DNA of 64,000 bases. Origin: Caldicellulosiruptor changbaiensis (GTDB lineage: Bacteria; Bacillota; Thermoanaerobacteria; Caldicellulosiruptorales; Caldicellulosiruptoraceae). The position numbers and the translations under genes are program-made. Shown here piece by piece: positions 1 to 64,000 of this stretch. Within the stretch, counting starts at the first letter, position 1, and each line of letters opens with the position of its first letter. The notes beneath the pieces were generated by a model that was given only the letters and a program-made list of their open reading frames with translations, made no database searches and was not told where the DNA came from. The stretch is from NCBI RefSeq assembly GCF_003999255.1, contig NZ_CP034791.1, positions 2,272,501 through 2,336,500 of the forward strand, given 5' to 3'.

Positions 1-1
1 A

Positions 2-589
2 CAGCGGCATGAGTTTAACAATCATCTTCAGATAATCTGGGGACTCATCTGTGTTGGAAAATATGATGATGCCGTGCGCTACATCGAACAAATTAGTGAA
101 AATCTTAAATGCACTTCAAAGTTTTATGGGCTTGGCTGTGCTGAGCTATCAGCTTTGATATTTGCAAAAAGCTCCTTAGCTAAAAAGTATGATATTAATT
201 TTGAATTTCGTTATAATGTAGACTTTAGCAATTTAAAGTTTGATTCGATGGATTTAATAAATATCTGCGGCAATCTAATTGACAATGCATTTTATTATGC
301 AAAGTGCTCACTTTCTAAATATGTAGTTCTTGAGATTAATGACACAGGCAGTCAGGTTGAAATTTCTATCACAAACTCTGGATCATACATTGATGATTGT
401 AAAAAAGAAAAAATATTTGAGCTCGGATATTCAACAAAAAACTCAACAGGATTAGGACTTTTTATTGTAAAGTCCACGGTCGAAAAATATGGTGGCCAGA
501 TTGAGGTCTTCTCTGAGCACAAAAGCCAAGACAAATATGAAAAAGAAGGATATACAACATTTAAAGTAACTTTGCCAAAAAAAATATAA
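2..589 (+). CDS. Sensor histidine kinase, DcuS/CitA type (5' truncated)
   Basis: C-terminal part of a sensor kinase whose reading frame is open to the left window edge. The visible protein opens with the H-box RHEFNNHLQII, the phosphoacceptor region of the Spo0B-type kinases that sense dicarboxylates and citrate. It continues into a GHKL ATPase domain with the N-box NLIDNAFYYA and the glycine-rich STGLGLFIVKS, ending in TFKVTLPKKI. A GTG at 74 could be read as a start, but the in-frame H-box upstream shows the gene begins outside the window. The sensor domain and partner response regulator are not visible, so the signal is unknown. Confidence 0.88.
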   Translation, partial: QRHEFNNHLQIIWGLICVGKYDDAVRYIEQISENLKCTSKFYGLGCAELSALIFAKSSLAKKYDINFEFRYNVDFSNLKFDSMDLINICGNLIDNAFYYAKCSLSKYVVLEINDTGSQVEISITNSGSYIDDCKKEKIFELGYSTKNSTGLGLFIVKSTVEKYGGQIEVFSEHKSQDKYEKEGYTTFKVTLPKKI

Positions 590-627
590 CCTCTTCTTCC
601 TTCCATGAAGAGGTTATATTTTTATTT
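588..627 (+). terminator. Rho-independent terminator of the kinase gene
   Basis: The arms AACCTCTTC (588-596) and GAAGAGGTT (607-615) pair perfectly around a short loop. They are followed by a T-rich stretch and overlap the stop codon of the kinase gene. Confidence 0.75.
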
Positions 628-649
628 TAAAGTCCTTATTATTCTCTAC

Positions 650-741
650 TGGCGGAGAAGGAGGGACTCGAACCCTCGCGCCGGTTTTACCCGACCTACG
701 CCCTTAGCAGGGGCGCCTCTTCACCACTTGAGTACTTCTCC
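650..741 (-). tRNA. tRNA-Ser (anticodon GCT)
   Basis: On the minus strand the gene begins GGAGAAGTACTCAAGTGG and ends CTTCTCC-G-CCA, so the acceptor stem pairs over seven bases and the CCA is encoded. The anticodon loop CTGCTAA sits between CGCCC and GGGCG and gives anticodon GCT (reads AGC/AGU). A long variable arm, the class II hallmark of serine tRNAs, follows, and then the T-loop GGTTCGAGTCC. Confidence 0.96.
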
Positions 742-789
742 GCATGGCTCAATAGACACATTCTATTATAGCTTAAATATTCTATTTCG

Positions 790-1764
790 TCAAGGCTGAA
801 CAATCACTTTAAGTTGCCTTTCATACCTCTTGCTAAGAGCCTGAGAAAGCTCTTCTAATGAAATTTTGTGGGTTATTATATGTTTTAAGCTAATTTTCTT
901 TGCTCTAAGTAATTCAATTGCCAATTTTTGGGTAAACGGGTTTACAAATGACCAATAAACTCTTGCCTCTTTTTTAAACATCTCAAAGGGATTTATTAAA
1001 ACATTTGTCTTTGGTGAGGGCACAGAAAATACGAGTAGTTGTCCACCTTTTTGAAGCTTTTCAAATGCCATCTCAATACTCTCTTTTGTTCCTGCACACT
1101 CAATTACAATGTCAAACTTTTCATCTGTATCCTCCACAATTATCTCCTTTATACCCTGCCTTTTTGCAATTTCTTTTCTAAAATCATCTATCTCATATCC
1201 ATAGATATTGTAAACCCCATAAAGTTTCAAAATCTCAAGCATAATAAGGCCAATTGGCCCAAGGCCAATTACCAGAACCTTATCTGTCGGGTTTATTTCA
1301 AGCTTTCTAATTCCATGTAGGCAGCAAGCAAGAGGTTCTGCCAATGCTGCTTCCTCAAATTCTATATCTTCAAACAATATTGCTTGTTTTTCAGATACAA
1401 TCGCATACTCTGCAAACCCACCATTTAAGTTTACACCCAAAGCTGTAAGACTTTCACACAATTGTACTTTCCCACTTCTGCAAAATCTACATACCCCACA
1501 ATAAATGTTCGGGTCAATACTTACTTTGTCCCCTACTTTAAAAAGTAAGCTTTTTGTTTCAACTACCTCACCACAAAACTCATGCCCTAAAATAATCGGT
1601 GGTGTGACCTTTGCTGAACCTTCTTCGCCATTAAATATGTGCACATCTGTTCCACATATTCCACACGCCCTGATCTTTACCAAAATTTCGCCTTCTTTTA
1701 ATGGTGGCAAATCAATCTCTTCAACTCTTAAATCTTTTTTGCCATAAAATACCGCCGCTCTCAC
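790..1764 (-). CDS. Zinc-dependent alcohol/polyol dehydrogenase (MDR family)
   Basis: Medium-chain dehydrogenase/reductase, 324 aa, of the sorbitol/threonine dehydrogenase-like group; probably an NAD(P)-dependent alcohol or polyol dehydrogenase in the cytosol. Catalytic zinc residues are seen in CGICGTD and GHEFCGEV. The structural zinc site has four cysteines in CGVCRFCRSGKVQLC. The Rossmann motif is GLGPIGLI. The start is GTG with a modest upstream AAGGA. It lies just downstream of the GH130 gene on the same strand, which hints at a sugar or sugar-alcohol substrate, but the substrate cannot be read from sequence. Confidence 0.85.
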   Translation of the reverse strand: MRAAVFYGKKDLRVEEIDLPPLKEGEILVKIRACGICGTDVHIFNGEEGSAKVTPPIILGHEFCGEVVETKSLLFKVGDKVSIDPNIYCGVCRFCRSGKVQLCESLTALGVNLNGGFAEYAIVSEKQAILFEDIEFEEAALAEPLACCLHGIRKLEINPTDKVLVIGLGPIGLIMLEILKLYGVYNIYGYEIDDFRKEIAKRQGIKEIIVEDTDEKFDIVIECAGTKESIEMAFEKLQKGGQLLVFSVPSPKTNVLINPFEMFKKEARVYWSFVNPFTQKLAIELLRAKKISLKHIITHKISLEELSQALSKRYERQLKVIVQP

Positions 1765-1833
1765 TTTTATTCTAATCCTTCTCTAAAGAAAATTTCATCT
1801 AATATTCAGTTTACCACTACCAAGCAAGATTTT

Positions 1834-2727
1834 TCAATCGAATTTTATCTTTTCCTTATTGAACTTTGCAACGCCAATGACAGTATCTGCACCACCATAG
1901 TAAACCCAAACCTCATCGCCAACTTCTGCATGACCACAGCTGAAAACAACGTTTGGTATGTATCCATCAACTTCCCATGAAAGCTCAGGCTCTAATATTG
2001 GTTCAGAGAACCTTGACAAAACCTTTGTTGGGTCTTTGCTATCCAGCAGTACTGCACCAAGCCTATATACATTCTTATTATCAGCTGCGTGGTATATAAC
2101 CAGCCACCCAAACTTGACCTTGATTGGTGGTCCTGCAACGCCAATTCGGCTGCTCTCCCAAGAATTTTCTCGTATTGTCATTATTTCAACATGATCTGTC
2201 CAGTGAACCAAATCATCTGAAAATGCAAGCCACATGTTAGGATATCTTCTGTGAAACATCACATACCTGCCATTTATCTTCTCTGGAAAAAGAGCTGCGT
2301 CTTTGTTTGGTTCGTCAAGTGCAACTCCTATTCTCTCCCACTTTATTAGGTTCTTTGACTTTGCTAACATTATCCTAAAATCGCCATCATATCTTCCGCC
2401 AAATCCAGTGTATGTCATGTAAAACGTCCCGTCAATCTCTACAATTCTTGGGTCCTCTATCCCTCTTCTTTCTTGAGCATTCTCAGCAACCATTACAGGT
2501 TTGTCAAGTCTATAGAAGTTAACACCATCTGTTGACACGGCATAACCAATTGTTGAAATATACTCACCATAGTCCTTGTGAGGTGGAATGTTAGTTGCCC
2601 TGTAAATCAAATGAAACAGTCCTCTGTGATATATAGCTGCTGCATTGAAAACTGCAGCCCTCTCCCACTCATTTTCCTGTTTTGGTCTTAGCACAGGCTT
2701 ATCTGTCACCCTTTGGAGTTTGAACAT
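1834..2727 (-). CDS. Glycoside hydrolase family 130 phosphorylase-like protein
   Basis: A 297-aa five-bladed beta-propeller protein of the GH130 family, whose members phosphorolyse beta-mannosides (for example mannosyl-oligosaccharides) to mannose 1-phosphate. Family motifs seen: an early YRAT, then ERRGIEDPRIVEIDGTFYMTYT with its catalytic Asp, then HRRYPNMWLAFSDDL and YYGGADTVIGVA near the C terminus. It has no signal peptide, so it should act in the cytosol on imported oligosaccharides. It may be co-transcribed with the dehydrogenase that follows. The precise linkage specificity is not resolved. Confidence 0.86.
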   Translation of the reverse strand: MFKLQRVTDKPVLRPKQENEWERAAVFNAAAIYHRGLFHLIYRATNIPPHKDYGEYISTIGYAVSTDGVNFYRLDKPVMVAENAQERRGIEDPRIVEIDGTFYMTYTGFGGRYDGDFRIMLAKSKNLIKWERIGVALDEPNKDAALFPEKINGRYVMFHRRYPNMWLAFSDDLVHWTDHVEIMTIRENSWESSRIGVAGPPIKVKFGWLVIYHAADNKNVYRLGAVLLDSKDPTKVLSRFSEPILEPELSWEVDGYIPNVVFSCGHAEVGDEVWVYYGGADTVIGVAKFNKEKIKFD

Positions 2728-2881
2728 AAAAGTATCTTGCGCCCCCTTTTGTTTTTTCTGCTGTCAGCTCTTCTTTTGAAGTTTCATCACATAATTTTAA
2801 TTGAACTTTTAAAAATTGCAATTGAAAAAATATCCTGCATCCTTTTTGCGTTCCTTTTTGAAAATTGATATGTCAGATTTG

Positions 2882-2918
2882 AACAACAAAAGGCCCCCTT
2901 TGTTTGTCAAGGAGGCCA
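2882..2918 (-). terminator. Rho-independent terminator
   Basis: On the minus strand GGCCTCCTT pairs with AAGGGGGCC (one G-U), followed by TTTTGTTG. It lies just downstream of the 3D-domain gene. Confidence 0.75.
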
Positions 2919-2938
2919 ACATATCTTTCACACAATTT

Positions 2939-3967
2939 TTAGTTTGCAAGTACATAAACCTTTACACGTCGAACCCCAAACTTATAGGCATCTTTCTCAA
3001 CAAAAAGGTCTATTCTATTTCCTTTTATTGCAGACCCTGTATCAAGAGCTGTTGCAAACCCATAACCTTCAATATAAAGCCTTGTGCCAAGTGGAATCAC
3101 ACGCGGGTCAACAGCAACAACGCCACGCCGAACTCTGTGCCCTGTTGCTGTTCTGCCATAGTCTGGATGATCTGGACTTTTTCCGGTGTCACTTGGTGTG
3201 AGGGAATACGCTGTTGCAATCATAGTGTAGACCTTTTTGTACCTTACAATCTCACCTCTTGATGTCTTAAACCATCTTATTGCCCCAACTTCAACAATCC
3301 TTGGCTTGGGACTTTTTATAATCCTCTGCCCTATTAGCTTTCTCTCTACCTCTTTGCCATCTTCTACAACAATCTTGAACTTCTTTTCTAATATACCATC
3401 TTGACCTTGCTGGACAACTTTTTGTTTGCCATGGTCCATCCTATAATTTGTCTTTGTTATTGTAGAAAATGGTATATTTTGTCTTTCAACTACTATCTTT
3501 TCCTTTACACGGGTAATTTTTATCACCGTGGGCTTGTCAAGAATCTGAGATAGCGGAAGGTTTACTTTGTCCGACTTTCCAAGAGATACACCTGCTTTTT
3601 TGATGGCATCTTCAACTGTGCCAGTTGGAATATATACAACCTTTTCCTCATCGTCTACCAAAATCTTTACTTCAAAAGCTCTTTTTATGACGATCTTAGT
3701 ATTCTCATCAATCTTTGAATCTAAGCTCGGACTTATATAGTCATCTTTTGTAATGGTAATTCCATTTTCCTCTAAAACCTCTTTGACTGTTGATTTAATT
3801 GTTTTATAATAAAAAGTTTTGCCGTCGATTGTCACACTTATCTCTTTTATTAGTGCCTGTGCTGTCATTGCGCCAAGTAGGATGGACAGGGCAAATACAA
3901 TGACAAAGGCAAGGACGAGTTTCTTCATATCCCTTGGCTTTGCCACAAGGCACCTAAGTCTCTCCAT
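2939..3967 (-). CDS. YabE-like G5 and 3D domain protein (cell-wall remodelling)
   Basis: Predicted 342-aa exported wall protein. A short basic N-terminus and hydrophobic segment (LVLAFVIVFALSILLGAMTAQA) act as signal or anchor. They are followed by DUF348-type repeats (VTIDGKTFYYKTIKSTVKEV and a second copy), a G5 region around residues 170-230, and a C-terminal 3D domain. The 3D domain has its catalytic Asp triad in TAYSLTPSDTG, AVDPRVIPLGT and ATALDTGSAIKGNRIDLF. This architecture matches YabE/Rpf-like muralytic proteins. The start is ATG at 3967, because the GGGAGG ribosome site abuts the upstream in-frame TTG. Such genes often sit behind c-di-AMP riboswitches; I see none here. Confidence 0.87.
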   Translation of the reverse strand: MERLRCLVAKPRDMKKLVLAFVIVFALSILLGAMTAQALIKEISVTIDGKTFYYKTIKSTVKEVLEENGITITKDDYISPSLDSKIDENTKIVIKRAFEVKILVDDEEKVVYIPTGTVEDAIKKAGVSLGKSDKVNLPLSQILDKPTVIKITRVKEKIVVERQNIPFSTITKTNYRMDHGKQKVVQQGQDGILEKKFKIVVEDGKEVERKLIGQRIIKSPKPRIVEVGAIRWFKTSRGEIVRYKKVYTMIATAYSLTPSDTGKSPDHPDYGRTATGHRVRRGVVAVDPRVIPLGTRLYIEGYGFATALDTGSAIKGNRIDLFVEKDAYKFGVRRVKVYVLAN

Positions 3968-4334
3968 AACCAACCTCCCATAAAGTGGAAATTTTTTGTC
4001 TAAAACTTCTTTGTTATTTTAATTTAAAAAAATTTTTTTGTCAAATGACCTGAAAAGTCAAGAAATTTTCTTAACTTTCACACCTTTCATATTTGAATTT
4101 TATACTTTTTGCATACAAGTTATACACAAATTTTATTAAGTTTCACCTAACATTTTTCTTATTAATTGGCCATTGTGTATTTTCTTTATTGCCTAAGCAG
4201 GAAGTGGGATATTAATAACCATACAAAATTTTATTTGTGGATTTTTTATAAACTTTTATTTTCTCTGTTTATTCTATGTCAAGAAGACTAAAATAGATAT
4301 ATGAAAAAAGTTTTTTCAAAGAGATGATGTAATT
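3968..4334. other. Intergenic region between divergent genes
   Basis: Very AT-rich spacer of about 370 bp between the 3D-domain gene (minus) and the dedA-like gene (plus). It must hold both promoters. I find no convincing riboswitch, conserved RNA or small gene. Confidence 0.5.
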
Positions 4335-4940
4335 ATGATTAGCTTCTTGAAATATCTGGTTGAGAGGTTTGGACTCATTGGAATATTCTTAATTTTGTTC
4401 ATAGAAGGGCTTGGAATACCATTCCCAACGCAGATAGCTTATCTTGGAGCAGTAGCGCTTATAAACCTTCACAAATACAGTCCTTTTACATTGATTATGG
4501 TAATCTCACTTGGAAACCTATGCGGAAATCTTACGATTAATCTTCTTCTTAGAAGTGGCAGAAGTTCTATTATCAATATTTTTGAAAAGATACTTAAAAT
4601 AAAAAAAGAAACCCTTTTGTCTGTCAACAATTTTTTTGTAAAGTATGGAATCTTTGCCGTGCCAATTGCAAGAATAATTGGTGTGCCGCGCACACCTGTA
4701 ATTTTTTTGGCTGGAATTAGCAAAATGAATTTTTATGAATATGTCATATCCTCATTCATTGGTGATACAATCTGGGCAACTTTTTATGTATACTTTTACT
4801 GGTATGGGTTTAGTCTTTTTAAGTTCTTGTACAAAAAGGATATAAGTCTCTTCTGGCTTGCAATTTTTCTTCTGGCTGCTATTATAGTATTAGTTTGGGC
4901 AATTGTTCTAAAGATTTTAGCAAAAAAGAAAAAGGTGTAG
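4335..4940 (+). CDS. DedA family membrane protein
   Basis: A 201-aa polytopic inner-membrane protein of the DedA/SNARE-associated (VTT) family. Recent work links the family to undecaprenyl-phosphate or phospholipid flipping. Seen: the N-terminal FLILFIEGLGIPFPTQ, then GNLCGNLTINLLLRSG, and the central ARIIGVPRTPVIFLAG, which matches the family's conserved F/R-x3-G-x-x-R motif region. Four to five membrane helices and a basic C-terminal tail (KILAKKKKV) follow. It stands alone, with a convergent gene downstream. Confidence 0.87.
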   Translation: MISFLKYLVERFGLIGIFLILFIEGLGIPFPTQIAYLGAVALINLHKYSPFTLIMVISLGNLCGNLTINLLLRSGRSSIINIFEKILKIKKETLLSVNNFFVKYGIFAVPIARIIGVPRTPVIFLAGISKMNFYEYVISSFIGDTIWATFYVYFYWYGFSLFKFLYKKDISLFWLAIFLLAAIIVLVWAIVLKILAKKKKV

Positions 4941-4968
4941 GACCAAAAACCTTTTAAAACACCTTTTT
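4929..4968. terminator. Bidirectional terminator candidate
   Basis: AAAAAGGTGT (4929-4938) pairs with ACACCTTTTT (4959-4968) between the convergent dedA-like and CoA-disulfide reductase genes. The stem has A-runs on one side and T-runs on the other, so it could serve both strands. The stem is low in GC. Confidence 0.5.
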
Positions 4969-6628
4969 ACTCTCCTTCCAGGAGTTCAGGAAGCGTGACA
5001 TTTAAAATTCCGCCAGAGAGATTACAAACCTTTCTAAATCCATTTTGCTGCAAGATGTTTTGTGCTATATTTGAGCTGACTCCACTGTTACAGTACACAA
5101 TTATTGGTTTATCTTTGGGAAGTTGATTTATTTTTTGATATATCATCTCAAGCGGGATGTTTATCGCACCTTTTATATGTTTTTTCTGGTACTGCTCAGG
5201 CGTTCTTACATCCAGCACAACAAAATCTCCACCATTTTTCATCCTTTGAAGAAGCTTTTCCTGGGTACAGTTGAACTTTCTTTTATCAAGGAAGTTTGAC
5301 ATAACCATTCCCACATAGTGAATAGGGTCTTTTGCTGACGAAAACGGCGGTGCATACGCCAAATCAAGCTGAAATAGGTCATCTACAGTCAAACCAGAAT
5401 ATATAGCTGTGGCCAATACATCAATCCTCTTGTCAACCCCTTTTGTACCTACAATCTGCGCACCTATGATTTTTCGTGAACTTAGCTCTGCCAAGGCTTT
5501 TATAGTTATCTTTTCAGCACCAGGATAAGCTGTTGAGATGTGCGGCTTTGTAACATGCCCAACCTCATATTCAATCTCATCCTGCCTTGCCATCTTTTCT
5601 GTATACCCTGTCTGGGCAATTGTCAAATCAAACACCTTAAAGATTGAGGTTGCTAAAATTCCGTTAAATCTCAAATTTCCGCCTGTTGCGTTCTCCCCAG
5701 CAATTCTTCCCATTTTGTTAGCTGTTGAGCCAAGCGGCACATACATAGTCTTACCATTTAGCTTGAAGTACACAGCTGCACAGTCACCTGCTGCAAAGAT
5801 ATCTTCTATGTTTGTTCTCATATATTCATCAACCTTGATTGCACCATTTTCCAAAAGTTCAATGCCAGAGTCCTTTAAAAATTCTGTGTTTGGGCGCACT
5901 CCAACAGAAATCAAAACAAAATCGGCAGGGATTTTACTTTTATCGCTCAAAACTGCTTCTTTTACTTTACCCTCACCTTCAAATCGCAAAACAGAAGAAT
6001 CATTCCTAATTTGTATTCCCTTTTGCAAAAGGTAGTTTTCAACAAGCCTTGCCATGTCATCGTCAAGGTTTGGCAAAATATTTTTCTGCTTTTCGACAAT
6101 CAAAACCTCCATGCCCAAAAGAGAAAGCGCCTCTGCCATCTCAAGACCTATATATCCACCACCAACAATTAAGGCTTTTTTTGGACCTGTTTTTTCAATA
6201 TACTCTTTTATTTTGTCAGCATCTTTTACATTCCTGAGCGTGAATATTCCCTCAAGATTTATTCCTTCAATCTTTGGGATGAAAGCCTGAGCACCTGTTG
6301 CAATTATAAGTTTGTCAAACCTGTCTTCAAACATATTACCTGTTGAAAAGTCTTTTACAAGAACTGACTTTGTCTTTGGGTCAACCCTCAAGACCTTATG
6401 ACTTGTTTTTACTTCAACATTGAACTTTTTGAAATACTCAACATCTCTTGGAACAATGCTTTTTCTGTCTTTTATGACTCCTGAGATGTAATACGCAAGA
6501 GAACAGCCAGAGTACGAGATGTCTGTGTCTTTGTCATAAACTACAATTTGTGCTTTATCGTCGTTCCGTCTTATCTTCATTGCAGCTGTCATCCCGCCTG
6601 CAACAGCCCCAATTACAATATACCTCAT
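4967..6628 (-). CDS. CoA-disulfide reductase / NADH oxidase fused to rhodanese
   Basis: A 553-aa flavoprotein disulfide reductase. The N-terminal FAD site is VIGAVAGGMTAA. The single redox Cys is at about residue 42 (SGCSLAYY), typical of CoA-disulfide reductases. The NAD site is GGGYIGLEMAEAL, and FAAGDCA binds the second part of FAD. A C-terminal rhodanese domain (about 455-553) carries its own Cys at about 513 in VYCNSGVSS. The fusion matches the CoADR-RHD class that reduces CoA disulfide, persulfide or polysulfide with NAD(P)H, so sulfur or oxidative defence is likely. Monocistronic. Confidence 0.9.
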   Translation of the reverse strand: MRYIVIGAVAGGMTAAMKIRRNDDKAQIVVYDKDTDISYSGCSLAYYISGVIKDRKSIVPRDVEYFKKFNVEVKTSHKVLRVDPKTKSVLVKDFSTGNMFEDRFDKLIIATGAQAFIPKIEGINLEGIFTLRNVKDADKIKEYIEKTGPKKALIVGGGYIGLEMAEALSLLGMEVLIVEKQKNILPNLDDDMARLVENYLLQKGIQIRNDSSVLRFEGEGKVKEAVLSDKSKIPADFVLISVGVRPNTEFLKDSGIELLENGAIKVDEYMRTNIEDIFAAGDCAAVYFKLNGKTMYVPLGSTANKMGRIAGENATGGNLRFNGILATSIFKVFDLTIAQTGYTEKMARQDEIEYEVGHVTKPHISTAYPGAEKITIKALAELSSRKIIGAQIVGTKGVDKRIDVLATAIYSGLTVDDLFQLDLAYAPPFSSAKDPIHYVGMVMSNFLDKRKFNCTQEKLLQRMKNGGDFVVLDVRTPEQYQKKHIKGAINIPLEMIYQKINQLPKDKPIIVYCNSGVSSNIAQNILQQNGFRKVCNLSGGILNVTLPELLEGE

Positions 6629-6818
6629 TTTTCAAAATGCCCTCCCTTTAAAATCTTAATTTCACTGTTAATATACCCTTTTAAAGCGAAACACAAAACA
6701 CTTTTAATTGTAAATTCTTGCCTTCAAAATATTTTTACAATTTCGCAACAGAAAACTCCAATTTGTGTGGGATAATATAAAGTGAAAGAAAGCATTCTAC
6801 AAAAAGAGGTGATAAGTT

Positions 6819-7706
6819 TTGAGAAAGTTCAAAGTAATTATTGGGATTGTTTTAATTGCAGCCTTAGTGCTGAGTGTAAGCCTTGCGTTTGCAGGAGGAA
6901 GCAAAGCGGCAAAACCAACCATTTTTAAAGCTTCCTTGACAAAGCTTTGGTTTGGTAAGCAAGGCAAAGGCTATGGAGTTGACCTTAACATCAGTAGCGC
7001 TATTGAGAGCATCTTGGGAATGAAGAAAGAGGACATTCAAAAGCAAATCCAAAGCGGAAAGACATTCTTGGACATTTTGAAAGAAAAAGGGCTGACGTTA
7101 GAGCAGTTTAAGGCAAAGCTTTTAGATGCGCTATATGCTAAAATTGATGAAGCTCTGAAAAACAACAAGATTACAAGCGACCAGGCAAATCTACTTAAAC
7201 AAAACATCAAACAAAAGATTGACAGCTGGGACGGGAAAACACCCTTCTTTGGTTTTAAAGACAAGGCTTTGGGCAGAGGATTTTTGGGACTTGACATGAT
7301 GAGTGACATTGCATCTGTGCTTGGTATGACAAAGGACCAACTTTTAAACGAGCTAAAAAATGGGAAGACATTGCAGGATATCCTAAAGGCAAAGAATATT
7401 TCTGAGCAAGATTTCAAAAACAAGCTCATTGCAATGGAAACAGCGAAGATTGACAAGCTGCTGTCAGATGGAAAAATCACAAAAGACCAGGCTGATAAGA
7501 TGAAAGAAGCTATCAAGACCAAAATTACAAACTGGGATTTGTCAAAAAGATTTGGATTTAAAGGATTTAGAGGTTTTAAAAACAGCAGCGGCATGGGCTT
7601 TGGCAAGATGCACGGTTTTTGGGGCAAGTTCAGAGGCTTTGGAAGCGGTCAAACTTCTGACCAGAATAACAGCACAAATAGCTCAGCAACAAATCTTACT
7701 TTTTAA
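6819..7706 (+). CDS. Secreted protein with two copies of a helical repeat domain
   Basis: A 295-aa exported protein of unknown function, starting at TTG behind GAGGTGATAAG. The N-terminus is a clear signal peptide (VIIGIVLIAALVLSVSLAFAGG). Two homologous ~85-residue units follow: one from GVDLNISSAIESILGM to DSWDG, one from GLDMMSDIASVLGM to TNWDL. Each holds a GKT-DIL turn and an amphipathic KIT-DQA helix. The tail is rich in Phe, Gly, Lys (about residues 240-275) and then Ser, Asn, Thr. The repeat resembles small clostridial exported proteins of the YckD/DUF2680 kind, but this was not searched. Confidence 0.75.
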   Translation: MRKFKVIIGIVLIAALVLSVSLAFAGGSKAAKPTIFKASLTKLWFGKQGKGYGVDLNISSAIESILGMKKEDIQKQIQSGKTFLDILKEKGLTLEQFKAKLLDALYAKIDEALKNNKITSDQANLLKQNIKQKIDSWDGKTPFFGFKDKALGRGFLGLDMMSDIASVLGMTKDQLLNELKNGKTLQDILKAKNISEQDFKNKLIAMETAKIDKLLSDGKITKDQADKMKEAIKTKITNWDLSKRFGFKGFRGFKNSSGMGFGKMHGFWGKFRGFGSGQTSDQNNSTNSSATNLTF

Positions 7707-7740
7707 GTCAGCATGTTAAATTTTGAAATGAAAACTAATA

Positions 7741-7776
7741 AAAATGGTCTGGGAGGCTTTGGTCCCAGACCATTTT
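7741..7776. terminator. Strong bidirectional terminator
   Basis: AAAATGGTCTGGGA (7741-7754) pairs perfectly with TCCCAGACCATTTT around GGCTTTGG, followed by a T-run. It separates the convergent secreted-protein gene and nucleoside kinase gene. Confidence 0.9.
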
Positions 7777-7779
7777 TTA

Positions 7780-9447
7780 TTAAAAATCATAAAAGCAAGA
7801 ACCACCAATAAACTCTCTTATGATTGACTGTGGTGGGATCTCACGTTCATCATCAACAGAGAGTATAAAGCTTAAAAAATGCAAAAGCCGTTGTGCTTCA
7901 GAGTACTCTTCATCTTCTTTTGTGATTGTTTTAAGAAGCGGTACAGCATACTTTTTCAAAACAGCAAGTTCATAGATCAGAGCAGAGTTAAACATTGTAT
8001 CAGCCATCTCTTGGTATGGAAAGATATTTTTCTCCTCGCCATTTCGTACAGATGGCCACATTGAAATTGTCCTTTTTGCAGAGGCACCTCTTGTACGAGC
8101 ATCTCTCACAATTCGCCTGAGTATCCTATAGTCGGTTGTTTGAATACGGTTGTGCTTGTCAAGGTTCAAATGTGTAAGTGCACTTACATATATTTTAAAC
8201 TTATTCCTATCATCTATCATTGGTGTAAGCCTACTATTTAATCCATGAATTCCTTCAATTATTATAATATCATTCTCCTCAAGTTTAACTTTTCTTTGAA
8301 ATGTGCGTTTTCGGTTTATAAAATCAAACTTGGGCAAAACAACTTCTTTGCCCGAAATTAAATCTTTCAGTTGTGTATTGAAAAGCTCAATATCAATTGC
8401 CTCAATTGACTCATAGTCAGGCTTTCCATTTTCGTCAAGTGGCACCCTATCTTCGTAAAAATAGTCATCAAGACCAATGTAAATTGGATTTTTTCCGTTC
8501 ACTCTAAGCTGAATTGCAAGCCTATGTGCAAACGTTGTCTTTCCTGATGATGACGGACCAGAAATCAAAACCACTTTAATATCCGGGTTTTTAGAAATCT
8601 CATCAGCAATATATGCAATCTTCTTTTCATGAAGAGCCTCTGATACTCTTATAAACTCCCTTATCTTACCACTTGCAATTACTTGGTTAAGCTCACCAAC
8701 ATCTGTTACTTTCAAAATCTTGCCCCAGTTTTTGTATTCATGATACACAACAAATAGTTTTTTGTTCTCCACAAACTCTTGAAGTTTGAATGGATTGGAC
8801 TTGTCAGGGTACAGCAAAACCATTCCGTCTTGGTAGCGAATCAAATCAAAGATTTTAAGATACCCAGTTGATGGTACCATGTGTCCGTAAAAATAATCCA
8901 CAAAATCGCCACAGTAGTAAATATAGACGTGGTCGTTTTCAGAAAACTTTATTGTCCTTGCTTTATCCAAATACCCCATACTTTCAAAGAGCTTCACTGC
9001 CTCCTCTTTTGTAACCTTTTCTCTTCTAAAAGGAATGTCCTTTTCTATTATCTCTTGCATCTTTCGTTTGATGAGCACTATGTCCTCATCAGACAGTTTT
9101 CTATTTTCAACCTCACAATATAGTCCTTTTGAAAGTGAGTGCTGAACATTCACAGCTTCTTTAAACAGCATCCTTGTTGCCACAATCAAAACAAAAATCA
9201 AACTTCTTCTGTAAATTCTCATTCCGTCTTCCTGTGTCATGTCAATAAACCTTATCTTGCAGTCTCTTGAAACTACATACTTTAGTTCTTTTATCTCATT
9301 GTCAACCTTTGCAGCAACAATTGGAGACTTGAAAAGCATCTGGAATTTCGGTACTAAATCAAGAAGTACAGTACCAACTGGAATTTCCTGATATTTGTTT
9401 ATGTCTACAAAAAATACCTTGGCAGTATCTTTTCTCTCCTGCATCAT
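7780..9447 (-). CDS. TGS-domain nucleoside (uridine-kinase-like) kinase
   Basis: A 555-aa protein of the clostridial nucleoside kinase family: an N-terminal TGS/ThrRS-like region, then a uridine-kinase/phosphoribulokinase-type P-loop domain. The P-loop GPSSSGKTT is near residue 290, with the YIGLDDYFYEDR substrate loop and the IIIEGIHGLNSRL motif after it. The proteins are annotated as uridine kinase-like, but the natural substrate is uncertain. The ATG overlaps the stop of the upstream diguanylate cyclase gene by four bases (ATGA), so the two are probably co-translated. Confidence 0.82.
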   Translation of the reverse strand: MMQERKDTAKVFFVDINKYQEIPVGTVLLDLVPKFQMLFKSPIVAAKVDNEIKELKYVVSRDCKIRFIDMTQEDGMRIYRRSLIFVLIVATRMLFKEAVNVQHSLSKGLYCEVENRKLSDEDIVLIKRKMQEIIEKDIPFRREKVTKEEAVKLFESMGYLDKARTIKFSENDHVYIYYCGDFVDYFYGHMVPSTGYLKIFDLIRYQDGMVLLYPDKSNPFKLQEFVENKKLFVVYHEYKNWGKILKVTDVGELNQVIASGKIREFIRVSEALHEKKIAYIADEISKNPDIKVVLISGPSSSGKTTFAHRLAIQLRVNGKNPIYIGLDDYFYEDRVPLDENGKPDYESIEAIDIELFNTQLKDLISGKEVVLPKFDFINRKRTFQRKVKLEENDIIIIEGIHGLNSRLTPMIDDRNKFKIYVSALTHLNLDKHNRIQTTDYRILRRIVRDARTRGASAKRTISMWPSVRNGEEKNIFPYQEMADTMFNSALIYELAVLKKYAVPLLKTITKEDEEYSEAQRLLHFLSFILSVDDEREIPPQSIIREFIGGSCFYDF

Positions 9448-11189
9448 TTGCTCTCCCCTTTGTTTTTCAATTTTTCCTCATACATTCGCATATCTGCAAT
9501 CTTCAAAAGTTCATCAAGGCTTTTTGTATCATCAGGGTATACTGCAACACCACAGCTAACTCTTATCTTTTTGGGAAGCTGTTTTTCCGACTCTTCTTCA
9601 ATAAGCTTTTTTATGTTTTCTATTCTATTTTCTATATCTTCTTTGCTACAGTTTTTAAATATCACAGCAAACTCATCTCCACCAAGCCTTGCCGGAACAT
9701 CAGTCTTTCTGATATTGTCCTTTATAGCCCTTGCTATCATCCTTATTGCCTTGTCACCCATTGAATGCCCATAAAAGTCATTCAGAAGTTTTAGATTGTC
9801 CATATCAAAGAAAGCTAAACAAAACTTGCCACCATACCTGTCACACGAAAGTGACTCCATAATTAATTCTTTGATAAAATATCGCCTGTTGTAAAGGCCA
9901 GTTAGCTCATCCTCTGCTGACAAGCTTCGTATCTTTTCTATTCTCTCTATTTGAGACAAAAGTGCTTGTGAAAAGTTTTTGAATATCAAAAGTCCATCTA
10001 TAAGCTCATTGCTGAGCTTGAAATTTTTAATCTTTGTATAACAAATCAAAAGGGCAACAATTTGGTTTTGCCTATAAATTGGAACAACTGCTGCATTTCT
10101 ATAAACGCTTGAAACAGAAAAATACTCATCCTCTTCCAACTGGAGAAATTCTTTAAGTCTTGGAATATTAAAAACATCAATGTCCATTTTTGAATCACTA
10201 AAGTATTCACTATTTAACTTTAATATCACCTTTTCTTGGATGTTCTCAACATCATCATCACCCTTTGTTGTTATAAGCTTAAACACATTTTCATGTTGAA
10301 GATAGTAAAAGCAGATTTTCGAAAAAACCTTAGAGTATATCTCATACACAAACTCAACAAGTAGATCAAAACTCTTCCTAATGTCAAGCTTTTCTTTCAA
10401 AACCTCACTGCTAAACAAAGAAAGCTGGCGTAAAAATCTAAATTGACGTAAGGTAATACTTAAAAATATAGCAATAAAAAGATATAAGAGTGCAAAGTTC
10501 TGTAAAGCTTCTGTTAAAAGTATTCCATTTCTCTTTGTAATGATCAATATACCTTCACCAAAACCAAATAAAATTAAAAATAGATTCAAACTCTTCGATT
10601 GTCTGTAGTTTACGTTTGTAAAAAGCAAAAAAACAGACAGTAAAATCCCTATCATAATTAATATCTCACAAAATGTGTAAAGATGTGTTAATATCTCTTC
10701 TGAGACCAAAAAGGAACCTTTATAGCCTGTGCTTATACTGCCAAAAAACCAAATTCCATACACTGCTACAACAACGTTAATGGCAACAACCCATTTTTCC
10801 CAAAGAGACCTAAGCTTATCTTTAAACACTATTGAAAATAACAAAGAATAGATAATTAAAAGTTTAAATAAAGCATTCAAAAAATCAGGACCCTGTACAT
10901 TTCTAACATTATCTATAATGTCTTTATCTAAACTCAGGACATACAAAAATTTCAATATAGTAAGGCTTAAAAAAGCTTTTCCGAAACTGTAAAGCAAAGT
11001 ATTCTTTAATTCATTGCCTAAGGTAAGAGATATGGTAAATACTCCACTTATTGCCACAAGTCCTGCAATTTCGAAAGATTTGTAAAGATAAAATTCAGTT
11101 AACTCTTTTGACAGATTAAATTGTGCAAATACTAAGGCAGGCATAAAAGTCAAACAGGTTGTAATTGTAAAACTTGTACTCTTTTTCAT
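9444..11189 (-). CDS. Membrane diguanylate cyclase (7-8 TM, GAF-like, GGDEF)
   Basis: Likely makes cyclic di-GMP. About eight hydrophobic segments fill residues 1-250. A GAF-like sensory region (about 260-420) follows, and then a complete C-terminal GGDEF domain with DELTGLYNRRYF, DNLKLLNDFYGH and the active-site loop RLGGDEFAVIF. The start chosen is the ATG at 11189, preceded by GAGGG at eight bases. The ATG 15 bases upstream has no ribosome site. It overlaps the nucleoside kinase by four bases. The signal and the downstream c-di-GMP target are unknown. Confidence 0.86.
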   Translation of the reverse strand: MKKSTSFTITTCLTFMPALVFAQFNLSKELTEFYLYKSFEIAGLVAISGVFTISLTLGNELKNTLLYSFGKAFLSLTILKFLYVLSLDKDIIDNVRNVQGPDFLNALFKLLIIYSLLFSIVFKDKLRSLWEKWVVAINVVVAVYGIWFFGSISTGYKGSFLVSEEILTHLYTFCEILIMIGILLSVFLLFTNVNYRQSKSLNLFLILFGFGEGILIITKRNGILLTEALQNFALLYLFIAIFLSITLRQFRFLRQLSLFSSEVLKEKLDIRKSFDLLVEFVYEIYSKVFSKICFYYLQHENVFKLITTKGDDDVENIQEKVILKLNSEYFSDSKMDIDVFNIPRLKEFLQLEEDEYFSVSSVYRNAAVVPIYRQNQIVALLICYTKIKNFKLSNELIDGLLIFKNFSQALLSQIERIEKIRSLSAEDELTGLYNRRYFIKELIMESLSCDRYGGKFCLAFFDMDNLKLLNDFYGHSMGDKAIRMIARAIKDNIRKTDVPARLGGDEFAVIFKNCSKEDIENRIENIKKLIEEESEKQLPKKIRVSCGVAVYPDDTKSLDELLKIADMRMYEEKLKNKGESK

Positions 11190-11280
11190 ATCTGATGCCC
11201 TCATAAGTATTAATTTTACCTATATATTAATTTATTCCCCTGTTTGCGAGGGATGATTTAATTATACCCCATTTTATCAA

Positions 11281-11313
11281 AAATTTAAAAGGGAGACTTT
11301 TCAAATCTCCCTC
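11281..11313 (-). terminator. Rho-independent terminator
   Basis: On the minus strand GGGAGA pairs with TCTCCC (11306-11311 with 11291-11296), followed by TTTTAAATTTTT. It ends the transcript of the 11329-11745 gene. Confidence 0.7.
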
Positions 11314-11328
11314 TGCTTTTCTCCCTCT

Positions 11329-11745
11329 TTATAGTTTTTCTTTTTCACAAATGTACATCTGGTGGTTGAGAAGAATATACTCGCAAAGTTCAAACACGCT
11401 GTTACCTTCCTTCAGAACATCATATAAAAGCACCTTTTTGCCAAACTTCAAAGTCTCAACCCAGTTTCTAAACAGAAAAAGATTCAAAAAATTCTTTTTC
11501 ATAGCAGTTACATCAACAAAAGCAATCTCAAAGCTATCCATGCAAAAATGAATGTAAACGTTTGGAAAGAGAAGTTTTTTAAGCTTCAAATAGGTCTTTT
11601 CATCACCAAAAAAGGAAAATTCTTTGAGTCCCATAAGATGAGTCAAAACTAAGACACTTGAGATAAGATGAGCCTCGCCTATGTAAGGCTTCAGAACTGC
11701 TGTCATTTGGGAGGTCAAGAGCTGCTGTCCTTCTACGATTATCAT
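11329..11745 (-). CDS. Hypothetical protein, 138 aa
   Basis: Not recognised. The start is the ATG at 11745 behind AAAGGGAGG. The open frame runs further upstream toward the SRP RNA, but that part has no ribosome site and is unlikely to be translated. The protein (MIIVEGQQLLTSQMTAVL...) is mixed alpha/beta and lacks a signal peptide or clear membrane helix. It contains no catalytic motif I know. It lies immediately downstream of the SRP RNA gene and has its own terminator. Confidence 0.6.
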   Translation of the reverse strand: MIIVEGQQLLTSQMTAVLKPYIGEAHLISSVLVLTHLMGLKEFSFFGDEKTYLKLKKLLFPNVYIHFCMDSFEIAFVDVTAMKKNFLNLFLFRNWVETLKFGKKVLLYDVLKEGNSVFELCEYILLNHQMYICEKEKL

Positions 11746-11870
11746 TTGTGGCTTATCCTCCCTTTGTAAGCCTATGCTATATTTTTCTATATTATATTCT
11801 ATAAATAAGTATGTGTCAATAAAATTATTAACTTTTAGATTAATCTTCCTGGAAAGAGCAAACAATAAAT

Positions 11871-12146
11871 GGCTGTGCAACCAGCTTCGATATAACCCTC
11901 CTGGTGAAATAGTAAGCCAGCCAGGCTCCTGTCATGCACCCCTGCGGCACACGCGAAAAACTGCTTACCGTTGCTTCCTTCCGGACCTGGCGGGGTTCAC
12001 AGCCGTCGCGTTGCGCAGGACACAACCATCCTCGCCCCTGGCTTACCCTCAATGCCAACAGGGTTATACCTCATGCTGGCTATTCGACCCCGCTGTAGCG
12101 GATTGCGGGTTACAGGGCACCGCTACCTCCCCGTCATAGCACAGCC
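11871..12146 (-). ncRNA. ffs: Signal recognition particle RNA (large bacterial type)
   Basis: The minus strand carries the universally conserved SRP domain IV hairpin with GTCCGGAAGGAAGCAAC and CCAGGTCCGGAA. The 5' end GGCTGTGC (12146-12139) pairs exactly with the 3' end GCACAGCC (11878-11871), which defines both ends. The 276-nt length matches the Gram-positive large SRP RNA with an Alu domain rather than the short 4.5S form. It is markedly more GC-rich than its surroundings, as expected of a thermophile RNA. Confidence 0.95.
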
Positions 12147-12234
12147 AAACTTTTATTTAGTTTTTTTTTTATAAAAGCTTTCTCCATAAGTTAAATTATA
12201 CTCTCAAAATGCATTAAAATCAACCATCAAAAAT

Positions 12235-12522
12235 TTACTCACCGTTTGCCTGGGTCAGCCACACATGCGCAAGCTCAAGTGCCTTGTACAGGTTGTCTGC
12301 TTCACCTTTTTTAACAACTCTCTCCTTTACAGTAAGTTTTGGGTTGTTTATCTGAAGTTCAACAGAAAGTGGTGATGAGATTTTATAACCCTTGTACTCT
12401 TCAGTTCCCAAAACTACAAGCACAGCTATAAACTTATCGTTAGGCCGTCCGTAGTGAATGAGATTATTTTTTATCTTGTAAACCTCTCTCCCTCTATATT
12501 TAAAAACCTCAGGTAGTTTCAT
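12235..12522 (-). CDS. Conserved hypothetical protein, 95 aa
   Basis: A small soluble protein, starting MKLPEVFKYRGREVYKIKNN and ending HVWLTQANGE. The ATG at 12522 has TTAGGAG eleven bases upstream. A TTG at 12543 is the alternative but has no ribosome site. Beta-rich by eye, with no catalytic signature. It follows the cyanophycin-synthetase-like gene on the same strand after about 75 bp and may share its transcript. Function unknown. Confidence 0.6.
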   Translation of the reverse strand: MKLPEVFKYRGREVYKIKNNLIHYGRPNDKFIAVLVVLGTEEYKGYKISSPLSVELQINNPKLTVKERVVKKGEADNLYKALELAHVWLTQANGE

Positions 12523-12596
12523 GACAAAATCATCTCCTAACAAGTTTTTTTACAAGACCCCCATAGTGGATATGATACTAAACTTAAAGCCTTATT

Positions 12597-14822
12597 TCAA
12601 GCATTGTTGACAAAATTCTTTTTACGCCTTGCTAAACTTTCCCGTATCTCATATGTTATGTCCTTATTTAGAGGTTCTGGAAGGATAATAAAAACACCTT
12701 CACCCTTTTTTGCTCTTTTCATAGCTGCTGAAATCAGCTCAACAACATCTCCAAAAACCTTTATATCTTTGTAAACAACCCTTTCTTTGTCTTCTACAAA
12801 ATCTATTAAATCCTTTTTAGTACTATCACATACAAATAAAAGCTTACAAATCTCTATCTGCTCAAGATTTTCGATAACAATCTTGACATGTTCCTTTTTT
12901 TGAATATCGTCAATTATAACTTTAACCCCATTGATATCAAAGATGTTGAACTTACCAGGGTTTTGATGAGAGTCGTTTTTATACTCAATCAAGAACTTGT
13001 AGATAATCTCAGGGTCAACACCGTAAAAGTAAAGTGCTGCCACCACTTGCAGGATATTTTCTATTGCAAATTTGAGCTTTCCATCATATGAATATGGAAT
13101 TTCTTTTACACTGCAAAATTTAAAGGTTTCATTTCCATCAAAGATTGTGATTGAATCATCTTCAAGATACACACAAGGTTTTTTTAATTCAATATGAGCC
13201 TTCAGGTCAGGATGGTCAAATTTAGCTGAAGTAAATACAATTTGGCACCTTGCTTTCGCACCGTATAGGTACTTAAAAGGGTCATTTGCGTTTAAAATAA
13301 GGTACCCATTTTCTTTTATACTTCTTGAAAATAGTATATTTTTTTCTATCTGATTTTCATCTAAGGTATTTGTTATTATTCCTACGCATGGTTCAATTTC
13401 TATTTCTTCAATTTGAGCTGAGGGATTGAACTCAATCAGTTTTATATCTGAGGTATCAGAAATATTCCTAAGGTAAAAATTGTTTATATCAGAGTCTATT
13501 GTAGTCTCAACACCACATCTTTGTAAAATGTACCTTATAATCTGGAGAATTGTGCTTTTCCCAAATGTTCCTGAAACAGCAATAATCGGTACAGACGGGT
13601 TTGGCATTTTTTCAAAGTATACATCCAGGATTGCGCCATATACATCAACATTGCAGTTTTGACAAAATACCCTCAAATCGGCATTTGTCTCTATATCTAC
13701 AATATAACCACCAATTGTTGTATATGGCAAAGAGATATTTTCTGTTACAAAGTCCAAAACTGCAAACTGGTAACCAAATTTTTGTACAACATTGCAAAAG
13801 AGCTGCTGATTTGTACATACTACCTGCTCTGTTACATCCTCTACAATACATCCGTTTTTAAAGTTTGTAGCCTCTTTTAAATATACCCTCATTCCCTTTG
13901 GCAAAATGTCATATAGATTAAAACCCTGTTTAAGTATATTTTTCTGAATTTGTTTATTCTGCCTCTCTGCCTCACTTAAAAGCTCTAAAATCTTCTTTTC
14001 CCCATCCCCTACAATATAAGGTGATGTTCTCTTTATAGCAGCAACCATTCTGCCATTTACAACCAAAACCTTGTAACTGTTCCCCAAGACAAACCTCTCT
14101 ACCACTACTCTGTTTTCAAAGTTTTTTATTGTATTGAAAGCCTCTATTGCCTGTTGATTTGTTCTTATATTTATTAAATTTGGTGAATTCTTACAACAGC
14201 CTTTTATTGAAAGAGGAAAACCAAGTTCTTTTACTGCTTGCATAAGCTCATTTTGTGTAAACACAACTCTGAACATTGGAACTGGAAAACCATTTGCCTG
14301 CAAGACTCTCTTTTGCAGCTCTCTGTCAAAAGACAAACTCAAGTGAGCAAAGTCCTGATCGCTCAAAAGACCTGAAAAAACCTTCGCCCACTTCCCTTCA
14401 CCCAATACACATGTGTCTGTATAACCAATCCTTGTAAATCTTATACCTCTTTTCTGGCATGCATTTTTCAAAAGCCTTGTATTAGGACTCAGCTCTGTCT
14501 CGATTGTGAGCTTTTTCAGTTTCAAAATCCTATCCTGGCAATCTTCAATTTTTAAATTATTGCTCACAGCCTCAATGGCAAGTTCTATGACCTGAGAAAT
14601 TACCTTTGGATTGTCATGCTCAATAAGCACTTTTATCTTGTCTACCTCTTTTATACAGTCATAAAACTCAATCAGGTTATACCCAATCAAATTTTGAATC
14701 TGGATACAATAGCTTGCAAACCTCTTTGCCTTTTCAATATCACATTTGGCATCTACCACAGCCACCTTTTTGTCTGAGTAGATATTTTTATTGTTGTAAA
14801 CCTTTACATTTTCTATCTTCAT
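12597..14822 (-). CDS. Cyanophycin-synthetase-like ATP-grasp/Mur-ligase protein, diverged
   Basis: A 741-aa protein with the layout of cyanophycin synthetase. It has an N-terminal domain (1-160), an ATP-grasp domain (about 165-380, with GFPLSIKGCCKNS and VVVERFVLGNSYKVLVVNGR), and a Mur-ligase central domain (about 410-600) with the P-loop SGTFGKST. A short C-terminal domain follows (about 610-741). It is shorter than typical CphA (about 870 aa). Where Mur-type C-terminal domains have a D-Y-x-H-N-P loop, this protein has IDDIQKK at about 632, losing the His. It may make an aspartate/arginine-like polymer or another peptide, or have changed function. No cyanophycinase is nearby. Confidence 0.68.
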   Translation of the reverse strand: MKIENVKVYNNKNIYSDKKVAVVDAKCDIEKAKRFASYCIQIQNLIGYNLIEFYDCIKEVDKIKVLIEHDNPKVISQVIELAIEAVSNNLKIEDCQDRILKLKKLTIETELSPNTRLLKNACQKRGIRFTRIGYTDTCVLGEGKWAKVFSGLLSDQDFAHLSLSFDRELQKRVLQANGFPVPMFRVVFTQNELMQAVKELGFPLSIKGCCKNSPNLINIRTNQQAIEAFNTIKNFENRVVVERFVLGNSYKVLVVNGRMVAAIKRTSPYIVGDGEKKILELLSEAERQNKQIQKNILKQGFNLYDILPKGMRVYLKEATNFKNGCIVEDVTEQVVCTNQQLFCNVVQKFGYQFAVLDFVTENISLPYTTIGGYIVDIETNADLRVFCQNCNVDVYGAILDVYFEKMPNPSVPIIAVSGTFGKSTILQIIRYILQRCGVETTIDSDINNFYLRNISDTSDIKLIEFNPSAQIEEIEIEPCVGIITNTLDENQIEKNILFSRSIKENGYLILNANDPFKYLYGAKARCQIVFTSAKFDHPDLKAHIELKKPCVYLEDDSITIFDGNETFKFCSVKEIPYSYDGKLKFAIENILQVVAALYFYGVDPEIIYKFLIEYKNDSHQNPGKFNIFDINGVKVIIDDIQKKEHVKIVIENLEQIEICKLLFVCDSTKKDLIDFVEDKERVVYKDIKVFGDVVELISAAMKRAKKGEGVFIILPEPLNKDITYEIRESLARRKKNFVNNA

Positions 14823-14909
14823 AGGTCTTGAAAAAACTATCCCCCTTTTTTACATCAATTTCTATATTCAGTATTCTTCCCTCTTCAAAGGGGGATGATA
14901 CCTCAAAAA

Positions 14910-14944
14910 AACAAAAAAGCAGGGAAGAGTTCCTATTTCCCTGC
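14910..14944 (-). terminator. Terminator of the acn-idh-gntR transcript
   Basis: On the minus strand GCAGGGA (14944-14938) pairs with TCCCTGC (14925-14919), then a run of six T. It overlaps the end of the GntR regulator gene. Confidence 0.8.
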
Positions 14945-15628
14945 CACAGTTTTTTCTTCCATTTTCTTTTGTTCAATTAGATTTTTGGCTGCGTTCTTTA
15001 CATGAAGCTTCATGTACTCCTCAGCCTTGTCAGGGTCTTTATTTACAATTGCCTCAAATATGAGCTTGTGCTCTTCCATAGCCTCTTCAAGCCTACCGGG
15101 TGTTTCAAATGACGTTGCTCTTGCTCTTATAATATAGCTATGAAATGTTGACAAAACATGCTCGAGCGGTTTGCTTTTAGAGGCCTTGTAAATTAGCTGA
15201 TGAAACTGTGAGTCTGTTTTCATCACCTTTGGAATATCCTTTTTTCTTGTATAAAGCTCCATAAGCGTAATTATCTCTGTCAGCTCATCTTCTTCGTCTT
15301 TTGTAATCTTCTGAGCTGCCCAGCGTGCAGCAAGTCCATCTAAAAGCATCCTGATTGTGTATATATCCTCTATGTCTTGAGCAGTCACACCAGCAACAAA
15401 CGCACCTTTGTGAGGTATAGAATACACAAGTCCTTCAAGCTCAAGCTGACGCAGGGTCTCTCTTATAGGTGTTCGTGAAACACCAAGCTCTTCTGCAAGT
15501 TTTACCTCAACAAGAGGGTCGCCCGGCTTTAAAATACCCATTAAAATCCTTTCTTTGATGATCTCAAATATTTTTTCATAAAGTGGTGAATATCTACTTT
15601 CCCTCTCATCTGAATGATTGTAAACCAT
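14933..15628 (-). CDS. GntR family regulator (FadR/FCD type)
   Basis: A 231-aa repressor or activator with an N-terminal winged helix (residues ~10-75: GILKPGDPLVEVKLAEELGVSRTPIRETLRQLELEGLV). An all-helical FCD ligand-binding domain follows, with the metal-binding pattern residues in D..FH (TDSQFHQLIY), then H in MEEHKLIFEAI and H in MKLHVKNA. FCD ligands are usually organic acids. It is the third gene after aconitase and isocitrate dehydrogenase. The palindrome TGTATACA lies upstream of both that operon and the citrate synthase gene at 22880, so it is the obvious candidate regulator of all of them. Confidence 0.88.
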   Translation of the reverse strand: MVYNHSDERESRYSPLYEKIFEIIKERILMGILKPGDPLVEVKLAEELGVSRTPIRETLRQLELEGLVYSIPHKGAFVAGVTAQDIEDIYTIRMLLDGLAARWAAQKITKDEEDELTEIITLMELYTRKKDIPKVMKTDSQFHQLIYKASKSKPLEHVLSTFHSYIIRARATSFETPGRLEEAMEEHKLIFEAIVNKDPDKAEEYMKLHVKNAAKNLIEQKKMEEKTVAGK

Positions 15629-15660
15629 CCAAAATCACCTTCATAAAAGATTTTAATTTT

Positions 15661-16668
15661 TTACAGTCTTTCCATCTCACGAATAACGGCATCAGCAAAC
15701 TCTTTTGTACCAGTTGAACCGCCAAGGTCATATGTAACCTCTTTCCCTTCTTTTATAACCTTTGCAACTGCCTTTTCAACCCTGTCAGCAGCTTCAAGCT
15801 CGCCTAAGTACCTCAGCATCATAACACCAGAGAGGATTGTTGCGGTTGGGTTTGCCATGTTCTGTCCTGCTCTTTTTGGCGCGGAACCATGGATTGGCTC
15901 AAACACAGCACCATCTTCACCAATGTTCGCACCTGGTGCTATCCCTAAGCCCCCTACCAAGCCTGCTGCCAAGTCAGAAAGAATGTCACCATACATGTTT
16001 GGCATAACTAAAACATCATAGTTTTCTGGACTTTGGACAAGTTTCATGCTCATCGCATCGACAATCATGTCTTCAAACTCTATATCAGGATAGTCTTGAG
16101 CTACCTTTCTTGCACATTCTAAAAATAGTCCATCTGTTAGCTTTTGGATGTTTGCCTTGTGAACAGCTGTAACCTTTCTTCTCTTTTCTCTTCTTGCAAG
16201 CTCAAAGGCATACCTTACAATCCTCTCGCTTGCCTTTCTTGTTATTATTTTAACACCAACTGCTGCATCATCTCCAGCCATATACTCAATGCCTGCATAA
16301 AGGTCTTCTGTGTTCTCTCTGACAATTATTAAATCTACATTGGTATACCTTGCTGGCACACCTTCATAAGACTTCACTGGTCTTACATTTGCATAAAGAT
16401 TTAGAGCTTGACGAAGGGCAACATTTACACTTCTAAAACCTGTCCCAACAGGTGTTGTAATTGGTCCTTTTAATGCAACCTTGTTTTTCTTTATACTCTC
16501 AAGGACATAGTCAGGAAGTGGAGTGCCATGCTCTTGCATAACCTTTTCACCTGCTTCAACAACTTCCCATTCAATTTTCACACCAGATGCATTCAAAACT
16601 CTTCTTGCAGCATCTGTCACTTCAGGCCCTATTCCATCGCCAGGTATAAGAGTAATTGTATAGCTCAT
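15661..16668 (-). CDS. NAD-dependent isocitrate dehydrogenase
   Basis: A 335-aa beta-decarboxylating dehydrogenase that converts isocitrate to 2-oxoglutarate. Seen: GDGIGPEV at the N-terminus, the substrate loop [12 protein letters not shown] typical of isocitrate rather than isopropylmalate enzymes, [14 protein letters not shown], the metal-binding DAMSMKLVQ and [15 protein letters not shown], and [18 protein letters not shown] precedes the ATG. It sits between aconitase and the GntR regulator in one operon. That context, together with the sequence, favours isocitrate over 3-isopropylmalate or homoisocitrate. Confidence 0.88.
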
Positions 16669-16703
16669 CTGTCATCCTCCTCAAAGCAAATTTTTAATTA
16701 TAT

Positions 16704-16725
16704 AGAGGGGACTTTGTATCCCCTC
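16704..16725 (-). other. Intercistronic hairpin between acn and idh
   Basis: AGAGGGG and CCCCTCT pair around ACTTTGTAT in the 86-bp gap between aconitase and isocitrate dehydrogenase. No T-run follows on the minus strand, so mRNA processing or stability is more likely than termination. Confidence 0.4.
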
Positions 16726-16754
16726 TTCTTAAAAATTACTATTTACTATATTTT

Positions 16755-18686
16755 TTAGTTCATCCCTTTTGCCTTTGTCAGGTTCAAAAGACCTCCATGT
16801 AAAATCATCTGACGTTGTCTTTCTGTGAGATTCAAAACCATTCTATACTTCAAGCCCTTTGTGACATTTTCTATTATCAGCACATCACTCTTCTCAATCT
16901 GATCTCTTGCATTTTCAATTTTTAGCTCATCCATCTCTTCAATTGTATCATAATCGTTCGGATTTTCAAACACCATAGGAATAATTCCGTTGTTAATTAA
17001 ATTTGCCATGTGAATTCGTGCAAAGCTCTTTGCTAAAACCCCTTTAATTCCTAAATAAAGCGGCACAAGCGCTGCATGTTCTCTTGAGGAGCCCTGACCG
17101 TAGTTTACTCCACCAACAATAAAACCGCCACCATTTTCGCGCGCTTTCTTTGGAAAATCCGGGTCACATGGTGTCAAACAGTAGTCAGACAAATATGGGA
17201 TGTTTGACCTGTATGGCAAAAGCTTTGCGTTAGACGGCATAATATGGTCTGTTGTAATATTGTCACCAAGCTTTACCAAAACTTTGCCAACTACTACCTC
17301 TGGTAGTGGCTTTCCTTGTGGGAATGGCTTTATATTTGGTCCTCGTATAACCTCAACTTCATCTGGATTTTCAGCAGGTGGTACTATCAAGTTGTCATTT
17401 ATCAAAAAGCTCTTTGGCATCTCAACCTGAGGTTCATCGCCCAAGGTTCTTGGATCTGTGATGTAGCCTGTTATAGCTGATGCTGCAGCAGTCTCAGGTG
17501 ATACAAGATAAACCTTTGCAGAAGGTGTTCCGCTTCGACCTTCAAAGTTTCTGTTAAATGTTCTGAGTGAAATTCCATTTGTCCTTGGTGCTTGACCCAT
17601 ACCAATACATGGACCACACGCACACTCTAAAATCCTCGCCCCAGCTGAAACCAAAGACGCTAAAGCTCCATTCTGTGCAAGCATGTTTAAAACCTGTTTT
17701 GAGCCTGGTGATATAACAAGTGATACATGCTCAGCAATTGTCTTTCCTTCTAAAATCTTTGCAACCTTCATAAGATCTTTGTACGATGAGTTTGTACAAC
17801 TTCCAATTGCAACCTGGTCAACCTTGATTCCTTTGAGTTCAGACACAGGCACAACATTGTCCGGGCTATGCGGACATGCCGCCAGTGGCACCAAACTTGA
17901 CAAATCTATCTCAATCTCTTCATCATAGACCGCATCAGGGTCTGGTAAAATCTCAACAAAGTCATTTTCTCGACCTTGAGCCTTCAAAAACTCATATGTT
18001 ATTTCATCAGATGGAAAGATTGATGTCGTTGCACCAAGCTCTGCACCCATGTTAGTGATTGTCGCTCTCTCTGGAATAGACAAAGTTTTTACACCTTCGC
18101 CTGTGTACTCAAAAATCTTGCCAACTCCGCCTTTGACAGTAAGCCTGCGAAGAAGCTCTAAGATGATATCTTTTGCAGAAACCCAAGGCTGAAGTCTTCC
18201 TTTTAGATTCACTTTTACAATCTTTGGCATAATCAAATAGTACTCGCCACCACCCATTGCAACCGCAACATCCAAGCCGCCTGCCCCAATTGCAAGCATT
18301 CCTATGCCGCCAGCTGTTGGTGTGTGGCTATCTGAGCCCAAAAGAGTTTGACCTGGTACCGCAAATCGCTCTAAATGAACCTGATGACATATTCCATTTC
18401 CGGGTTTTGAGAAGTAAATTCCATGTTTTTTAGCAACTGTTTGTATGTATAGATGGTCGTCTGCATTCTCTGGACCTGTTTGAAGTGTGTTATGGTCAAT
18501 GTATGCAACAGACCTTTTTGTCTTTACTCTGTCAATTCCCATTGCTTCAAACTGAAGGTATGCCATTGTACCTGTTGAGTCTTGTGTCAAGGTCTGGTCA
18601 ATTCTGATAGCTATCTCTTTTCCGGGTATCATTTCACCTTTGACTAAATGCTCTTTTATAATCTTCTGAGCAACACTCAAACCCAT
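16755..18686 (-). CDS. Aconitate hydratase
   Basis: A 643-aa aconitase that interconverts citrate and isocitrate through a [4Fe-4S] cluster. The cluster cysteines are visible in GSCTNSSYKDL and ECACGPCIGMGQAP. Substrate-binding motifs include GSDSHTPTAGGIGMLAIGAG, the R-containing RTFNRNFEGRSGT and, in the swivel domain, GGVNYGQGSSREHAALVP. The length fits the shorter mitochondrial-like class rather than the ~900-aa AcnA. AGGAGG precedes the ATG. It is the first gene of the acn-idh-gntR operon and makes isocitrate for glutamate synthesis. Confidence 0.93.
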   Translation of the reverse strand: MGLSVAQKIIKEHLVKGEMIPGKEIAIRIDQTLTQDSTGTMAYLQFEAMGIDRVKTKRSVAYIDHNTLQTGPENADDHLYIQTVAKKHGIYFSKPGNGICHQVHLERFAVPGQTLLGSDSHTPTAGGIGMLAIGAGGLDVAVAMGGGEYYLIMPKIVKVNLKGRLQPWVSAKDIILELLRRLTVKGGVGKIFEYTGEGVKTLSIPERATITNMGAELGATTSIFPSDEITYEFLKAQGRENDFVEILPDPDAVYDEEIEIDLSSLVPLAACPHSPDNVVPVSELKGIKVDQVAIGSCTNSSYKDLMKVAKILEGKTIAEHVSLVISPGSKQVLNMLAQNGALASLVSAGARILECACGPCIGMGQAPRTNGISLRTFNRNFEGRSGTPSAKVYLVSPETAAASAITGYITDPRTLGDEPQVEMPKSFLINDNLIVPPAENPDEVEVIRGPNIKPFPQGKPLPEVVVGKVLVKLGDNITTDHIMPSNAKLLPYRSNIPYLSDYCLTPCDPDFPKKARENGGGFIVGGVNYGQGSSREHAALVPLYLGIKGVLAKSFARIHMANLINNGIIPMVFENPNDYDTIEEMDELKIENARDQIEKSDVLIIENVTKGLKYRMVLNLTERQRQMILHGGLLNLTKAKGMN

Positions 18687-18756
18687 TGTGTTTTAAAACC
18701 TCCTGCCAACCTGATTTTGTTTTTGGATACCCTATATATTATATCATCAAGGTATA

Positions 18757-18768
18757 CTTGTATACAAG
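18757..18768. promoter_or_regulatory. Candidate GntR operator upstream of aconitase
   Basis: Perfect palindrome CTTGTATACAAG, about 70 bp before the aconitase start. The core TGTATACA fits FadR/FCD-type operators and recurs upstream of the citrate synthase gene at 22896-22915. That the GntR protein at 14933-15628 binds here is inferred. Confidence 0.6.
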
Positions 18769-18835
18769 ATGAAAACAAAGTACCATATTAACTTTTCTGC
18801 TCGAACGGTTTTTATTATTGAACCCTATCCCAATT

Positions 18836-19276
18836 CTATTGGTTTATACCAAATGTTGTTCTCAAAAGAGTAACGTACTCTTCGTTTTCAGTTTCGTCAA
18901 GAAAGCTGCCAATTATTTTACTGCCGTCTATACACAAAATATAAGTGCCTGCGTCTTTTCCATCTTTTTCGACACAATAACCGAAAATAGTTAAAGTTTT
19001 CCCTTTATATGCCTCAAGCTTAAATGCTTTAATTAACCTTTTTATTTTAGAATACCTTTCAAATTGAGAAAGATTTTTGGGCAAAACAATCTTATATTCA
19101 AATCCACTATTCACCTTTATAGCATAACCTTTTTTCTTGACAAAATCTGCTGCAATTTCAGCAGTGTCTCTGCTATTTTTGTTACTTTTCCAAATTCCAC
19201 ACTCTAAAACTATAAAAAGCACAATTCCAATCAACATTATACAACTCAAACTAATCCACACCTTTGACCTTTTCAT
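18836..19276 (-). CDS. Hypothetical membrane-anchored protein, 146 aa
   Basis: A single N-terminal membrane helix (ISLSCIMLIGIVLFIVL) is followed by an extracytoplasmic domain of about 110 residues. The domain includes YKGKTLTIFGYCVEKDG and a terminal IDGSKIIGSFLDE. These features resemble the DUF4830 family of Firmicute proteins, but I could not search. It is transcribed away from the ABC transporter and is probably monocistronic. Function unknown. Confidence 0.65.
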   Translation of the reverse strand: MKRSKVWISLSCIMLIGIVLFIVLECGIWKSNKNSRDTAEIAADFVKKKGYAIKVNSGFEYKIVLPKNLSQFERYSKIKRLIKAFKLEAYKGKTLTIFGYCVEKDGKDAGTYILCIDGSKIIGSFLDETENEEYVTLLRTTFGINQ

Positions 19277-19389
19277 TTTCCTTCACTCCAAAAATCTATA
19301 ATTTTCTTTACATTATCACAAGAGTTATTATTTGTCAATATTATCATTGTAATATTTTGAAACATTTGCACTCCTTAAGTGAAAAATAT

Positions 19390-19418
19390 TTGATAATTGT
19401 ATCTTTGTTTGGTATAAT
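19390..19418 (+). promoter_or_regulatory. Sigma-A type promoter of the ABC transporter operon
   Basis: TTGATA, a 17-base spacer, then TATAAT, placed about 70 bp before the ATPase gene. Confidence 0.7.
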
Positions 19419-19486
19419 ATAGAAGAAATGAAATAACAGAATTAGTTAAATACATAGATTTTTTCGCTCTGAAGAGGGCTGAAAAA

Positions 19487-20143
19487 ATGGAAAAAAGGAT
19501 GCTATATAAATCTTTTAATCTGACAAAATCTTTTGGAAAAAAGGTTGTATTTGAAAGGTTGTCTTTTGAGATATTTGAAGGTGAGTGTGTATTGATTGAA
19601 GGACCAAATGGATCCGGTAAGACAACCCTGTTAAATATACTATCAAAATTTGATATAGACTACCAAGGAGAAGTACTTTTCAGAGGAGTTGATCTTAAAA
19701 AAGAGAATTTAAAGGATTTGCCAATTTCTTTTTTACCAGATGAACCTATTTACTATGAAGCACTTACAGTAAAAGAGCATATGAAGCTGGTTGCAATAAC
19801 GTATGGATATTCAAAAAAAGAAGCACAGTCACTCATTGACTCTATCTCTGTCGTTTTAGATTTAAAAGACTATCACAACTTCTTTCCATCTTGGCTCTCT
19901 AAAGGAACTAAACAGAAGTTTATGATAGCTCTAAGTCTTTTGAAAAGATTTGATGTTTACATTGCAGATGAGCCTTTCGCTAATTTAGACTCAAAAACCA
20001 TTTTGACATTTTGTGAGATATTAGAAACGCTAAAAGAATGTGGGAAAACTATTATTTTGACATCACATCAAAAAAATGAGCATTTGGAAAAGCTTGTTGA
20101 CAGAAACATTATTTTAGCGAAAGGACGAAACCTAAAAAGATGA
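19487..20143 (+). CDS. ABC transporter ATP-binding protein
   Basis: A 218-aa ATPase subunit. Walker A is GPNGSGKTT (about residue 38), the signature is a diverged LSKGTKQKF, and Walker B is FDVYIADEPFANLD, with the switch His in TSHQKNEH. The stop overlaps the start of the membrane subunit by four bases, so the pair forms one exporter-type transporter of the ABC-2/bacitracin-resistance kind. The substrate is unknown. Confidence 0.9.
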   Translation: MEKRMLYKSFNLTKSFGKKVVFERLSFEIFEGECVLIEGPNGSGKTTLLNILSKFDIDYQGEVLFRGVDLKKENLKDLPISFLPDEPIYYEALTVKEHMKLVAITYGYSKKEAQSLIDSISVVLDLKDYHNFFPSWLSKGTKQKFMIALSLLKRFDVYIADEPFANLDSKTILTFCEILETLKECGKTIILTSHQKNEHLEKLVDRNIILAKGRNLKR

Positions 20144-21414
20144 TATTTACAATACTCAAAGCAGAAGCAAGGGATACTTTTCAGCTATATAAAAAGTTTC
20201 TGAAAAATTATCTTCCTGCGGGACTTGGATCAACCTTTATACTTGCAGCATTGCCACTCGTGTTGCCTTTTACAGATTTATATGTTTTAATTCTTGCATT
20301 TGAAAAATTTCTTGTAATTTTAAAGTCAAATGCCATTTTTCAAATGCTTGTTTTGGTAGCTTTCTTTTTCTTAAAAACTTTGACGTCTAAAATAAGTACA
20401 CTCTGTCCTCAAACTCCAAGCATCAAAATCTTTTATTATTCTACAAACTGGCTTTTGTTTAGAGTATTACTGTCAGTGATATATAAGATAATTAAATTGG
20501 CTCTTTTTTACTTTTTTGTTTATTTCTTTACTCTCTATTTCTTTGACTTTATCACAAATAAAGAGATGATTGTTTTTCTAGGCAGTTTCACAAAAAGATT
20601 CTTTTTTGCTTCAATTTGTGCTGAGTTTATAATACTCTTTAAATCATTTTATATTAGTAAAAATAGGAAAAGCATTAAATTTTTATTTGTCATTATAACC
20701 ATCTTAGGTTTCATACATAGGCTTGAGTGGTTAGTAGCAGTTTTATTTGTACTTCTGATATTTTTGCATCAACATTGGGATTGCAAAAAAATTACAGAGT
20801 TAGGCGCTATCATGTATAAAATTAAAGTTGGATTTGCAAATGGCAATTTTAATTATCTAACTGATTATAGCTGGAGACTTTATAGCTTAATCACCCCAAG
20901 TCTGCAAAAAAGCTTTGAAGTGTATATGCCAAAGATATTTGCTTCAATATATAAAGATTTAATCATCATCAAAAGAACATCTCTTTCACAGGTAGTAATG
21001 GCATTAATTATTGCTGTGTTTCTTGGTTTTGCTTATAGATATTTTGGACAGTATAGAGAAATAATTTTCCTACTTCTGCAGATTTTTGTAATCTTTTCTA
21101 TAAAATTTTTGCCTGCAAACCAGGACGATTTAAAAAAAGATGTTTTTTATTTTAAAAATCTACCATCTTATAAATTCATAACTCCTTTGCTTGCATGCAT
21201 TTTTTCTTTTTTATTGTACCTTCTTTTTGTGATTGTGTCTGGTACTTTACAATACAAATTAATTCTTTTACTGTTCGTCTTGCTTTTAACAAACTACCTT
21301 GCCCTTTTGTCAGCAAGTCATAAAAGCAAATTTAATCTTTCATCAGTTGCTGAGTTAGGAGTTTATATATTTCAGTTTAAGATTATCGAGATGTTTTTTA
21401 CTCCCATCCTGTAA
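20140..21414 (+). CDS. ABC transporter membrane subunit
   Basis: A 424-aa integral membrane protein with about ten hydrophobic segments and many Phe and Leu residues. It partners the ATPase immediately upstream through a 4-bp overlap. No recognisable substrate-binding motif was found. Its low GC and rapid divergence are common for permease subunits of small Firmicute exporters. Confidence 0.8.
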   Translation: MIFTILKAEARDTFQLYKKFLKNYLPAGLGSTFILAALPLVLPFTDLYVLILAFEKFLVILKSNAIFQMLVLVAFFFLKTLTSKISTLCPQTPSIKIFYYSTNWLLFRVLLSVIYKIIKLALFYFFVYFFTLYFFDFITNKEMIVFLGSFTKRFFFASICAEFIILFKSFYISKNRKSIKFLFVIITILGFIHRLEWLVAVLFVLLIFLHQHWDCKKITELGAIMYKIKVGFANGNFNYLTDYSWRLYSLITPSLQKSFEVYMPKIFASIYKDLIIIKRTSLSQVVMALIIAVFLGFAYRYFGQYREIIFLLLQIFVIFSIKFLPANQDDLKKDVFYFKNLPSYKFITPLLACIFSFLLYLLFVIVSGTLQYKLILLLFVLLLTNYLALLSASHKSKFNLSSVAELGVYIFQFKIIEMFFTPIL

Positions 21415-21424
21415 TTTTATATAA

Positions 21425-21453
21425 AAAGCTGGCAGTTTAATGCTGCCAGCTTT
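21425..21453. terminator. Bidirectional terminator
   Basis: AAAGCTGGCAG pairs perfectly with CTGCCAGCTTT around TTTAATG, between the convergent ABC permease and citrate synthase genes. Confidence 0.88.
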
Positions 21454-21482
21454 TACATTCTTAACATCTATAAGCCTATTAA

Positions 21483-22880
21483 TCACTTCACCCTACTCTC
21501 ATGCATCTTAAATAACTCTGGCATGACCTCACGTACTACCATTTCAAGCTCGTCATCACCAATAACAGTTGTTCTACCGTTTTCGTACTCTTTGTCAACC
21601 CACTCTTTTATTTTAGCCACTCGTGGGTCACGCTTGTCAATCCTCTGGTCGCCCTCAAGCCTAAAGTAGGTGTTAATCCATGCTGCAATACCAGCAAGCC
21701 CTGAGTGTGCGTCAACTGCAATGACAATTGGCCTGTTTAAAATCTTTTTTGTATCAAAGATGTTGTAAATCTCCTCATCTTTCAAAATACCATCTGCGTG
21801 AATTCCTGCCCTTGTTGCGTTAAATGCACGACCAACAAATGGTGTTCGAGGTGGAATCTCATAGTCAAGCTCTTTTTCAAAGTAGTCTGCAATCTCTGTG
21901 ATAACCTCAAGCCTCATGTTCTTTGTTGTTCCGCGCAGCTGAGCGTATTCAATTACCATAGCCTCCAAAGGCGTATTACCTGTTCGCTCGCCGATTCCCA
22001 AAAGTGAGCAGTTAACAGCAGACGCACCATATAGCCATGCAGTACCTGAGTTCACAACAGCCTTGTAAAAGTCGTTGTGACCATGCCACTCAAGCCACTC
22101 AGAAGGAACCTCTGCATAGTGTCTAAGTCCATAAATTATGCCTTGAACACTTCTTGGCAGTGCAACCCCTGGGTATGAAACACCAAGCCCGAGTGTATCA
22201 CATGCCCTGATTTTAACCGGCATGTTTGCCTGTTTTGCAAGTTTCATGAGCTCATTTGCAAACGGCACAACAAAGCCGTAAAAGTCTGCTCTTGTAATAT
22301 CTTCAAAGTGGCAGCGTGGAATTATGCCATTTTCAAGCGCCGCCTCAACAATTGAAAGGTACATCTCCATTGCCTGTTTTCTTGTCATGTTGAGCTTTTT
22401 GAATATGTGATAGTCAGAGCAAGATACAAGTATACCAGTCTCTTTTATTCCCATTTCTTTTACAAGCTGGAAATCTTCTTTTCGTGCCCTAATCCATGAA
22501 GTAACCTCTGGATAGCGATAACCTCTTTCCATACATTTGATTACTGCTTCTCTATCCTTCTTAGAGTACAGGAAAAACTCTGTCTGCCTGATGACACCAG
22601 AGTCATTGTCAAGCTCATGTAGATAGTCATAAAGCCTCACAATCTGCTCAACTGTATAAGGTGATCTTGCTTGTTGACCATCTCTGAAGGTTGTATCTGT
22701 TATCCATATCTCATCAGGCACAAACATAGGAACATGCCTGTGATTGAATGCTATCTTAGGAATTTCTGTATATGGAAAAATATCTCTGTAAAGGTTTGGC
22801 TCTGAAACATCTTGGAGTGTATATTTATACGCTGCCTGCTCAATCAGATTTGTCCTTGGGTTAAACTCTACTTTTGCCAT
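21483..22880 (-). CDS. Re-type citrate synthase-like protein (homocitrate/isopropylmalate synthase superfamily), paralog 1
   Basis: A 465-aa TIM-barrel acyltransferase of the DRE metallolyase superfamily, close to the clostridial Re-citrate synthases. It would condense acetyl-CoA with oxaloacetate. Motifs: ITDTTFRDGQQ, ETGILVSCSDYH, CHFEDITRADFYG, the metal-site HGHNDFYKAV, and GERTGNTPLEAM. The start is ATG at 22880 behind GGAGGG; longer in-frame extensions run into the operator. It lacks the regulatory domain of LeuA. The shared palindrome with the aconitase operon supports a citrate role. Assignment as citrate rather than homocitrate or isopropylmalate synthase is inferred. A second paralog is at 45030-46388. 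Confidence 0.72.
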   Translation of the reverse strand: MAKVEFNPRTNLIEQAAYKYTLQDVSEPNLYRDIFPYTEIPKIAFNHRHVPMFVPDEIWITDTTFRDGQQARSPYTVEQIVRLYDYLHELDNDSGVIRQTEFFLYSKKDREAVIKCMERGYRYPEVTSWIRARKEDFQLVKEMGIKETGILVSCSDYHIFKKLNMTRKQAMEMYLSIVEAALENGIIPRCHFEDITRADFYGFVVPFANELMKLAKQANMPVKIRACDTLGLGVSYPGVALPRSVQGIIYGLRHYAEVPSEWLEWHGHNDFYKAVVNSGTAWLYGASAVNCSLLGIGERTGNTPLEAMVIEYAQLRGTTKNMRLEVITEIADYFEKELDYEIPPRTPFVGRAFNATRAGIHADGILKDEEIYNIFDTKKILNRPIVIAVDAHSGLAGIAAWINTYFRLEGDQRIDKRDPRVAKIKEWVDKEYENGRTTVIGDDELEMVVREVMPELFKMHESRVK

Positions 22881-22895
22881 AAACTTACCCTCCAC

Positions 22896-22915
22896 ATTGT
22901 ATATATGTATACAAT
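22896..22915. promoter_or_regulatory. Candidate GntR operator upstream of citrate synthase 1
   Basis: The near-palindrome ATTGTATATATGTATACAAT contains TGTATACA at 22906-22913, the same core as the aconitase operator at 18757-18768. It lies 15-35 bp before the start codon, where binding would block transcription or initiation. Confidence 0.6.
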
Positions 22916-23063
22916 TTTGTTTATGAGATATATTATATTCTACTTTTGCATTTTTGGCAATAGCATATTGCAAAACTTTAAGGTAGGCAAGAGTATATTT
23001 TAAGATATGAACTAAAATTTTGCAAGATGTAAATTTTGAGTCTTCATAAATGGAATTATTTTC

Positions 23064-24356
23064 TTACTGTTCTTCTTCAGTTTCATCACTATACAACACT
23101 TTTTGTGCAGCCTCATCAGAAGAAAGGCTTTCGACGTTTTTGAGCTTCCTTTCGATAGTCCTTGTCTTTCTTGCAGCAGTGTCTATTGTATCCTGAGCTT
23201 CAAGAAGCTTCTTTTTGACCTTCTCTAAAACCTCTCCAAACTTTGAAAACTCAGTCTTGACAGCTGACAAAAGCTCCCATACCTCGCTTGTTCTCTTTTC
23301 AATAGCAATGGTCTTAAACCCAAGCGCAAGGCTATTTAAGATAGCAGATATTGTTGTTGGCCCAGCTATTATGACTTTATATTCTCTCTGGACATACTCA
23401 AAAAGTCCAGGAATTCGCAAAACCTCTGCATAAAGTCCTTCAGTTGGCAAAAACATGATTGCAAAATCGGTCGTCCTTGGCGGGTCTATGTATTTTTCCT
23501 TAATTGTCTTTGCATTCTGTTTTATGCTGTTTTCAAGCTCTTTTGAAAACTTCGAAATCTCGTCAATATTGTTTTTCTCCTGCGCCTCAAGCAGACGCTC
23601 ATAACTCTCAATGGGGAATTTGGAGTCTATAGGAAGGTATATAAATTCATTTTCATTTGAATTTTTAGATGGAATCTTAATAGCAAACTCAACCTGCTCT
23701 TGTGTATGAGGTTTTATCCTCACATTTCTCTCATATTTAGAAGTATCCAAAATCTGGTCTATAATGTTTCCAAGTTGAATCTCACCCAAAGTCCCACGCA
23801 CTTTTACATTGCTCAAAATCCTCTTGAGGTCACCAACACCGTTTGCTAAGGCCTGCATCTCACCCAGTCCTCTATGGACAAGCTCAAGACGTTCTGATAC
23901 AAGTTTGAAAGACTCACCAAGCTTGGCTTCTAACGTCTGTTGGAGGTGACTATCTACTGTCTGGCGAATCTGCTCAAGCTTTCTTTCGTTCTGTTCTTGA
24001 ATTTGCGAAAGTTTTGAATCCACTTCTTTTCTTATTGTTTCAAGCTTTTCTTGGCTTGTTGTTGTAAGGTTTAAAATTTGGCTTGAGAATGAATCAAACT
24101 GCGATTTTTGAAACGACGAAAAGTCAGAAAACATGCTCATAAGAAGATTGCCAAATGAGCTGATTGTGTTTTGAACCTCGCTTCTATTTTGCGAAATCTG
24201 TTCAAGAGTGAGATTTTGAAGCTTGTCGAGCATCTTTTCAATGCTCTCAAACTTTTCTTCTGCTCTTGTTTGAAAAGAGGAGTTTTTTATACTAAATACT
24301 AATACGATATTCACAACAAGAAGGATTATTACAAGCAACAAAAGAGCAATTTCCAC
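23064..24356 (-). CDS. rmuC: RmuC family DNA recombination protein
   Basis: A 430-aa protein with an N-terminal membrane helix (LLLVIILLVVNIVLVF). A long coiled coil rich in Gln, Glu and Leu (about 30-170) is followed by the RmuC nuclease-like domain (LGEIQLGNIIDQIL, IDSKFPIESYERLL, FLPTEGLYAEVLR). RmuC proteins limit inversions and rearrangements at repeats. The start is GTG behind GAGGGGG. Transcribed alone, with a terminator between it and ricT upstream. Confidence 0.9.
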   Translation of the reverse strand: MEIALLLLVIILLVVNIVLVFSIKNSSFQTRAEEKFESIEKMLDKLQNLTLEQISQNRSEVQNTISSFGNLLMSMFSDFSSFQKSQFDSFSSQILNLTTTSQEKLETIRKEVDSKLSQIQEQNERKLEQIRQTVDSHLQQTLEAKLGESFKLVSERLELVHRGLGEMQALANGVGDLKRILSNVKVRGTLGEIQLGNIIDQILDTSKYERNVRIKPHTQEQVEFAIKIPSKNSNENEFIYLPIDSKFPIESYERLLEAQEKNNIDEISKFSKELENSIKQNAKTIKEKYIDPPRTTDFAIMFLPTEGLYAEVLRIPGLFEYVQREYKVIIAGPTTISAILNSLALGFKTIAIEKRTSEVWELLSAVKTEFSKFGEVLEKVKKKLLEAQDTIDTAARKTRTIERKLKNVESLSSDEAAQKVLYSDETEEEQ

Positions 24357-24383
24357 CTTTAAAATTCCCCCTCAAAACAAATT

Positions 24384-24424
24384 TAAAAAACGGGCTGCCT
24401 TTTTTACAACCCCATAGCAGCCCA
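24384..24424 (-). terminator. Terminator of the tmk-ricT cluster
   Basis: On the minus strand GGGCTGC (24423-24417) pairs with GCAGCCC (24398-24392), followed by GTTTTTT. It ends the ricT transcript before rmuC. Confidence 0.8.
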
Positions 24425-24478
24425 CTTTTGCTAAAGTGTCAAAAACCCATATTATCTAATCTCTTTCAACAAAAAGGC

Positions 24479-25366
24479 TTACTCTTCTAAATCCAAGAGC
24501 TCTTTTAGTTCATCGTCATCAAGTGCAACCATTGGTTGTTGAATCTTTTTGGTGTCTTTTATAATCTCAAACTCACCAACAGAGTACTCTTTTACCTCAA
24601 CATTCTGCTGCTCATCCTCAAATCTCACCTTAACCTTCTCTTTTAAGACATTTACCTCAACAACCTCGCCCTCGCCATCAGCAGTTCTCACAATTGCACC
24701 AATGCCAGGAAGTTTTAGCATAGCCTCTTCATAGAATTTTTGCTCATATGTCAGGCAGCACATAAGCCTTCCACAAAGCCCAGAAATTTTTGCAGGATTT
24801 AAAACAAGCCCCTGCTGTTTTGCCATCTTAATTGAAATTGGCTGAAATTCGCAAAGGTGTGTTGCACAGCACACCTCTCTTCCGCACGGACCCAAACCGC
24901 CTCTGAATTTTGTATCGTCCCTGACACCAATCTGTCTTAATTCAATCCTTGTTCTGAAAACTGCTGCAAGGTCTTTTACAAGCTCTCTAAAGTCAACCCT
25001 TCCCTCTGCAGTGAAATAGAAAAGTAGCTTGTTGTTGTCAAACGTATACTCTGCATGAAGTAGTTTCATTGGAAGGCCGTGTTTTTTGACCTTCTCTTTA
25101 CAAATCTCAAGCGCCCTTGCAGCCTTTTCAATATTTTCCTGAGCCTTTTTGTAGTCCTCTTCTGTTGCCTTTCGCACAACCTTTTTAAGAGGCTGAACTA
25201 TCTCCTCATCAGGCACTTCTCTTTTCTCTATCATAACTTTGCCCATCTCAATCCCACGGACAGTCTCAACAATCACATCATCGCCTGCTTTTAAATCTAT
25301 ATCATTTGGGTCAAACCAGTATATCTTCCCTGCTTTTTTGAATCTCACTCCAACAACTTCTGCCAT
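24479..25366 (-). CDS. ricT: PSP1 domain protein RicT (YaaT)
   Basis: A 295-aa homolog of B. subtilis YaaT/RicT. That protein forms the Y-complex with YlbF and YmcA, stimulates mRNA maturation with RNase Y, and affects sporulation and competence phosphorelay. The family's cysteine cluster is visible in GLGPCGREVCCATHLC and GLCGRLMCCLTYE; in RicT it ligates an Fe-S cluster. AGGAGG precedes the ATG. It is the last gene of the conserved tmk-darA-yaaR-holB-ricT cluster, six bp from holB. Confidence 0.92.
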   Translation of the reverse strand: MAEVVGVRFKKAGKIYWFDPNDIDLKAGDDVIVETVRGIEMGKVMIEKREVPDEEIVQPLKKVVRKATEEDYKKAQENIEKAARALEICKEKVKKHGLPMKLLHAEYTFDNNKLLFYFTAEGRVDFRELVKDLAAVFRTRIELRQIGVRDDTKFRGGLGPCGREVCCATHLCEFQPISIKMAKQQGLVLNPAKISGLCGRLMCCLTYEQKFYEEAMLKLPGIGAIVRTADGEGEVVEVNVLKEKVKVRFEDEQQNVEVKEYSVGEFEIIKDTKKIQQPMVALDDDELKELLDLEE

Positions 25367-25371
25367 AATTT

Positions 25372-26334
25372 TTAGCCTCCTGATAGTTTTAAGAAAATCA
25401 TGTCAAGCACATTGTCTGAGATAACATTTGCGTCCGGATATTTCTCTAAAATCATAAAATCTTGTAAAAGTTTGTATATATGACTAATTGTATGTTTGTT
25501 TGAAAACTCTATAATCTTTTCCAATTTGTCTGTGTTTGTAATGAGTTCAATACTCTTTGTTTTTTTATAAAAAAGTGCGTCTCTTAAAAAGTATATAATG
25601 TTTCCAAACAAAAATTCAAAATCGTTCTTTAGCTTCTCAAAATCACTTTCGAATTCCTTTATCAAGTCAAAACTTGCCCCATCATAGCAAAGGAGTTTAT
25701 CAAAAATATAGTCTCTTTTATTTTGAACCTCTTTGTTATAAAAATCAAGAGCAATTTTAGGATTACCTTTGCAAAGTTTAACTATATAGTCTTTTGGCTC
25801 AAGACCATTTTGTTCTAAAATCTTTGCTATCTCAGACGCAGAATATCTCTTGAAAGAAAGCACAATAGACCTTGATAGTACGGTTGGTAAAAGCCTTTCA
25901 ATGTTGTTACATGTGATTATAAAAAGTGCATAAGTAGGAGGTTCTTCCAAGGTCTTCAAAAGAGCATTCTGAGCACTTATTGAAAGCTCTTCACCCTCTT
26001 CAATTATAAACACTTTTTTATCCGAAAAAATAGGACCTCTTGACAACTCTTTTATAATCTCTCGGATGCTCTCAACAGAAATCTCTTTTTTATCTTCTTG
26101 CCTTTTTATAATATGAAAATCTGGATGTGAAGAAGCCTCAAAAAGACGGCAAGATTTACATACACCACAAGAAGACTTATTCTCGCACAGAATGTGTTTT
26201 GAAAATACCCTTGCTAAGAGCTTTTTGCCAAACCCTTTTTCACCTTCGAATATATAAGCATGAAAAGGGTTTTTAAGTGCTTTTTTGAGCGTAAATACAA
26301 TTTCCTTTTGACCAACAAACGTATCTAAATTCAT
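25372..26334 (-). CDS. holB: DNA polymerase III delta' subunit
   Basis: A 320-aa clamp-loader subunit. The AAA+ domain has a P-loop-like EGEKGFGKK, the zinc module cysteines in CENKSSCGVCKSC and SAQNALLKTLEEPP, the delta'/tau hallmark. The degenerate P-loop is normal for delta', which does not hydrolyse ATP. It acts at the replisome with tau and delta. Its position between yaaR and ricT matches Bacillus. Confidence 0.93.
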   Translation of the reverse strand: MNLDTFVGQKEIVFTLKKALKNPFHAYIFEGEKGFGKKLLARVFSKHILCENKSSCGVCKSCRLFEASSHPDFHIIKRQEDKKEISVESIREIIKELSRGPIFSDKKVFIIEEGEELSISAQNALLKTLEEPPTYALFIITCNNIERLLPTVLSRSIVLSFKRYSASEIAKILEQNGLEPKDYIVKLCKGNPKIALDFYNKEVQNKRDYIFDKLLCYDGASFDLIKEFESDFEKLKNDFEFLFGNIIYFLRDALFYKKTKSIELITNTDKLEKIIEFSNKHTISHIYKLLQDFMILEKYPDANVISDNVLDMIFLKLSGG

Positions 26335-26350
26335 TTTCTGTCCTCACCTG

Positions 26351-26803
26351 CTACATAAATAAATCTATCAAAAGTCCTTTTATCTCACCAACATATGATA
26401 AAACCTTTATATTATCAGCTTCTTTTTTGATAATCTCTTGTGTTAGCAAATCCATTTTCTCGTCAATCTTCTTGACTATTCCAAATATTTTGTGTCTGCC
26501 TTTTTTGCCAAAAAGGCTTTCTTTGAAATATTCATGAGAAGAAAAAACTGTATACGACAAGAGCTCTTTTATGGATTTTTTATACTCTTTTAAAGTCACC
26601 AAATCCATCTTTTTTGCAAGGCTTTGACCAAGAGAATCTATCTTTTCTATAAGCTCTTTTATTCTGTTTATTAATTGATCCCTTTCAAGTTGCTTTACAT
26701 ATCCCAAAAAAGACTCTTGCTTTCTTTCCACCTTCTTAGGGTCTTGAAAAAATGTTACATTAGATATATTGTTTCTTTTTACATCTTCTATTCTCATATT
26801 CAT
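26351..26803 (-). CDS. yaaR: YaaR family protein (DUF327)
   Basis: A 150-aa all-helical acidic/basic protein of unknown role, conserved in this exact slot between darA and holB in Firmicutes. Seen: a long helix LIEKIDSLGQSLAKKMDLVT, then YKKSIKELLSYTVFSSHEYF and KIFGIVKKIDEKMDLLTQEI. No enzyme motif is present. Recognition rests on synteny and the helical pattern typical of DUF327. Confidence 0.85.
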   Translation of the reverse strand: MNMRIEDVKRNNISNVTFFQDPKKVERKQESFLGYVKQLERDQLINRIKELIEKIDSLGQSLAKKMDLVTLKEYKKSIKELLSYTVFSSHEYFKESLFGKKGRHKIFGIVKKIDEKMDLLTQEIIKKEADNIKVLSYVGEIKGLLIDLFM

Positions 26804-26826
26804 TTCTCACTTCTTTTTCTCAATTT

Positions 26827-27156
26827 TTAAACCTTTTCAAACCTCTCAATGTTGAGGACAAATATTGTCGCACCACCAATTGTTATTTCTATAGGGTATG
26901 GAATGTACACACCTGCTGAAGGATTGTTTGTAACAGGTGATGAAACAATCTGTTTTCTTGTTTTGCATTTTTGGGAAATTATATCAATCACTTCATTTAC
27001 CCTATCATCATCTATACCTATTAGCAGAGTGGTATTGCCAGAGCGAAGAAAACCGCCTGATGTTGAAAGTTTTGTTGCCATAATCCCCTCTTTCTGAAGA
27101 CTATCCAAAAGCCGTCCCACATCCTCATTCTGAACAACCGCAACAACCAGCTTCAT
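26827..27156 (-). CDS. darA: Cyclic di-AMP receptor DarA/PstA (PII-like)
   Basis: A 109-aa PII-like trimeric signal protein (formerly YaaQ, DUF970) that binds c-di-AMP. It starts MKLVVAVVQNEDVGRLLDSL. The binding-site region is LSTSGGFLRSGNTTLLIGID, which matches the conserved T-S-x-G-G-F-L-x-x-G-N-T pattern. Its output target is not settled even in model organisms. It sits directly behind tmk, as in Bacillus and Listeria. It shows that this genome reads c-di-AMP, relevant to the riboswitch at 44881-45011. Confidence 0.93.
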   Translation of the reverse strand: MKLVVAVVQNEDVGRLLDSLQKEGIMATKLSTSGGFLRSGNTTLLIGIDDDRVNEVIDIISQKCKTRKQIVSSPVTNNPSAGVYIPYPIEITIGGATIFVLNIERFEKV

Positions 27157-27195
27157 CTTCTTTTCTCTCCTCTCAAGCTATTTTGAAGGCTATTT

Positions 27196-27816
27196 TTACC
27201 TCTTTTTCAAAAGATCATCTATCACTTTACGCACCTTTTCAAATACATCCTCAACTGTCCCCTCTGCTTCAATATTTACACACTTTTCAAACCTCTTTGA
27301 AACCTCTTTAAAACCATTGTAAACTTTTCTGTGAAAATCAAAATTTTCTGTGTCAAGCTTGTCGTTCTTGCCAGCCATTTTGAGTCTTTGCAGAGCAATC
27401 TCTGGACTTAAGGTTAAAATAATGTACAAATCAGGTTTTATTTTCTCTTCAAAAATAGAGTTAAGTTTTATTATATTCTCAACTCCAACTCCTCTTACGA
27501 TGCCTTGATATACAATGCTACTTAAAATGTACCTATCACAAATGACAACATACCCATCTTCAAGCGCGGGAATCAAAACATTTTTTACATGCTCATTTCT
27601 GTCAGCTGCAAGAAGCAAAGCCTCAGTTAGCCCATCCATTTTGTACGCAGGGTCCAAAAGAAGCTTTCTTATTCTAAACCCTACTTCTGTTCCGCCCGGC
27701 TCTCTTGTTGTGACAACCTTGTAGCCCTTTTCCTTGAGATATTTTTCCACTTTCAAAATCTGAGTGCTCTTACCAGAACCGTCGTTTCCTTCAAATACAA
27801 TAAACTTACCTTTCAT
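27196..27816 (-). CDS. tmk: Thymidylate kinase
   Basis: A 206-aa dTMP kinase that forms dTDP for DNA synthesis. The P-loop is FEGNDGSGKST, the DR[YH]-type motif is CDRYILSSIVYQG, and TREPGGTEVGFRIR is diagnostic. The ATG at 27816 lies inside the last codons of the upstream decarboxylase gene (overlap 11 bp); the TTG immediately before it is less likely. First of the tmk-darA-yaaR-holB-ricT set. Confidence 0.95.
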   Translation of the reverse strand: MKGKFIVFEGNDGSGKSTQILKVEKYLKEKGYKVVTTREPGGTEVGFRIRKLLLDPAYKMDGLTEALLLAADRNEHVKNVLIPALEDGYVVICDRYILSSIVYQGIVRGVGVENIIKLNSIFEEKIKPDLYIILTLSPEIALQRLKMAGKNDKLDTENFDFHRKVYNGFKEVSKRFEKCVNIEAEGTVEDVFEKVRKVIDDLLKKR

Positions 27817-29191
27817 CAACTACATCAACCTCATTTTCTTCTATAAAATCCTTTCCCAAAACTTCTTCGAGATATTCTATTATGTCTTTATCTATAACCT
27901 CACCCTCAACTATCACAGGATAGCCCGGTGGGTAAGGAATGATTGCCTTTGCACATATAAACCCATCTGCGTTTTTTATCTTTACCTTTGTCTTTTTATA
28001 ATCATCTATCTCGTAAATCTTCAAAACCTTTTTTGGTCTTGGAGGCAAAGGAAATGGTTTTTTCTGTATCTTCCCCTTTTTCTTTATTATATCATAAAAA
28101 AAGTTTTTTAAATTTTCAAAATTAGAGAAGCTATCGATAATCGAAAAATAAAACAAAATCCTTCTTTGGTCAATTGCCTCTGGTATAATGGAATATCTTG
28201 AAAGAAGCATTTTTATATCTTCAATATCATGTCCTAATTTGCCAAAGTCAAAAAGAAGCTTTAGTATATCTATATTTTTAAATCGGTAGTTTGTATACTC
28301 TAAAATTGGCAAAAAAAGTTCTCTCAGCTTTTTTTCAAGCTCATGATAGAGAGCTTCCCCAAATCTTTTGGAAAACTCTATACCATACTCACTCCAAAGC
28401 ACAAGGACATATGATGAGCTTGTTGTATGAAGAAAAGTAAGCATCTCATTTAGTTTTCCATTGTCTTCTAAATTTGACAAAAGCAAAGCTGACTGGTTTG
28501 GGCAGGGTAAGGTTTTGTGAAGGCTTATAATACAGATATCTGCCCCTTCATCTAATGCTGTTTCTTTCCCTACAAATTTATAATATCCCCCATGCGCTTG
28601 GTCTACTATTAGTTTTTTGTTATACTTCTTTGTAAGTGTAGAAATAGCTTTTATATCCTGATTTATCCCATAATATGAGGGTGAGGTTATTATTACAATC
28701 TCTGATTTTGTTTTTTTCAAAGCCTCTTCAAGTTCTTTTTCATCAATATATGTATAAATTCCAAGTAGCGAATCATACTTTGGATAGATATACTCTATAT
28801 CAAGCCTCAAAATCCTTGCGATATTGTAGATGCTCTTGTGCGCATCCCTGTTTATAAGTATGCTCCCAAAAGGCTTTGAAAATGCTGCTATACAAGATTG
28901 TAGAAGGTGTGTTGAACCCTGAAGAGATAAAAAAGAGTACCTTGAGCCAAAAAAGCTATTTATGTTTTCTAAAAACTCTTTGAGAAAGCTTGTAGGATTC
29001 AAAAGGTCATCTGTGTAGACTGTTTCTGTAACATCAAAATATGGATAGGCATTTTTAATGCTATCGGGGAAAATCTCTTCCATGCCTTTGTGCCCTGGCA
29101 TATGAAGGCGCTGGAAATTGTAATTTTTAAGGCTATTAAAAACCTTCAAGTTATTTAAGATTTCTTGCATACTTTCTCGGTCCAATCTCAT
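27806..29191 (-). CDS. Orn/Lys/Arg decarboxylase family PLP enzyme
   Basis: A 461-aa fold-type I PLP enzyme of the YaaO/SpeA class, which decarboxylates a basic amino acid such as arginine or lysine. The N-terminus has LHMPGHKG; DQAHGGYY lies before the PLP-lysine segment SLHKTLPCPNQSALL. The ATG at 29191 has AAGGAGA eight bases upstream, although it overlaps the end of the fumarase-like gene by 41 bp. Placement before tmk is the same as yaaO in Bacillus. The substrate is not resolved. Confidence 0.85.
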   Translation of the reverse strand: MRLDRESMQEILNNLKVFNSLKNYNFQRLHMPGHKGMEEIFPDSIKNAYPYFDVTETVYTDDLLNPTSFLKEFLENINSFFGSRYSFLSLQGSTHLLQSCIAAFSKPFGSILINRDAHKSIYNIARILRLDIEYIYPKYDSLLGIYTYIDEKELEEALKKTKSEIVIITSPSYYGINQDIKAISTLTKKYNKKLIVDQAHGGYYKFVGKETALDEGADICIISLHKTLPCPNQSALLLSNLEDNGKLNEMLTFLHTTSSSYVLVLWSEYGIEFSKRFGEALYHELEKKLRELFLPILEYTNYRFKNIDILKLLFDFGKLGHDIEDIKMLLSRYSIIPEAIDQRRILFYFSIIDSFSNFENLKNFFYDIIKKKGKIQKKPFPLPPRPKKVLKIYEIDDYKKTKVKIKNADGFICAKAIIPYPPGYPVIVEGEVIDKDIIEYLEEVLGKDFIEENEVDVVDER

Positions 29192-29708
29192 ATATATCTT
29201 CTCCTTGCGAATCTACTGCAACAACACATGGCAAATCCTCAACCTCAATCTCTCTTATTGCCTCAGCTCCAAGGTCTTCAAACATCAAGATTTTTTGGGA
29301 TTTTACACAGCTTTGAATTAAAATAGCAGCTCCACCAAATGTGGCAAGGTAGATTGCACCGTAGCTTTTTATCGCTTCTTTTACCTGCGGACTTCTTTTA
29401 CCTTTTCCTATTAAGACTTTGACACCAAGCTTTAAAATTATAGGTGTGAAAATATCCATCCTACCTGCTGTGGTAGGTCCACACGGCCCGATTACCTCAC
29501 CCGGCTTTTCCGGACATGGCCCCATGTAGTAAATAGCACTGTTTTTAAAGTCAATGGGAATATCTTCTCCCCTTTTGAACATATCAATGAGCCTTTTGTG
29601 AGCAGCATCTCTTGCAACAAAGAGCCTACCACTGACCAAAACCTCTTGCCCTACCTTAAAGCTTTTTATTTCCTCTTCATTTGTAACTGGTATGTAAAGC
29701 CTCTTCAA
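29151..29708 (-). CDS. Fumarate hydratase class I beta subunit (or tartrate dehydratase beta)
   Basis: About 185 aa, the normal beta-subunit length of two-subunit iron-sulfur fumarases. Seen: VSGRLFVARDAAHKRL, then IYYMGPCPEKPGEVIGPCGPTTAGRMD and TFGGAAILI. The start is judged to be TTG at 29708 (MKRLYIPVTNEEE). The open frame extends to 29765, but that stretch lies in the ferredoxin terminator. The alpha subunit with the cluster cysteines is not adjacent and must be elsewhere. Confidence 0.83.
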   Translation of the reverse strand: MKRLYIPVTNEEEIKSFKVGQEVLVSGRLFVARDAAHKRLIDMFKRGEDIPIDFKNSAIYYMGPCPEKPGEVIGPCGPTTAGRMDIFTPIILKLGVKVLIGKGKRSPQVKEAIKSYGAIYLATFGGAAILIQSCVKSQKILMFEDLGAEAIREIEVEDLPCVVAVDSQGEDIYEIGPRKYARNLK

Positions 29709-29741
29709 CTTTTGCTCAACCTTTCTTTTTAGGTTATGTAA

Positions 29742-29782
29742 ATAAGTTAAAGACCGGGCAAGCAAAATTTCTACCCGGTCTT
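29742..29782 (-). terminator. Terminator after the ferredoxin gene
   Basis: On the minus strand AAGACCGGG (29782-29774) pairs with CCCGGTCTT (29758-29750), then a T-rich tract. It separates ferredoxin from the fumarase beta gene, perhaps incompletely. Confidence 0.7.
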
Positions 29783-29797
29783 CCTCATTGAAAAAGA

Positions 29798-29971
29798 TTA
29801 CTCTCTTGGCTTTGGAGCATCAACTGGACATACATTTGCGCATGCGCCACATGAAATACACTCTTCCTCATTAATTACATACTTGCCCTCGCCAGGTGAT
29901 ATGCACTGAACTGGGCATTCGCTCTCGCATGCGCCGCAAGAAATACAATCGTCTGTGATGTAATATGCCAT
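29798..29971 (-). CDS. 2[4Fe-4S] ferredoxin
   Basis: A 57-aa clostridial-type ferredoxin, the low-potential electron carrier for pyruvate:ferredoxin oxidoreductase and hydrogenases. Two CxxCxxCxxxCP motifs are visible: CISCGACESECP and CISCGACANVCP. The start is ATG at 29971 with GGGAGG upstream; a longer frame to 30007 begins without a ribosome site. It has its own terminator. Confidence 0.95.
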   Translation of the reverse strand: MAYYITDDCISCGACESECPVQCISPGEGKYVINEEECISCGACANVCPVDAPKPRE

Positions 29972-30009
29972 TTTATCTTTGCCTCCCTTTTTGAAAATAA
30001 AGTTCACTT

Positions 30010-30204
30010 CTATAATAATACCACGATTTTAGAATTTTTAAAATAGATTTTTTGAATATATCCCAAGTTTGTAATTTTTATAGTTATCATTTCATTATAT
30101 TTTCTCCTTTGTCCCCTCAAAGGAAGTGTTATAATAATGAGAAGAACTAAGATAACTATTGTGAACGTCTTGGTTTTGTTTTGAAAAAGACTTTTTTCGG
30201 ACAT
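30010..30204 (-). CDS. Possible small membrane peptide, 64 aa
   Basis: Weak candidate. It has GGAGTG at seven bases before its ATG and one membrane helix (FTIVILVLLIIITLPL), followed by a basic tail. It lies downstream of the BlaI-type repressor, where a sensor or target gene might be expected, and could be a remnant. No homology is recognised. Confidence 0.3.
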   Translation of the reverse strand: MSEKSLFQNKTKTFTIVILVLLIIITLPLRGQRRKYNEMITIKITNLGYIQKIYFKNSKIVVLL

Positions 30205-30573
30205 TTTTTCACTCCATTGATTCTTGACTATTTAACTACTTTAATGTACCAATCTGTTTTCATTTAAACAAACTGTTTTTGCATCCACTATTTTGAATGC
30301 TTATCTTCTATGATATAACCTATTTTAGCTACCATCCCCAAATGGTTCCTGTCAAAAATCTGCCAACTATTAGAAAATAAGCTAAAAATAATGCATTAAG
30401 TGAGTACATGTAATGAAGAAAAATATTGTCAAAAATAGAAACAAGTTAATAAAGAAAGACTAATAGATAAAGGTACTAACAAAACATTTTTTGTAATAAG
30501 TTTTAGCTTTATTTTAAATCTTACCTTCTCGTCGACAACTAAAATTTTACTAAACAAAAATCTAATCATACCT
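30205..30573. other. Gene-poor AT-rich spacer
   Basis: About 370 bp between the small peptide frame and blaI with stops in all frames. I see no RNA or repeat in it. The partner gene usual for BlaI regulators (BlaR1-type M56 peptidase) is absent. Confidence 0.4.
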
Positions 30574-30960
30574 CTATTTCTCTTCCTTCCCCTCTAAAAG
30601 CTTTTTAATTTCCTCAAGCTCTTCTTTTGATATCTGCTCATCCTCTACAAAGTTCGCAACAAGACGTTTTAGTGACCCGTTGTATAGTTTTTGTAAAAAG
30701 TACTTTGTCTCCTCTTTCCTGTACTGCTCCTCTGTTACAAGTGGATACAACTTCTTTGGAAAACTGTTTTTGTCAGCCCCTATTGCACCTTTTTTGATTA
30801 ATCTTCCTATCAATGTGTGTATAGTCTTTGGATTCCAATTAGTCTTTGGCCTCAAAACCTCTATAATCTCTGGAGATGTGAGGGGAGATTTTTCCCATAA
30901 AACCTTCATCACCAAAAACTCTGCCTCTGAAATCTGCGGGATGTTCTTCTCTTTTCTCAT
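30574..30960 (-). CDS. BlaI/MecI/CopY family transcriptional repressor
   Basis: A 128-aa winged-helix repressor: ISEAEFLVMKVLWEKSPLTSPEIIEVL, then WNPKTIHTLIGRLIKKGAIG (recognition helix) and a C-terminal dimerisation part. AGGAGG precedes the ATG. Such repressors are usually cleaved by a membrane peptidase encoded beside them, which is missing here, so this may be an orphan regulator. An inverted repeat lies 57-88 bp upstream. Confidence 0.88.
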   Translation of the reverse strand: MRKEKNIPQISEAEFLVMKVLWEKSPLTSPEIIEVLRPKTNWNPKTIHTLIGRLIKKGAIGADKNSFPKKLYPLVTEEQYRKEETKYFLQKLYNGSLKRLVANFVEDEQISKEELEEIKKLLEGKEEK

Positions 30961-31016
30961 TTTTACATCTCCTCCTCGTATAATATGATTATCAAATCAC
31001 TTAAAACTTCATATCT

Positions 31017-31048
31017 CAATTGGTACATTTAATTATCAGTACCAATTG
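31017..31048. promoter_or_regulatory. Inverted repeat upstream of blaI-like gene
   Basis: CAATTGGTAC and GTACCAATTG are perfect inverted repeats separated by twelve bases, in the promoter region of the BlaI-type repressor. A repressor operator is plausible. It does not match the classical TACA-N2-TGTA BlaI box well. Confidence 0.4.
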
Positions 31049-31239
31049 ATTACTGGAAATTCATTTTGATAATGCACCTTTCTTAAAACACTCATTTCTC
31101 AAAAATTGAATATTAAAATTGACTGCTACAGTTTAAATTTGCCCTTTATCTTTGGTAAACTAAAATCAGAAAAAGTTTAAGCCTGATTTAGTTTATTTGG
31201 ATATATTTTGAACACCTCCTGCTGGACGTGCTTTGACAT

Positions 31240-31440
31240 CTGCACGCCACAGCTTGCGAAAGACTGAACCCCAAAGGATTACATGAGTAATGTTTACTCG
31301 TTTGCTGTGCACGGTCAGGTTACCACATCTGATTTGAGCATATCAGATGTGTGCACCCTGTAAACTGCTCCGTAGCTCTAATATCGGCGAGGCTGCATTA
31401 CATGTAATCCCCAAGGATAAAGGGCTTAACACTTTTTCTT
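31240..31440 (+). ncRNA. Candidate IS110 bridge RNA region
   Basis: The left non-coding region holds two clear pairings. One is a long-range ten-bp stem, GGATTACATG (31276-31285) with CATGTAATCC (31401-31410). The other is an inner hairpin ACATCTGAT/ATCAGATGT near 31326-31352. IS110 family elements are known to express a bridge RNA from this position that pairs target and donor DNA. Extent and loops are inferred from position only. Confidence 0.45.
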
Positions 31441-31470
31441 ACCACTACTTGCAAAAAGGAGGTCTTCAAA

Positions 31471-32716
31471 TTGCCAAATACTTTAATCGTGGGCATTGAT
31501 ATCAGTAGTCAGTCAAATTCTATCTTCTTCATCGATGATGCCGGTAATCACTTGATTAAAAAACCTTTTTCCTTGCCTAATGATCAAGAAGGCGCTAACG
31601 AATTAATCAAAAGAGTTATTGACTGCCTCAGCCAGTATAATCTATCCTGTATTAAGTTTGGCATGGAAGCAACTTCACATTACGCTTGGCATCTGCACTT
31701 GTATCTTGCTTCTTCATCTGAACTGCTGCCATATAAACCAACTTTTTATGTTCTCAACCCAAGCATAGTCAAAGGCTTCAAAAAAATCTACACTTTCTTG
31801 CCTAAAACAGATAGCATCGATGCAATTATCATCGCTGAATGTGTCAGGTTCAGCAAACTCAACCCAACACCTTTGCCTGATTTTAAATATGCTGCACTAC
31901 AACGCCTTACCAGAATGCGCTATCATCTTGTTCACAATCTAACTCGCGAAAAAAACAGAGCTCTCAATCTCATATACCTTAAATTCTCTACTTATTCTCA
32001 AGACTGTCCATTTTCAGATATCTTCGGTAAAGCTTCTTGTGCTATCATCGAAAACTTTACACCTGATGATATCGCTTCTATGCCTTTAGAAGACTTAATT
32101 AAATTCGTATCCGATAACGGCAACAATAGACTCTCAGATGTCAATAAAATCGCTGAAATACTTAAAACCGAGGCTCAAGCGTTCATACAGATTACATCCT
32201 CTGTTGGCTGAGGCAAATGACTTAGCTTTGTCTATGACCCTTGAAAACATTAGATTTATGCAAGAACAACTTAAAAAACTCGACAAAGAAATCTCAAAAC
32301 TTCTTAAAGCTTTCTCTCAAACATTAACAACCGTCCCTGGCATAGGAGATGTTCTTGCAGCCGGCATCATCGCTGAAATCGGTGATATCAAGCGCTTCAA
32401 AAATGAAGCTGCTTTGGCAAAGTATTCTGGCCTTGTTTGGACTCAGTACCAATCAGGCAACTTCAATGCCCAAGATGTCTCATTAGCTAAGTGTGGTAAC
32501 CAATACCTGAGATACTATCTTGTTGAAGCTGCTAACTGTGTAAGGGTGCACACAGTACGCTACAAAGCCTTCTACAACAAGAAGTTCTCAGAGGTTACCA
32601 AGCATCAGCATAAACGTGCCCTCGTCCTAACCGCAAGACGCTTAATTCCTTTGATCTTTGCCATGCTCAGCAAAGGTCAAATATATCAAGAAAGAGGTGA
32701 TGTTTACAATACTTAG
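31471..32716 (+). pseudogene. IS110 transposase, frameshifted
   Basis: The N-terminal RuvC-like DEDD part has GIDISSQSN, GMEATSHYAW and PKTDSIDAIIIAE. The C-terminal Transposase_20 part has TVPGIGDVLAAGIIAEIGDI and the serine region YSGLVWTQYQSGN. The two halves are in different frames and meet near 32170-32180: the first reads ...KTEAQA, the second SYRLHPLL.... The total length is 1246 bases, 3 x 415 plus one, so a single extra base near GCGTTCATAC explains the break. IS110 transposases are normally one frame. Confidence 0.85.
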
Positions 32717-33047
32717 TTAGTCCCAATTTTTTAATTTAATAATCTTTCCCAAACAAGCTGCCAGTTAAATTTTTCCATGCTGAGCGGCTCGGTATTTTAT
32801 TGTCTTTTTTGCCCTAATTATCTAAAAAAATTTTTTAAAAAACCCCCTTGACATTATACCGTTTGTCTTTTTTGAAAATTTGATTCTTAAGTTTATCTCT
32901 GTAATCCTTAATTATTACATTACACCTTTAATCTTAAATTGTCAACTAAAATTTGAAAGAAAGTGAATAGGTTGCCTTGTTTTTTTAGCATTCTCCTTAG
33001 ATTGTAAACAAAAATGTTAGATAAGAATTTGTGAAAGACTAATAATA

Positions 33048-33077
33048 TTGACACGTAATTTATCTAAATGATAAAAT
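33048..33077 (+). promoter_or_regulatory. Promoter of the metallopeptidase gene
   Basis: TTGACA, 18-base spacer, TAAAAT, ending about 46 bp before the ATG at 33123. The roughly 290 bp between the IS110 tail and this point show no other feature. Confidence 0.6.
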
Positions 33078-33122
33078 AGTTTCGCTTGTTTAGAGAACCA
33101 GTTTGTCTCTGTGGAGGAAACA

Positions 33123-33890
33123 ATGAGAAAAGAGAAAGTGATTAAGATAAGCATTATTTTAATTTTAATTATTGCAGTAGCACTTATTATTAATTTTGTA
33201 CCTACATTCAAACTAAAAACAAAAAATATGAAGTTAATAAAAGGAAATTGGTTAGACCTCTATTATGAAAAAGAAGAAGCTGCAGCTTTAGATGCTTTTA
33301 ATTACGCTGAAAAGAAAGCAGAATATTTGTGTAAAAAATTAGCTCTTAAGCAAAAATACAAAATAAAAGTCTTTATTTATGATAAACAATCTACATTCCA
33401 AACAAAAAAATATGGACTTGTCGCTCTTCTTCTAAATCTTGATTGGTATATTGGTGATAATGTTGGTTCTACAGTAATACTGACTTCCCCTGCTAATCCA
33501 GGGAAAGTACATACTTATGAAAGTGTGAAAGAGACACTTCCTCATGAAATGGTCCATGCTTATCAATATTTGATTAATCCAAGAATGAAGAAGTGGTTGA
33601 AAGAAGGCGTTGCACTGTATCTTACAAACAGAGGACAATTGAAAAGGGGGGATTTACAAAGACTAAAAATACCTACATATGAAGACATTCAGACAGAAAA
33701 CCCTGTGAAGTTTGCAAATATAAATGGATATACTTTTGCTGATAAATATATTGAATATTTAGACAGAAAATATGGATGGAGCAAAATTTTACAACTGATG
33801 AAAACCAATGACTGTAAAAAAGTGTTTAATAAAACAGCGAAAGAAATATACAATGAATGGGTTGAATATCTATATGCTTACTATAATTAA
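33123..33890 (+). CDS. Membrane-anchored gluzincin-type metallopeptidase (peptidase MA-like)
   Basis: A 255-aa protein with an N-terminal membrane helix (ISIILILIIAVALIINFV) and an external zinc peptidase domain. The zinc motif HEMVHAYQYL and the third-ligand Glu in KKWLKEGVALYLTNRG, about 20 residues later, match the HExxH...E pattern of peptidase MA and related families. GTGGAGG precedes the ATG at 33123. It probably cleaves or binds wall or peptide substrates outside the cell. Monocistronic. Confidence 0.78.
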   Translation: MRKEKVIKISIILILIIAVALIINFVPTFKLKTKNMKLIKGNWLDLYYEKEEAAALDAFNYAEKKAEYLCKKLALKQKYKIKVFIYDKQSTFQTKKYGLVALLLNLDWYIGDNVGSTVILTSPANPGKVHTYESVKETLPHEMVHAYQYLINPRMKKWLKEGVALYLTNRGQLKRGDLQRLKIPTYEDIQTENPVKFANINGYTFADKYIEYLDRKYGWSKILQLMKTNDCKKVFNKTAKEIYNEWVEYLYAYYN

Positions 33891-34002
33891 CCGCTGTCGT
33901 CAATTCCCATGTTATAAACTCAAAAGTCATTCGGCAAAGATATTATCCCATTCTTTTTTACTATTATCTTTATTGTATTTAAAGATTCTTTGATGTATAT
34001 TA

Positions 34003-34116
34003 TCAAATAATATCTACAAAATCTCCATAAACATCAAATGTACCAGGCCCTTCTGGTGTTCCTCTTCTTATTGCATCAAGTATAACCAATTCCATTATCT
34101 GAAACGGGGAGGCGGA
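34003..34116 (-). pseudogene. Coding-like remnant (C-terminal fragment) of unknown protein
   Basis: The minus strand reads MELVILDAIRRGTPEGP followed by GTFDVYGDFVDII and a stop, with seven more in-frame residues upstream and then a stop. The composition is protein-like, unlike the surrounding AT-rich DNA, but there is no ribosome site. It may be the tail of a deleted gene or a tiny peptide. Not recognised. Confidence 0.3.
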
Positions 34117-34389
34117 CTATAGTCTTTAAAGTTTGCTTTTCATTAGTCTCGTTTGTTTTTAAATTTTAGTCATATGCTTTTGTACTACTTAGAGTTGCTG
34201 AAAATCCTGAAGAGTAAACTTAGATAATAGTACAAAGCAAAACAGCCATTAATACTTACCTTCGATTTCTCATCAAATAACTTCCTTTCCTGATATTTTA
34301 AGTCTTTGTTGATTTTTTCTTTTATACTATGTCTTATTCTATTGAGAAATTTTATACAAGAATATATAACACAAAATGGTAGCTTCCAA

Positions 34390-34405
34390 CTTCCCTGCAG
34401 GGAAG
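34390..34405. repeat. Perfect 16-bp palindrome
   Basis: CTTCCCTGCAGGGAAG, flanked by a further AGCTTCC/GGAAGCT pairing. The surrounding DNA is otherwise unstructured. It could be a remnant of a mobile element end or an old terminator. Confidence 0.4.
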
Positions 34406-34799
34406 CTGGGATATATTGTCAACTAATATCATACTCAGTTCGTCGTCTTAATCAAATTACAATTTCCAGTTCATTTTAAAAAAGTGTTGCATTTAATATT
34501 GCAATTTAGAACCAAATTTTTTAAGCTGCTTTTAGAAAAGCCATCACTGCTATCAAATCTTAGAGGTAAACTTAATCAAGAATTCTTTTTAATTTCTAAT
34601 TTGTAAATATCAACATAAACAATACAGTGAAAAAATTTTGTGGAGCTTTGATTTTCACATGCTCCACAAATGCACCTCCTAAAAATTTCCTACACACTTT
34701 TGACACTATCGTGTAGAAGTTGAGATTTTACATATTCAAAGAATTAGGTTATAATTTGATTAGGCAAGTGTTAAAAATCTTTAAAGAAAGGGATAATCA

Positions 34800-35405
34800 A
34801 TGTTTCTCAAAAAAGAAGTGAGAAAAAGAGAACAAAAAAAATTGATAAAAGAAAATAGGCTTTTAGAAGCAGCGTATAATTTGTTTATTGAAAAAGGAAT
34901 TACAAATACAGCAATAGACGAAATCGTCAAAAAGGCAGGAGTGGCAAAAGGCACTTTTTATCTTTACTTCAAAGACAAGGAAGATATTCTTGAAAAACTC
35001 ATTTTGAGAAAAAGTGCTGAAATTGTAAAGAAAGCGTTGGCAGAAGTTGAGGATAAAGACTTTCCATCTCCTGTTGACAAATTTTTGTTCTTTTTAGAGT
35101 ACATAATCGATTACTTAAGTAAGAACAGATTTCTATTTAGATTTTTGAAAAAAGATTTTTCGTGGGTATTTTTTAAAAAAATTACCGACAATGAGGAATT
35201 TTCTGAAATAAAGCTGGCTAAAGAGATGCTATTAAAAAACATAAAAACAAACTATTCAGAAGATGAGCTTGAAATAGTTGTTTTTATGATTCTTGAGCTT
35301 GTTAGCTCAATCACATACTCAAGTATTGTAAAGGAAGAGCCTGCTCCAATCGAAAAGGTAAAACCTCTTCTTTTGGCTACAGTTCGAAAAATTCTTGAAA
35401 ATTGA
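34800..35405 (+). CDS. TetR family transcriptional regulator
   Basis: A 201-aa regulator with a TetR_N helix-turn-helix (LLEAAYNLFIEKGITNTAIDEIVKKAGVAKGTFYLYFKDKEDIL) and a helical ligand/dimer domain. AAAGGGA precedes the ATG. It lies upstream of the apbE and polyferredoxin genes on the same strand and probably controls them. The effector is unknown. Confidence 0.92.
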   Translation: MFLKKEVRKREQKKLIKENRLLEAAYNLFIEKGITNTAIDEIVKKAGVAKGTFYLYFKDKEDILEKLILRKSAEIVKKALAEVEDKDFPSPVDKFLFFLEYIIDYLSKNRFLFRFLKKDFSWVFFKKITDNEEFSEIKLAKEMLLKNIKTNYSEDELEIVVFMILELVSSITYSSIVKEEPAPIEKVKPLLLATVRKILEN

Positions 35406-35527
35406 TTTTTACATTTTCTTAATCTCTATTCACAAACTTTTCACAATTTATTCACACACCCTTTCTCTTTTTGTCTTATAATTGATATCACAAAAACAAT
35501 CAAAAAAGGAGTAGAAAAACAAGAAGA

Positions 35528-36523
35528 TGTCTCAAGCAGTGTCTTTCAAGGCCGAACATCCAACCATAAAATCCTTTTTTGCACTTGGTACAGATATAAA
35601 TTAATTTCATATTTTATGGAGACAATTTTGAAAATGCATTAAATGAAGCAGTCGAATTCATTTATCAAACAGAAGCTAAATTGTCAGTATTCAAACCAAA
35701 GAGCGAAATATCAAAACTAAATAGATTTGGAAACTATTTTTCAATAAAGTTGAGCCCAGAAGTTTATCAGTTGGTTGAAAAGGCAGCTGAATACAGCAAA
35801 ATAACAGATGGGTATTTTGACATTACAGTAAAAAACCTTGTAGATTATTGGAAAGATTGCCAAAACAAAAATCAAATGCCTTCAAAAAGCCAAATTGAAG
35901 AAGTCCTTTTTTCTGTTGGATTTGAAAATATAAGTTTTTTGCCAAATAATAAAATAAAATTAAAAAATGGTGCAAAGCTTGATTTAGGTGCTATTGCAAA
36001 GGGATTTGTTGCTGACAAAATTAAGGAAATATTCAAGAAACATAGCATAAACTCTGCAATTGTTGACTTAGGCGGCCATATTCTTGCACTTGGCAAAAAA
36101 AGAGAATTGCCATGGAAAGTTGGCATACAGCATCCCACAAAAAACAGGGGTGAAATTGTGGGAGTTATTGAAATATTTGATATTTCTGTAGTTACGTCAG
36201 CAAGCTATGAAAGGTATTATAACATTCATGGCAAGAAGCTTTCGCACATAATAAATCCAAAAACAGGCTATCCAGTTGAAGATTATATTGCAAGCGTTAC
36301 AGTTATTGATAACAACTCAACATTTGCTGACGCAATGTCCACTGCACTTTATGCAATAGGTCTTAAAAAAGCAATAAATTTTATCCAGGATTTTAAAACT
36401 ATTGACGCGATTGTAATTACAAACTCCAGAGAAATTTATCTAACTCCCAAGCTAAAAGAAAGATTTACCTGTACAGATAATTCATACAGAGTAATATCTA
36501 TAAATGAGGTGATAATACTGTGA
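35528..36523 (+). pseudogene. apbE: FAD:protein FMN transferase ApbE, frameshifted near N-terminus
   Basis: ApbE attaches FMN covalently to Thr/Ser of flavinylated proteins outside the membrane. The main frame (35681-36523) has the core motifs: LGAIAKGFVADKI, VDLGGHILALG, KLSHIINPKTGYPVE and FADAMSTALYAIG. The N-terminal part is in another frame (...SFFALGTDI, near 35604) and resumes as FYGDNFENALNEAVEFIYQTEAKL. One extra A in ATAAATT near 35606 would account for the shift. A TTG at 35681 could start a short protein, but it would lack the conserved N-terminal strand. Stop overlaps the next gene by 4 bp. Confidence 0.8.
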
Positions 36524-37065
36524 AAAGAAAAATTTTACCAACGCAAGTTATAAGATTTTTTGTTCAGCTTTTTTCTTTGCTATTTTTCCCTATGTCTTTT
36601 GCAATATTGCTGTCTCAGATAAAAAGTCTGTATTTAGCTATTATAGGTAAAGAAACTTTTAACTGGAATTCAAATTTCATTCTTTTAATTGTAACAGTAA
36701 TTGTAACCATTTTCTTTGGCAGATTTTTCTGCGGCTGGATATGCGCTTTTGGAACAATTACTGAATGGACAAACCTTCTTTTTAGAAAGCTCTTTAAAAT
36801 TAAATTTGAGATGCCAAGAAAAGTTGACAAAGCTTTAAAAGGCTTAAAATACATTGTACTTATTTATCTTATCGTTTTTATCTGGACTTTTGGAGACAAA
36901 CAACTTGTAGACCCATGGGATGCTTTTGACAATCTCGTTTCTTTGAACTTTAATATTTCTCTCTATTTAGCAAACTTTGTCTTTTTGCTATTGATACTCT
37001 TTTTTTCACCATTTGTTTTAAAACCATACTGCAGATATTTTTGTCCACTTGGTGCAGTTTTTAAC
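36520..37065 (+). pseudogene. Polyferredoxin/FMN_bind protein, 5' part (interrupted by IS200/IS605)
   Basis: N-terminal half of a NapH/RnfG-like membrane electron carrier: hydrophobic segments, FFGRFFCGWICAFGTITEW and KPYCRYFCPLGAVFN, the usual polyferredoxin membrane motifs. After VFN the frame runs into IS DNA and stops a few codons later. The continuation begins at 38835. It starts at GTG overlapping apbE, so apbE and this gene formed one operon. Confidence 0.85.
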
Positions 37066-37155
37066 AAAGATTCTGCAAGAAGTCTCCATCTTCTGTAAGA
37101 TGGAGATGAATTGCAGTTGATAAATATTTGGTTTCGGTATACAATAAAACTGGTG

Positions 37156-37569
37156 ATGACAATGAAGTTAGATACTAATAAACATTCAGTATTTCTACTG
37201 TACTATCATTTGATTTTGGTAACAAAATACAGAAGAGATGTGATAGATGAAAGAATTTCAAGAAGACTAAAAGAAATTTTTGAGTATATTCAACCTAATT
37301 ACAACATAACCCTGGTTGAGTGGAATCATGATAAAGACCATGTGCATGTTTTGTTCAAGGCAACTCCTACAACATCACTTTCCAAGTTTATAAATGCTTA
37401 TAAAAGTGCTTCTTCAAGGCTTATAAAAAAGGAATTTCCTGAAATTAGGCAAAAACTGTGGAAGGAATATTTTTGGTCAAGAAGTTATTGTTTGCTGACA
37501 AGTGGTGGTGCACCGGTTGAAGTGATTAGAAAATACATTGAAAGTCAAGGTGAGAAAAGAAAATGTTGA
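37156..37569 (+). CDS. tnpA: IS200/IS605 Y1 transposase TnpA
   Basis: A 137-aa HUH single-strand transposase: the HUH motif HVH (in DHVHVLF, about 62-64) and the catalytic Tyr in RKYIESQG (about 127). It excises and inserts single-stranded DNA by recognising the end hairpins. The ATG at 37156 is preferred; an upstream frame to 37111 has no ribosome site. It overlaps tnpB by 7 bp. Full length, so the element may be mobile. Confidence 0.92.
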   Translation: MTMKLDTNKHSVFLLYYHLILVTKYRRDVIDERISRRLKEIFEYIQPNYNITLVEWNHDKDHVHVLFKATPTTSLSKFINAYKSASSRLIKKEFPEIRQKLWKEYFWSRSYCLLTSGGAPVEVIRKYIESQGEKRKC

Positions 37570-38714
37570 AAGCATATAGGTATCGAATATATCCAACTAA
37601 AGCACAGGAGGAATTCTTTGAAAAGATATTTGGTTGCTGCAGATTTGTATGGAACAAGATGTTAGAAGAAAAATTGGAAGCTTTGAAACAAGGTAAAAAA
37701 GTTCCAAGAATAACTCCAGCAAGGTATAAAAAAGAATATCCTTTCTTGAGAGAAGTGGATAGTCTTGCACTTGCAAATGTTCAGCTTGAGCAGGAAAAGG
37801 CATTCAAAGACTTCTTCAAAAACCCAAAGCATTTTGGAATACCAAAGTTTAAGAGAAAAAAAGACAAGCAGTCATATACAACGAATAACCAACAAACTAA
37901 GAGCGGAAACGAAACAATTAGGGTAGATTTTGAGAAGGGGATTTTGTATTTACCGAAGGTGAAAAGTGGAATAAAAGCAGTATTTCACAGGGAGTTTGAA
38001 GGAAAAATAAAATCAGCAACAGTTGTTAAGACAAAAGCAGGCAGGTATTATGTAAGCATACTTGTAGATGTACAGGACCCAAGAAATAAGAAGGAAAATC
38101 GAATTTTTGAGAATGAGGTAACCAAACGAGAGAATTTTATCTGTGGGATAGATACAGGGCTTATAAGTTTTGTTACAATTGCAAATGATACAGGGATTTC
38201 GAAAATTGAATACCCAAAGTATTTGATTAAAGCTGAAAAGGGACTAAAAAGGTTGCACAGACAGTTGTCAAGAAAGAAAAAAGGTTCTAAAAACTGGGAG
38301 AAAGCAAGAGAAAGACTTGCAAAGGAATATGAATATGTAAAGAACTCAAGGGAAGACTTTTTGCACAAGACATCTAAGACCATCATAGACGAGAACCAAG
38401 TCGTGGTGGTCGAAAGTTTGAACGTAAAGGGATTATCAAGAACAAGATTATCGAAACACATTCTTGATAGTTCATGGTCAAAGTTTTTGAGATATCTTAA
38501 ATACAAGGCAGATTGGTATGGCAGGAGAATCATAGAGGCAGACAGGACATTTCCATCTTCGAAAATGTGTAGTAAATGTGGATATATCAACAAAGAGCTA
38601 AAGTTGAAGGATAGGATATGGATATGTCCGAAATGCAAAGCAGTCCATGATAGAGACGAAAATGCGGCAAAAAACTTGAGAAACTATGGAATTGCTTATA
38701 TAAGGAATCAGTAG
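37563..38714 (+). CDS. tnpB: RNA-guided endonuclease TnpB
   Basis: A 383-aa OrfB/TnpB, ancestor of Cas12. The N-terminal wedge/HTH region leads to a split RuvC nuclease: GIDTGLISF (Asp about 197), VVVESLNVKGL (Glu about 284), and HDRDENAAKNL near the end. The zinc ribbon has CSKCG (336-339) and CPKC (355-358). All key residues are present, so it is probably active with an omega RNA from the right end. Known TnpBs help keep the element by cutting empty donor sites. Confidence 0.93.
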   Translation: MLKAYRYRIYPTKAQEEFFEKIFGCCRFVWNKMLEEKLEALKQGKKVPRITPARYKKEYPFLREVDSLALANVQLEQEKAFKDFFKNPKHFGIPKFKRKKDKQSYTTNNQQTKSGNETIRVDFEKGILYLPKVKSGIKAVFHREFEGKIKSATVVKTKAGRYYVSILVDVQDPRNKKENRIFENEVTKRENFICGIDTGLISFVTIANDTGISKIEYPKYLIKAEKGLKRLHRQLSRKKKGSKNWEKARERLAKEYEYVKNSREDFLHKTSKTIIDENQVVVVESLNVKGLSRTRLSKHILDSSWSKFLRYLKYKADWYGRRIIEADRTFPSSKMCSKCGYINKELKLKDRIWICPKCKAVHDRDENAAKNLRNYGIAYIRNQ

Positions 38715-38834
38715 GGTGGGAACCACCCGAATTCACTCCTGTGGAGATCGGACCTCTACTACTGGTCAGCCCAGTAGCAAGTCTGGTCAATGAAGCAGGA
38801 AGCCTCCACCTCTTCAGGTGGATGGTAGTTCACT
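38690..38834 (+). ncRNA. Candidate omega RNA (right end of the IS)
   Basis: Downstream of tnpB the right end is structured: GGGTGG-GAA-CCACCC just after the stop, then the end hairpin. TnpB guide RNAs start within or after the gene and end with the right-end hairpin, so the guide would be the host sequence from 38835 (ATCATATCAAGG...). The 5' limit is not determined. Confidence 0.5.
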
Positions 38835-39905
38835 ATCATATCAAGGATAAGATTAGCATTTGTTAAAAAGAAAGAGAAAAATTGTGGTCAATGTAGAATA
38901 TGTGAAGTTTCTTGCCCAATGGGAATTGAAACTGAAAATGCAGAGAAGTACAAAGGTGAGTGTATATCTTGTATAAAGTGTGTTGAAATCTGCCCGCGTT
39001 ACAATATGCAGTTGAACTTTGCAAATCAGCCTGTCAACCCAAGATATACGAGCAGCTTAACAGTTGCAGGGCTTTTTGCAGTATTTTCTGCTCTGAGCTT
39101 TTTGCCCAGTGCAAAAACGATTGATACAGTAAAATACAATGCAATATCCTCTTTTGCAGTTGAAGATTATCAAACTGATGAAGAAAATGAAAATATTAAT
39201 TCTTCAGATAATAAACAAGTTGAAACTCAACAAGATTATCAAGCAGAAATTGCCCAAAACAACAGCCAAGAAGGAAATACTTCTCAAAATCAAACATCTG
39301 ACCAAGCTCAAGAAAATGCCCTGACATCAAAATATCAGCAAAACCAAAGTGCTGCTGAAAGCTATAACAGTACTGAAACTAATCTAAAAAGTGCCAATGT
39401 ACAGTCTAAAACTTTTGAACAAGCTGCAGAAAATAGTCAAAAAACAAATCTTGAGAAAAGTCAAGGCTCTGTACAAAATTCCACTTATTCTGTGTCATCT
39501 TCTAACAGCTCAGATGAATCACAGCAGGAAAACGTGCAAGCAAATTTATCAAATGCAACTGAATTGAACACTCAAAATTCTGAGGTTTCGAATAATACTT
39601 CAGAAACTCCCAAAAGTATATCTAAAATATATAAAGATGGTACCTACACAGGCGAGGGGTTTGGCTACAGACCCGGGCTTGTTGTTGAGGTCACAATTAA
39701 AGATGACAAGATAACAAAAATTGAAATTGTATCTCATAATGAAACACCAAGCTTTGCCCAGCTGCCATTTGAAATTATTCCTCAGGAGATTATTCAAAAT
39801 CAGTCTACAAATGTTGACATAGTCTCTGGTGCAACAAGGACATCTTATGGAATAATCATGGCAGTTGAAGATGCTTTAAAGAAGGCAAAGATCGAAAATC
39901 CATAA
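38835..39905 (+). pseudogene. Polyferredoxin/FMN_bind protein, 3' part
   Basis: The remainder of the interrupted gene. Two ferredoxin motifs (CGQCRICEVSCP and CISCIKCVEICP), a membrane helix (LTVAGLFAVFSALSFLP) and a ~170-residue Gln/Asn/Ser-rich linker are followed by a C-terminal FMN_bind domain (about YKDGTYTGEGFGYRPG). In that domain, VDIVSGATRTSYG holds the Ser/Thr-Gly-Ala-Thr flavinylation site that ApbE modifies. An ATG at 38919 might allow translation of this part alone, but the membrane motifs of the 5' part would be lost. A role in flavin-based extracytoplasmic electron transfer is inferred from the domains. Confidence 0.85.
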
Positions 39906-39948
39906 AGTTTGCAAAATTAGCCATAAATGTTTTTTGTATTATAAATTA

Positions 39949-39993
39949 AAAGCTACCCGCATAGGTTATAGACTCAAAGGGTAGCTTTTTGTT
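39949..39993. terminator. Bidirectional terminator
   Basis: AAAGCTACCC (39949-39958) pairs with GGGTAGCTTT (39979-39988), followed by T-runs. It lies between the FMN_bind part and the convergent pabC. Confidence 0.78.
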
Positions 39994-39994
39994 T

Positions 39995-40756
39995 TTATTT
40001 TACATGCCATGGTCTTTTAAAATATTCATATTCTGAAATGGTATCAGCAAATTCTCTGCTTGCAAACTCAAACTTATCAATCCTTTTTACAGGGAAAACT
40101 CCTGCAATACTACTTGTTATAAAACACTCATCCATTTTTGAAATGGCTTCTAAACTCAAAAACTCTTTTTTTACTTCATAACTTAACTTCTCTGCTAATA
40201 AACACACCTTTTTTCTCATAATTCCGGGCAAAAGCCCGCATGACAAGTGAGGGGTATATAGGGTAAAACCTTTTCTGAAGAATATATTTGCAAACGCAGC
40301 TTCGCAGATAAAACCTTGCTGGTTTAAAAATAAGCAGCTGTCAAATCCCTTCTTTTTTGCCCAAATTTCTTCTATAAAATTTATACCCATGTTATATGTT
40401 TTGATATAGTTCAAAATATTCTTTGAATCTTTTCTTGACCTTGCAACTATTAAACTCAAGCCCTGGGTAAACAATTCATTTGTATATCTTATCCCTTTTT
40501 CTTCAATCATCAAGGTATTTTTGTAATATGTTACCCTAATCGCACCAAATCTTTTGGAAGATGACAGGATAAAATCAAGCACCTTTTTTTCAAAGTCTTC
40601 ATACCTAATTTTGCAAGGCAGATTTAAAATCCAAAAAGCTCTTTTAAGTCTCATAAAATGATCATATAAAAAGTGAGGTATGCCCTCTTGATAATATATT
40701 GTTTCAAATGGCAAAAGTCCAAACTTAAAGCTATCAAAACTATCTGAAAAAAGCAA
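39995..40756 (-). CDS. pabC: Aminodeoxychorismate lyase (PLP fold IV)
   Basis: A 253-aa PLP enzyme that turns 4-amino-4-deoxychorismate into p-aminobenzoate and pyruvate for folate. The PLP Lys segment is probably SKNILNYIKTYNMG, and NQQGFICEAAFANIFF and GLLPGIMRK are typical of fold-type IV lyases and aminotransferases. The start is TTG at 40756 behind GGGGGAAG. Its place right after pabB decides for lyase rather than a branched-chain aminotransferase. Confidence 0.85.
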   Translation of the reverse strand: MLFSDSFDSFKFGLLPFETIYYQEGIPHFLYDHFMRLKRAFWILNLPCKIRYEDFEKKVLDFILSSSKRFGAIRVTYYKNTLMIEEKGIRYTNELFTQGLSLIVARSRKDSKNILNYIKTYNMGINFIEEIWAKKKGFDSCLFLNQQGFICEAAFANIFFRKGFTLYTPHLSCGLLPGIMRKKVCLLAEKLSYEVKKEFLSLEAISKMDECFITSSIAGVFPVKRIDKFEFASREFADTISEYEYFKRPWHVK

Positions 40757-40774
40757 ATTTAAACTTCCCCCATT

Positions 40775-42106
40775 TCAAATATTTTCTATAAACTCTCTGC
40801 AGCCTAATATCTCAAAAAATGGTTTTCCCTTGTACAAAGTCTCTTTGTACTCCTCTTCCTCATCAGAATCCCACACAATTCCGCCACCGACATTAAAATA
40901 GCTACTTTCGCCTTCTAAAACCAGAGTTCTTATTGCAATGTTAAAATCCATATTGAAATTATTTGCTATATAACCAATAGAACCAGTGTAAACTCCTCTT
41001 GGGTCTTTTTCAAGCTCTTCAATTATCTTTATCGCATTTAATTTTGGTGCACCTGTGATAGACCCACCCGGAAATGTAGCTTTAATTATGTCAGAAAGCA
41101 TGACCCCAGAGTTTATTTCACCTTTTATTGTTGAAACTAAGTGAAATACACTTGAGTAGCTTTCTACCTCCAAAAGTTTTGGCACCTCAATTGACCGGGG
41201 TCTGCAGACTTTTGCAAAATCGTTTCTTTCAAGATCTACAATCATCAAAAGCTCTGATCGGCATTTTGTATCATTAAAAAGTTTTTCTTTTAAAACCTTG
41301 TCTTCATCTGCACTTTCCCCTCGCCTGATTGTACCTTTAATAGGCTTTGTTATAATCTCAGAGCCTCTTTTTCTCAAAAAAAGCTCAGGAGATGTTGAAA
41401 TTATGCTTGCATTTGGGAGTTTTATGTATGCATGGTATGCACCAAAGTTTCTGTTTCGCAAACAAAAGTATAAATAATCAGGGTCAAACTTTCCTTTGAA
41501 CACAAAACGCTGTGAAAGGTTAACCTGATACACATCGCCTTCATAAATATAATCTTTAATCCTCTTTATACACTTTTTATACTCTTCTTTTTCAAAATTT
41601 GGCAAAACAGACAAGACAACCGGCTTTTCAAAATCTTTATACTGTGTACAATCTTTTTGTGCCCAGATAATCTCTTTTACTTTTTCTAAGGCTTTTTTCG
41701 AAGAAAGGTTTATATAAATCTCTTTGCTAAGATGGTCAAAGACTATAAAATCCTCATAATATCCAAAAAAGGCTTTATACACACAAGAAAAGTCTCTTTT
41801 TCTTTCAACTTTATATAAGTCAACACCAAAGTTGTATGAAAAATACCCTGCAAACCCACCGTTGAAAATAAAATCTGAATCTTTTCTTCTCTTTGAAACT
41901 TCTTTTGAAAGCTTTTCTAAATATTCAAAGCTATCATCATGGTCATGGCATATAAAAACCTCTTTTGGTCTTAAAAATAAAAACGAATATCTTCCATAGC
42001 TTTTGTTATAGAGATTGCTCTCAAGAAGAACAGAAAAATCCTCTTTTAAATTAAAAAATACACAAAATGGCTCACCAAAATCACTTATAACTTGTATCTT
42101 TAACAA
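40775..42106 (-). CDS. pabB: Aminodeoxychorismate synthase component I
   Basis: A 443-aa chorismate-binding enzyme. Motifs: IYEGDVYQVNLSQRF, ISTSPELFLRKRG, TKPIKGTIRRG, ELLMIVDLERND, TFPGGSITGAPKLNAI and GSIGYIANNFNMDFNIAIRTLV. Components PabA and PabB turn chorismate and glutamine into aminodeoxychorismate. PIKGT marks PabB-type enzymes; anthranilate synthase is the alternative, but no trp genes are adjacent. The start is TTG with AGAGGG upstream. Confidence 0.88.
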   Translation of the reverse strand: MLKIQVISDFGEPFCVFFNLKEDFSVLLESNLYNKSYGRYSFLFLRPKEVFICHDHDDSFEYLEKLSKEVSKRRKDSDFIFNGGFAGYFSYNFGVDLYKVERKRDFSCVYKAFFGYYEDFIVFDHLSKEIYINLSSKKALEKVKEIIWAQKDCTQYKDFEKPVVLSVLPNFEKEEYKKCIKRIKDYIYEGDVYQVNLSQRFVFKGKFDPDYLYFCLRNRNFGAYHAYIKLPNASIISTSPELFLRKRGSEIITKPIKGTIRRGESADEDKVLKEKLFNDTKCRSELLMIVDLERNDFAKVCRPRSIEVPKLLEVESYSSVFHLVSTIKGEINSGVMLSDIIKATFPGGSITGAPKLNAIKIIEELEKDPRGVYTGSIGYIANNFNMDFNIAIRTLVLEGESSYFNVGGGIVWDSDEEEEYKETLYKGKPFFEILGCREFIENI

Positions 42107-42110
42107 ATTT

Positions 42111-42677
42111 TCACCCTCTTAAAAAGTTTTTTATCATCAAAAGACCCTGTTTAGTTGCAATTGACTCTGGATGAAACTGAACACCTTCAATTTTGTAAAA
42201 CTTATGCCTTATACCCATAACCTCACCGTCTTTTGTCTTTGCAGTGATTACAAGATCTGTATTGTCTATGCTATTTCTTTCCAATATAAGCGAATGATAT
42301 CTTGTGACATTTAAAGGATTTTTCAATCCTTTAAAAATTCCTTTTCCATCGTGATCTATTGTATCTACAATCCCATGCATAGGTCTTTTTGCCTTTGTAA
42401 GCCTTGCACCAAAGTACATCCCTATTGCCTGATGACCCAAACACACCCCAAGAATCTTTTTGCTTTCTTTAAAGTTATCTATTATTTCAAATAGAATTCT
42501 GTCATCGTCAGGTCTTCCCGGTCCGGGAGACAAAACTATATATGTAGGGTTTAAGCTATAGATATATCCAATGTCAATCTCATCTCTGTTTTTTACAATT
42601 GTTTTTTCACCTAATCTTAGAAAATAATTGTATAGATTATATGTAAACGAGTCAAAGTTGTCAATAATCAACACCAT
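42111..42677 (-). CDS. pabA: Aminodeoxychorismate synthase glutamine amidotransferase
   Basis: A 188-aa class I amidotransferase. It has IDNFDSFTYNLYNYF, LSPGPGRPDD, the catalytic Cys in GVCLGHQAIG, and His-Glu in GVQFHPESIAT. It supplies ammonia to PabB. First gene of pabA-pabB-pabC, with four bases to pabB. Confidence 0.93.
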   Translation of the reverse strand: MVLIIDNFDSFTYNLYNYFLRLGEKTIVKNRDEIDIGYIYSLNPTYIVLSPGPGRPDDDRILFEIIDNFKESKKILGVCLGHQAIGMYFGARLTKAKRPMHGIVDTIDHDGKGIFKGLKNPLNVTRYHSLILERNSIDNTDLVITAKTKDGEVMGIRHKFYKIEGVQFHPESIATKQGLLMIKNFLRG

Positions 42678-42826
42678 TTTTACCCCACTCTAAGAGTATC
42701 ATATATGATACTTTATATCAAAAAAGTGCACTCTTGTAAACTTCATTTCAGCTATTGTATTATTAATGCAAGAAGCTTGATATCAAACGTTTTAAAATAT
42801 TTGTAGTTTTGTGTAAAAATGAGCTA

Positions 42827-42854
42827 TTCACAAATCAAAAAAAAGGATTATAAT
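42827..42854 (+). promoter_or_regulatory. Promoter of the DUF362 gene
   Basis: TTCACA, 16-base spacer, TATAAT, about 40 bp before the ATG at 42896. Confidence 0.55.
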
Positions 42855-42895
42855 TTTTCTCACAGAAAGTTTTTGAAGGAGGATAGGAACAGAAC

Positions 42896-44017
42896 ATGGC
42901 TGCATCAAAGGTGTATTTCACAGACTTTAAAACCAAACCGGGGTATAATATGCTTGACAAGCTTGAAAATCTTGTGAAAAAGGCAGGGATTGAAACAATC
43001 GATTTTAAAAACAAGTTTGTTGCTATCAAGGTCCACTTTGGAGAACCAGGAAACCTTGCGTATATAAGACCAAACTATGTCGCAAGGATTGTAAAACTCA
43101 TCAAAAGCCTTGGTGGAAAACCGTTCGTGACAGATGCGAACACACTTTACACGGGAAGAAGAAGCAATGCTCTGGACCACTTAGAAGCTGCGTATGAAAA
43201 TGGGTTTAACCCGCTTGTGCTTGGCTGTCATGTTATCATTGCAGATGGGCTCAAAGGAACAGAGTACAGGGAAATTGAGGTAAACCTCAAGCATACACAA
43301 AAAGCAAAGATTGGCTCTGCCATTGCAGATGCTGATATTATAATCTCAATGAACCACTTTAAAGGTCATGAGATGACAGGGTTTGGTGGTGCTATCAAAA
43401 ACATTGGAATGGGTTCAGGCTCGCGCGGCGGAAAGCTTTTTATGCACTCATCCTCAAAGCCGGTTATAAAGACATCAAAATGTGTGGGCTGTGGCATGTG
43501 CGTCAAAAGCTGTGCTCAGCTTGCTATAACTTTGAATGAGAAGAAAAAAGCAGTCATTGACTATGAAAAGTGTGTTGGATGTGGTCAGTGCGTTGCTGTT
43601 TGTCAGTTTGGCGCAGCAACAGTCAAGTGGGATGAGGCTGCATCAATTGCAAGCGAAAAGATTGCTGAGTATGCATATGCGGTGCTCAAAGACAAGCCTC
43701 ATTTTCATGTAAACTTTATAATGAACATATCACCTGACTGTGACTGCTGGTCACACAATGATATTCCTATTGCACCAGACATCGGCATAGCTGCGTCATT
43801 TGACCCTGTTGCCTTGGATAAGGCATGTGTTGACCTTGTAAATAGCTCTGCATTCACACCAGCTGGGTCTGTGTTTGAAAAGGCAAAACACATTGAGGTT
43901 GACGGCAAGATTGACAGGTTCAAGAGCATTCATCCTGACACAGACTGGAGAGTAGCATTAAAACATGCTCAAGAGATTGGACTTGGAAGTTTGGAGTATG
44001 AGCTGATCAAAGTTTAA
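42896..44017 (+). CDS. DUF362 protein with two 4Fe-4S motifs
   Basis: A 373-aa cytosolic protein: a DUF362 domain (KVHFGEPGNLAYIRPN, TDANTLYTGRRSNALDHL, MNHFKGHEMTGFGGAIKNIGMG). It is combined with a ferredoxin module CVGCGMCVKSCA and CVGCGQCVAVCQ. Family members are annotated as putative uroporphyrin or iron-sulfur proteins, but the reaction is unknown. AGGAGG precedes the ATG. Monocistronic and followed by an IS-end-like hairpin. Confidence 0.85.
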   Translation: MAASKVYFTDFKTKPGYNMLDKLENLVKKAGIETIDFKNKFVAIKVHFGEPGNLAYIRPNYVARIVKLIKSLGGKPFVTDANTLYTGRRSNALDHLEAAYENGFNPLVLGCHVIIADGLKGTEYREIEVNLKHTQKAKIGSAIADADIIISMNHFKGHEMTGFGGAIKNIGMGSGSRGGKLFMHSSSKPVIKTSKCVGCGMCVKSCAQLAITLNEKKKAVIDYEKCVGCGQCVAVCQFGAATVKWDEAASIASEKIAEYAYAVLKDKPHFHVNFIMNISPDCDCWSHNDIPIAPDIGIAASFDPVALDKACVDLVNSSAFTPAGSVFEKAKHIEVDGKIDRFKSIHPDTDWRVALKHAQEIGLGSLEYELIKV

Positions 44018-44033
44018 ATTGCGCAATAAATTT

Positions 44034-44066
44034 AGGGGCTGTCCAAAAAATAGGTGGAGAGCCCCT
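44034..44066. terminator. Terminator-like hairpin resembling the IS1182 left end
   Basis: AGGGGCT pairs with AGCCCCT and TCC with GGA around AAAAAATAGGT. The sequence AGGGGCTGTCCAAAAA and its right arm nearly repeat the left end of the IS1182-type element at 46399. It may be a solo IS end acting as terminator of the DUF362 gene. Confidence 0.6.
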
Positions 44067-44084
44067 TTCATATAATATTTTCTA

Positions 44085-44648
44085 TTATCTCAAATTTGCT
44101 ATACATTTATTTTTCAGTAATAGAGAATATATATCAATACTATTCAATGGACTATCCTTACCTGTTTCGAAACAAACGAGATGAATGTAATATTCTTTAC
44201 CAGTTTGCCAAATACTTACTGCAACGTTTTCAGGAATTTGACCAGGGAAAAACTCTATACGCTTTATGGCATTGTTGCCATAATAAATTCTGTGATTTTC
44301 AGCTTCAAAAAGAGGATCCTCATCCAACTTAAACCTTCTAATAGCACTCCATTTCATCCATCCAATAACTGCTAATTTATTAGAAGAAGATGTTGTAAAA
44401 TATCCAACCTTCCAAAACCCAAATTTGTTTTTAACTAAATAAACAAGAACAATATCATGTTTTTTTGAACTTGTTTTTATGACTTTAATTTCATTCCCAT
44501 TATCATCAAAACTTCTCGCCAATGTTTGGATATTAGAAGAACTGAATCCTGCTCTCCAAAGCGCAATCGAAAAACTTTCTTTTGTAATAGTAATAAACAC
44601 AAACACCAAAATCAATATCGCTAATATAACTATATAAAATTTTTTCAT
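44085..44648 (-). CDS. Hypothetical membrane-anchored protein, 187 aa
   Basis: An N-terminal membrane helix (IVILAILILVFVFITI) followed by an external domain of about 160 residues with KVGYFTTSSSNKLAVIGW and VSIWQTGKEYYIHLVCFETG. No family recognised. It is transcribed toward the DUF362 gene and stands alone. Confidence 0.6.
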   Translation of the reverse strand: MKKFYIVILAILILVFVFITITKESFSIALWRAGFSSSNIQTLARSFDDNGNEIKVIKTSSKKHDIVLVYLVKNKFGFWKVGYFTTSSSNKLAVIGWMKWSAIRRFKLDEDPLFEAENHRIYYGNNAIKRIEFFPGQIPENVAVSIWQTGKEYYIHLVCFETGKDSPLNSIDIYSLLLKNKCIANLR

Positions 44649-44880
44649 TTTATTTTTCCCACCTTTTTAATGAACAAGTATTTTATTATTTTTGTACCTT
44701 TATATTGTAATAGTAACATTTAAAATAAAAGAAATCAACAGTTATTTTCCTTTTTTCCATGAATATATTAATATATCATACTACCTTAGTAATTTTAAAA
44801 ATTTTGTTTCGATATTAATTCTAAATCTCTTGTTTATTATCTTTTTCTTTGGTATCATAATGGTATCATAATACTTATAA

Positions 44881-45011
44881 CAAAGCTGAATTCCTGTGTA
44901 AAAAGCACAGGATAGGGGGGACCCACTTTTTCGGGGTGAATCAAGGCATCTTGCCTTGTAGGGCAAATATCCCTTTCTGCCCGAACCCGTCAGCTAACCC
45001 CCGAAGCTTTG
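44881..45011 (+). promoter_or_regulatory. ydaO/yuaA-type (cyclic di-AMP) riboswitch
   Basis: The conserved family core is present in order: GGGGGGACCCAC, GGGGTGAATC, then GCCCGAACCCGTCAGCTAACC. P1 closes exactly: CAAAGCT (44881-44887) with AGCTTTG (45005-45011). CCTGTG/CACAGG (44893-44912) forms an internal stem. It ends 18 bases before the start codon, immediately upstream of the ribosome site (GAAAGGGAGG). TCCCTTTC at 44970-44977 could instead pair with GAAAGGGA at 45011-45018, covering that site. Confidence 0.9.
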
Positions 45012-45029
45012 AAAGGGAGGTATGTTTTT

Positions 45030-46388
45030 ATGAATGTTAAATTTAATCCAAAAACTCACATTCTTGAGATTGAGTATCAGTTCAGGGATGTTGAAGAGCC
45101 AAATCTTTTCAGGAACATCTATCCTTACAATGAAGTACCAAGGCTTGTTTTCAACCACAGGATTGTGCCCATGAACGTGCCAGAAAAACTTTATATTACC
45201 GACACAACTTTCAGAGACGGCCAGCAATCACGCTCGCCTTACACTGTTGAACAAATCTGTAGAATTTATGACTACTTGCATGAGCTTGATAATGGAAGTG
45301 GCGTTATTCTTCACACAGAGTTTTTTGTGTACTCAAAGCAGGACAAGGAAGTAGTTTTAAAGTGTTTAGAAAAAGGCTATGATTTTCCAAAAGTGACTGC
45401 TTGGATTCGTGCAAAAAAAGAGGACTTTGAGATTGTAAAGAGCCTTGGTATCAAGGAAACAGGAATTTTGGTTTCATGTTCGGACTATCACATTTTTAAG
45501 AAGCTCAAGATGACACGAAGCCAGGCAATGAAACAATACTTAGAGATTGTGTCATCAGCCCTTGAGGCAGGAATTATACCACGCTGCCACTTTGAAGACA
45601 TCACACGCGCAGACTTTTACGGGTTTGTCCTGCCGTTTATAAATGAGCTTATGAAGCTTTCAAAAGAGGCAAAGATGCCTGTTAAAATCAGAGCTTGTGA
45701 TACCTTAGGACTTGGCTCACCAATACCGGGGGTGGCTCTTCCAAGAAGCGTGCCTCAAATAATCTATGGGATTGTAAACTATGGTGAGGTGCCATCTGAG
45801 TGGCTTGAGTGGCATGGCCATAACGATTTTTACAAGGCAGTCATAAACTCAACAATGGCATGGCTTTATGGTGCCTCAATGGTAAACACATCTCTTTTGG
45901 GAATAGGTGAGCGAACCGGCAACACTCCATTAGAGGCAATGGTGATGGAATATATTCAGATAAGAGGGTCGGCAGACGGTATGAATGTTGCTGTGATATC
46001 TGAGATTGCTGAGTATTTCAAGAAAGAAATCGGGTATGAGATTCCTCCAATGACGCCTTTTGTTGGCGAGAACTTTAACGCAACACGGGCAGGAATTCAT
46101 GCAGATGGACTTATGAAGGATGAGGAAATCTACAATATATTTGATACAGGTAAAATCTTGGGAAGACCACCAAAGGTTATTATAGATGCATACTCAGGTG
46201 TTGCAGGAATTGTAATCTGGATAAACAGGTATTTTAAAGACAGCGGCATTGACATACAGGTTGATAAAAAAGACCTAAGGGTTCAGAAGGTTAAAGAGTG
46301 GGTAGACAGTCAATATGAAAATGGAAGAAATACATCAATAAGTGATGAAGAGTTAAAAGAGGTTGTAAAAGAGGTATTTGGTATATAA
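45030..46388 (+). CDS. Re-type citrate synthase-like protein, paralog 2 (riboswitch-controlled)
   Basis: A 452-aa homolog of the protein at 21483-22880, clearly paralogous along its whole length. It has the same motifs: ITDTTFRDGQQ, CHFEDITRADFYG, HGHNDFYKAV, GERTGNTPLEAM and FNATRAGIHADG. It is shorter at both ends. The start is ATG at 45030 behind AAAGGGAGG. The frame could run back to 45009, but that would translate riboswitch P1. Its leader is a c-di-AMP riboswitch; no TGTATACA operator is seen. Role as a second citrate synthase is inferred; homocitrate or related synthase remains possible. Confidence 0.72.
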   Translation: MNVKFNPKTHILEIEYQFRDVEEPNLFRNIYPYNEVPRLVFNHRIVPMNVPEKLYITDTTFRDGQQSRSPYTVEQICRIYDYLHELDNGSGVILHTEFFVYSKQDKEVVLKCLEKGYDFPKVTAWIRAKKEDFEIVKSLGIKETGILVSCSDYHIFKKLKMTRSQAMKQYLEIVSSALEAGIIPRCHFEDITRADFYGFVLPFINELMKLSKEAKMPVKIRACDTLGLGSPIPGVALPRSVPQIIYGIVNYGEVPSEWLEWHGHNDFYKAVINSTMAWLYGASMVNTSLLGIGERTGNTPLEAMVMEYIQIRGSADGMNVAVISEIAEYFKKEIGYEIPPMTPFVGENFNATRAGIHADGLMKDEEIYNIFDTGKILGRPPKVIIDAYSGVAGIVIWINRYFKDSGIDIQVDKKDLRVQKVKEWVDSQYENGRNTSISDEELKEVVKEVFGI

Positions 46389-46398
46389 AATAAAGCAA

Positions 46399-48197
46399 GG
46401 GGCTGTCCAAAAAGATGAATGGACAGTCCCTTTAATTTTGCTCTTTTGACATAGTGATATATTTTTGATATAATATATCAAAAATGATAACATGAGGTGA
46501 TAACCCATGGCTCGTAAACATGATAAAATTGTCTTCAAAAATTACAATCCATACCAATATTTAATGCCTATCGACCCAGAAGCTTTTATCCCTCAAAATC
46601 ATTTGGTCAGAGTAATTGATAAAATCATTGATAAGATAGATATATCAACCATAATGGAAAAGTACAAAGGTGGTGGTACAAGTAGTTATCATCCACTGAT
46701 GTTATTAAAAGTTTTAATCTATGCTTACATACAAGGTATTTATTCATCGAGAAAAATAGCTCGGGCTTTACGAGAAAACATTACTTTTATGTGGCTTTCA
46801 AAATATCAAGCTCCTGATTTCAGAACTATCAATAGATTTAGAAAAGAAATTTTGGGAGAGGCAATTGAAAATATCTTTGCTGAGGTGGTTAAACTTCTTA
46901 TAGAGTTAGGGTATGTAAACTTCGACTATTATTATCTCGATGGGACAAAAGTTGAAGCTAATGCAAACAAGTATTCTTTTGTTTGGGCTAAAAGTACAAG
47001 AACTTTCGAAAAAAAGTTAAGAGAGAAAGTGAAAAACATAATCGAAGAGATTGAAAAAATAAATGAAGAGGAAGATAAAGCATTGGGAGATTTAGATGTA
47101 AAGTTAGAAGCTGACTATGATAGCAAGCAGTTAGAAGAAAAGATTGAGCAAATAAATCAAAAACTTGAGGAGGCTGAGTTTAAAAGCAAAAGAAAAGAAA
47201 AAAGAGTAAAGAAGCTGGTAAAGGTATTGAAAAATGATTGTGTTTTCAGACTCAAAAAGTATGAGAATTATGAGGCAATTTTAAATGGCAGAAACAGCTT
47301 TTCTAAGACAGACAATGATGCCACATTCATGAGGATGAAGGATGACCATATGAAAAATGGGATGCTAAAACCTGGGTATAATGTACAAATCGGCACACAG
47401 AACCGATTTGTGATAGGTTTTAGCATCCACCAAAGTCCCACAGACACTGTCTGCCTAAAAGAGCATCTTTAGGTTGTGAAGAAGATGACAGGATTCACAC
47501 CCAAGAATGTTGTGGCAGATAGTGGCTATGGGTCTGAAGAAAACTACCTTCATCTGAAAAAATGTGGCATTAATAGCTACATTAAGTATAACACATTTGA
47601 CTTGGAGCAGACAAGGAGGTTTAAGAAAGATATTTTCAATGTAAGGAACTGGGAGTACATAGCTGAAGAAGATGCCTATGTTTGTCCTGCTGGTAAGAAG
47701 GCTAAATATTTGTATCCGAAGATAAGTGCAAATGAGAGAGGATTTGTAAGTTATGAGAAGGTATATCAATGTGAAGATATTTGTAATGGCTGTGAATACA
47801 GAGAAAAATGTTATAAAGGTAAAAGATGGAAGAAGAGATTTAGTGTAAGACCAAGGTTAGAGAAATTGAAGGAAGAGGTAAGGCAAAGGCTATTGAGTGA
47901 AGAAGGCAAAGAAATTTACGAAAAGAGGAAGATAGAAGTTGAGACAGTATTTGGGATAATAAAGAACAATAAAGGATTTAGGAGGTTCCTGCTCAGGGGT
48001 ATTAAGGGTGTAAAACTTGAGTGGGGTTTGGTTTGTATTGCCTATAACATAGAAAAATTAGCGAAGATAATAATAGAGGGCTGGGGTAAAACTGCCACCC
48101 AACCCTTTTTTTGTTTGCTATATAGTTCAATATTGGTATTTAATAGCATCAAATGCCCGATTCTGGTTATTAAAAATTATTGTTTTGGGACAGCCCC
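46399..48197 (+). mobile_element. IS1182 family element (inactivated)
   Basis: Terminal repeats GGGGCTGTCC-AAAA (from 46399) and TTTTGGGACAGCCCC (to 48197) bracket the transposase gene. The left end folds into a terminator-like hairpin (46397-46432). The element sits between AAAGCA (46392-46397) and TGCTTT (48201-48206), the likely halves of the citrate synthase 2 terminator. The transposase is broken by a stop. Confidence 0.85.
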
Positions 48198-48288
48198 TTG
48201 TGCTTTGTATAATAAAACCTTTTTGTGCTGGGGGTTGGTTCAAAAATATGCTCATTTTTGTCCATATTTTGTCATGTATCTCTCATGA
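46507..48288 (+). pseudogene. IS1182 transposase with in-frame stop
   Basis: The N-terminal part [19 protein letters not shown], with [24 protein letters not shown] and [15 protein letters not shown], is typical of IS1182 (DDE). The C-terminal part is GYGSEENYLHLKKCG then KIEVETVFGIIKNNKGFRRF. Both are in the same frame, split by TAG at 47470-47472. The reading frame also runs through the right IS end to 48288, overlapping araD on the other strand, so the native stop seems lost. Confidence 0.88.
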
Positions 48289-48896
48289 GCTCTTTTTACC
48301 TCATCAAGCGGAATTTCGATAGGCTCGCCCATCATCTTTGCAATAAACACTGTTTTTGCAACATCTTCTACCATAACAGCCGCTTTTACTGCCTCATCAA
48401 CAGTCCTTCCTATTGTAAATACTCCATGGTTTTGAAGAAGAATTGCCGGACTTTCTCCTATATACTCAACTATTACCTTGCCTATGTCCTCACCACCAAT
48501 CTGAGCATACGGTCCGCATGGAATCTCACAGCCAAACTCATCAGCAATTGCTGTCAAATATACTTTTATTGGCTGGCCCAGTGCTGCAAACGCTGTTGCA
48601 TAGTTAGAATGTGTATGGACAACAGCATTTATGTGTGGCATGTGCTTGTATACATAAAGATGAGTAAGAGTGTCTGTTGACGGTTTTAAATTTCCTTCAA
48701 CAACATTTCCGTCCATATCAACAACAACCATCTTATCAGGTGTCAAATCATCGTACATCACACCTGATGGTTTTATGACAACAAGGTTTGTCTCAGGGTC
48801 GCGTGCTGAGACGTTACCAGATGTCCATGTGACAAGACCAAATTTTGGAAGATAAAGATTGTATTTGCAAACAAGCTCTTTCAAACTCTCAAGCAT
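48252..48896 (-). CDS. araD: L-ribulose-5-phosphate 4-epimerase
   Basis: A 214-aa class II aldolase-fold epimerase that converts L-ribulose 5-phosphate to D-xylulose 5-phosphate. The zinc ligands are visible in VHTHSNYATAFAALG and LLQNHGVFTIG; TSGNVSARD and KPSGVMYDDLTPD are family motifs. The ATG at 48896 has AGGAGG at nine bases. Last gene of the araB-araR-araD group; an IS1182 remnant lies just beyond it. Confidence 0.92.
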   Translation of the reverse strand: MLESLKELVCKYNLYLPKFGLVTWTSGNVSARDPETNLVVIKPSGVMYDDLTPDKMVVVDMDGNVVEGNLKPSTDTLTHLYVYKHMPHINAVVHTHSNYATAFAALGQPIKVYLTAIADEFGCEIPCGPYAQIGGEDIGKVIVEYIGESPAILLQNHGVFTIGRTVDEAVKAAVMVEDVAKTVFIAKMMGEPIEIPLDEVKRAHERYMTKYGQK

Positions 48897-48898
48897 TT

Positions 48899-49954
48899 TC
48901 AAAATCCTCCTTTTGTTGAATTTCTGAAGATTATCTCACATTCAACCTCTTCCTTGACACCTTTTCTATTCTTCTTTATCATGGCAACTGCTGCCTTTGC
49001 TGCCATCTCTCCAAGCTTTTCTTTCGGGTGCTCAACTGTTGTGAGCTTTATTTCTGTCAGTGTAGAAAGAAGTGAATTGTCATATCCCGTAACTGATATA
49101 TCCTGAGGAATTCTAAATCCCATTTCTTTTAGCTTTACACAAAGAGGAAGGGCAATCTTGTCGTTGTAACAAACAGCAGCATCAAATCTTTCTCTTGAGA
49201 TGATTTCAGCTGCTCTGTTATGAACAAAATTGTACTCCTCACTTGTAAAAAAGATTGCATTAAACTCTGCTTGTGCCTCCTTGCATGCTTTTTCAAACCC
49301 ACTATACCTTTTTATCCCCTGCAAATCGTCTCCTTTGAAAATGCCCAGAAGCTTTTTGCACCCACTTTTTATAAGACTCTGAGTAAGCTTATAAACTGCC
49401 GACTGGTCTTTGGTTATTATGTAGTTTTGTGCTACCTCTTGTAAAATAGTGTTGATGAAAATTACAGGAATCTCTTTTTGTATAAGTTTTCTGTAAAGGT
49501 CTTGATTTTTAGAAGGCAAGGCACTTTTTGTTGGCTCTATTATGACAGCGTCTATGTTTGGATTGTTTATTATGCTCTCTAAGTGATATCTTTCAAATTC
49601 GTAGCTGTTGTCGGTTGAAAATAGCAAAAGCCCGTACCCTTCATGTGCTATCACCTTTTCAATTCCTCTTATAATCAGGGGAAAGATGTAGTCTGATATA
49701 AATGTTGTCAGAACAGCAATGCATTTAGAGCTGTCAGCACTTTTCTTTACAACAAACGTTCCTCTTCCCTTTTGAGACACAAGAAGCCCTTCAAACTCAA
49801 GTTCCATTATAGCTCTTCTTACCGTGTGACGAGAAACTTTGAACTTTCTTGCAAGCATATTTTCTGAATAAATCTTCTCGCCCTCTTTGAACTTGCCAGA
49901 GTTAATTCCTTCAATAATGAAATCTTTTATAATCTCATATTTGGTTTTGCTCAT
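48899..49954 (-). CDS. araR: AraR-like repressor (GntR DNA-binding + LacI-type sensor)
   Basis: The N-terminal GntR winged helix (KYEIIKDFIIEG...KFKVSRHTVRRAIMELEFEGLL) is joined to a LacI/PBP1-type sugar-binding domain (about 80-350, with AVLTTFISDYIFPLIIRG and ISVTGYDNSLLSTLTEIKLTTVEHP). This is the AraR architecture, which senses L-arabinose. ATG at 49954 preferred; frame extends to 49993 with weak starts. A palindrome at 49967-49980 suggests autoregulation. Confidence 0.9.
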   Translation of the reverse strand: MSKTKYEIIKDFIIEGINSGKFKEGEKIYSENMLARKFKVSRHTVRRAIMELEFEGLLVSQKGRGTFVVKKSADSSKCIAVLTTFISDYIFPLIIRGIEKVIAHEGYGLLLFSTDNSYEFERYHLESIINNPNIDAVIIEPTKSALPSKNQDLYRKLIQKEIPVIFINTILQEVAQNYIITKDQSAVYKLTQSLIKSGCKKLLGIFKGDDLQGIKRYSGFEKACKEAQAEFNAIFFTSEEYNFVHNRAAEIISRERFDAAVCYNDKIALPLCVKLKEMGFRIPQDISVTGYDNSLLSTLTEIKLTTVEHPKEKLGEMAAKAAVAMIKKNRKGVKEEVECEIIFRNSTKGGF

Positions 49955-49966
49955 TTTATCATCATC

Positions 49967-49980
49967 TTGTCCATACAAGT
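49967..49980. promoter_or_regulatory. Candidate AraR box (araR)
   Basis: CTTGTCCATACAAG, arms CTTGT/ACAAG around four bases, at the start of araR. It resembles Bacillus AraR operators (TTTGTAC-type arms). Confidence 0.5.
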
Positions 49981-50034
49981 TTATTTTTATCATACCACTT
50001 AAAAAATTTTAAATCAATACCATTATTTAACTCG

Positions 50035-50081
50035 CAGGCCACCCTTCAAAAGCTCGGAAAGCTTCTTAAAAGGGTAGCCTG
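50035..50081. other. Imperfect inverted repeat between araB and araR
   Basis: CAGGC..CACCCTT and AAGGGT.AGCCTG pair with an interior stem (AAGCT...AGCTT). A T-run follows on the plus strand, although both neighbours are on the minus strand. The orientation does not fit a simple terminator of araB; attenuation or processing is possible. Confidence 0.4.
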
Positions 50082-50110
50082 TTTTTGAAGGATTAAAAGA
50101 CCTAAAAGCT

Positions 50111-51781
50111 TTACATCCTTGAAACTTCTTCTTTTATCTCTTTAAGCCTCTTCATCACATCATTTGCTCCACGGCCAAAGTAGTCGTGAAGAATTCTGTA
50201 TTCTCTGTAGAGCTTTTTGTAAATCTCATGATTTTTTGGATTTGGCTTGTAAGAATAGTCTTTTAACTTTGCCATCTTCTTTGCAGCCTCAAATATGCTG
50301 TCATAACCACCTTTTTCTTTTCCTGCAGCAACTGCACCAAACATTGCAGAACCAAGTGCTGGTGTTTGAGGTGATGCAGACACTTTTATCTCAAGCCCTG
50401 TCACATCAGCATAAATCTGCATCAAAAGCTCGTCTTTCTCAGCAATCCCACCACACGCATAAAGCTCTCTTACCTCAATGCCATGCTCATTGAAATTGTC
50501 AATTATTATCTTTGTGCCATACGCTGTTGCCTCAATCAGTGCCCTGTACATCTCCTCTGGCTTTGTAGTTAAGGTCATGCCAAGCATCATACCAGTGAGG
50601 TCTGCATCAACCAGAATTGACCTGTTACCATTCCACCAGTCAAGCGCCAAAAGACCGCTTTGACCAGGTTTTAATGCTTTTGCTTTTTCTTTTAGAAGCT
50701 GATATATATTGAGCCCTTTTTGTTTTGCCTCATCAAAATATGTCGCTGGCACGCAGTTTTCAACAAACCATTCAAAATGGTCACCAACACAGCTCTGACC
50801 TGCCTCATACCCATAAAAACCAGGTAAAATTCCATCTTCGACATACCCACAGATACCAGGCACCATCTTCTCTTCGTTCCACAAAAGCATGTGGCATGTA
50901 GATGTTCCGATTATCATCAGCATCTTGCCAATATCAGTAATCCCAACAGCAGGAACTGACACATGAGCATCAACATTTGCAACTGCAACAGCTGTCCCAG
51001 GATTTAAGCCCATTAGCTTTGCCATCTCCTCTGTGAGCTCTCCAGCTTTCTGACCAATGGGATATATGTCGCGGGATAGCTTTTCATCAACAACATTCTC
51101 AAGTCTTGGATGAAGCGCCCTGAAAAACTCTTTTGAAGGATATCCTTCCCTCTTGCTCCAGATAGCTTTATATCCTGCTGTGCATGAGTTTCTCTTCTCA
51201 ACCCCTGTCATCTTCATTACAATCCAGTCAGCAGCCTCGATAAATCTATCCGCTTCTTCATACACCTCTGGTGCTTCTTCTAAAATCTGCATGATTTTGG
51301 GGAATAGCCATTCGGATGAAATCTTTCCCCCATATCTTTGCAAAAACTTCTCTCCTCGCTCTTGTGCTATTCTATTTAGCCTGTTTGCATACTTTTGAGC
51401 AGCATGGTGTTTCCACAGCTTAACATAGGCATGAGGATTTGATTTGAACTTTGGAAGCTCACAAAGCGGTGTCCCATCCTTTTTGATAGGAAGCATAGTG
51501 CAGGCTGTAAAGTCAATTCCTATTCCAATCACATCGTCTTTGGAAACACCTGCTTTTTTCAAGACATCTGGAACGGTTGTTGCCAAAACCTCTATATAAT
51601 CCTGTGGATGTTGAAGTGCCCAGTCATGAGGAAGTTTTGTACCATCTGGCAAGCTCTCGTCCATGACTCCATGAGTGTACTCTTTCACACTTGTTGCAAC
51701 CTCTTCACCTGTCTCCACATTTACAAGCACTGCCCTTCCTGACTGTGTCCCAAAATCAATTCCTATACTAAACTTTGCCAT
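50111..51781 (-). CDS. araB: L-ribulokinase
   Basis: A 556-aa FGGY-family sugar kinase that phosphorylates L-ribulose. Motifs: [42 protein letters not shown] (ATPase core) and [21 protein letters not shown]. The start is ATG at 51781 behind AGGGGGA; the longer frame to 51859 runs into the promoter. First gene of araB-araR-araD; L-arabinose isomerase is not in the window. Confidence 0.93.
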
Positions 51782-51805
51782 AAAAATCCCCCTTTTCCCC
51801 TTTTG

Positions 51806-51819
51806 CTTGTGCATACATG
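51806..51819. promoter_or_regulatory. Candidate AraR half-site/box (araB, proximal)
   Basis: CTTGTGCATACATG resembles the araR box CTTGTCCATACAAG (12 of 14 identical) and lies 25-38 bp before araB. Confidence 0.4.
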
Positions 51820-51879
51820 TTTCTTTAAAAATATAGTAGCATATATGCAAAAAGAACAAAAGAGAAAGGATAAAAAAAG

Positions 51880-51893
51880 TTGTATATATACAA
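51880..51893. promoter_or_regulatory. Candidate AraR box (araB, distal)
   Basis: TTGTATATATACAA is a perfect palindrome about 100 bp upstream of araB. Confidence 0.5.
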
Positions 51894-52070
51894 TTTAAGT
51901 ATGTATTCCACTCAAACCATTTTTACACAAAGTTGATTTATGGGAAAAAGATGGAAGAATTAAAAGAGCGAAAAAACAAAACGAATGGTCACTTTTTTAA
52001 AAAGAGTGATATAATTTTATATAGAAAGTGTTAATACTCCGAGAAAGATTTAATCTGGAGGTGAGAAAGA

Positions 52071-53123
52071 ATGAAAAGTTTCAAAAAATTATTTGCCTTA
52101 TTTACAATTATAAGTTTTATCCTTTTCATTTCAGCGCCCTTTGTACCAGCAGCCCAAACTCAACAATCCTCATCAAATCCTTTAGAAAAAGCTTTTAAAA
52201 CTGAACTTGCCAAGCTTTTGAATCCTGACCTTCCAATTTCGTGTGACATAACCACTACCTCCAACGGCCAAAAATCAATAGGCTTTGGTGTAAATGTTCT
52301 GGTAAATAATACAAGTAGCTACAAAATATCTGCAGATAGGAAAAACAAAAAATTCTTTGTTCAAGCCAAAAAAGGAAATTCAACTTCAACAATTTATGTA
52401 AATGGTCAAAAGGTTTATATACTGGATACAAAAGACAATAAATATATAGAAACCAGCATCCCTGCAAGTTTGTGGCTCTCAATTAATATGTTAGACACAC
52501 CACTTTCTCAAAACCTAAATAAGTTCAATCAAACAGTTTTGAACTATCTCAGTTCACAGACACCTTCTATTGTAAAAGGTGCTTATAGGACAAAAACTTT
52601 AGCTTTTGGCAAAAACGTTGACTGCTATGTGCTGACAACAACTTTGCCTGGCAAAGTTATAGAGCCTGCAGCAAAAGATCTTTTGCTTTCAAGTACAAGA
52701 ACAATCCTCTCCCAGTTTTCGCCAATGATAGATTTATATCTTAAAACATTGACAGATGAAGAAAAGCAAGCTTTAAAATCTTTAAATGTAGACCCTGCTT
52801 CAATCAGCGGAACTCAAATTACAAAACAGATTGAAAATACAATTTCTTCATCAGTGAACTTATTAAAATTGGATGACTACAAAGTAAGCTTTTATTTAGA
52901 CCAAAAGACAAATAAAATTGTAAAGATTATAATTAAAAACATGCCTGCAAACAACAGTGGTGTTTCTTCAAGAATTGAGATAAGTAATATTACAACTGGA
53001 AATGATGTAAAGTTTTTGCAAATAAATGAAAGCATGATAAAACGGCAAAATGTCCAACCTGACTTGTCAAGCATCTTAAAACTTTTGGAAGGCTTTGCAA
53101 CTAAGATTCAGCAATTAAAATAA
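52071..53123 (+). CDS. Secreted protein of unknown function, 350 aa
   Basis: A signal peptide (LFALFTIISFILFISAPFVPAAQ) and then about 310 residues with alternating strands. The order of blocks (ISADRKNKKFFVQAKKGNSTSTIYVNGQKVYILDTKDNKYIET; later FYLDQKTNKIVKIIIKNMPANNSG) is like lipoprotein-carrier-type or DUF beta-sheet proteins, but no lipobox is seen. Exported, perhaps wall-associated. GGAGGTGAG precedes the ATG. It has its own terminator. Function not known. Confidence 0.7.
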   Translation: MKSFKKLFALFTIISFILFISAPFVPAAQTQQSSSNPLEKAFKTELAKLLNPDLPISCDITTTSNGQKSIGFGVNVLVNNTSSYKISADRKNKKFFVQAKKGNSTSTIYVNGQKVYILDTKDNKYIETSIPASLWLSINMLDTPLSQNLNKFNQTVLNYLSSQTPSIVKGAYRTKTLAFGKNVDCYVLTTTLPGKVIEPAAKDLLLSSTRTILSQFSPMIDLYLKTLTDEEKQALKSLNVDPASISGTQITKQIENTISSSVNLLKLDDYKVSFYLDQKTNKIVKIIIKNMPANNSGVSSRIEISNITTGNDVKFLQINESMIKRQNVQPDLSSILKLLEGFATKIQQLK

Positions 53124-53161
53124 AGTAAAAATATAAATTCGAAAAAATGAGATTTGCGAAG

Positions 53162-53194
53162 GAGGCTGTCAAAATGCGGCAGCCTCTTTTATTT
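53162..53194 (+). terminator. Rho-independent terminator
   Basis: GAGGCTG (53162-53168) pairs with CAGCCTC (53180-53186), then a long T-run. Confidence 0.82.
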
Positions 53195-53331
53195 TTTTGT
53201 ATTTCGATAAACTCTCTTTCCAAATTTCTGTAACATTCTTTTAATTATATTCACACAAACTACCCTTATAATCAAATAATGTTGCGTCTTATGGGAGAAA
53301 GACTGGCTACAAAAGAAGGTGAAATTTTAAG

Positions 53332-54231
53332 ATGCAAAAGACAAAATATTTCATCGCAGTATTAACAATAGTTGCAATTTCCTTAATATTATTGTTTCCA
53401 ATTTACGTTTCTGCTCAACGAGAAGAAACCAAAATACCAGTACTGGTTTATCATTATTTTTATAAAGACAAAGAAGAAGCTGTAAAATGCAACCATAGTA
53501 CAGTCACTTCTGTTGAAAATTTTGAAATTCAAATGGACTATCTTTATAGAAAAAACTTTAAGACATTGACGATGGATGAGCTATATAGATTTTTAAAAGG
53601 CGAGTATACACCACCAAAAAATTCTGTAGTAATCACAATGGATGACGGATACAAAAACAATGTTACATTAGCATACCCAATTTTAAAAAGATATGGTTTT
53701 AAATCTTGTATCTTTGTAATTGGAAAAACTGTTATAGACAAGTCAAATAGACCTGATGAATTTGAATACCTTAATTTAGAAGACATGGTAAAATACTCTG
53801 ATGTGTTCGAGTTTGGCTCTCACACATATGATATGCATAAAATCATAAATGGCAAACCTGCACTTTTGCAGTACAGCATGCTTGACATTCTCTTTGATTT
53901 TATAAATGGTCAGATGGTAGTTCAATCACCTTATTTTGCATACCCGTTTGGTGGATATAATGAAGTAATAATTGAGATTTTAAAATCCTTTAATTATAAG
54001 CTTGCTTTTACAACAAAAAAAGGGTACGTAACATCAAACAGCAGTCCATACGAGCTTCCAAGGTTCACTATTTCAGATAAAATTTCTTTTCAGCAGTTTG
54101 TAAGGATTGTAGAAGGAAAGTATTTTGAAGATTATTCAGAAAAAAAACAAAAGAATAATTATAAAAACCGACCTTCAGTTGGTGTTAATGTGAACAGAAG
54201 AAAAAGCATCCCTATACTCCGAAGGAGTTAG
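53332..54231 (+). CDS. Polysaccharide deacetylase (NodB domain), exported
   Basis: A 299-aa protein: an N-terminal signal anchor (FIAVLTIVAISLILLFPIYVSA), and a NodB catalytic domain with VITMDDGYKNN (Asp of the metal site), FGSHTYDMH (His residues) and PYFAYPFGGYNEVI. Family members deacetylate peptidoglycan or chitin-like chains outside the membrane. It has a short basic tail. It ends convergently against the EutH-like gene with a 4-bp overlap. Confidence 0.85.
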   Translation: MQKTKYFIAVLTIVAISLILLFPIYVSAQREETKIPVLVYHYFYKDKEEAVKCNHSTVTSVENFEIQMDYLYRKNFKTLTMDELYRFLKGEYTPPKNSVVITMDDGYKNNVTLAYPILKRYGFKSCIFVIGKTVIDKSNRPDEFEYLNLEDMVKYSDVFEFGSHTYDMHKIINGKPALLQYSMLDILFDFINGQMVVQSPYFAYPFGGYNEVIIEILKSFNYKLAFTTKKGYVTSNSSPYELPRFTISDKISFQQFVRIVEGKYFEDYSEKKQKNNYKNRPSVGVNVNRRKSIPILRRS

Positions 54232-55331
54232 GGATTTTCATATTTATATAGCTGTTTGCTTTTATATCTCAGATACAAAACTGTCCCTCCTATAGCAAGA
54301 AGACCACTTATAAGCTTATTAAAGAGGAAAATTGATATATATGAAGGTGCAACTGCACCTAAAAATCCTAATTGTGGGCCCACAACAGAAGCAGTTGTAA
54401 TACTCAATGCAGCATTTATAATTCTTGACTTAGAATCCATCTTCTCATAAAGATAAAGTGTGGGAACACAATTTATCAAAAGTATCATCATTCCTTCTAT
54501 CCCCTGTTGATTTAACGTTAGGTACTTTCTGACAAAACCAGAATATTTTATTAACACATTATAAACAATTGAGAAAAATACATAGCTTCCTGCTATTAAA
54601 ATTGCCATTTTCAAAGGCAGTTTTATGCTCTCATCTAAAGCAGTTTTGTAAGGTAAAATTGCTCTGCCGGTTAGAATGTGAAAACCTAAAAATATAAGAC
54701 CAACTAAATTCAAGATGTTCATTGCCTTGCCCAAAATTTTCATCAAATCTATTAAAATAAACCATTCTTTAGCAATTCCAAAAGCTAATATAATCACAAT
54801 TGCTATAACAAAGAATATTAGTCTGAAAACTTTTAAAACGTCAAGCCTGTAAAAAATAGATGTCAAAAGAATACCTGCGGGAATACATATAATTCCTATA
54901 AGGCTGCCTCTAATAAACTCATCCCTGTATTCTTTTTTTAATATTCCAAACGCAACAGGATATGTAAAACCTATACTTGCCCCCAAAGTAGAGCTCAATA
55001 AAACACCACCTATCAATTTTGATGTTTCATCTTTTGAAACTTCATTGGAAATATGATACCCACCCATGTCTATAGGTAAAATACATGATATCAGAACTGC
55101 CCCATCGCTTTGAAATAGCCTTGCTAAAAACCTTGAAGGACTTATTAATATAAAGCTCAAAAATGGATACAAATAAAGTATTCCCGTCATTGAAAATATT
55201 GCCCTTGCCATAATCACAAAGCCTTCTTCGGCTTTTGAAGCAAGTTTGAATTTATCTCCTATGATCTTGTCTAACAATCCCAAGGCAAAAGAAGTAGAAA
55301 AAAGGTAGAATAGAATTTTATTAATCAGCAT
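54228..55331 (-). CDS. EutH-like ethanolamine permease family protein
   Basis: A 367-aa protein with about ten membrane helices. Motifs shared with EutH: KAEEGFVIMARA in the first loop, ISCILPIDMGGYHIS (cf. LACDMGG) and VVGPQLGFLGAVAPSYI near the end. EutH imports ethanolamine. No other eut genes (ammonia lyase, microcompartment) are in the window, so it stands as an orphan with uncertain substrate. Confidence 0.72.
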   Translation of the reverse strand: MLINKILFYLFSTSFALGLLDKIIGDKFKLASKAEEGFVIMARAIFSMTGILYLYPFLSFILISPSRFLARLFQSDGAVLISCILPIDMGGYHISNEVSKDETSKLIGGVLLSSTLGASIGFTYPVAFGILKKEYRDEFIRGSLIGIICIPAGILLTSIFYRLDVLKVFRLIFFVIAIVIILAFGIAKEWFILIDLMKILGKAMNILNLVGLIFLGFHILTGRAILPYKTALDESIKLPLKMAILIAGSYVFFSIVYNVLIKYSGFVRKYLTLNQQGIEGMMILLINCVPTLYLYEKMDSKSRIINAALSITTASVVGPQLGFLGAVAPSYISIFLFNKLISGLLAIGGTVLYLRYKSKQLYKYENP

Positions 55332-55412
55332 TCTGAGACCTCTTCCTTTTCCTTATCCCATTTTTCACAATATTTTATCACACATTCTATTTACAAAAAA
55401 CTATTTAATTCT

Positions 55413-57374
55413 CTATTTCTCATACACCCACACTCTCATTTCTCCTTTTCCTCTATTTCCCCACGCAAAGTATGGAATAAATTTTACCTTTGTAGGTTGA
55501 TATCTGGTCTCAAAATCAGTTTTATAAAGTTGATCTTCAAAATCGTCTCTCCAAATTTTGTAACCGTGTGCATAAACTACATAAATTCCATTTAGCAATT
55601 TTTCATCAAACTGGAGTTCCAAACTGCTATTTCTATCAACAGAAACTAAATGAAGATTATCCCCATTGTCTGCCTCTTCAATGCAAAAAGCAACAGGACC
55701 TTTTACTATTGCAACTTTGCCAATATTTTCTCTCACAAGAGGATTTGAATATGCTCTTTTCAGCTGAGTTGGAAGTATAATCTCTATCCTATCATTTGAT
55801 TTCCAGCCGCGTGTTATTGAAACATAGCCATCTTTTAAGTTAAAACCGGTCAAAAGCTCTCCATTGATTTTGATTTCAAACTTATCACACCAGCTTGGAA
55901 TTCTCAAATTAAGGGTAAAATACACTTCTCCATCAGCAATTATTTTAAAATTGACCTCATCATTAAATGGATAGCTTGAATTTTGTACGATTTTTACTTT
56001 TTGGTTATTAATTGAAAATTCAGCCTCACTGCCAATATACAAGTTTACATATATTTCATTGTTATTGTACAAATAAATATACTTACCAATAGAAGCCAAT
56101 AGTCTTGCCACATTTGGTGGGCAGCAAGCACAGCCAAACCAAGGTTGACGTTCTGGTTTTACATGGTGTCTGTCAAATCTCTTCTCGCATTCTTTGGGAA
56201 ATACCTCAAGAGGGTTAACATAAAAATACTTTTTGCCATCTTGTGACATAGCTCCTATTATAGTGTTATAAAGAGCTCTTTCTACAACATCGTAGTACTT
56301 GCGGTGTGGTTTTATTCTATTCATCCGATGGGCAAAAAACACAAGCCCTACAGATGCGCAAGTCTCAGCATACGCAGCAGCATTTGGCAAATCGTATTCA
56401 AATGTAAATGCCTCGCCATGCGCAGATGAACCAATTGCACCTGTAATGTACATCTTTCTATTTCTTATATCATCAAACAGAACTTCACATACCTCATAGA
56501 GCTCTTTATCTTTTGTATAATAAGCAACATCGGCCATGCCAGAATAAAGGTATACTGCTCTGACAGCATGTCCCACAGCTTCTCTTTGCTCTCGAACAGG
56601 TTTATGTGCTTGCAAATACTCTCTTCCAAGCTTCTTAAATCCTTGCCAATGCTCTTTTTTGCCTCTTTTTTCCCATTCTATATCGAAGTAGTAAGGTTCT
56701 TGTCCTCTCTCATCAATAAAAAACTTTGCAAGTTCAAGGTATTTACTATTGTTTGTTACCTCATATAGCTTTACAAGAGCAAGCTCTATTTCTGGATGTC
56801 CATCGTAGCCTCTGATCTTACCCTCTTCTTCCCCAAACACACTATAGATATGGTCTGCAAGCTTGCAAACAATATCTAAAAGCTTAGTCTTTCCAGTTGC
56901 TTTAAAGTGAGCAACACCAGCTTCAATCATATGTCCTGCAGTGTAAAGTTCATGGCACTCTTCTAAATTTGTCCATCTTTTGCCCTTTTCTTTGATGGTA
57001 AAATATGTATTCAAATACCCATCTTTCCACTGAGCTTTTTCAATTATATCAATGACCTCATCAACCTTTTTCTCCAAATCAGGATTTGGATACTTTTCAA
57101 GAATATATGATGTTGCTTCTAACCACTTTGCAACATCACTGTCTTGAAAAACAAATCCCTCAAATTCCCCATCTTCAAGCCCTGCTGCTATCTTGAAATT
57201 TTTTATTGCATGGCTCTTGACAGGAATATCAACTAAGTCGTTTAAAATTCCCCACTGATATGGCACAACTACATCGCGAATAAGATCTACATATTTTCCC
57301 CAGAAATGGTCTTTGATAGTGACATCTTTTATTTCTGGGGATTTCAAAGAATTTGTAAAAGGATTTTCAGTCAT
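55413..57374 (-). CDS. GH127 beta-L-arabinofuranosidase (DUF1680)
   Basis: A 653-aa cytosolic glycosidase releasing beta-linked L-arabinofuranose. The zinc/nucleophile cysteines are in GCACCPPNVARLLASIG (about 410). The family Glu motif is GEAFTFEYDLPNAAAYAETC (about 320), followed by RALYNTIIGAMSQDGKKYFYVNPL. The start is ATG at 57374 behind GGTGG. Its sugar feeds the pathway encoded by araBD at 48-52 kb. Confidence 0.9.
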   Translation of the reverse strand: MTENPFTNSLKSPEIKDVTIKDHFWGKYVDLIRDVVVPYQWGILNDLVDIPVKSHAIKNFKIAAGLEDGEFEGFVFQDSDVAKWLEATSYILEKYPNPDLEKKVDEVIDIIEKAQWKDGYLNTYFTIKEKGKRWTNLEECHELYTAGHMIEAGVAHFKATGKTKLLDIVCKLADHIYSVFGEEEGKIRGYDGHPEIELALVKLYEVTNNSKYLELAKFFIDERGQEPYYFDIEWEKRGKKEHWQGFKKLGREYLQAHKPVREQREAVGHAVRAVYLYSGMADVAYYTKDKELYEVCEVLFDDIRNRKMYITGAIGSSAHGEAFTFEYDLPNAAAYAETCASVGLVFFAHRMNRIKPHRKYYDVVERALYNTIIGAMSQDGKKYFYVNPLEVFPKECEKRFDRHHVKPERQPWFGCACCPPNVARLLASIGKYIYLYNNNEIYVNLYIGSEAEFSINNQKVKIVQNSSYPFNDEVNFKIIADGEVYFTLNLRIPSWCDKFEIKINGELLTGFNLKDGYVSITRGWKSNDRIEIILPTQLKRAYSNPLVRENIGKVAIVKGPVAFCIEEADNGDNLHLVSVDRNSSLELQFDEKLLNGIYVVYAHGYKIWRDDFEDQLYKTDFETRYQPTKVKFIPYFAWGNRGKGEMRVWVYEK

Positions 57375-57736
57375 ATTTTTCCACCACCTAATCATTTAAT
57401 TTTATTCTTTATCTTTATTTTCTGACATTACTCTTACTTTTTCAAGTTGAAAAAGTAGTAATTTGGGTGGAGAAATTTGATTTAATAAAAAAATTCATCT
57501 TTCAGAACGATTGTGTCAAACTTTAAAGCCTGCCTTTAAAACTCTTCATTCCAAGGCAAAGCTTAACTGAGATTAAAATTTTAAAAAATACTACTCTTTT
57601 TTTATCTATAAGTTTTTTTAGAACAATTTTCTCCTTTTAATAATTCAAAAATTGGGTATATATAAATTAGCAAATCAAATCCAACTCCATTCATTTTATG
57701 CTATAAAAATTGAAATAAGGAGAGGAGGGACAAAAA
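57375..57736. other. Divergent intergenic region
   Basis: AT-rich spacer between the GH127 gene and the FIST operon; it must hold promoters for both. It contains a small inverted repeat CTTTTTCAA/TTGAAAAAG near 57437-57456. Nothing else recognised. Confidence 0.45.
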
Positions 57737-57979
57737 ATGAAAGATATTGATTATCTAACAACCAAGTACTCTGCTCGTGAGCTTATCCAAAAATGCATTG
57801 AGCAAAAATGTAAAGACAAACCTGAAGTTATTGCTAAGACACTTTCTAGTACATTAAAAACCAAGTTTATGGTCAGAGGAATAAACGTAGAAAAAATCCT
57901 AAATGAAAACTTAGATTCTTCAGAGTTACGAAACAAAATAGTGTCATTAGCTTTTGAAATGGGTATAAGTATTGAATAA
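57737..57979 (+). CDS. Small hypothetical protein, 80 aa
   Basis: A soluble helical protein (MKDIDYLTTKYSARELIQKC...), good GGAGAGGAGGG site. It lies 18 bp upstream of the FIST gene and is likely co-transcribed. No motif recognised; possibly a FIST partner. Confidence 0.65.
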   Translation: MKDIDYLTTKYSARELIQKCIEQKCKDKPEVIAKTLSSTLKTKFMVRGINVEKILNENLDSSELRNKIVSLAFEMGISIE

Positions 57980-57997
57980 AAAAGGGGGAAAAGATGT

Positions 57998-59155
57998 ATG
58001 AGTGGAAATGGTAAAATTGCTTATACTGTTAAAAAAGACATCAAAGAAGCAGTTAATGAAATCTTAGAAGGTCTTGAATTGGAAAATACAAAAGATAAAA
58101 GGGGTCTGATTGTATGTTTTGTTTCATATTCCTATAATTTAGACAATTTTGCATCTGAAATGTCTAAAAGCCTTGAAAATAAAAATATAGATTTTATCGG
58201 ATGCATGTCATGTGGCGAGTTTATCTCTGGTCTTAGTTTAGAAAATTCAATTGTTGCAATAAATCTTTTAACAAATGTTATGGATTATTATATTGAGTTA
58301 ATTGATACGCCATCGGTTGAAAAAATAGATCAGTTTTTAGCAAATGCAAAAAGTCATTTTGGATTATCACACCAAGAAGACTTTGATATATCTCAATACG
58401 TAGGATTGATCTTAAGCGGTGGCACATCTTTAAAAGAAGAAACAATGATGAATATCCTATCAGCTAAAAGCGACTTAATATTTGTAGGTGGCTCTTCAGC
58501 AGACAATTTTGAATTTAAATATGCTCCAGTCATATATAATTCTTTAGTCAAGGATAAAGGATTTGTGTTGTGTGTATTAAAACCATATGGCTATCAAATA
58601 ATAAAAACACAATCAATGAGCATCTTGCCATACTCTTATACCGTAACAAAAGCAGACTTCAATAATAAGGCAATTTTAGAACTTGATTATAAACCAGCAG
58701 GACTTGTGTATAAAAATGCACTACGCGACTATTTAAAATCTACATACAATTTAGAAATTAAAGATGAAGATTTTGATAAACTAAAAATAAGGTATCCTCT
58801 TGGCATTGTTGTCGAAGGTCAACCATTTGTTAGGTCTGTAAAAGATATATTTGATGACAAAATGACTTTTTATTGTGCTATCGAAGAAGGAAGCCAGGTA
58901 AATCTTCTCGAATCCCGTTCAAAAGACATTGTCACTGATACAATCTCAGCTCTGTATGACACTGTCAAAGACGATAAGTACTCAGCATTAATAGCTTTTA
59001 ATTGTGGGTATAGAAAACTTGAATTGTTAGAAAATTCTCAACTTCCCGAATATGCAGATATATTTTCTTCCATAAATACTATTGGTTTTCATACTTACGG
59101 TGAGCAGTATATTACACATATAAATCACACTTTAACAGCACTTTTGTTGAAGTAG
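57998..59155 (+). CDS. FIST domain sensory protein
   Basis: A 385-aa protein with FIST N (residues 20-200: FIGCMSCGEFISGL, FVGGSSADNFEF) and FIST C (about 210-380: LGIVVEGQPFVRS, IAFNCGYRKLELL, FHTYGEQYITHINHTLTALLL). FIST proteins bind small ligands, possibly amino acids. There is no kinase, GGDEF or chemotaxis domain, so its output must be through another protein. Followed by a strong terminator. Confidence 0.88.
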   Translation: MSGNGKIAYTVKKDIKEAVNEILEGLELENTKDKRGLIVCFVSYSYNLDNFASEMSKSLENKNIDFIGCMSCGEFISGLSLENSIVAINLLTNVMDYYIELIDTPSVEKIDQFLANAKSHFGLSHQEDFDISQYVGLILSGGTSLKEETMMNILSAKSDLIFVGGSSADNFEFKYAPVIYNSLVKDKGFVLCVLKPYGYQIIKTQSMSILPYSYTVTKADFNNKAILELDYKPAGLVYKNALRDYLKSTYNLEIKDEDFDKLKIRYPLGIVVEGQPFVRSVKDIFDDKMTFYCAIEEGSQVNLLESRSKDIVTDTISALYDTVKDDKYSALIAFNCGYRKLELLENSQLPEYADIFSSINTIGFHTYGEQYITHINHTLTALLLK

Positions 59156-59180
59156 CATTCAAAATTTAAAGAGCAAAAAG

Positions 59181-59222
59181 GGGCTGGAGTCCTAAGCATT
59201 AGGACTCCAGCCCTAATCTTTT
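59181..59222 (+). terminator. Strong Rho-independent terminator
   Basis: GGGCTGGAGTCCT pairs perfectly over 13 bases with AGGACTCCAGCCC around AAGCATT, then TAATCTTTT. Confidence 0.92.
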
Positions 59223-59689
59223 AAAAAAAAGGATTCTTCTTAACTACTATCTGCTTATCTACTCATCTTTTTCAATCCTTGTATTTCCTATAAGTGGAGT
59301 TTAACCTCTTTGGGTTCCTTTGCACCTTGAAGTATCTCTTGATAGACAAAATAAAATAGTTTAATTTCAGTTACTAAGCCATATATACCAAAACTTGACT
59401 TTATACTCATAATCTTTCACTTCACTATAAATCTTTTACAATTTATCACTCTTAGTTTTGTGCATATTTTTATTTCCTTTTTTTGGCTCATATTTTAAAA
59501 GTCTCAGAGAAATAAACTACTTGAGCTATTTTTTGACAACCTAATTTTTAGTGCATAATCTCTACAACGTGTATATTTTACTATCTATAAAACATCAAAA
59601 TAACAATTGAATTAAAATTTTTAGGGGAATATAATTTTGTAATCATGTGAAAATTACTTAAATCAACTACTCAGAGGGGGAGTTTTGGC
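59223..59689 (+). other. Leader and promoter region of the kimA-like gene
   Basis: About 470 bp without a gene. A promoter TTGACA-17-TAATCT lies at 59533-59561, giving a leader of about 120 bases. No ydaO riboswitch core (GGGGTGAATC, CGTCAGCTAACC) is present. AGAGGGGGAG precedes the TTG start. Confidence 0.5.
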
Positions 59690-61579
59690 TTGTTTGAAAA
59701 ACTAAAGAGAATCCTTATAGGAAAGCCTTTGCCAAATGAAGCAGAGAAGACAGAAAAATATGGTGTTTTATGGGGATTGCCAATTCTATCAAGCGATGCT
59801 ATATCATCTGTTGCTTACGCTGGACAAGAAATTTTGTATGTACTCTTGCCTGCAATAGGATTTCTCGCTTTTAAAGAAATATCTGTTGTAACTTCCGCAA
59901 TCATAATACTTCTTTTTATTTTAATGCTCTCTTACAGACAAACTATTGAAAACTATCCAAATGGTGGCGGCGCGTTTATCGTCGCAAAAGACAATCTTGG
60001 TGTTTTGGCAGGAATTGTGGCGGGAGCAGCTTTGTCTGTTGATTACATCTTGACAGTGGCAGTTTCTATCTCGTCGGGTGTTGACCAGATTGTAACCGCA
60101 CTTGAATTTTTAAAGCCTTATAAGATTGCTCTATGTCTATTTTTAGTTCTATTTTTGATGATTGGAAATTTACGAGGAATAAGAGAATCATCCAGAATAT
60201 TTGGTATACCTGCTTATGCTTTTATGTTTTCAATTTTGGCTTTAATTATAGGGGGATATATAAAGCTAAAGATGGGATATGTTCCGCCAGAGCCAAAGAT
60301 AAACTATTCCTCCCATCCTGTTACTTTAGTTTTGCTTTTGAAGGCATTTGCAAGCGGGTGCACAGCACTGACTGGTATTGAAGCTGTATCAAATGCTGTT
60401 CCAAACTTTAAAGACCCGGCAACAAAACATGCTAAAACTGTTTTGCTTTTATTATCTTTGATAATCCTCGTGTTATTTGGCGGAACAACACTTTTGGCAA
60501 CACACTATCATATAGTTCCTACTGAAGGTGCCATTCTTGTTTTGATGGCGCAAGAAATTTTTGGCAAAAGCTTTATGTATTACATTGTTGCTGCAACAAC
60601 CTTTATAATCCTTGTTTTTGCTGCAAACACTGCATTTTCGGGTTTCCCAATGCTTGTCGCTGTCATGGCAAAAGAAGAATTTGTTCCAAGGCAGCTCAGC
60701 CTTAAAGGTGATAAGCTTAGCTACTCAAATGGAATTATCATCCTTGCTTTGGTATCCGCACTTTTGATTGTAGCATTTAATGGTAACGTCACAGCACTCA
60801 TTGGACTTTATGCGGTTGGTGTTTTTATATCATTTACACTATCTCAATCAGGTATGTTTGTAAGATGGCTTAAGAACAAAGGTAGTCATTGGCACATAAA
60901 AGCATTTATAAACGGATTTGGTGCACTCACAACATTTGTTGTTGTCATTATAATTGCAATAACTAAATTTAAAGAAGGTGCGTGGATTGTTGTTCTTTTA
61001 ATTCCTCTACTTGTCTTTGCAATGATAAAGGTAAAGCTTCATTATATTGCCGTTGCCGACCAGTTAAGAGTAAAGCCTGAAGATAAAGAACTTTTGGATG
61101 TTGAACACAATATATATAGAAACAGGGTTATTGTTCCAATTGAAAGTTTAAACAAGGCAAGCATTCGTGCTTTGAGATTTGCAAAGACAATCTCAGACAA
61201 TGTAATTGCTTTTAATGTATCAATAAATGAAGAGCAGGCAAAAAAGCTCCAAGAAAGATATAAAATGCTCAACTGCTCCATCCCACTTGTAATAAGGTAT
61301 TCACCTTATAGAAAAATATTAGAACCGCTTTTAGAGTATATAAAGTCAGAAGAGTACAACTATCAAAAGGGGGACATGATAACAGTCATCATACCCAAAT
61401 TTACTGTACAGCGCTGGTGGCAAAAGATTTTGCACAATCATACGTGGCTGTTTATAGAAAAAGAGCTTTTAAAACACAAGCACATTGTTGTATCTGTCAT
61501 GCCGCTGCAGCTGAAAGATGATGATGTGGTTTTGAAGAAAAAGAACAAACCTTTGTGGAAGATATTAGAGGAAGACTAA
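59690..61579 (+). CDS. kimA: KimA-type potassium importer (APC superfamily)
   Basis: A 629-aa transporter. The N-terminus has LKRILIGKPL then ILSSDAISSVAYAGQEILYVLLPAIG, and later PNGGGAFIVAKDNLG, VDYILTVAVSISSGVDQI, LKAFASGCTALTGIEAVSNAVPNFKDP and VFAANTAFSGFPMLVAVMAK. A cytoplasmic tail of about 150 aa follows the twelve helices. The whole resembles B. subtilis KimA (YdaO), a high-affinity K+/H+ symporter controlled by c-di-AMP. TTG start. No riboswitch is seen here, so control may be at protein level. Confidence 0.85.
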   Translation: MFEKLKRILIGKPLPNEAEKTEKYGVLWGLPILSSDAISSVAYAGQEILYVLLPAIGFLAFKEISVVTSAIIILLFILMLSYRQTIENYPNGGGAFIVAKDNLGVLAGIVAGAALSVDYILTVAVSISSGVDQIVTALEFLKPYKIALCLFLVLFLMIGNLRGIRESSRIFGIPAYAFMFSILALIIGGYIKLKMGYVPPEPKINYSSHPVTLVLLLKAFASGCTALTGIEAVSNAVPNFKDPATKHAKTVLLLLSLIILVLFGGTTLLATHYHIVPTEGAILVLMAQEIFGKSFMYYIVAATTFIILVFAANTAFSGFPMLVAVMAKEEFVPRQLSLKGDKLSYSNGIIILALVSALLIVAFNGNVTALIGLYAVGVFISFTLSQSGMFVRWLKNKGSHWHIKAFINGFGALTTFVVVIIIAITKFKEGAWIVVLLIPLLVFAMIKVKLHYIAVADQLRVKPEDKELLDVEHNIYRNRVIVPIESLNKASIRALRFAKTISDNVIAFNVSINEEQAKKLQERYKMLNCSIPLVIRYSPYRKILEPLLEYIKSEEYNYQKGDMITVIIPKFTVQRWWQKILHNHTWLFIEKELLKHKHIVVSVMPLQLKDDDVVLKKKNKPLWKILEED

Positions 61580-61592
61580 GTAATAAAAAAAG

Positions 61593-61635
61593 GACATAGC
61601 CATCTGCTTTGCGCAAGCTGGCTATGTCTTTTTAT
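61593..61635 (+). terminator. Rho-independent terminator
   Basis: GACATAGCCA (61593-61602) pairs with TGGCTATGTC (61619-61628), followed by TTTTTATT. Confidence 0.88.
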
Positions 61636-61789
61636 TGTTTTTTGTCATGCTGTAGTCTTGTTTAAAATGAAATTGTTTTTTGTGAAATCAATTAAGTTTT
61701 ATGGTATAATTAAATTAAAAATCAAGATAATTAAAAATTTTTCGACAACGAAGTTTTAATATAAAAAAGGAAGGATAGGAAGTAAAATA

Positions 61790-62774
61790 ATGACACAAAA
61801 AGTTCCACACAACCAGTATGACTTAACTTTTAAAAGAGTTTTACAATTTAAGGATGTATTTTTAAATTTTTTAAAAGATCATTTAGACAGGGACTGGGTA
61901 GATAAAATAGATCCAGAGAGTTTGGAGTTTGTAGACAGGAGCTTTATTAAAGACGAGTTCTTAGAAAAGGAAGCAGATGTCATTTATAAGGCAAAATTAG
62001 AGGAAACAGATATCTATTTTTATGTTTTGATCGAGGCTCAATCAACAGTAGATGAAAGTATGCCAATAAGACTATTTGAATATATGAATTTAATATGGAA
62101 AAGGCATATGGAAGAAAATAAGGAGGAACTTTTACCCCCGATAATTCCTATTGTGCTTTATAATGGTAAAAAGAACTGGAGTGTTCCTCGACATATAATA
62201 AGAGGGTATGATATATTTAAGGATGATATATTCAACTACTGGTTAGTAGACGTAAATAAACTTGATGAAGAAAAACTCAAAGGCCGGTTAGACCTTTTGA
62301 GCAGTATACTGTATTTAGAAAAGTCGAAGCGATATGCAGAAGAATTTGTGAAAAAGCTGAATGAAGTATCTGAATACATAAGGGGGCTACCTCAGGAGCA
62401 GCTTAAGGTATTTTGTTCATGGCTGTTGAGAATTGTACGACCTCAGGTAATAGATCAAATGAAAAATATGATTGATGATCTTTTAAAAAAAAATAGAAGA
62501 AGAGGGGGTGGATGATGTGGGTGATTTTATATTCAATGTTCAACAACTGATTCAAGAATACTATAAACAAGCTGAAGAAAAAGGAAAAGAAAAAGGATAT
62601 GAGGAAGGAATCGAAGAAGGAATAAAGCAGGGAATTGAAAAAGGTTCAAAAGAAACTCTTATGAACATAGTGAAAAATATGATACTTGCAGGAGCAGATG
62701 ATAATTTTATAGCTAAGGTAACAGGATTAGAAATTGAACAAATAAAAAAAGTAAGGAGTAATCTCATGAATTGA
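61790..62774 (+). pseudogene. Rpn/PD-(D/E)XK nuclease family protein, split by a frameshift at A9
   Basis: Rpn recombination-promoting nuclease/transposase-like protein. The first part (61790-62515) has the fold start YDLTFKRVLQFKDVFLNFL, EADVIYKAKL and VLIEAQSTVDESMPIRLFEYM (catalytic E-x-Q). The second (62508-62774) holds the usual C-terminal charged helix (KEKGYEEGIEEGIKQGIEKGSKE). The frames differ by one base at a run of nine A (62485-62493). With eight A the protein continues ...DLLKKIEEEGVDDVGDF. It may be mutation, sequencing error, or transcript slippage. Confidence 0.85.
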
Positions 62775-62860
62775 GGATAACTTTTTGTTACTGTGTTCTA
62801 ATATCATATCGAGCAAACAATGATGTTTTTTTATTCTTCATTAATAGACTTTAGAATAAA

Positions 62861-62903
62861 AGGAGCTATTCAGATTTGTTGCCGAATAGCTCCTTTTGTA
62901 TTT
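62861..62903 (+). terminator. Rho-independent terminator
   Basis: AGGAGCTATTC (62861-62871) pairs with GAATAGCTCCT (62884-62894), followed by a T-rich tract. It lies between the rpn gene and the convergent alcohol dehydrogenase. Confidence 0.85.
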
Positions 62904-62943
62904 TTTGGATTCGATTTATAATTATTGTAAACATTTATTTAAT

Positions 62944-64000
62944 TTATTTATACGCCTTTCTCATAATTCCTACTGTCTCTTCAAAAGAAAGCTTATACGG
63001 GTCAACCTCAAAAAGTCCGCCCATTGTTTTTACTGCGTTGTCAGCAAGCTTTTCAATTTCATCCTCTTTAATTCCATAGTCAGACATCTTCAAATTCCCA
63101 ACACCGCACTCTTCCTGAAGCTTTTTCATTGCCTTGACAAATGCAAATGGTCTTTCATCCTCTGGCAAGCCGTCAACATCAATGCCCATTGCTCTTGCAA
63201 GCTGGATATACCTTTGAGGCACTTTTGATGCAAAGAATGTATGGTATGCTTCAGATAGCATTATAAGTCCTGCACCATGTGGCAAATCTGGATAAAATGC
63301 AGAGAGAGCATGTTCCATTGAATGCTCTGATGTACAGCTTGATAACGATTCAACAAACCCTGCCAATGTGTTTGCAAGTGCAACATATGTTCTTGCCTCT
63401 ATATTTGTCCCATCTTTTACGCAAAGCGGCAAGTACTTTGCTATAAGCCCAACGCTTTTGAGTGCAAACATATCACTTACTGGTGTTGCAATCTTTGCAA
63501 TATACCCTTCAACCGCATGGAAGAAAGCGTCAAACCCTTGGTATGCAGTAAGGTGCGGTGGCACACTTAACATAAGCTCTGGGTCAACCACAGAAAGCGT
63601 CGGAAATGTGTACTGATTGCCATAGCCTATTTTTTCGTTTGTTTCTTCATTTGTTATAACAGTCCAAGGGTCAGCCTCTGTTCCAGTTCCAGCTGTTGTT
63701 GTTATTGCCACAATAGGAAGTGCACCGTTTGTCGGTACTTTTCCTTTGCCTGTCCCACCGACAATATAGTCCCAGTAATCACCCTCGTGTTTTGCCATAA
63801 GAGCAATGCTTTTTGCAGAGTCGATGCTGCTTCCACCACCAAGACCAATCACAAAATCACAGCCTTCTTCTTTTGCTAATCTTGCCCCTTCCATAACATG
63901 TTTTTTGATAGGATTTGGCAAAATCTTGTCAAATACAACATAGTCTATTCCTTTTTCTTTTAAGATAGAAATTAACCTGTCCAAGTATCCATACTTTTTC
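62944..64000 (-). CDS. Iron-containing alcohol dehydrogenase (5' truncated)
   Basis: C-terminal 350 residues or so of a group III NAD(P)H-dependent alcohol dehydrogenase; the frame is open to the right edge. Seen: GLGGGSSIDSAKSIAL (nucleotide site), TTTAGTGTEADPWTVI, the iron ligands in YQGFDAFFHAVEGYI and EHSMEHALSAFYPDLPHGAGL. It likely interconverts aldehydes and alcohols, as butanol-dehydrogenase-like enzymes do; the substrate is open. Confidence 0.9.
   Translation of the reverse strand, partial: KKYGYLDRLISILKEKGIDYVVFDKILPNPIKKHVMEGARLAKEEGCDFVIGLGGGSSIDSAKSIALMAKHEGDYWDYIVGGTGKGKVPTNGALPIVAITTTAGTGTEADPWTVITNEETNEKIGYGNQYTFPTLSVVDPELMLSVPPHLTAYQGFDAFFHAVEGYIAKIATPVSDMFALKSVGLIAKYLPLCVKDGTNIEARTYVALANTLAGFVESLSSCTSEHSMEHALSAFYPDLPHGAGLIMLSEAYHTFFASKVPQRYIQLARAMGIDVDGLPEDERPFAFVKAMKKLQEECGVGNLKMSDYGIKEDEIEKLADNAVKTMGGLFEVDPYKLSFEETVGIMRKAYK

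Follow-up and report, generated by a model that had tools for sequence, protein, structure and literature searches.

The closest described system is the ydaO riboswitch of nlpC (cg2402) in C. glutamicum, for which translational OFF control was derived from reporter data (PMC9960051). The accessible text of that study describes translational action as previously unshown for the class and proposes a CTCC/GGAG pseudoknot on the ribosome-binding site. It also describes S. coelicolor rpfA, which has no canonical terminator, yet c-di-AMP-terminated transcripts are reported there. A related strategy is found in the interdomain-docking riboswitches, where the aptamer, once it has bound its ligand, docks on an element further downstream and the translational members occlude the ribosome-binding site, according to the relevant passage of a 2024 review (PMC10907184). 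Given the nlpC study and this review, the principle is already in print. A literature search covering few subscription papers returned no report of ydaO control by a pseudoknot on the Shine-Dalgarno (SD) sequence for the genus or the gene discussed here.

The structural basis of the class is also described. In the crystallised ydaO RNA (4QLM/4QLN), the loop carries CUCCUUCG and the tail CGAAGGAG; the passage on this RNA in RNA-Puzzles III calls the pseudoknot stable and mentions models with 5 or 6 pseudoknot pairs from published data (PMC5393176). In the Dehalobacter tandem, as far as the available text describes it, switching is carried out by the 3' strand of P1 and the pseudoknot, and the gene under control encodes an osmolyte aminomutase (PMC9337991).

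The aptamer and its pseudoknot

The locus lies in a window of 64,000 nt, the whole stretch of Caldicellulosiruptor changbaiensis DNA that was analysed. The sole RF00379 (c-di-AMP, ydaO/yuaA) match of this window scores 93.3 bits in cmscan (E 1.1e-20, gathering score 38), spans the full model (positions 1-134 of 134) and has standard pairs at 23 of the 26 consensus base pairs. By model match, consensus helices and loop/tail pseudoknot, the leader is assigned to c-di-AMP riboswitch class RF00379. A PF02457 diadenylate cyclase domain is encoded in the same genome (162.4 bits). The features of the locus are as follows.

44874..45024, + strand: c-di-AMP (ydaO/yuaA) aptamer RF00379, from cmscan and consensus pairs
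44881..44887, + strand: P1 5' strand, CAAAGCT; the inner four pairs, 44884-44887, are marked by Rfam
45005..45011, + strand: P1 3' strand, AGCTTTG, ending in G45011, with which the pseudoknot strand begins
44961..44982, + strand: aptamer hairpin with the pseudoknot 5' strand in its loop; stem 44961-44964 with 44979-44982, from the Rfam alignment
44970..44977, + strand: pseudoknot 5' strand, TCCCTTTC, from the sequence and covariation of homologous positions
45011..45018, + strand: pseudoknot 3' strand, GAAAGGGA, from the sequence and covariation of homologous positions
45016..45020, + strand: Shine-Dalgarno core GGAGG (GGAGGT to 45021), sharing three bases with the pseudoknot strand
44997..45021, + strand: competing predicted hairpin, ACCCCC 44997-45002 with GGG 45015-45017 and GGT 45019-45021; -7.4 kcal/mol folded alone
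45030..46388, + strand: regulated gene for an HMGL-like protein (PF00682) of 452 aa, probably a Re-citrate synthase, from domain and comparison searches

Immediately 5' of the aptamer, 44851-44872 is an exact tandem repeat of GGTATCATAAT.

The sequence-only reading had pointed to an eight-base complementarity between a hairpin loop and a segment containing the ribosome-binding site, and its letters and coordinates are exact. TCCCTTTC and GAAAGGGA form eight Watson-Crick pairs, with A-G or U-U at the flanking positions. The 3' strand lies directly 3' of the closing helix P1, and the helix occupies three of the five GGAGG bases together with the purines preceding them, so that the ribosome-binding site is indeed included in part. 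The ATG at 45030 follows 9 nt after GGAGG and 11 nt after the end of the pseudoknot 3' strand at 45018. TTG 45009 is an in-frame alternative start; ATG 45030 and the sequence following it are common to orthologs, apart from the G002 ortholog, which has TTG at the ATG position and GTG two codons upstream.

These features suggest that the leader is probably a c-di-AMP riboswitch controlling translation, in which the pseudoknot 3' strand serves as the SD of the next gene. With abundant c-di-AMP, the pseudoknot would be stabilised together with the aptamer and P1, holding the SD in an 8-bp helix and leaving the gene untranslated. When c-di-AMP drops, the pseudoknot would open and ribosomes would bind.

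Conservation in the genus

All 12 genus genomes carry three RF00379 riboswitches each. The riboswitch of the regulated gene keeps CCCUUUC and GAAAGGGAGGU in 12/12 genomes; the linker that leads up to the start codon is variable. The comparison of both segments in orthologs, which the sequence-only reading had proposed as a check, thus bears it out except for one outermost base: L038 has A in place of the U at the outer end of the loop strand, and the strands are otherwise invariant within the genus. As a result of this near-invariance, covariation can come only from the wider family. Taken together, invariance in the genus and covariation beyond it indicate that the complementarity is conserved. 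The regulated gene lies directly 3' of the riboswitch in 11 of the 12 genomes, and the SD distance is kept in those 11. In G006 (L054, L315), about 1.7 kb of other DNA stands between the riboswitch and its gene, beginning right after GGAGGT; this insert has a long open frame, with no Pfam match in the part tested.

Two expression platforms

The distribution of expression platforms was examined in 221 riboswitches. These comprised all 36 of the genus, 70 of the 93 of the family and class, and 115 from elsewhere in the phylum, the last made up of 7 from the first genome search and 108 from the top-scoring part of a longer list. Copies were called SD type when the start codon of an open frame lay 3-16 nt past the pseudoknot and an SD overlapped or abutted the pseudoknot. 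They were called terminator type, meaning terminator-like by this criterion alone, when a T run was preceded by a hairpin with an energy of -9 kcal/mol or lower. The first platform classifier, which overlooked the NlpC/P60 copies and accepted G-U-rich false helices, was rejected.

Overall, 82/221 copies are of SD type and 111/221 of terminator type. The genus has 23 SD-type and 12 terminator-type copies and one that is neither. The corresponding figures are 41, 25 and 4 for the 70 copies of the family and class, and 18, 74 and 23 for the 115 copies of the wider phylum, although beyond the genus these fractions should not be taken as population estimates, since the phylum sample consists mostly of top scorers and 23 of the 136 genome-search matches were left out. 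Restricting the start codons to ATG and GTG leaves 23 SD-type copies in the genus, 36 in the family and class and 13 in the wider phylum. At least 6 of the 18 phylum SD-type copies look doubtful (L122, L141, L157, L175, L195 and L206). When the 120 nt past the pseudoknot were shuffled, an average of 2.0 of the 221 copies (maximum 5) were called SD type, against the 82 real ones. Both platforms are present in each of the 12 genus genomes and, among the 24 family and class genomes sampled, in 18; the pseudoknot lengths of the two types overlap.

At the locus itself, a scan of 44650-45400 gave no terminator-like site, in agreement with the earlier statement that no terminator hairpin separates aptamer and gene. 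Nevertheless, the pseudoknot might be purely structural and its overlap with the SD a by-product of the purine-rich tail, with control exerted on transcription through pausing, Rho-dependent termination or an unrecognised terminator. The terminator-type copies, too, possess the pseudoknot and the purine-rich tail, and the rpfA ydaO copy of S. coelicolor is reported to terminate (PMC9960051, accessible text), so that the lack of a canonical terminator is no proof of translational control. Conservation of the pseudoknot alone is no proof of it either, given its presence in terminator-type copies; the start codon just behind it is the telling feature. This codon stands at SD distance far more often than in shuffled sequences, and its distance is kept in 11/12 genus genomes, which, with the lack of terminator-like sites, argues against transcriptional control and makes it unlikely here.

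Translational control, as first proposed from the sequence, is therefore backed by the SD overlap, the missing terminator and the conservation in the genus, but it is not new for the class. The overlap with the SD stands; the pairing itself is the general aptamer pseudoknot.

In two tandem arrangements, L019 then L067 (G013:C37:42937-42548, minus strand; PF02317 in L067) and L026 then L065 (G027:C12:45250-44882, minus strand), ydaO copies lie ahead of an octopine-dehydrogenase-domain gene. The first copy has a terminator-like hairpin and the second a pseudoknot on the SD, so that a single signal may act first on transcription and then on translation. A tandem-riboswitch review counts, in its accessible text, 77 c-di-AMP riboswitch doublets, most with an intervening terminator. 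L172 (G225:C49:83916-84257) consists of two ydaO copies 48 nt apart, with no terminator called after the first.

Folding energetics

The pseudoknot duplex has a predicted energy of -12.7 kcal/mol, and the duplex of the SD with the anti-SD -13.2 kcal/mol; the anti-SD sequence was assumed, as a search of the available genome sequence did not find the 16S 3' end. For 44880-45040, the aptamer fold with the pseudoknot open (-44.5) is less stable than the best nested fold (-52.4), so the pseudoknot and ligand would be needed for it to win, as befits a switch. Nested folding without the pseudoknot gives a mean SD unpaired probability of 0.17-0.29 in 11 genus copies. In such folds the SD is hidden by ACCCCC 44997-45002, and the ligand-free state may therefore not be fully open, which is the chief doubt about the proposed switch.

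Taken further, neither state might expose the SD: the pseudoknot would cover it when ligand is bound and hairpin 44997-45021 when it is not, leaving little or even opposite switching. The ACCCCC/GGG-GGT hairpin occurs in the best nested folds of segments starting at 44874 and 44880, and its energies range from -6.8 to -7.4 kcal/mol across the 11 copies of the genus. Against this, the hairpin displays no significant covariation: a complement to the four-base strand in the aptamer is found in the tail of 82 of 175 distinct sequences, compared with 75.5 ± 5.2 (maximum 91) for swapped partners, and in 28 of 59 SD-type copies, compared with 23.3 ± 3.2. It is also weaker than both the pseudoknot and the SD/anti-SD duplexes, and other pairings dominate once the 5' flank is lengthened; the SD bases then pair with the flank, which is unconserved in orthologs (last ten bases compared). 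Concealment of the SD in both states is thus distinctly improbable, and a pseudoknot that opens to free the SD remains the preferred reading.

Covariation of the pseudoknot

An equally good helix arose in 0.9% of 5000 shuffles of the tail, or of the loop and tail. A stricter comparison used a register-locked set of 40 sequences with equal loop length and tail register, chosen irrespective of pairing, which gives 240 cells for 6 pairs. Here 84.6% of the pseudoknot cells are paired, compared with 70.0 ± 1.5% after shuffling (0 of 500 as high), and sliding the partner by 1-3 columns lowers the value to 42-63%. Two-sided changes occur in 36 cells, against 12.0 ± 3.0 in shuffles. All six pairs show such changes, but 39 of 500 shuffles equal that; the remaining four measures were matched by 0 to 4 of 500 shuffles. 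In the 12-nt loop class (25 sequences), 83.4% of cells are paired, compared with 75.9 ± 1.65% (maximum 81.7%) in shuffles. Without the register lock, a column test on 185 distinct aligned sequences gives 73.1% against 63.5 ± 0.6%.

A looser loop/tail test gave a mean of 15.0 for a sequence's own partner and 13.0 for swapped ones, with swapped scores equal to or above own in 31% on average. It is only moderately discriminating because all the sequences use similar letters and part of the stem fell within the loop window. By the covariation evidence, 44970-44977 and 45011-45018 make up the ydaO aptamer's own pseudoknot, which covaries strongly across the class. That the eight-base match arose by chance, as the pyrimidine-rich loops, the purine-rich tails and the moderate separation in the loose test might suggest, is hardly credible in view of the register-locked covariation, the column test and the published pseudoknot.

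The regulated genes

The product of 45030-46388 also matches isopropylmalate and homocitrate synthases, below cut-off, and among solved structures a homocitrate synthase is its best relative. PF00285 citrate synthase was absent from the genome search, whereas it is present in 13 of 14 control genomes. The Re-citrate synthases of other anaerobes have been annotated "2-isopropylmalate synthase", according to the part of the literature available. The HMGL-like domain, the lack of a PF00285 match and this labelling elsewhere favour Re-citrate synthase as the probable product. A paralog at 21522-22874 (- strand), 71% identical over 451 residues and lacking an RF00379 match, may be the housekeeping enzyme, which would count against the Re-citrate synthase reading of the riboswitch gene. 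Directly 3' of the regulated gene, 46507-48288 (+ strand) holds transposase-like frames: the first has a PF05598 match, and a second frame carries the reading on.

In other genera, the homologs of 80 named records are 61-73% identical. Regular expressions for the ydaO motif were too strict for a search near these genes (the second missed the known L321 copy), and cmscan was used instead. It found an RF00379 match at 0/80 loci, some of which have fewer than 1500 upstream bases, and the gene's link to c-di-AMP therefore seems limited to the host family.

The three riboswitches of this genome differ in platform. The first (L001) lies ahead of a glutamate 2,3-aminomutase gene (TIGR04368, 675.8 bits, cut-off 650), and its terminator-like hairpin reaches -24.4 kcal/mol; an aminomutase-motif frame follows all 12 terminator-type copies of the genus. 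The second, of SD type, is the one at 44874-45024 ahead of the Re-citrate-synthase-like gene. In the third (L003), ahead of an SH3-NlpC/P60 protein, the letters differ (CCUUCUU/AAGAAGG) and the geometry against the SD is the same. The sister-genus genome G012 has a terminator-type copy followed by an aminomutase gene (644.2 bits, slightly below the cut-off of 650), and the ortholog of the regulated gene (83% identical) begins 37 nt past the aminomutase stop. No riboswitch of its own was found for this ortholog, and we infer that the two genes are cotranscribed. In three phylum-level genomes, an SD-type copy (L125, L126, L196) stands directly before a glutamate 2,3-aminomutase-motif frame.

Eam is described as a beta-glutamate osmoprotectant gene in the accessible part of PMC9337991. 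Less certainly than the switch itself, glutamate would be supplied through the Re-citrate synthase and converted to the osmolyte beta-glutamate by the aminomutase that the terminator-type copy controls, both copies serving one osmotic response. A broader proposal can be made with moderate confidence. Many c-di-AMP riboswitches of this bacterial class would need no separate platform, as the pseudoknot strand is itself the SD and a nearby start codon would suffice to turn a transcriptional copy translational; the same cell would use both types on apparently one osmolyte pathway (Re-citrate synthase, glutamate 2,3-aminomutase), and sister genera would control the same gene by different platforms. 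c-di-AMP would thereby be linked with beta-glutamate synthesis as well as with a probable citrate synthase. The system also makes a clean test pair, in that sister genera place the same gene behind different platforms and a single cell has the two side by side.

Comparison with known systems

As far as the accessible descriptions go, the B. thuringiensis kdp riboswitch (PMC6488665) and the Dehalobacter Na+/c-di-AMP tandem (PMC9337991) share the aptamer class and OFF logic with the present locus; their platform is an intrinsic terminator, of which none was found here. The 4QLM/4QLN pseudoknot strands occupy the same positions as 44970-44977 and 45011-45018, in a crystallised RNA consisting of the aptamer only, and the passage on it makes no mention of an SD. 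The 2024 review assigns the ydaO class to the interdomain-docking group, citing Nelson 2013, in a general listing whose passage gives no specific ydaO example (PMC10907184).

The nearest likeness is to C. glutamicum nlpC, which, in the available text, also combines a ydaO-type aptamer, the lack of a canonical terminator and a pseudoknot strand on the ribosome-binding site. Unlike the present case, it concerns an Actinobacterium and a cell-wall peptidase gene, and the pseudoknot was proposed for one sequence. Reporter data are available there; the pairing here is backed by class-wide covariation. Translational c-di-AMP control, so far inferred in the accessible literature for one actinobacterial gene, would thereby extend to a group in which, judged by sequence, it is common.
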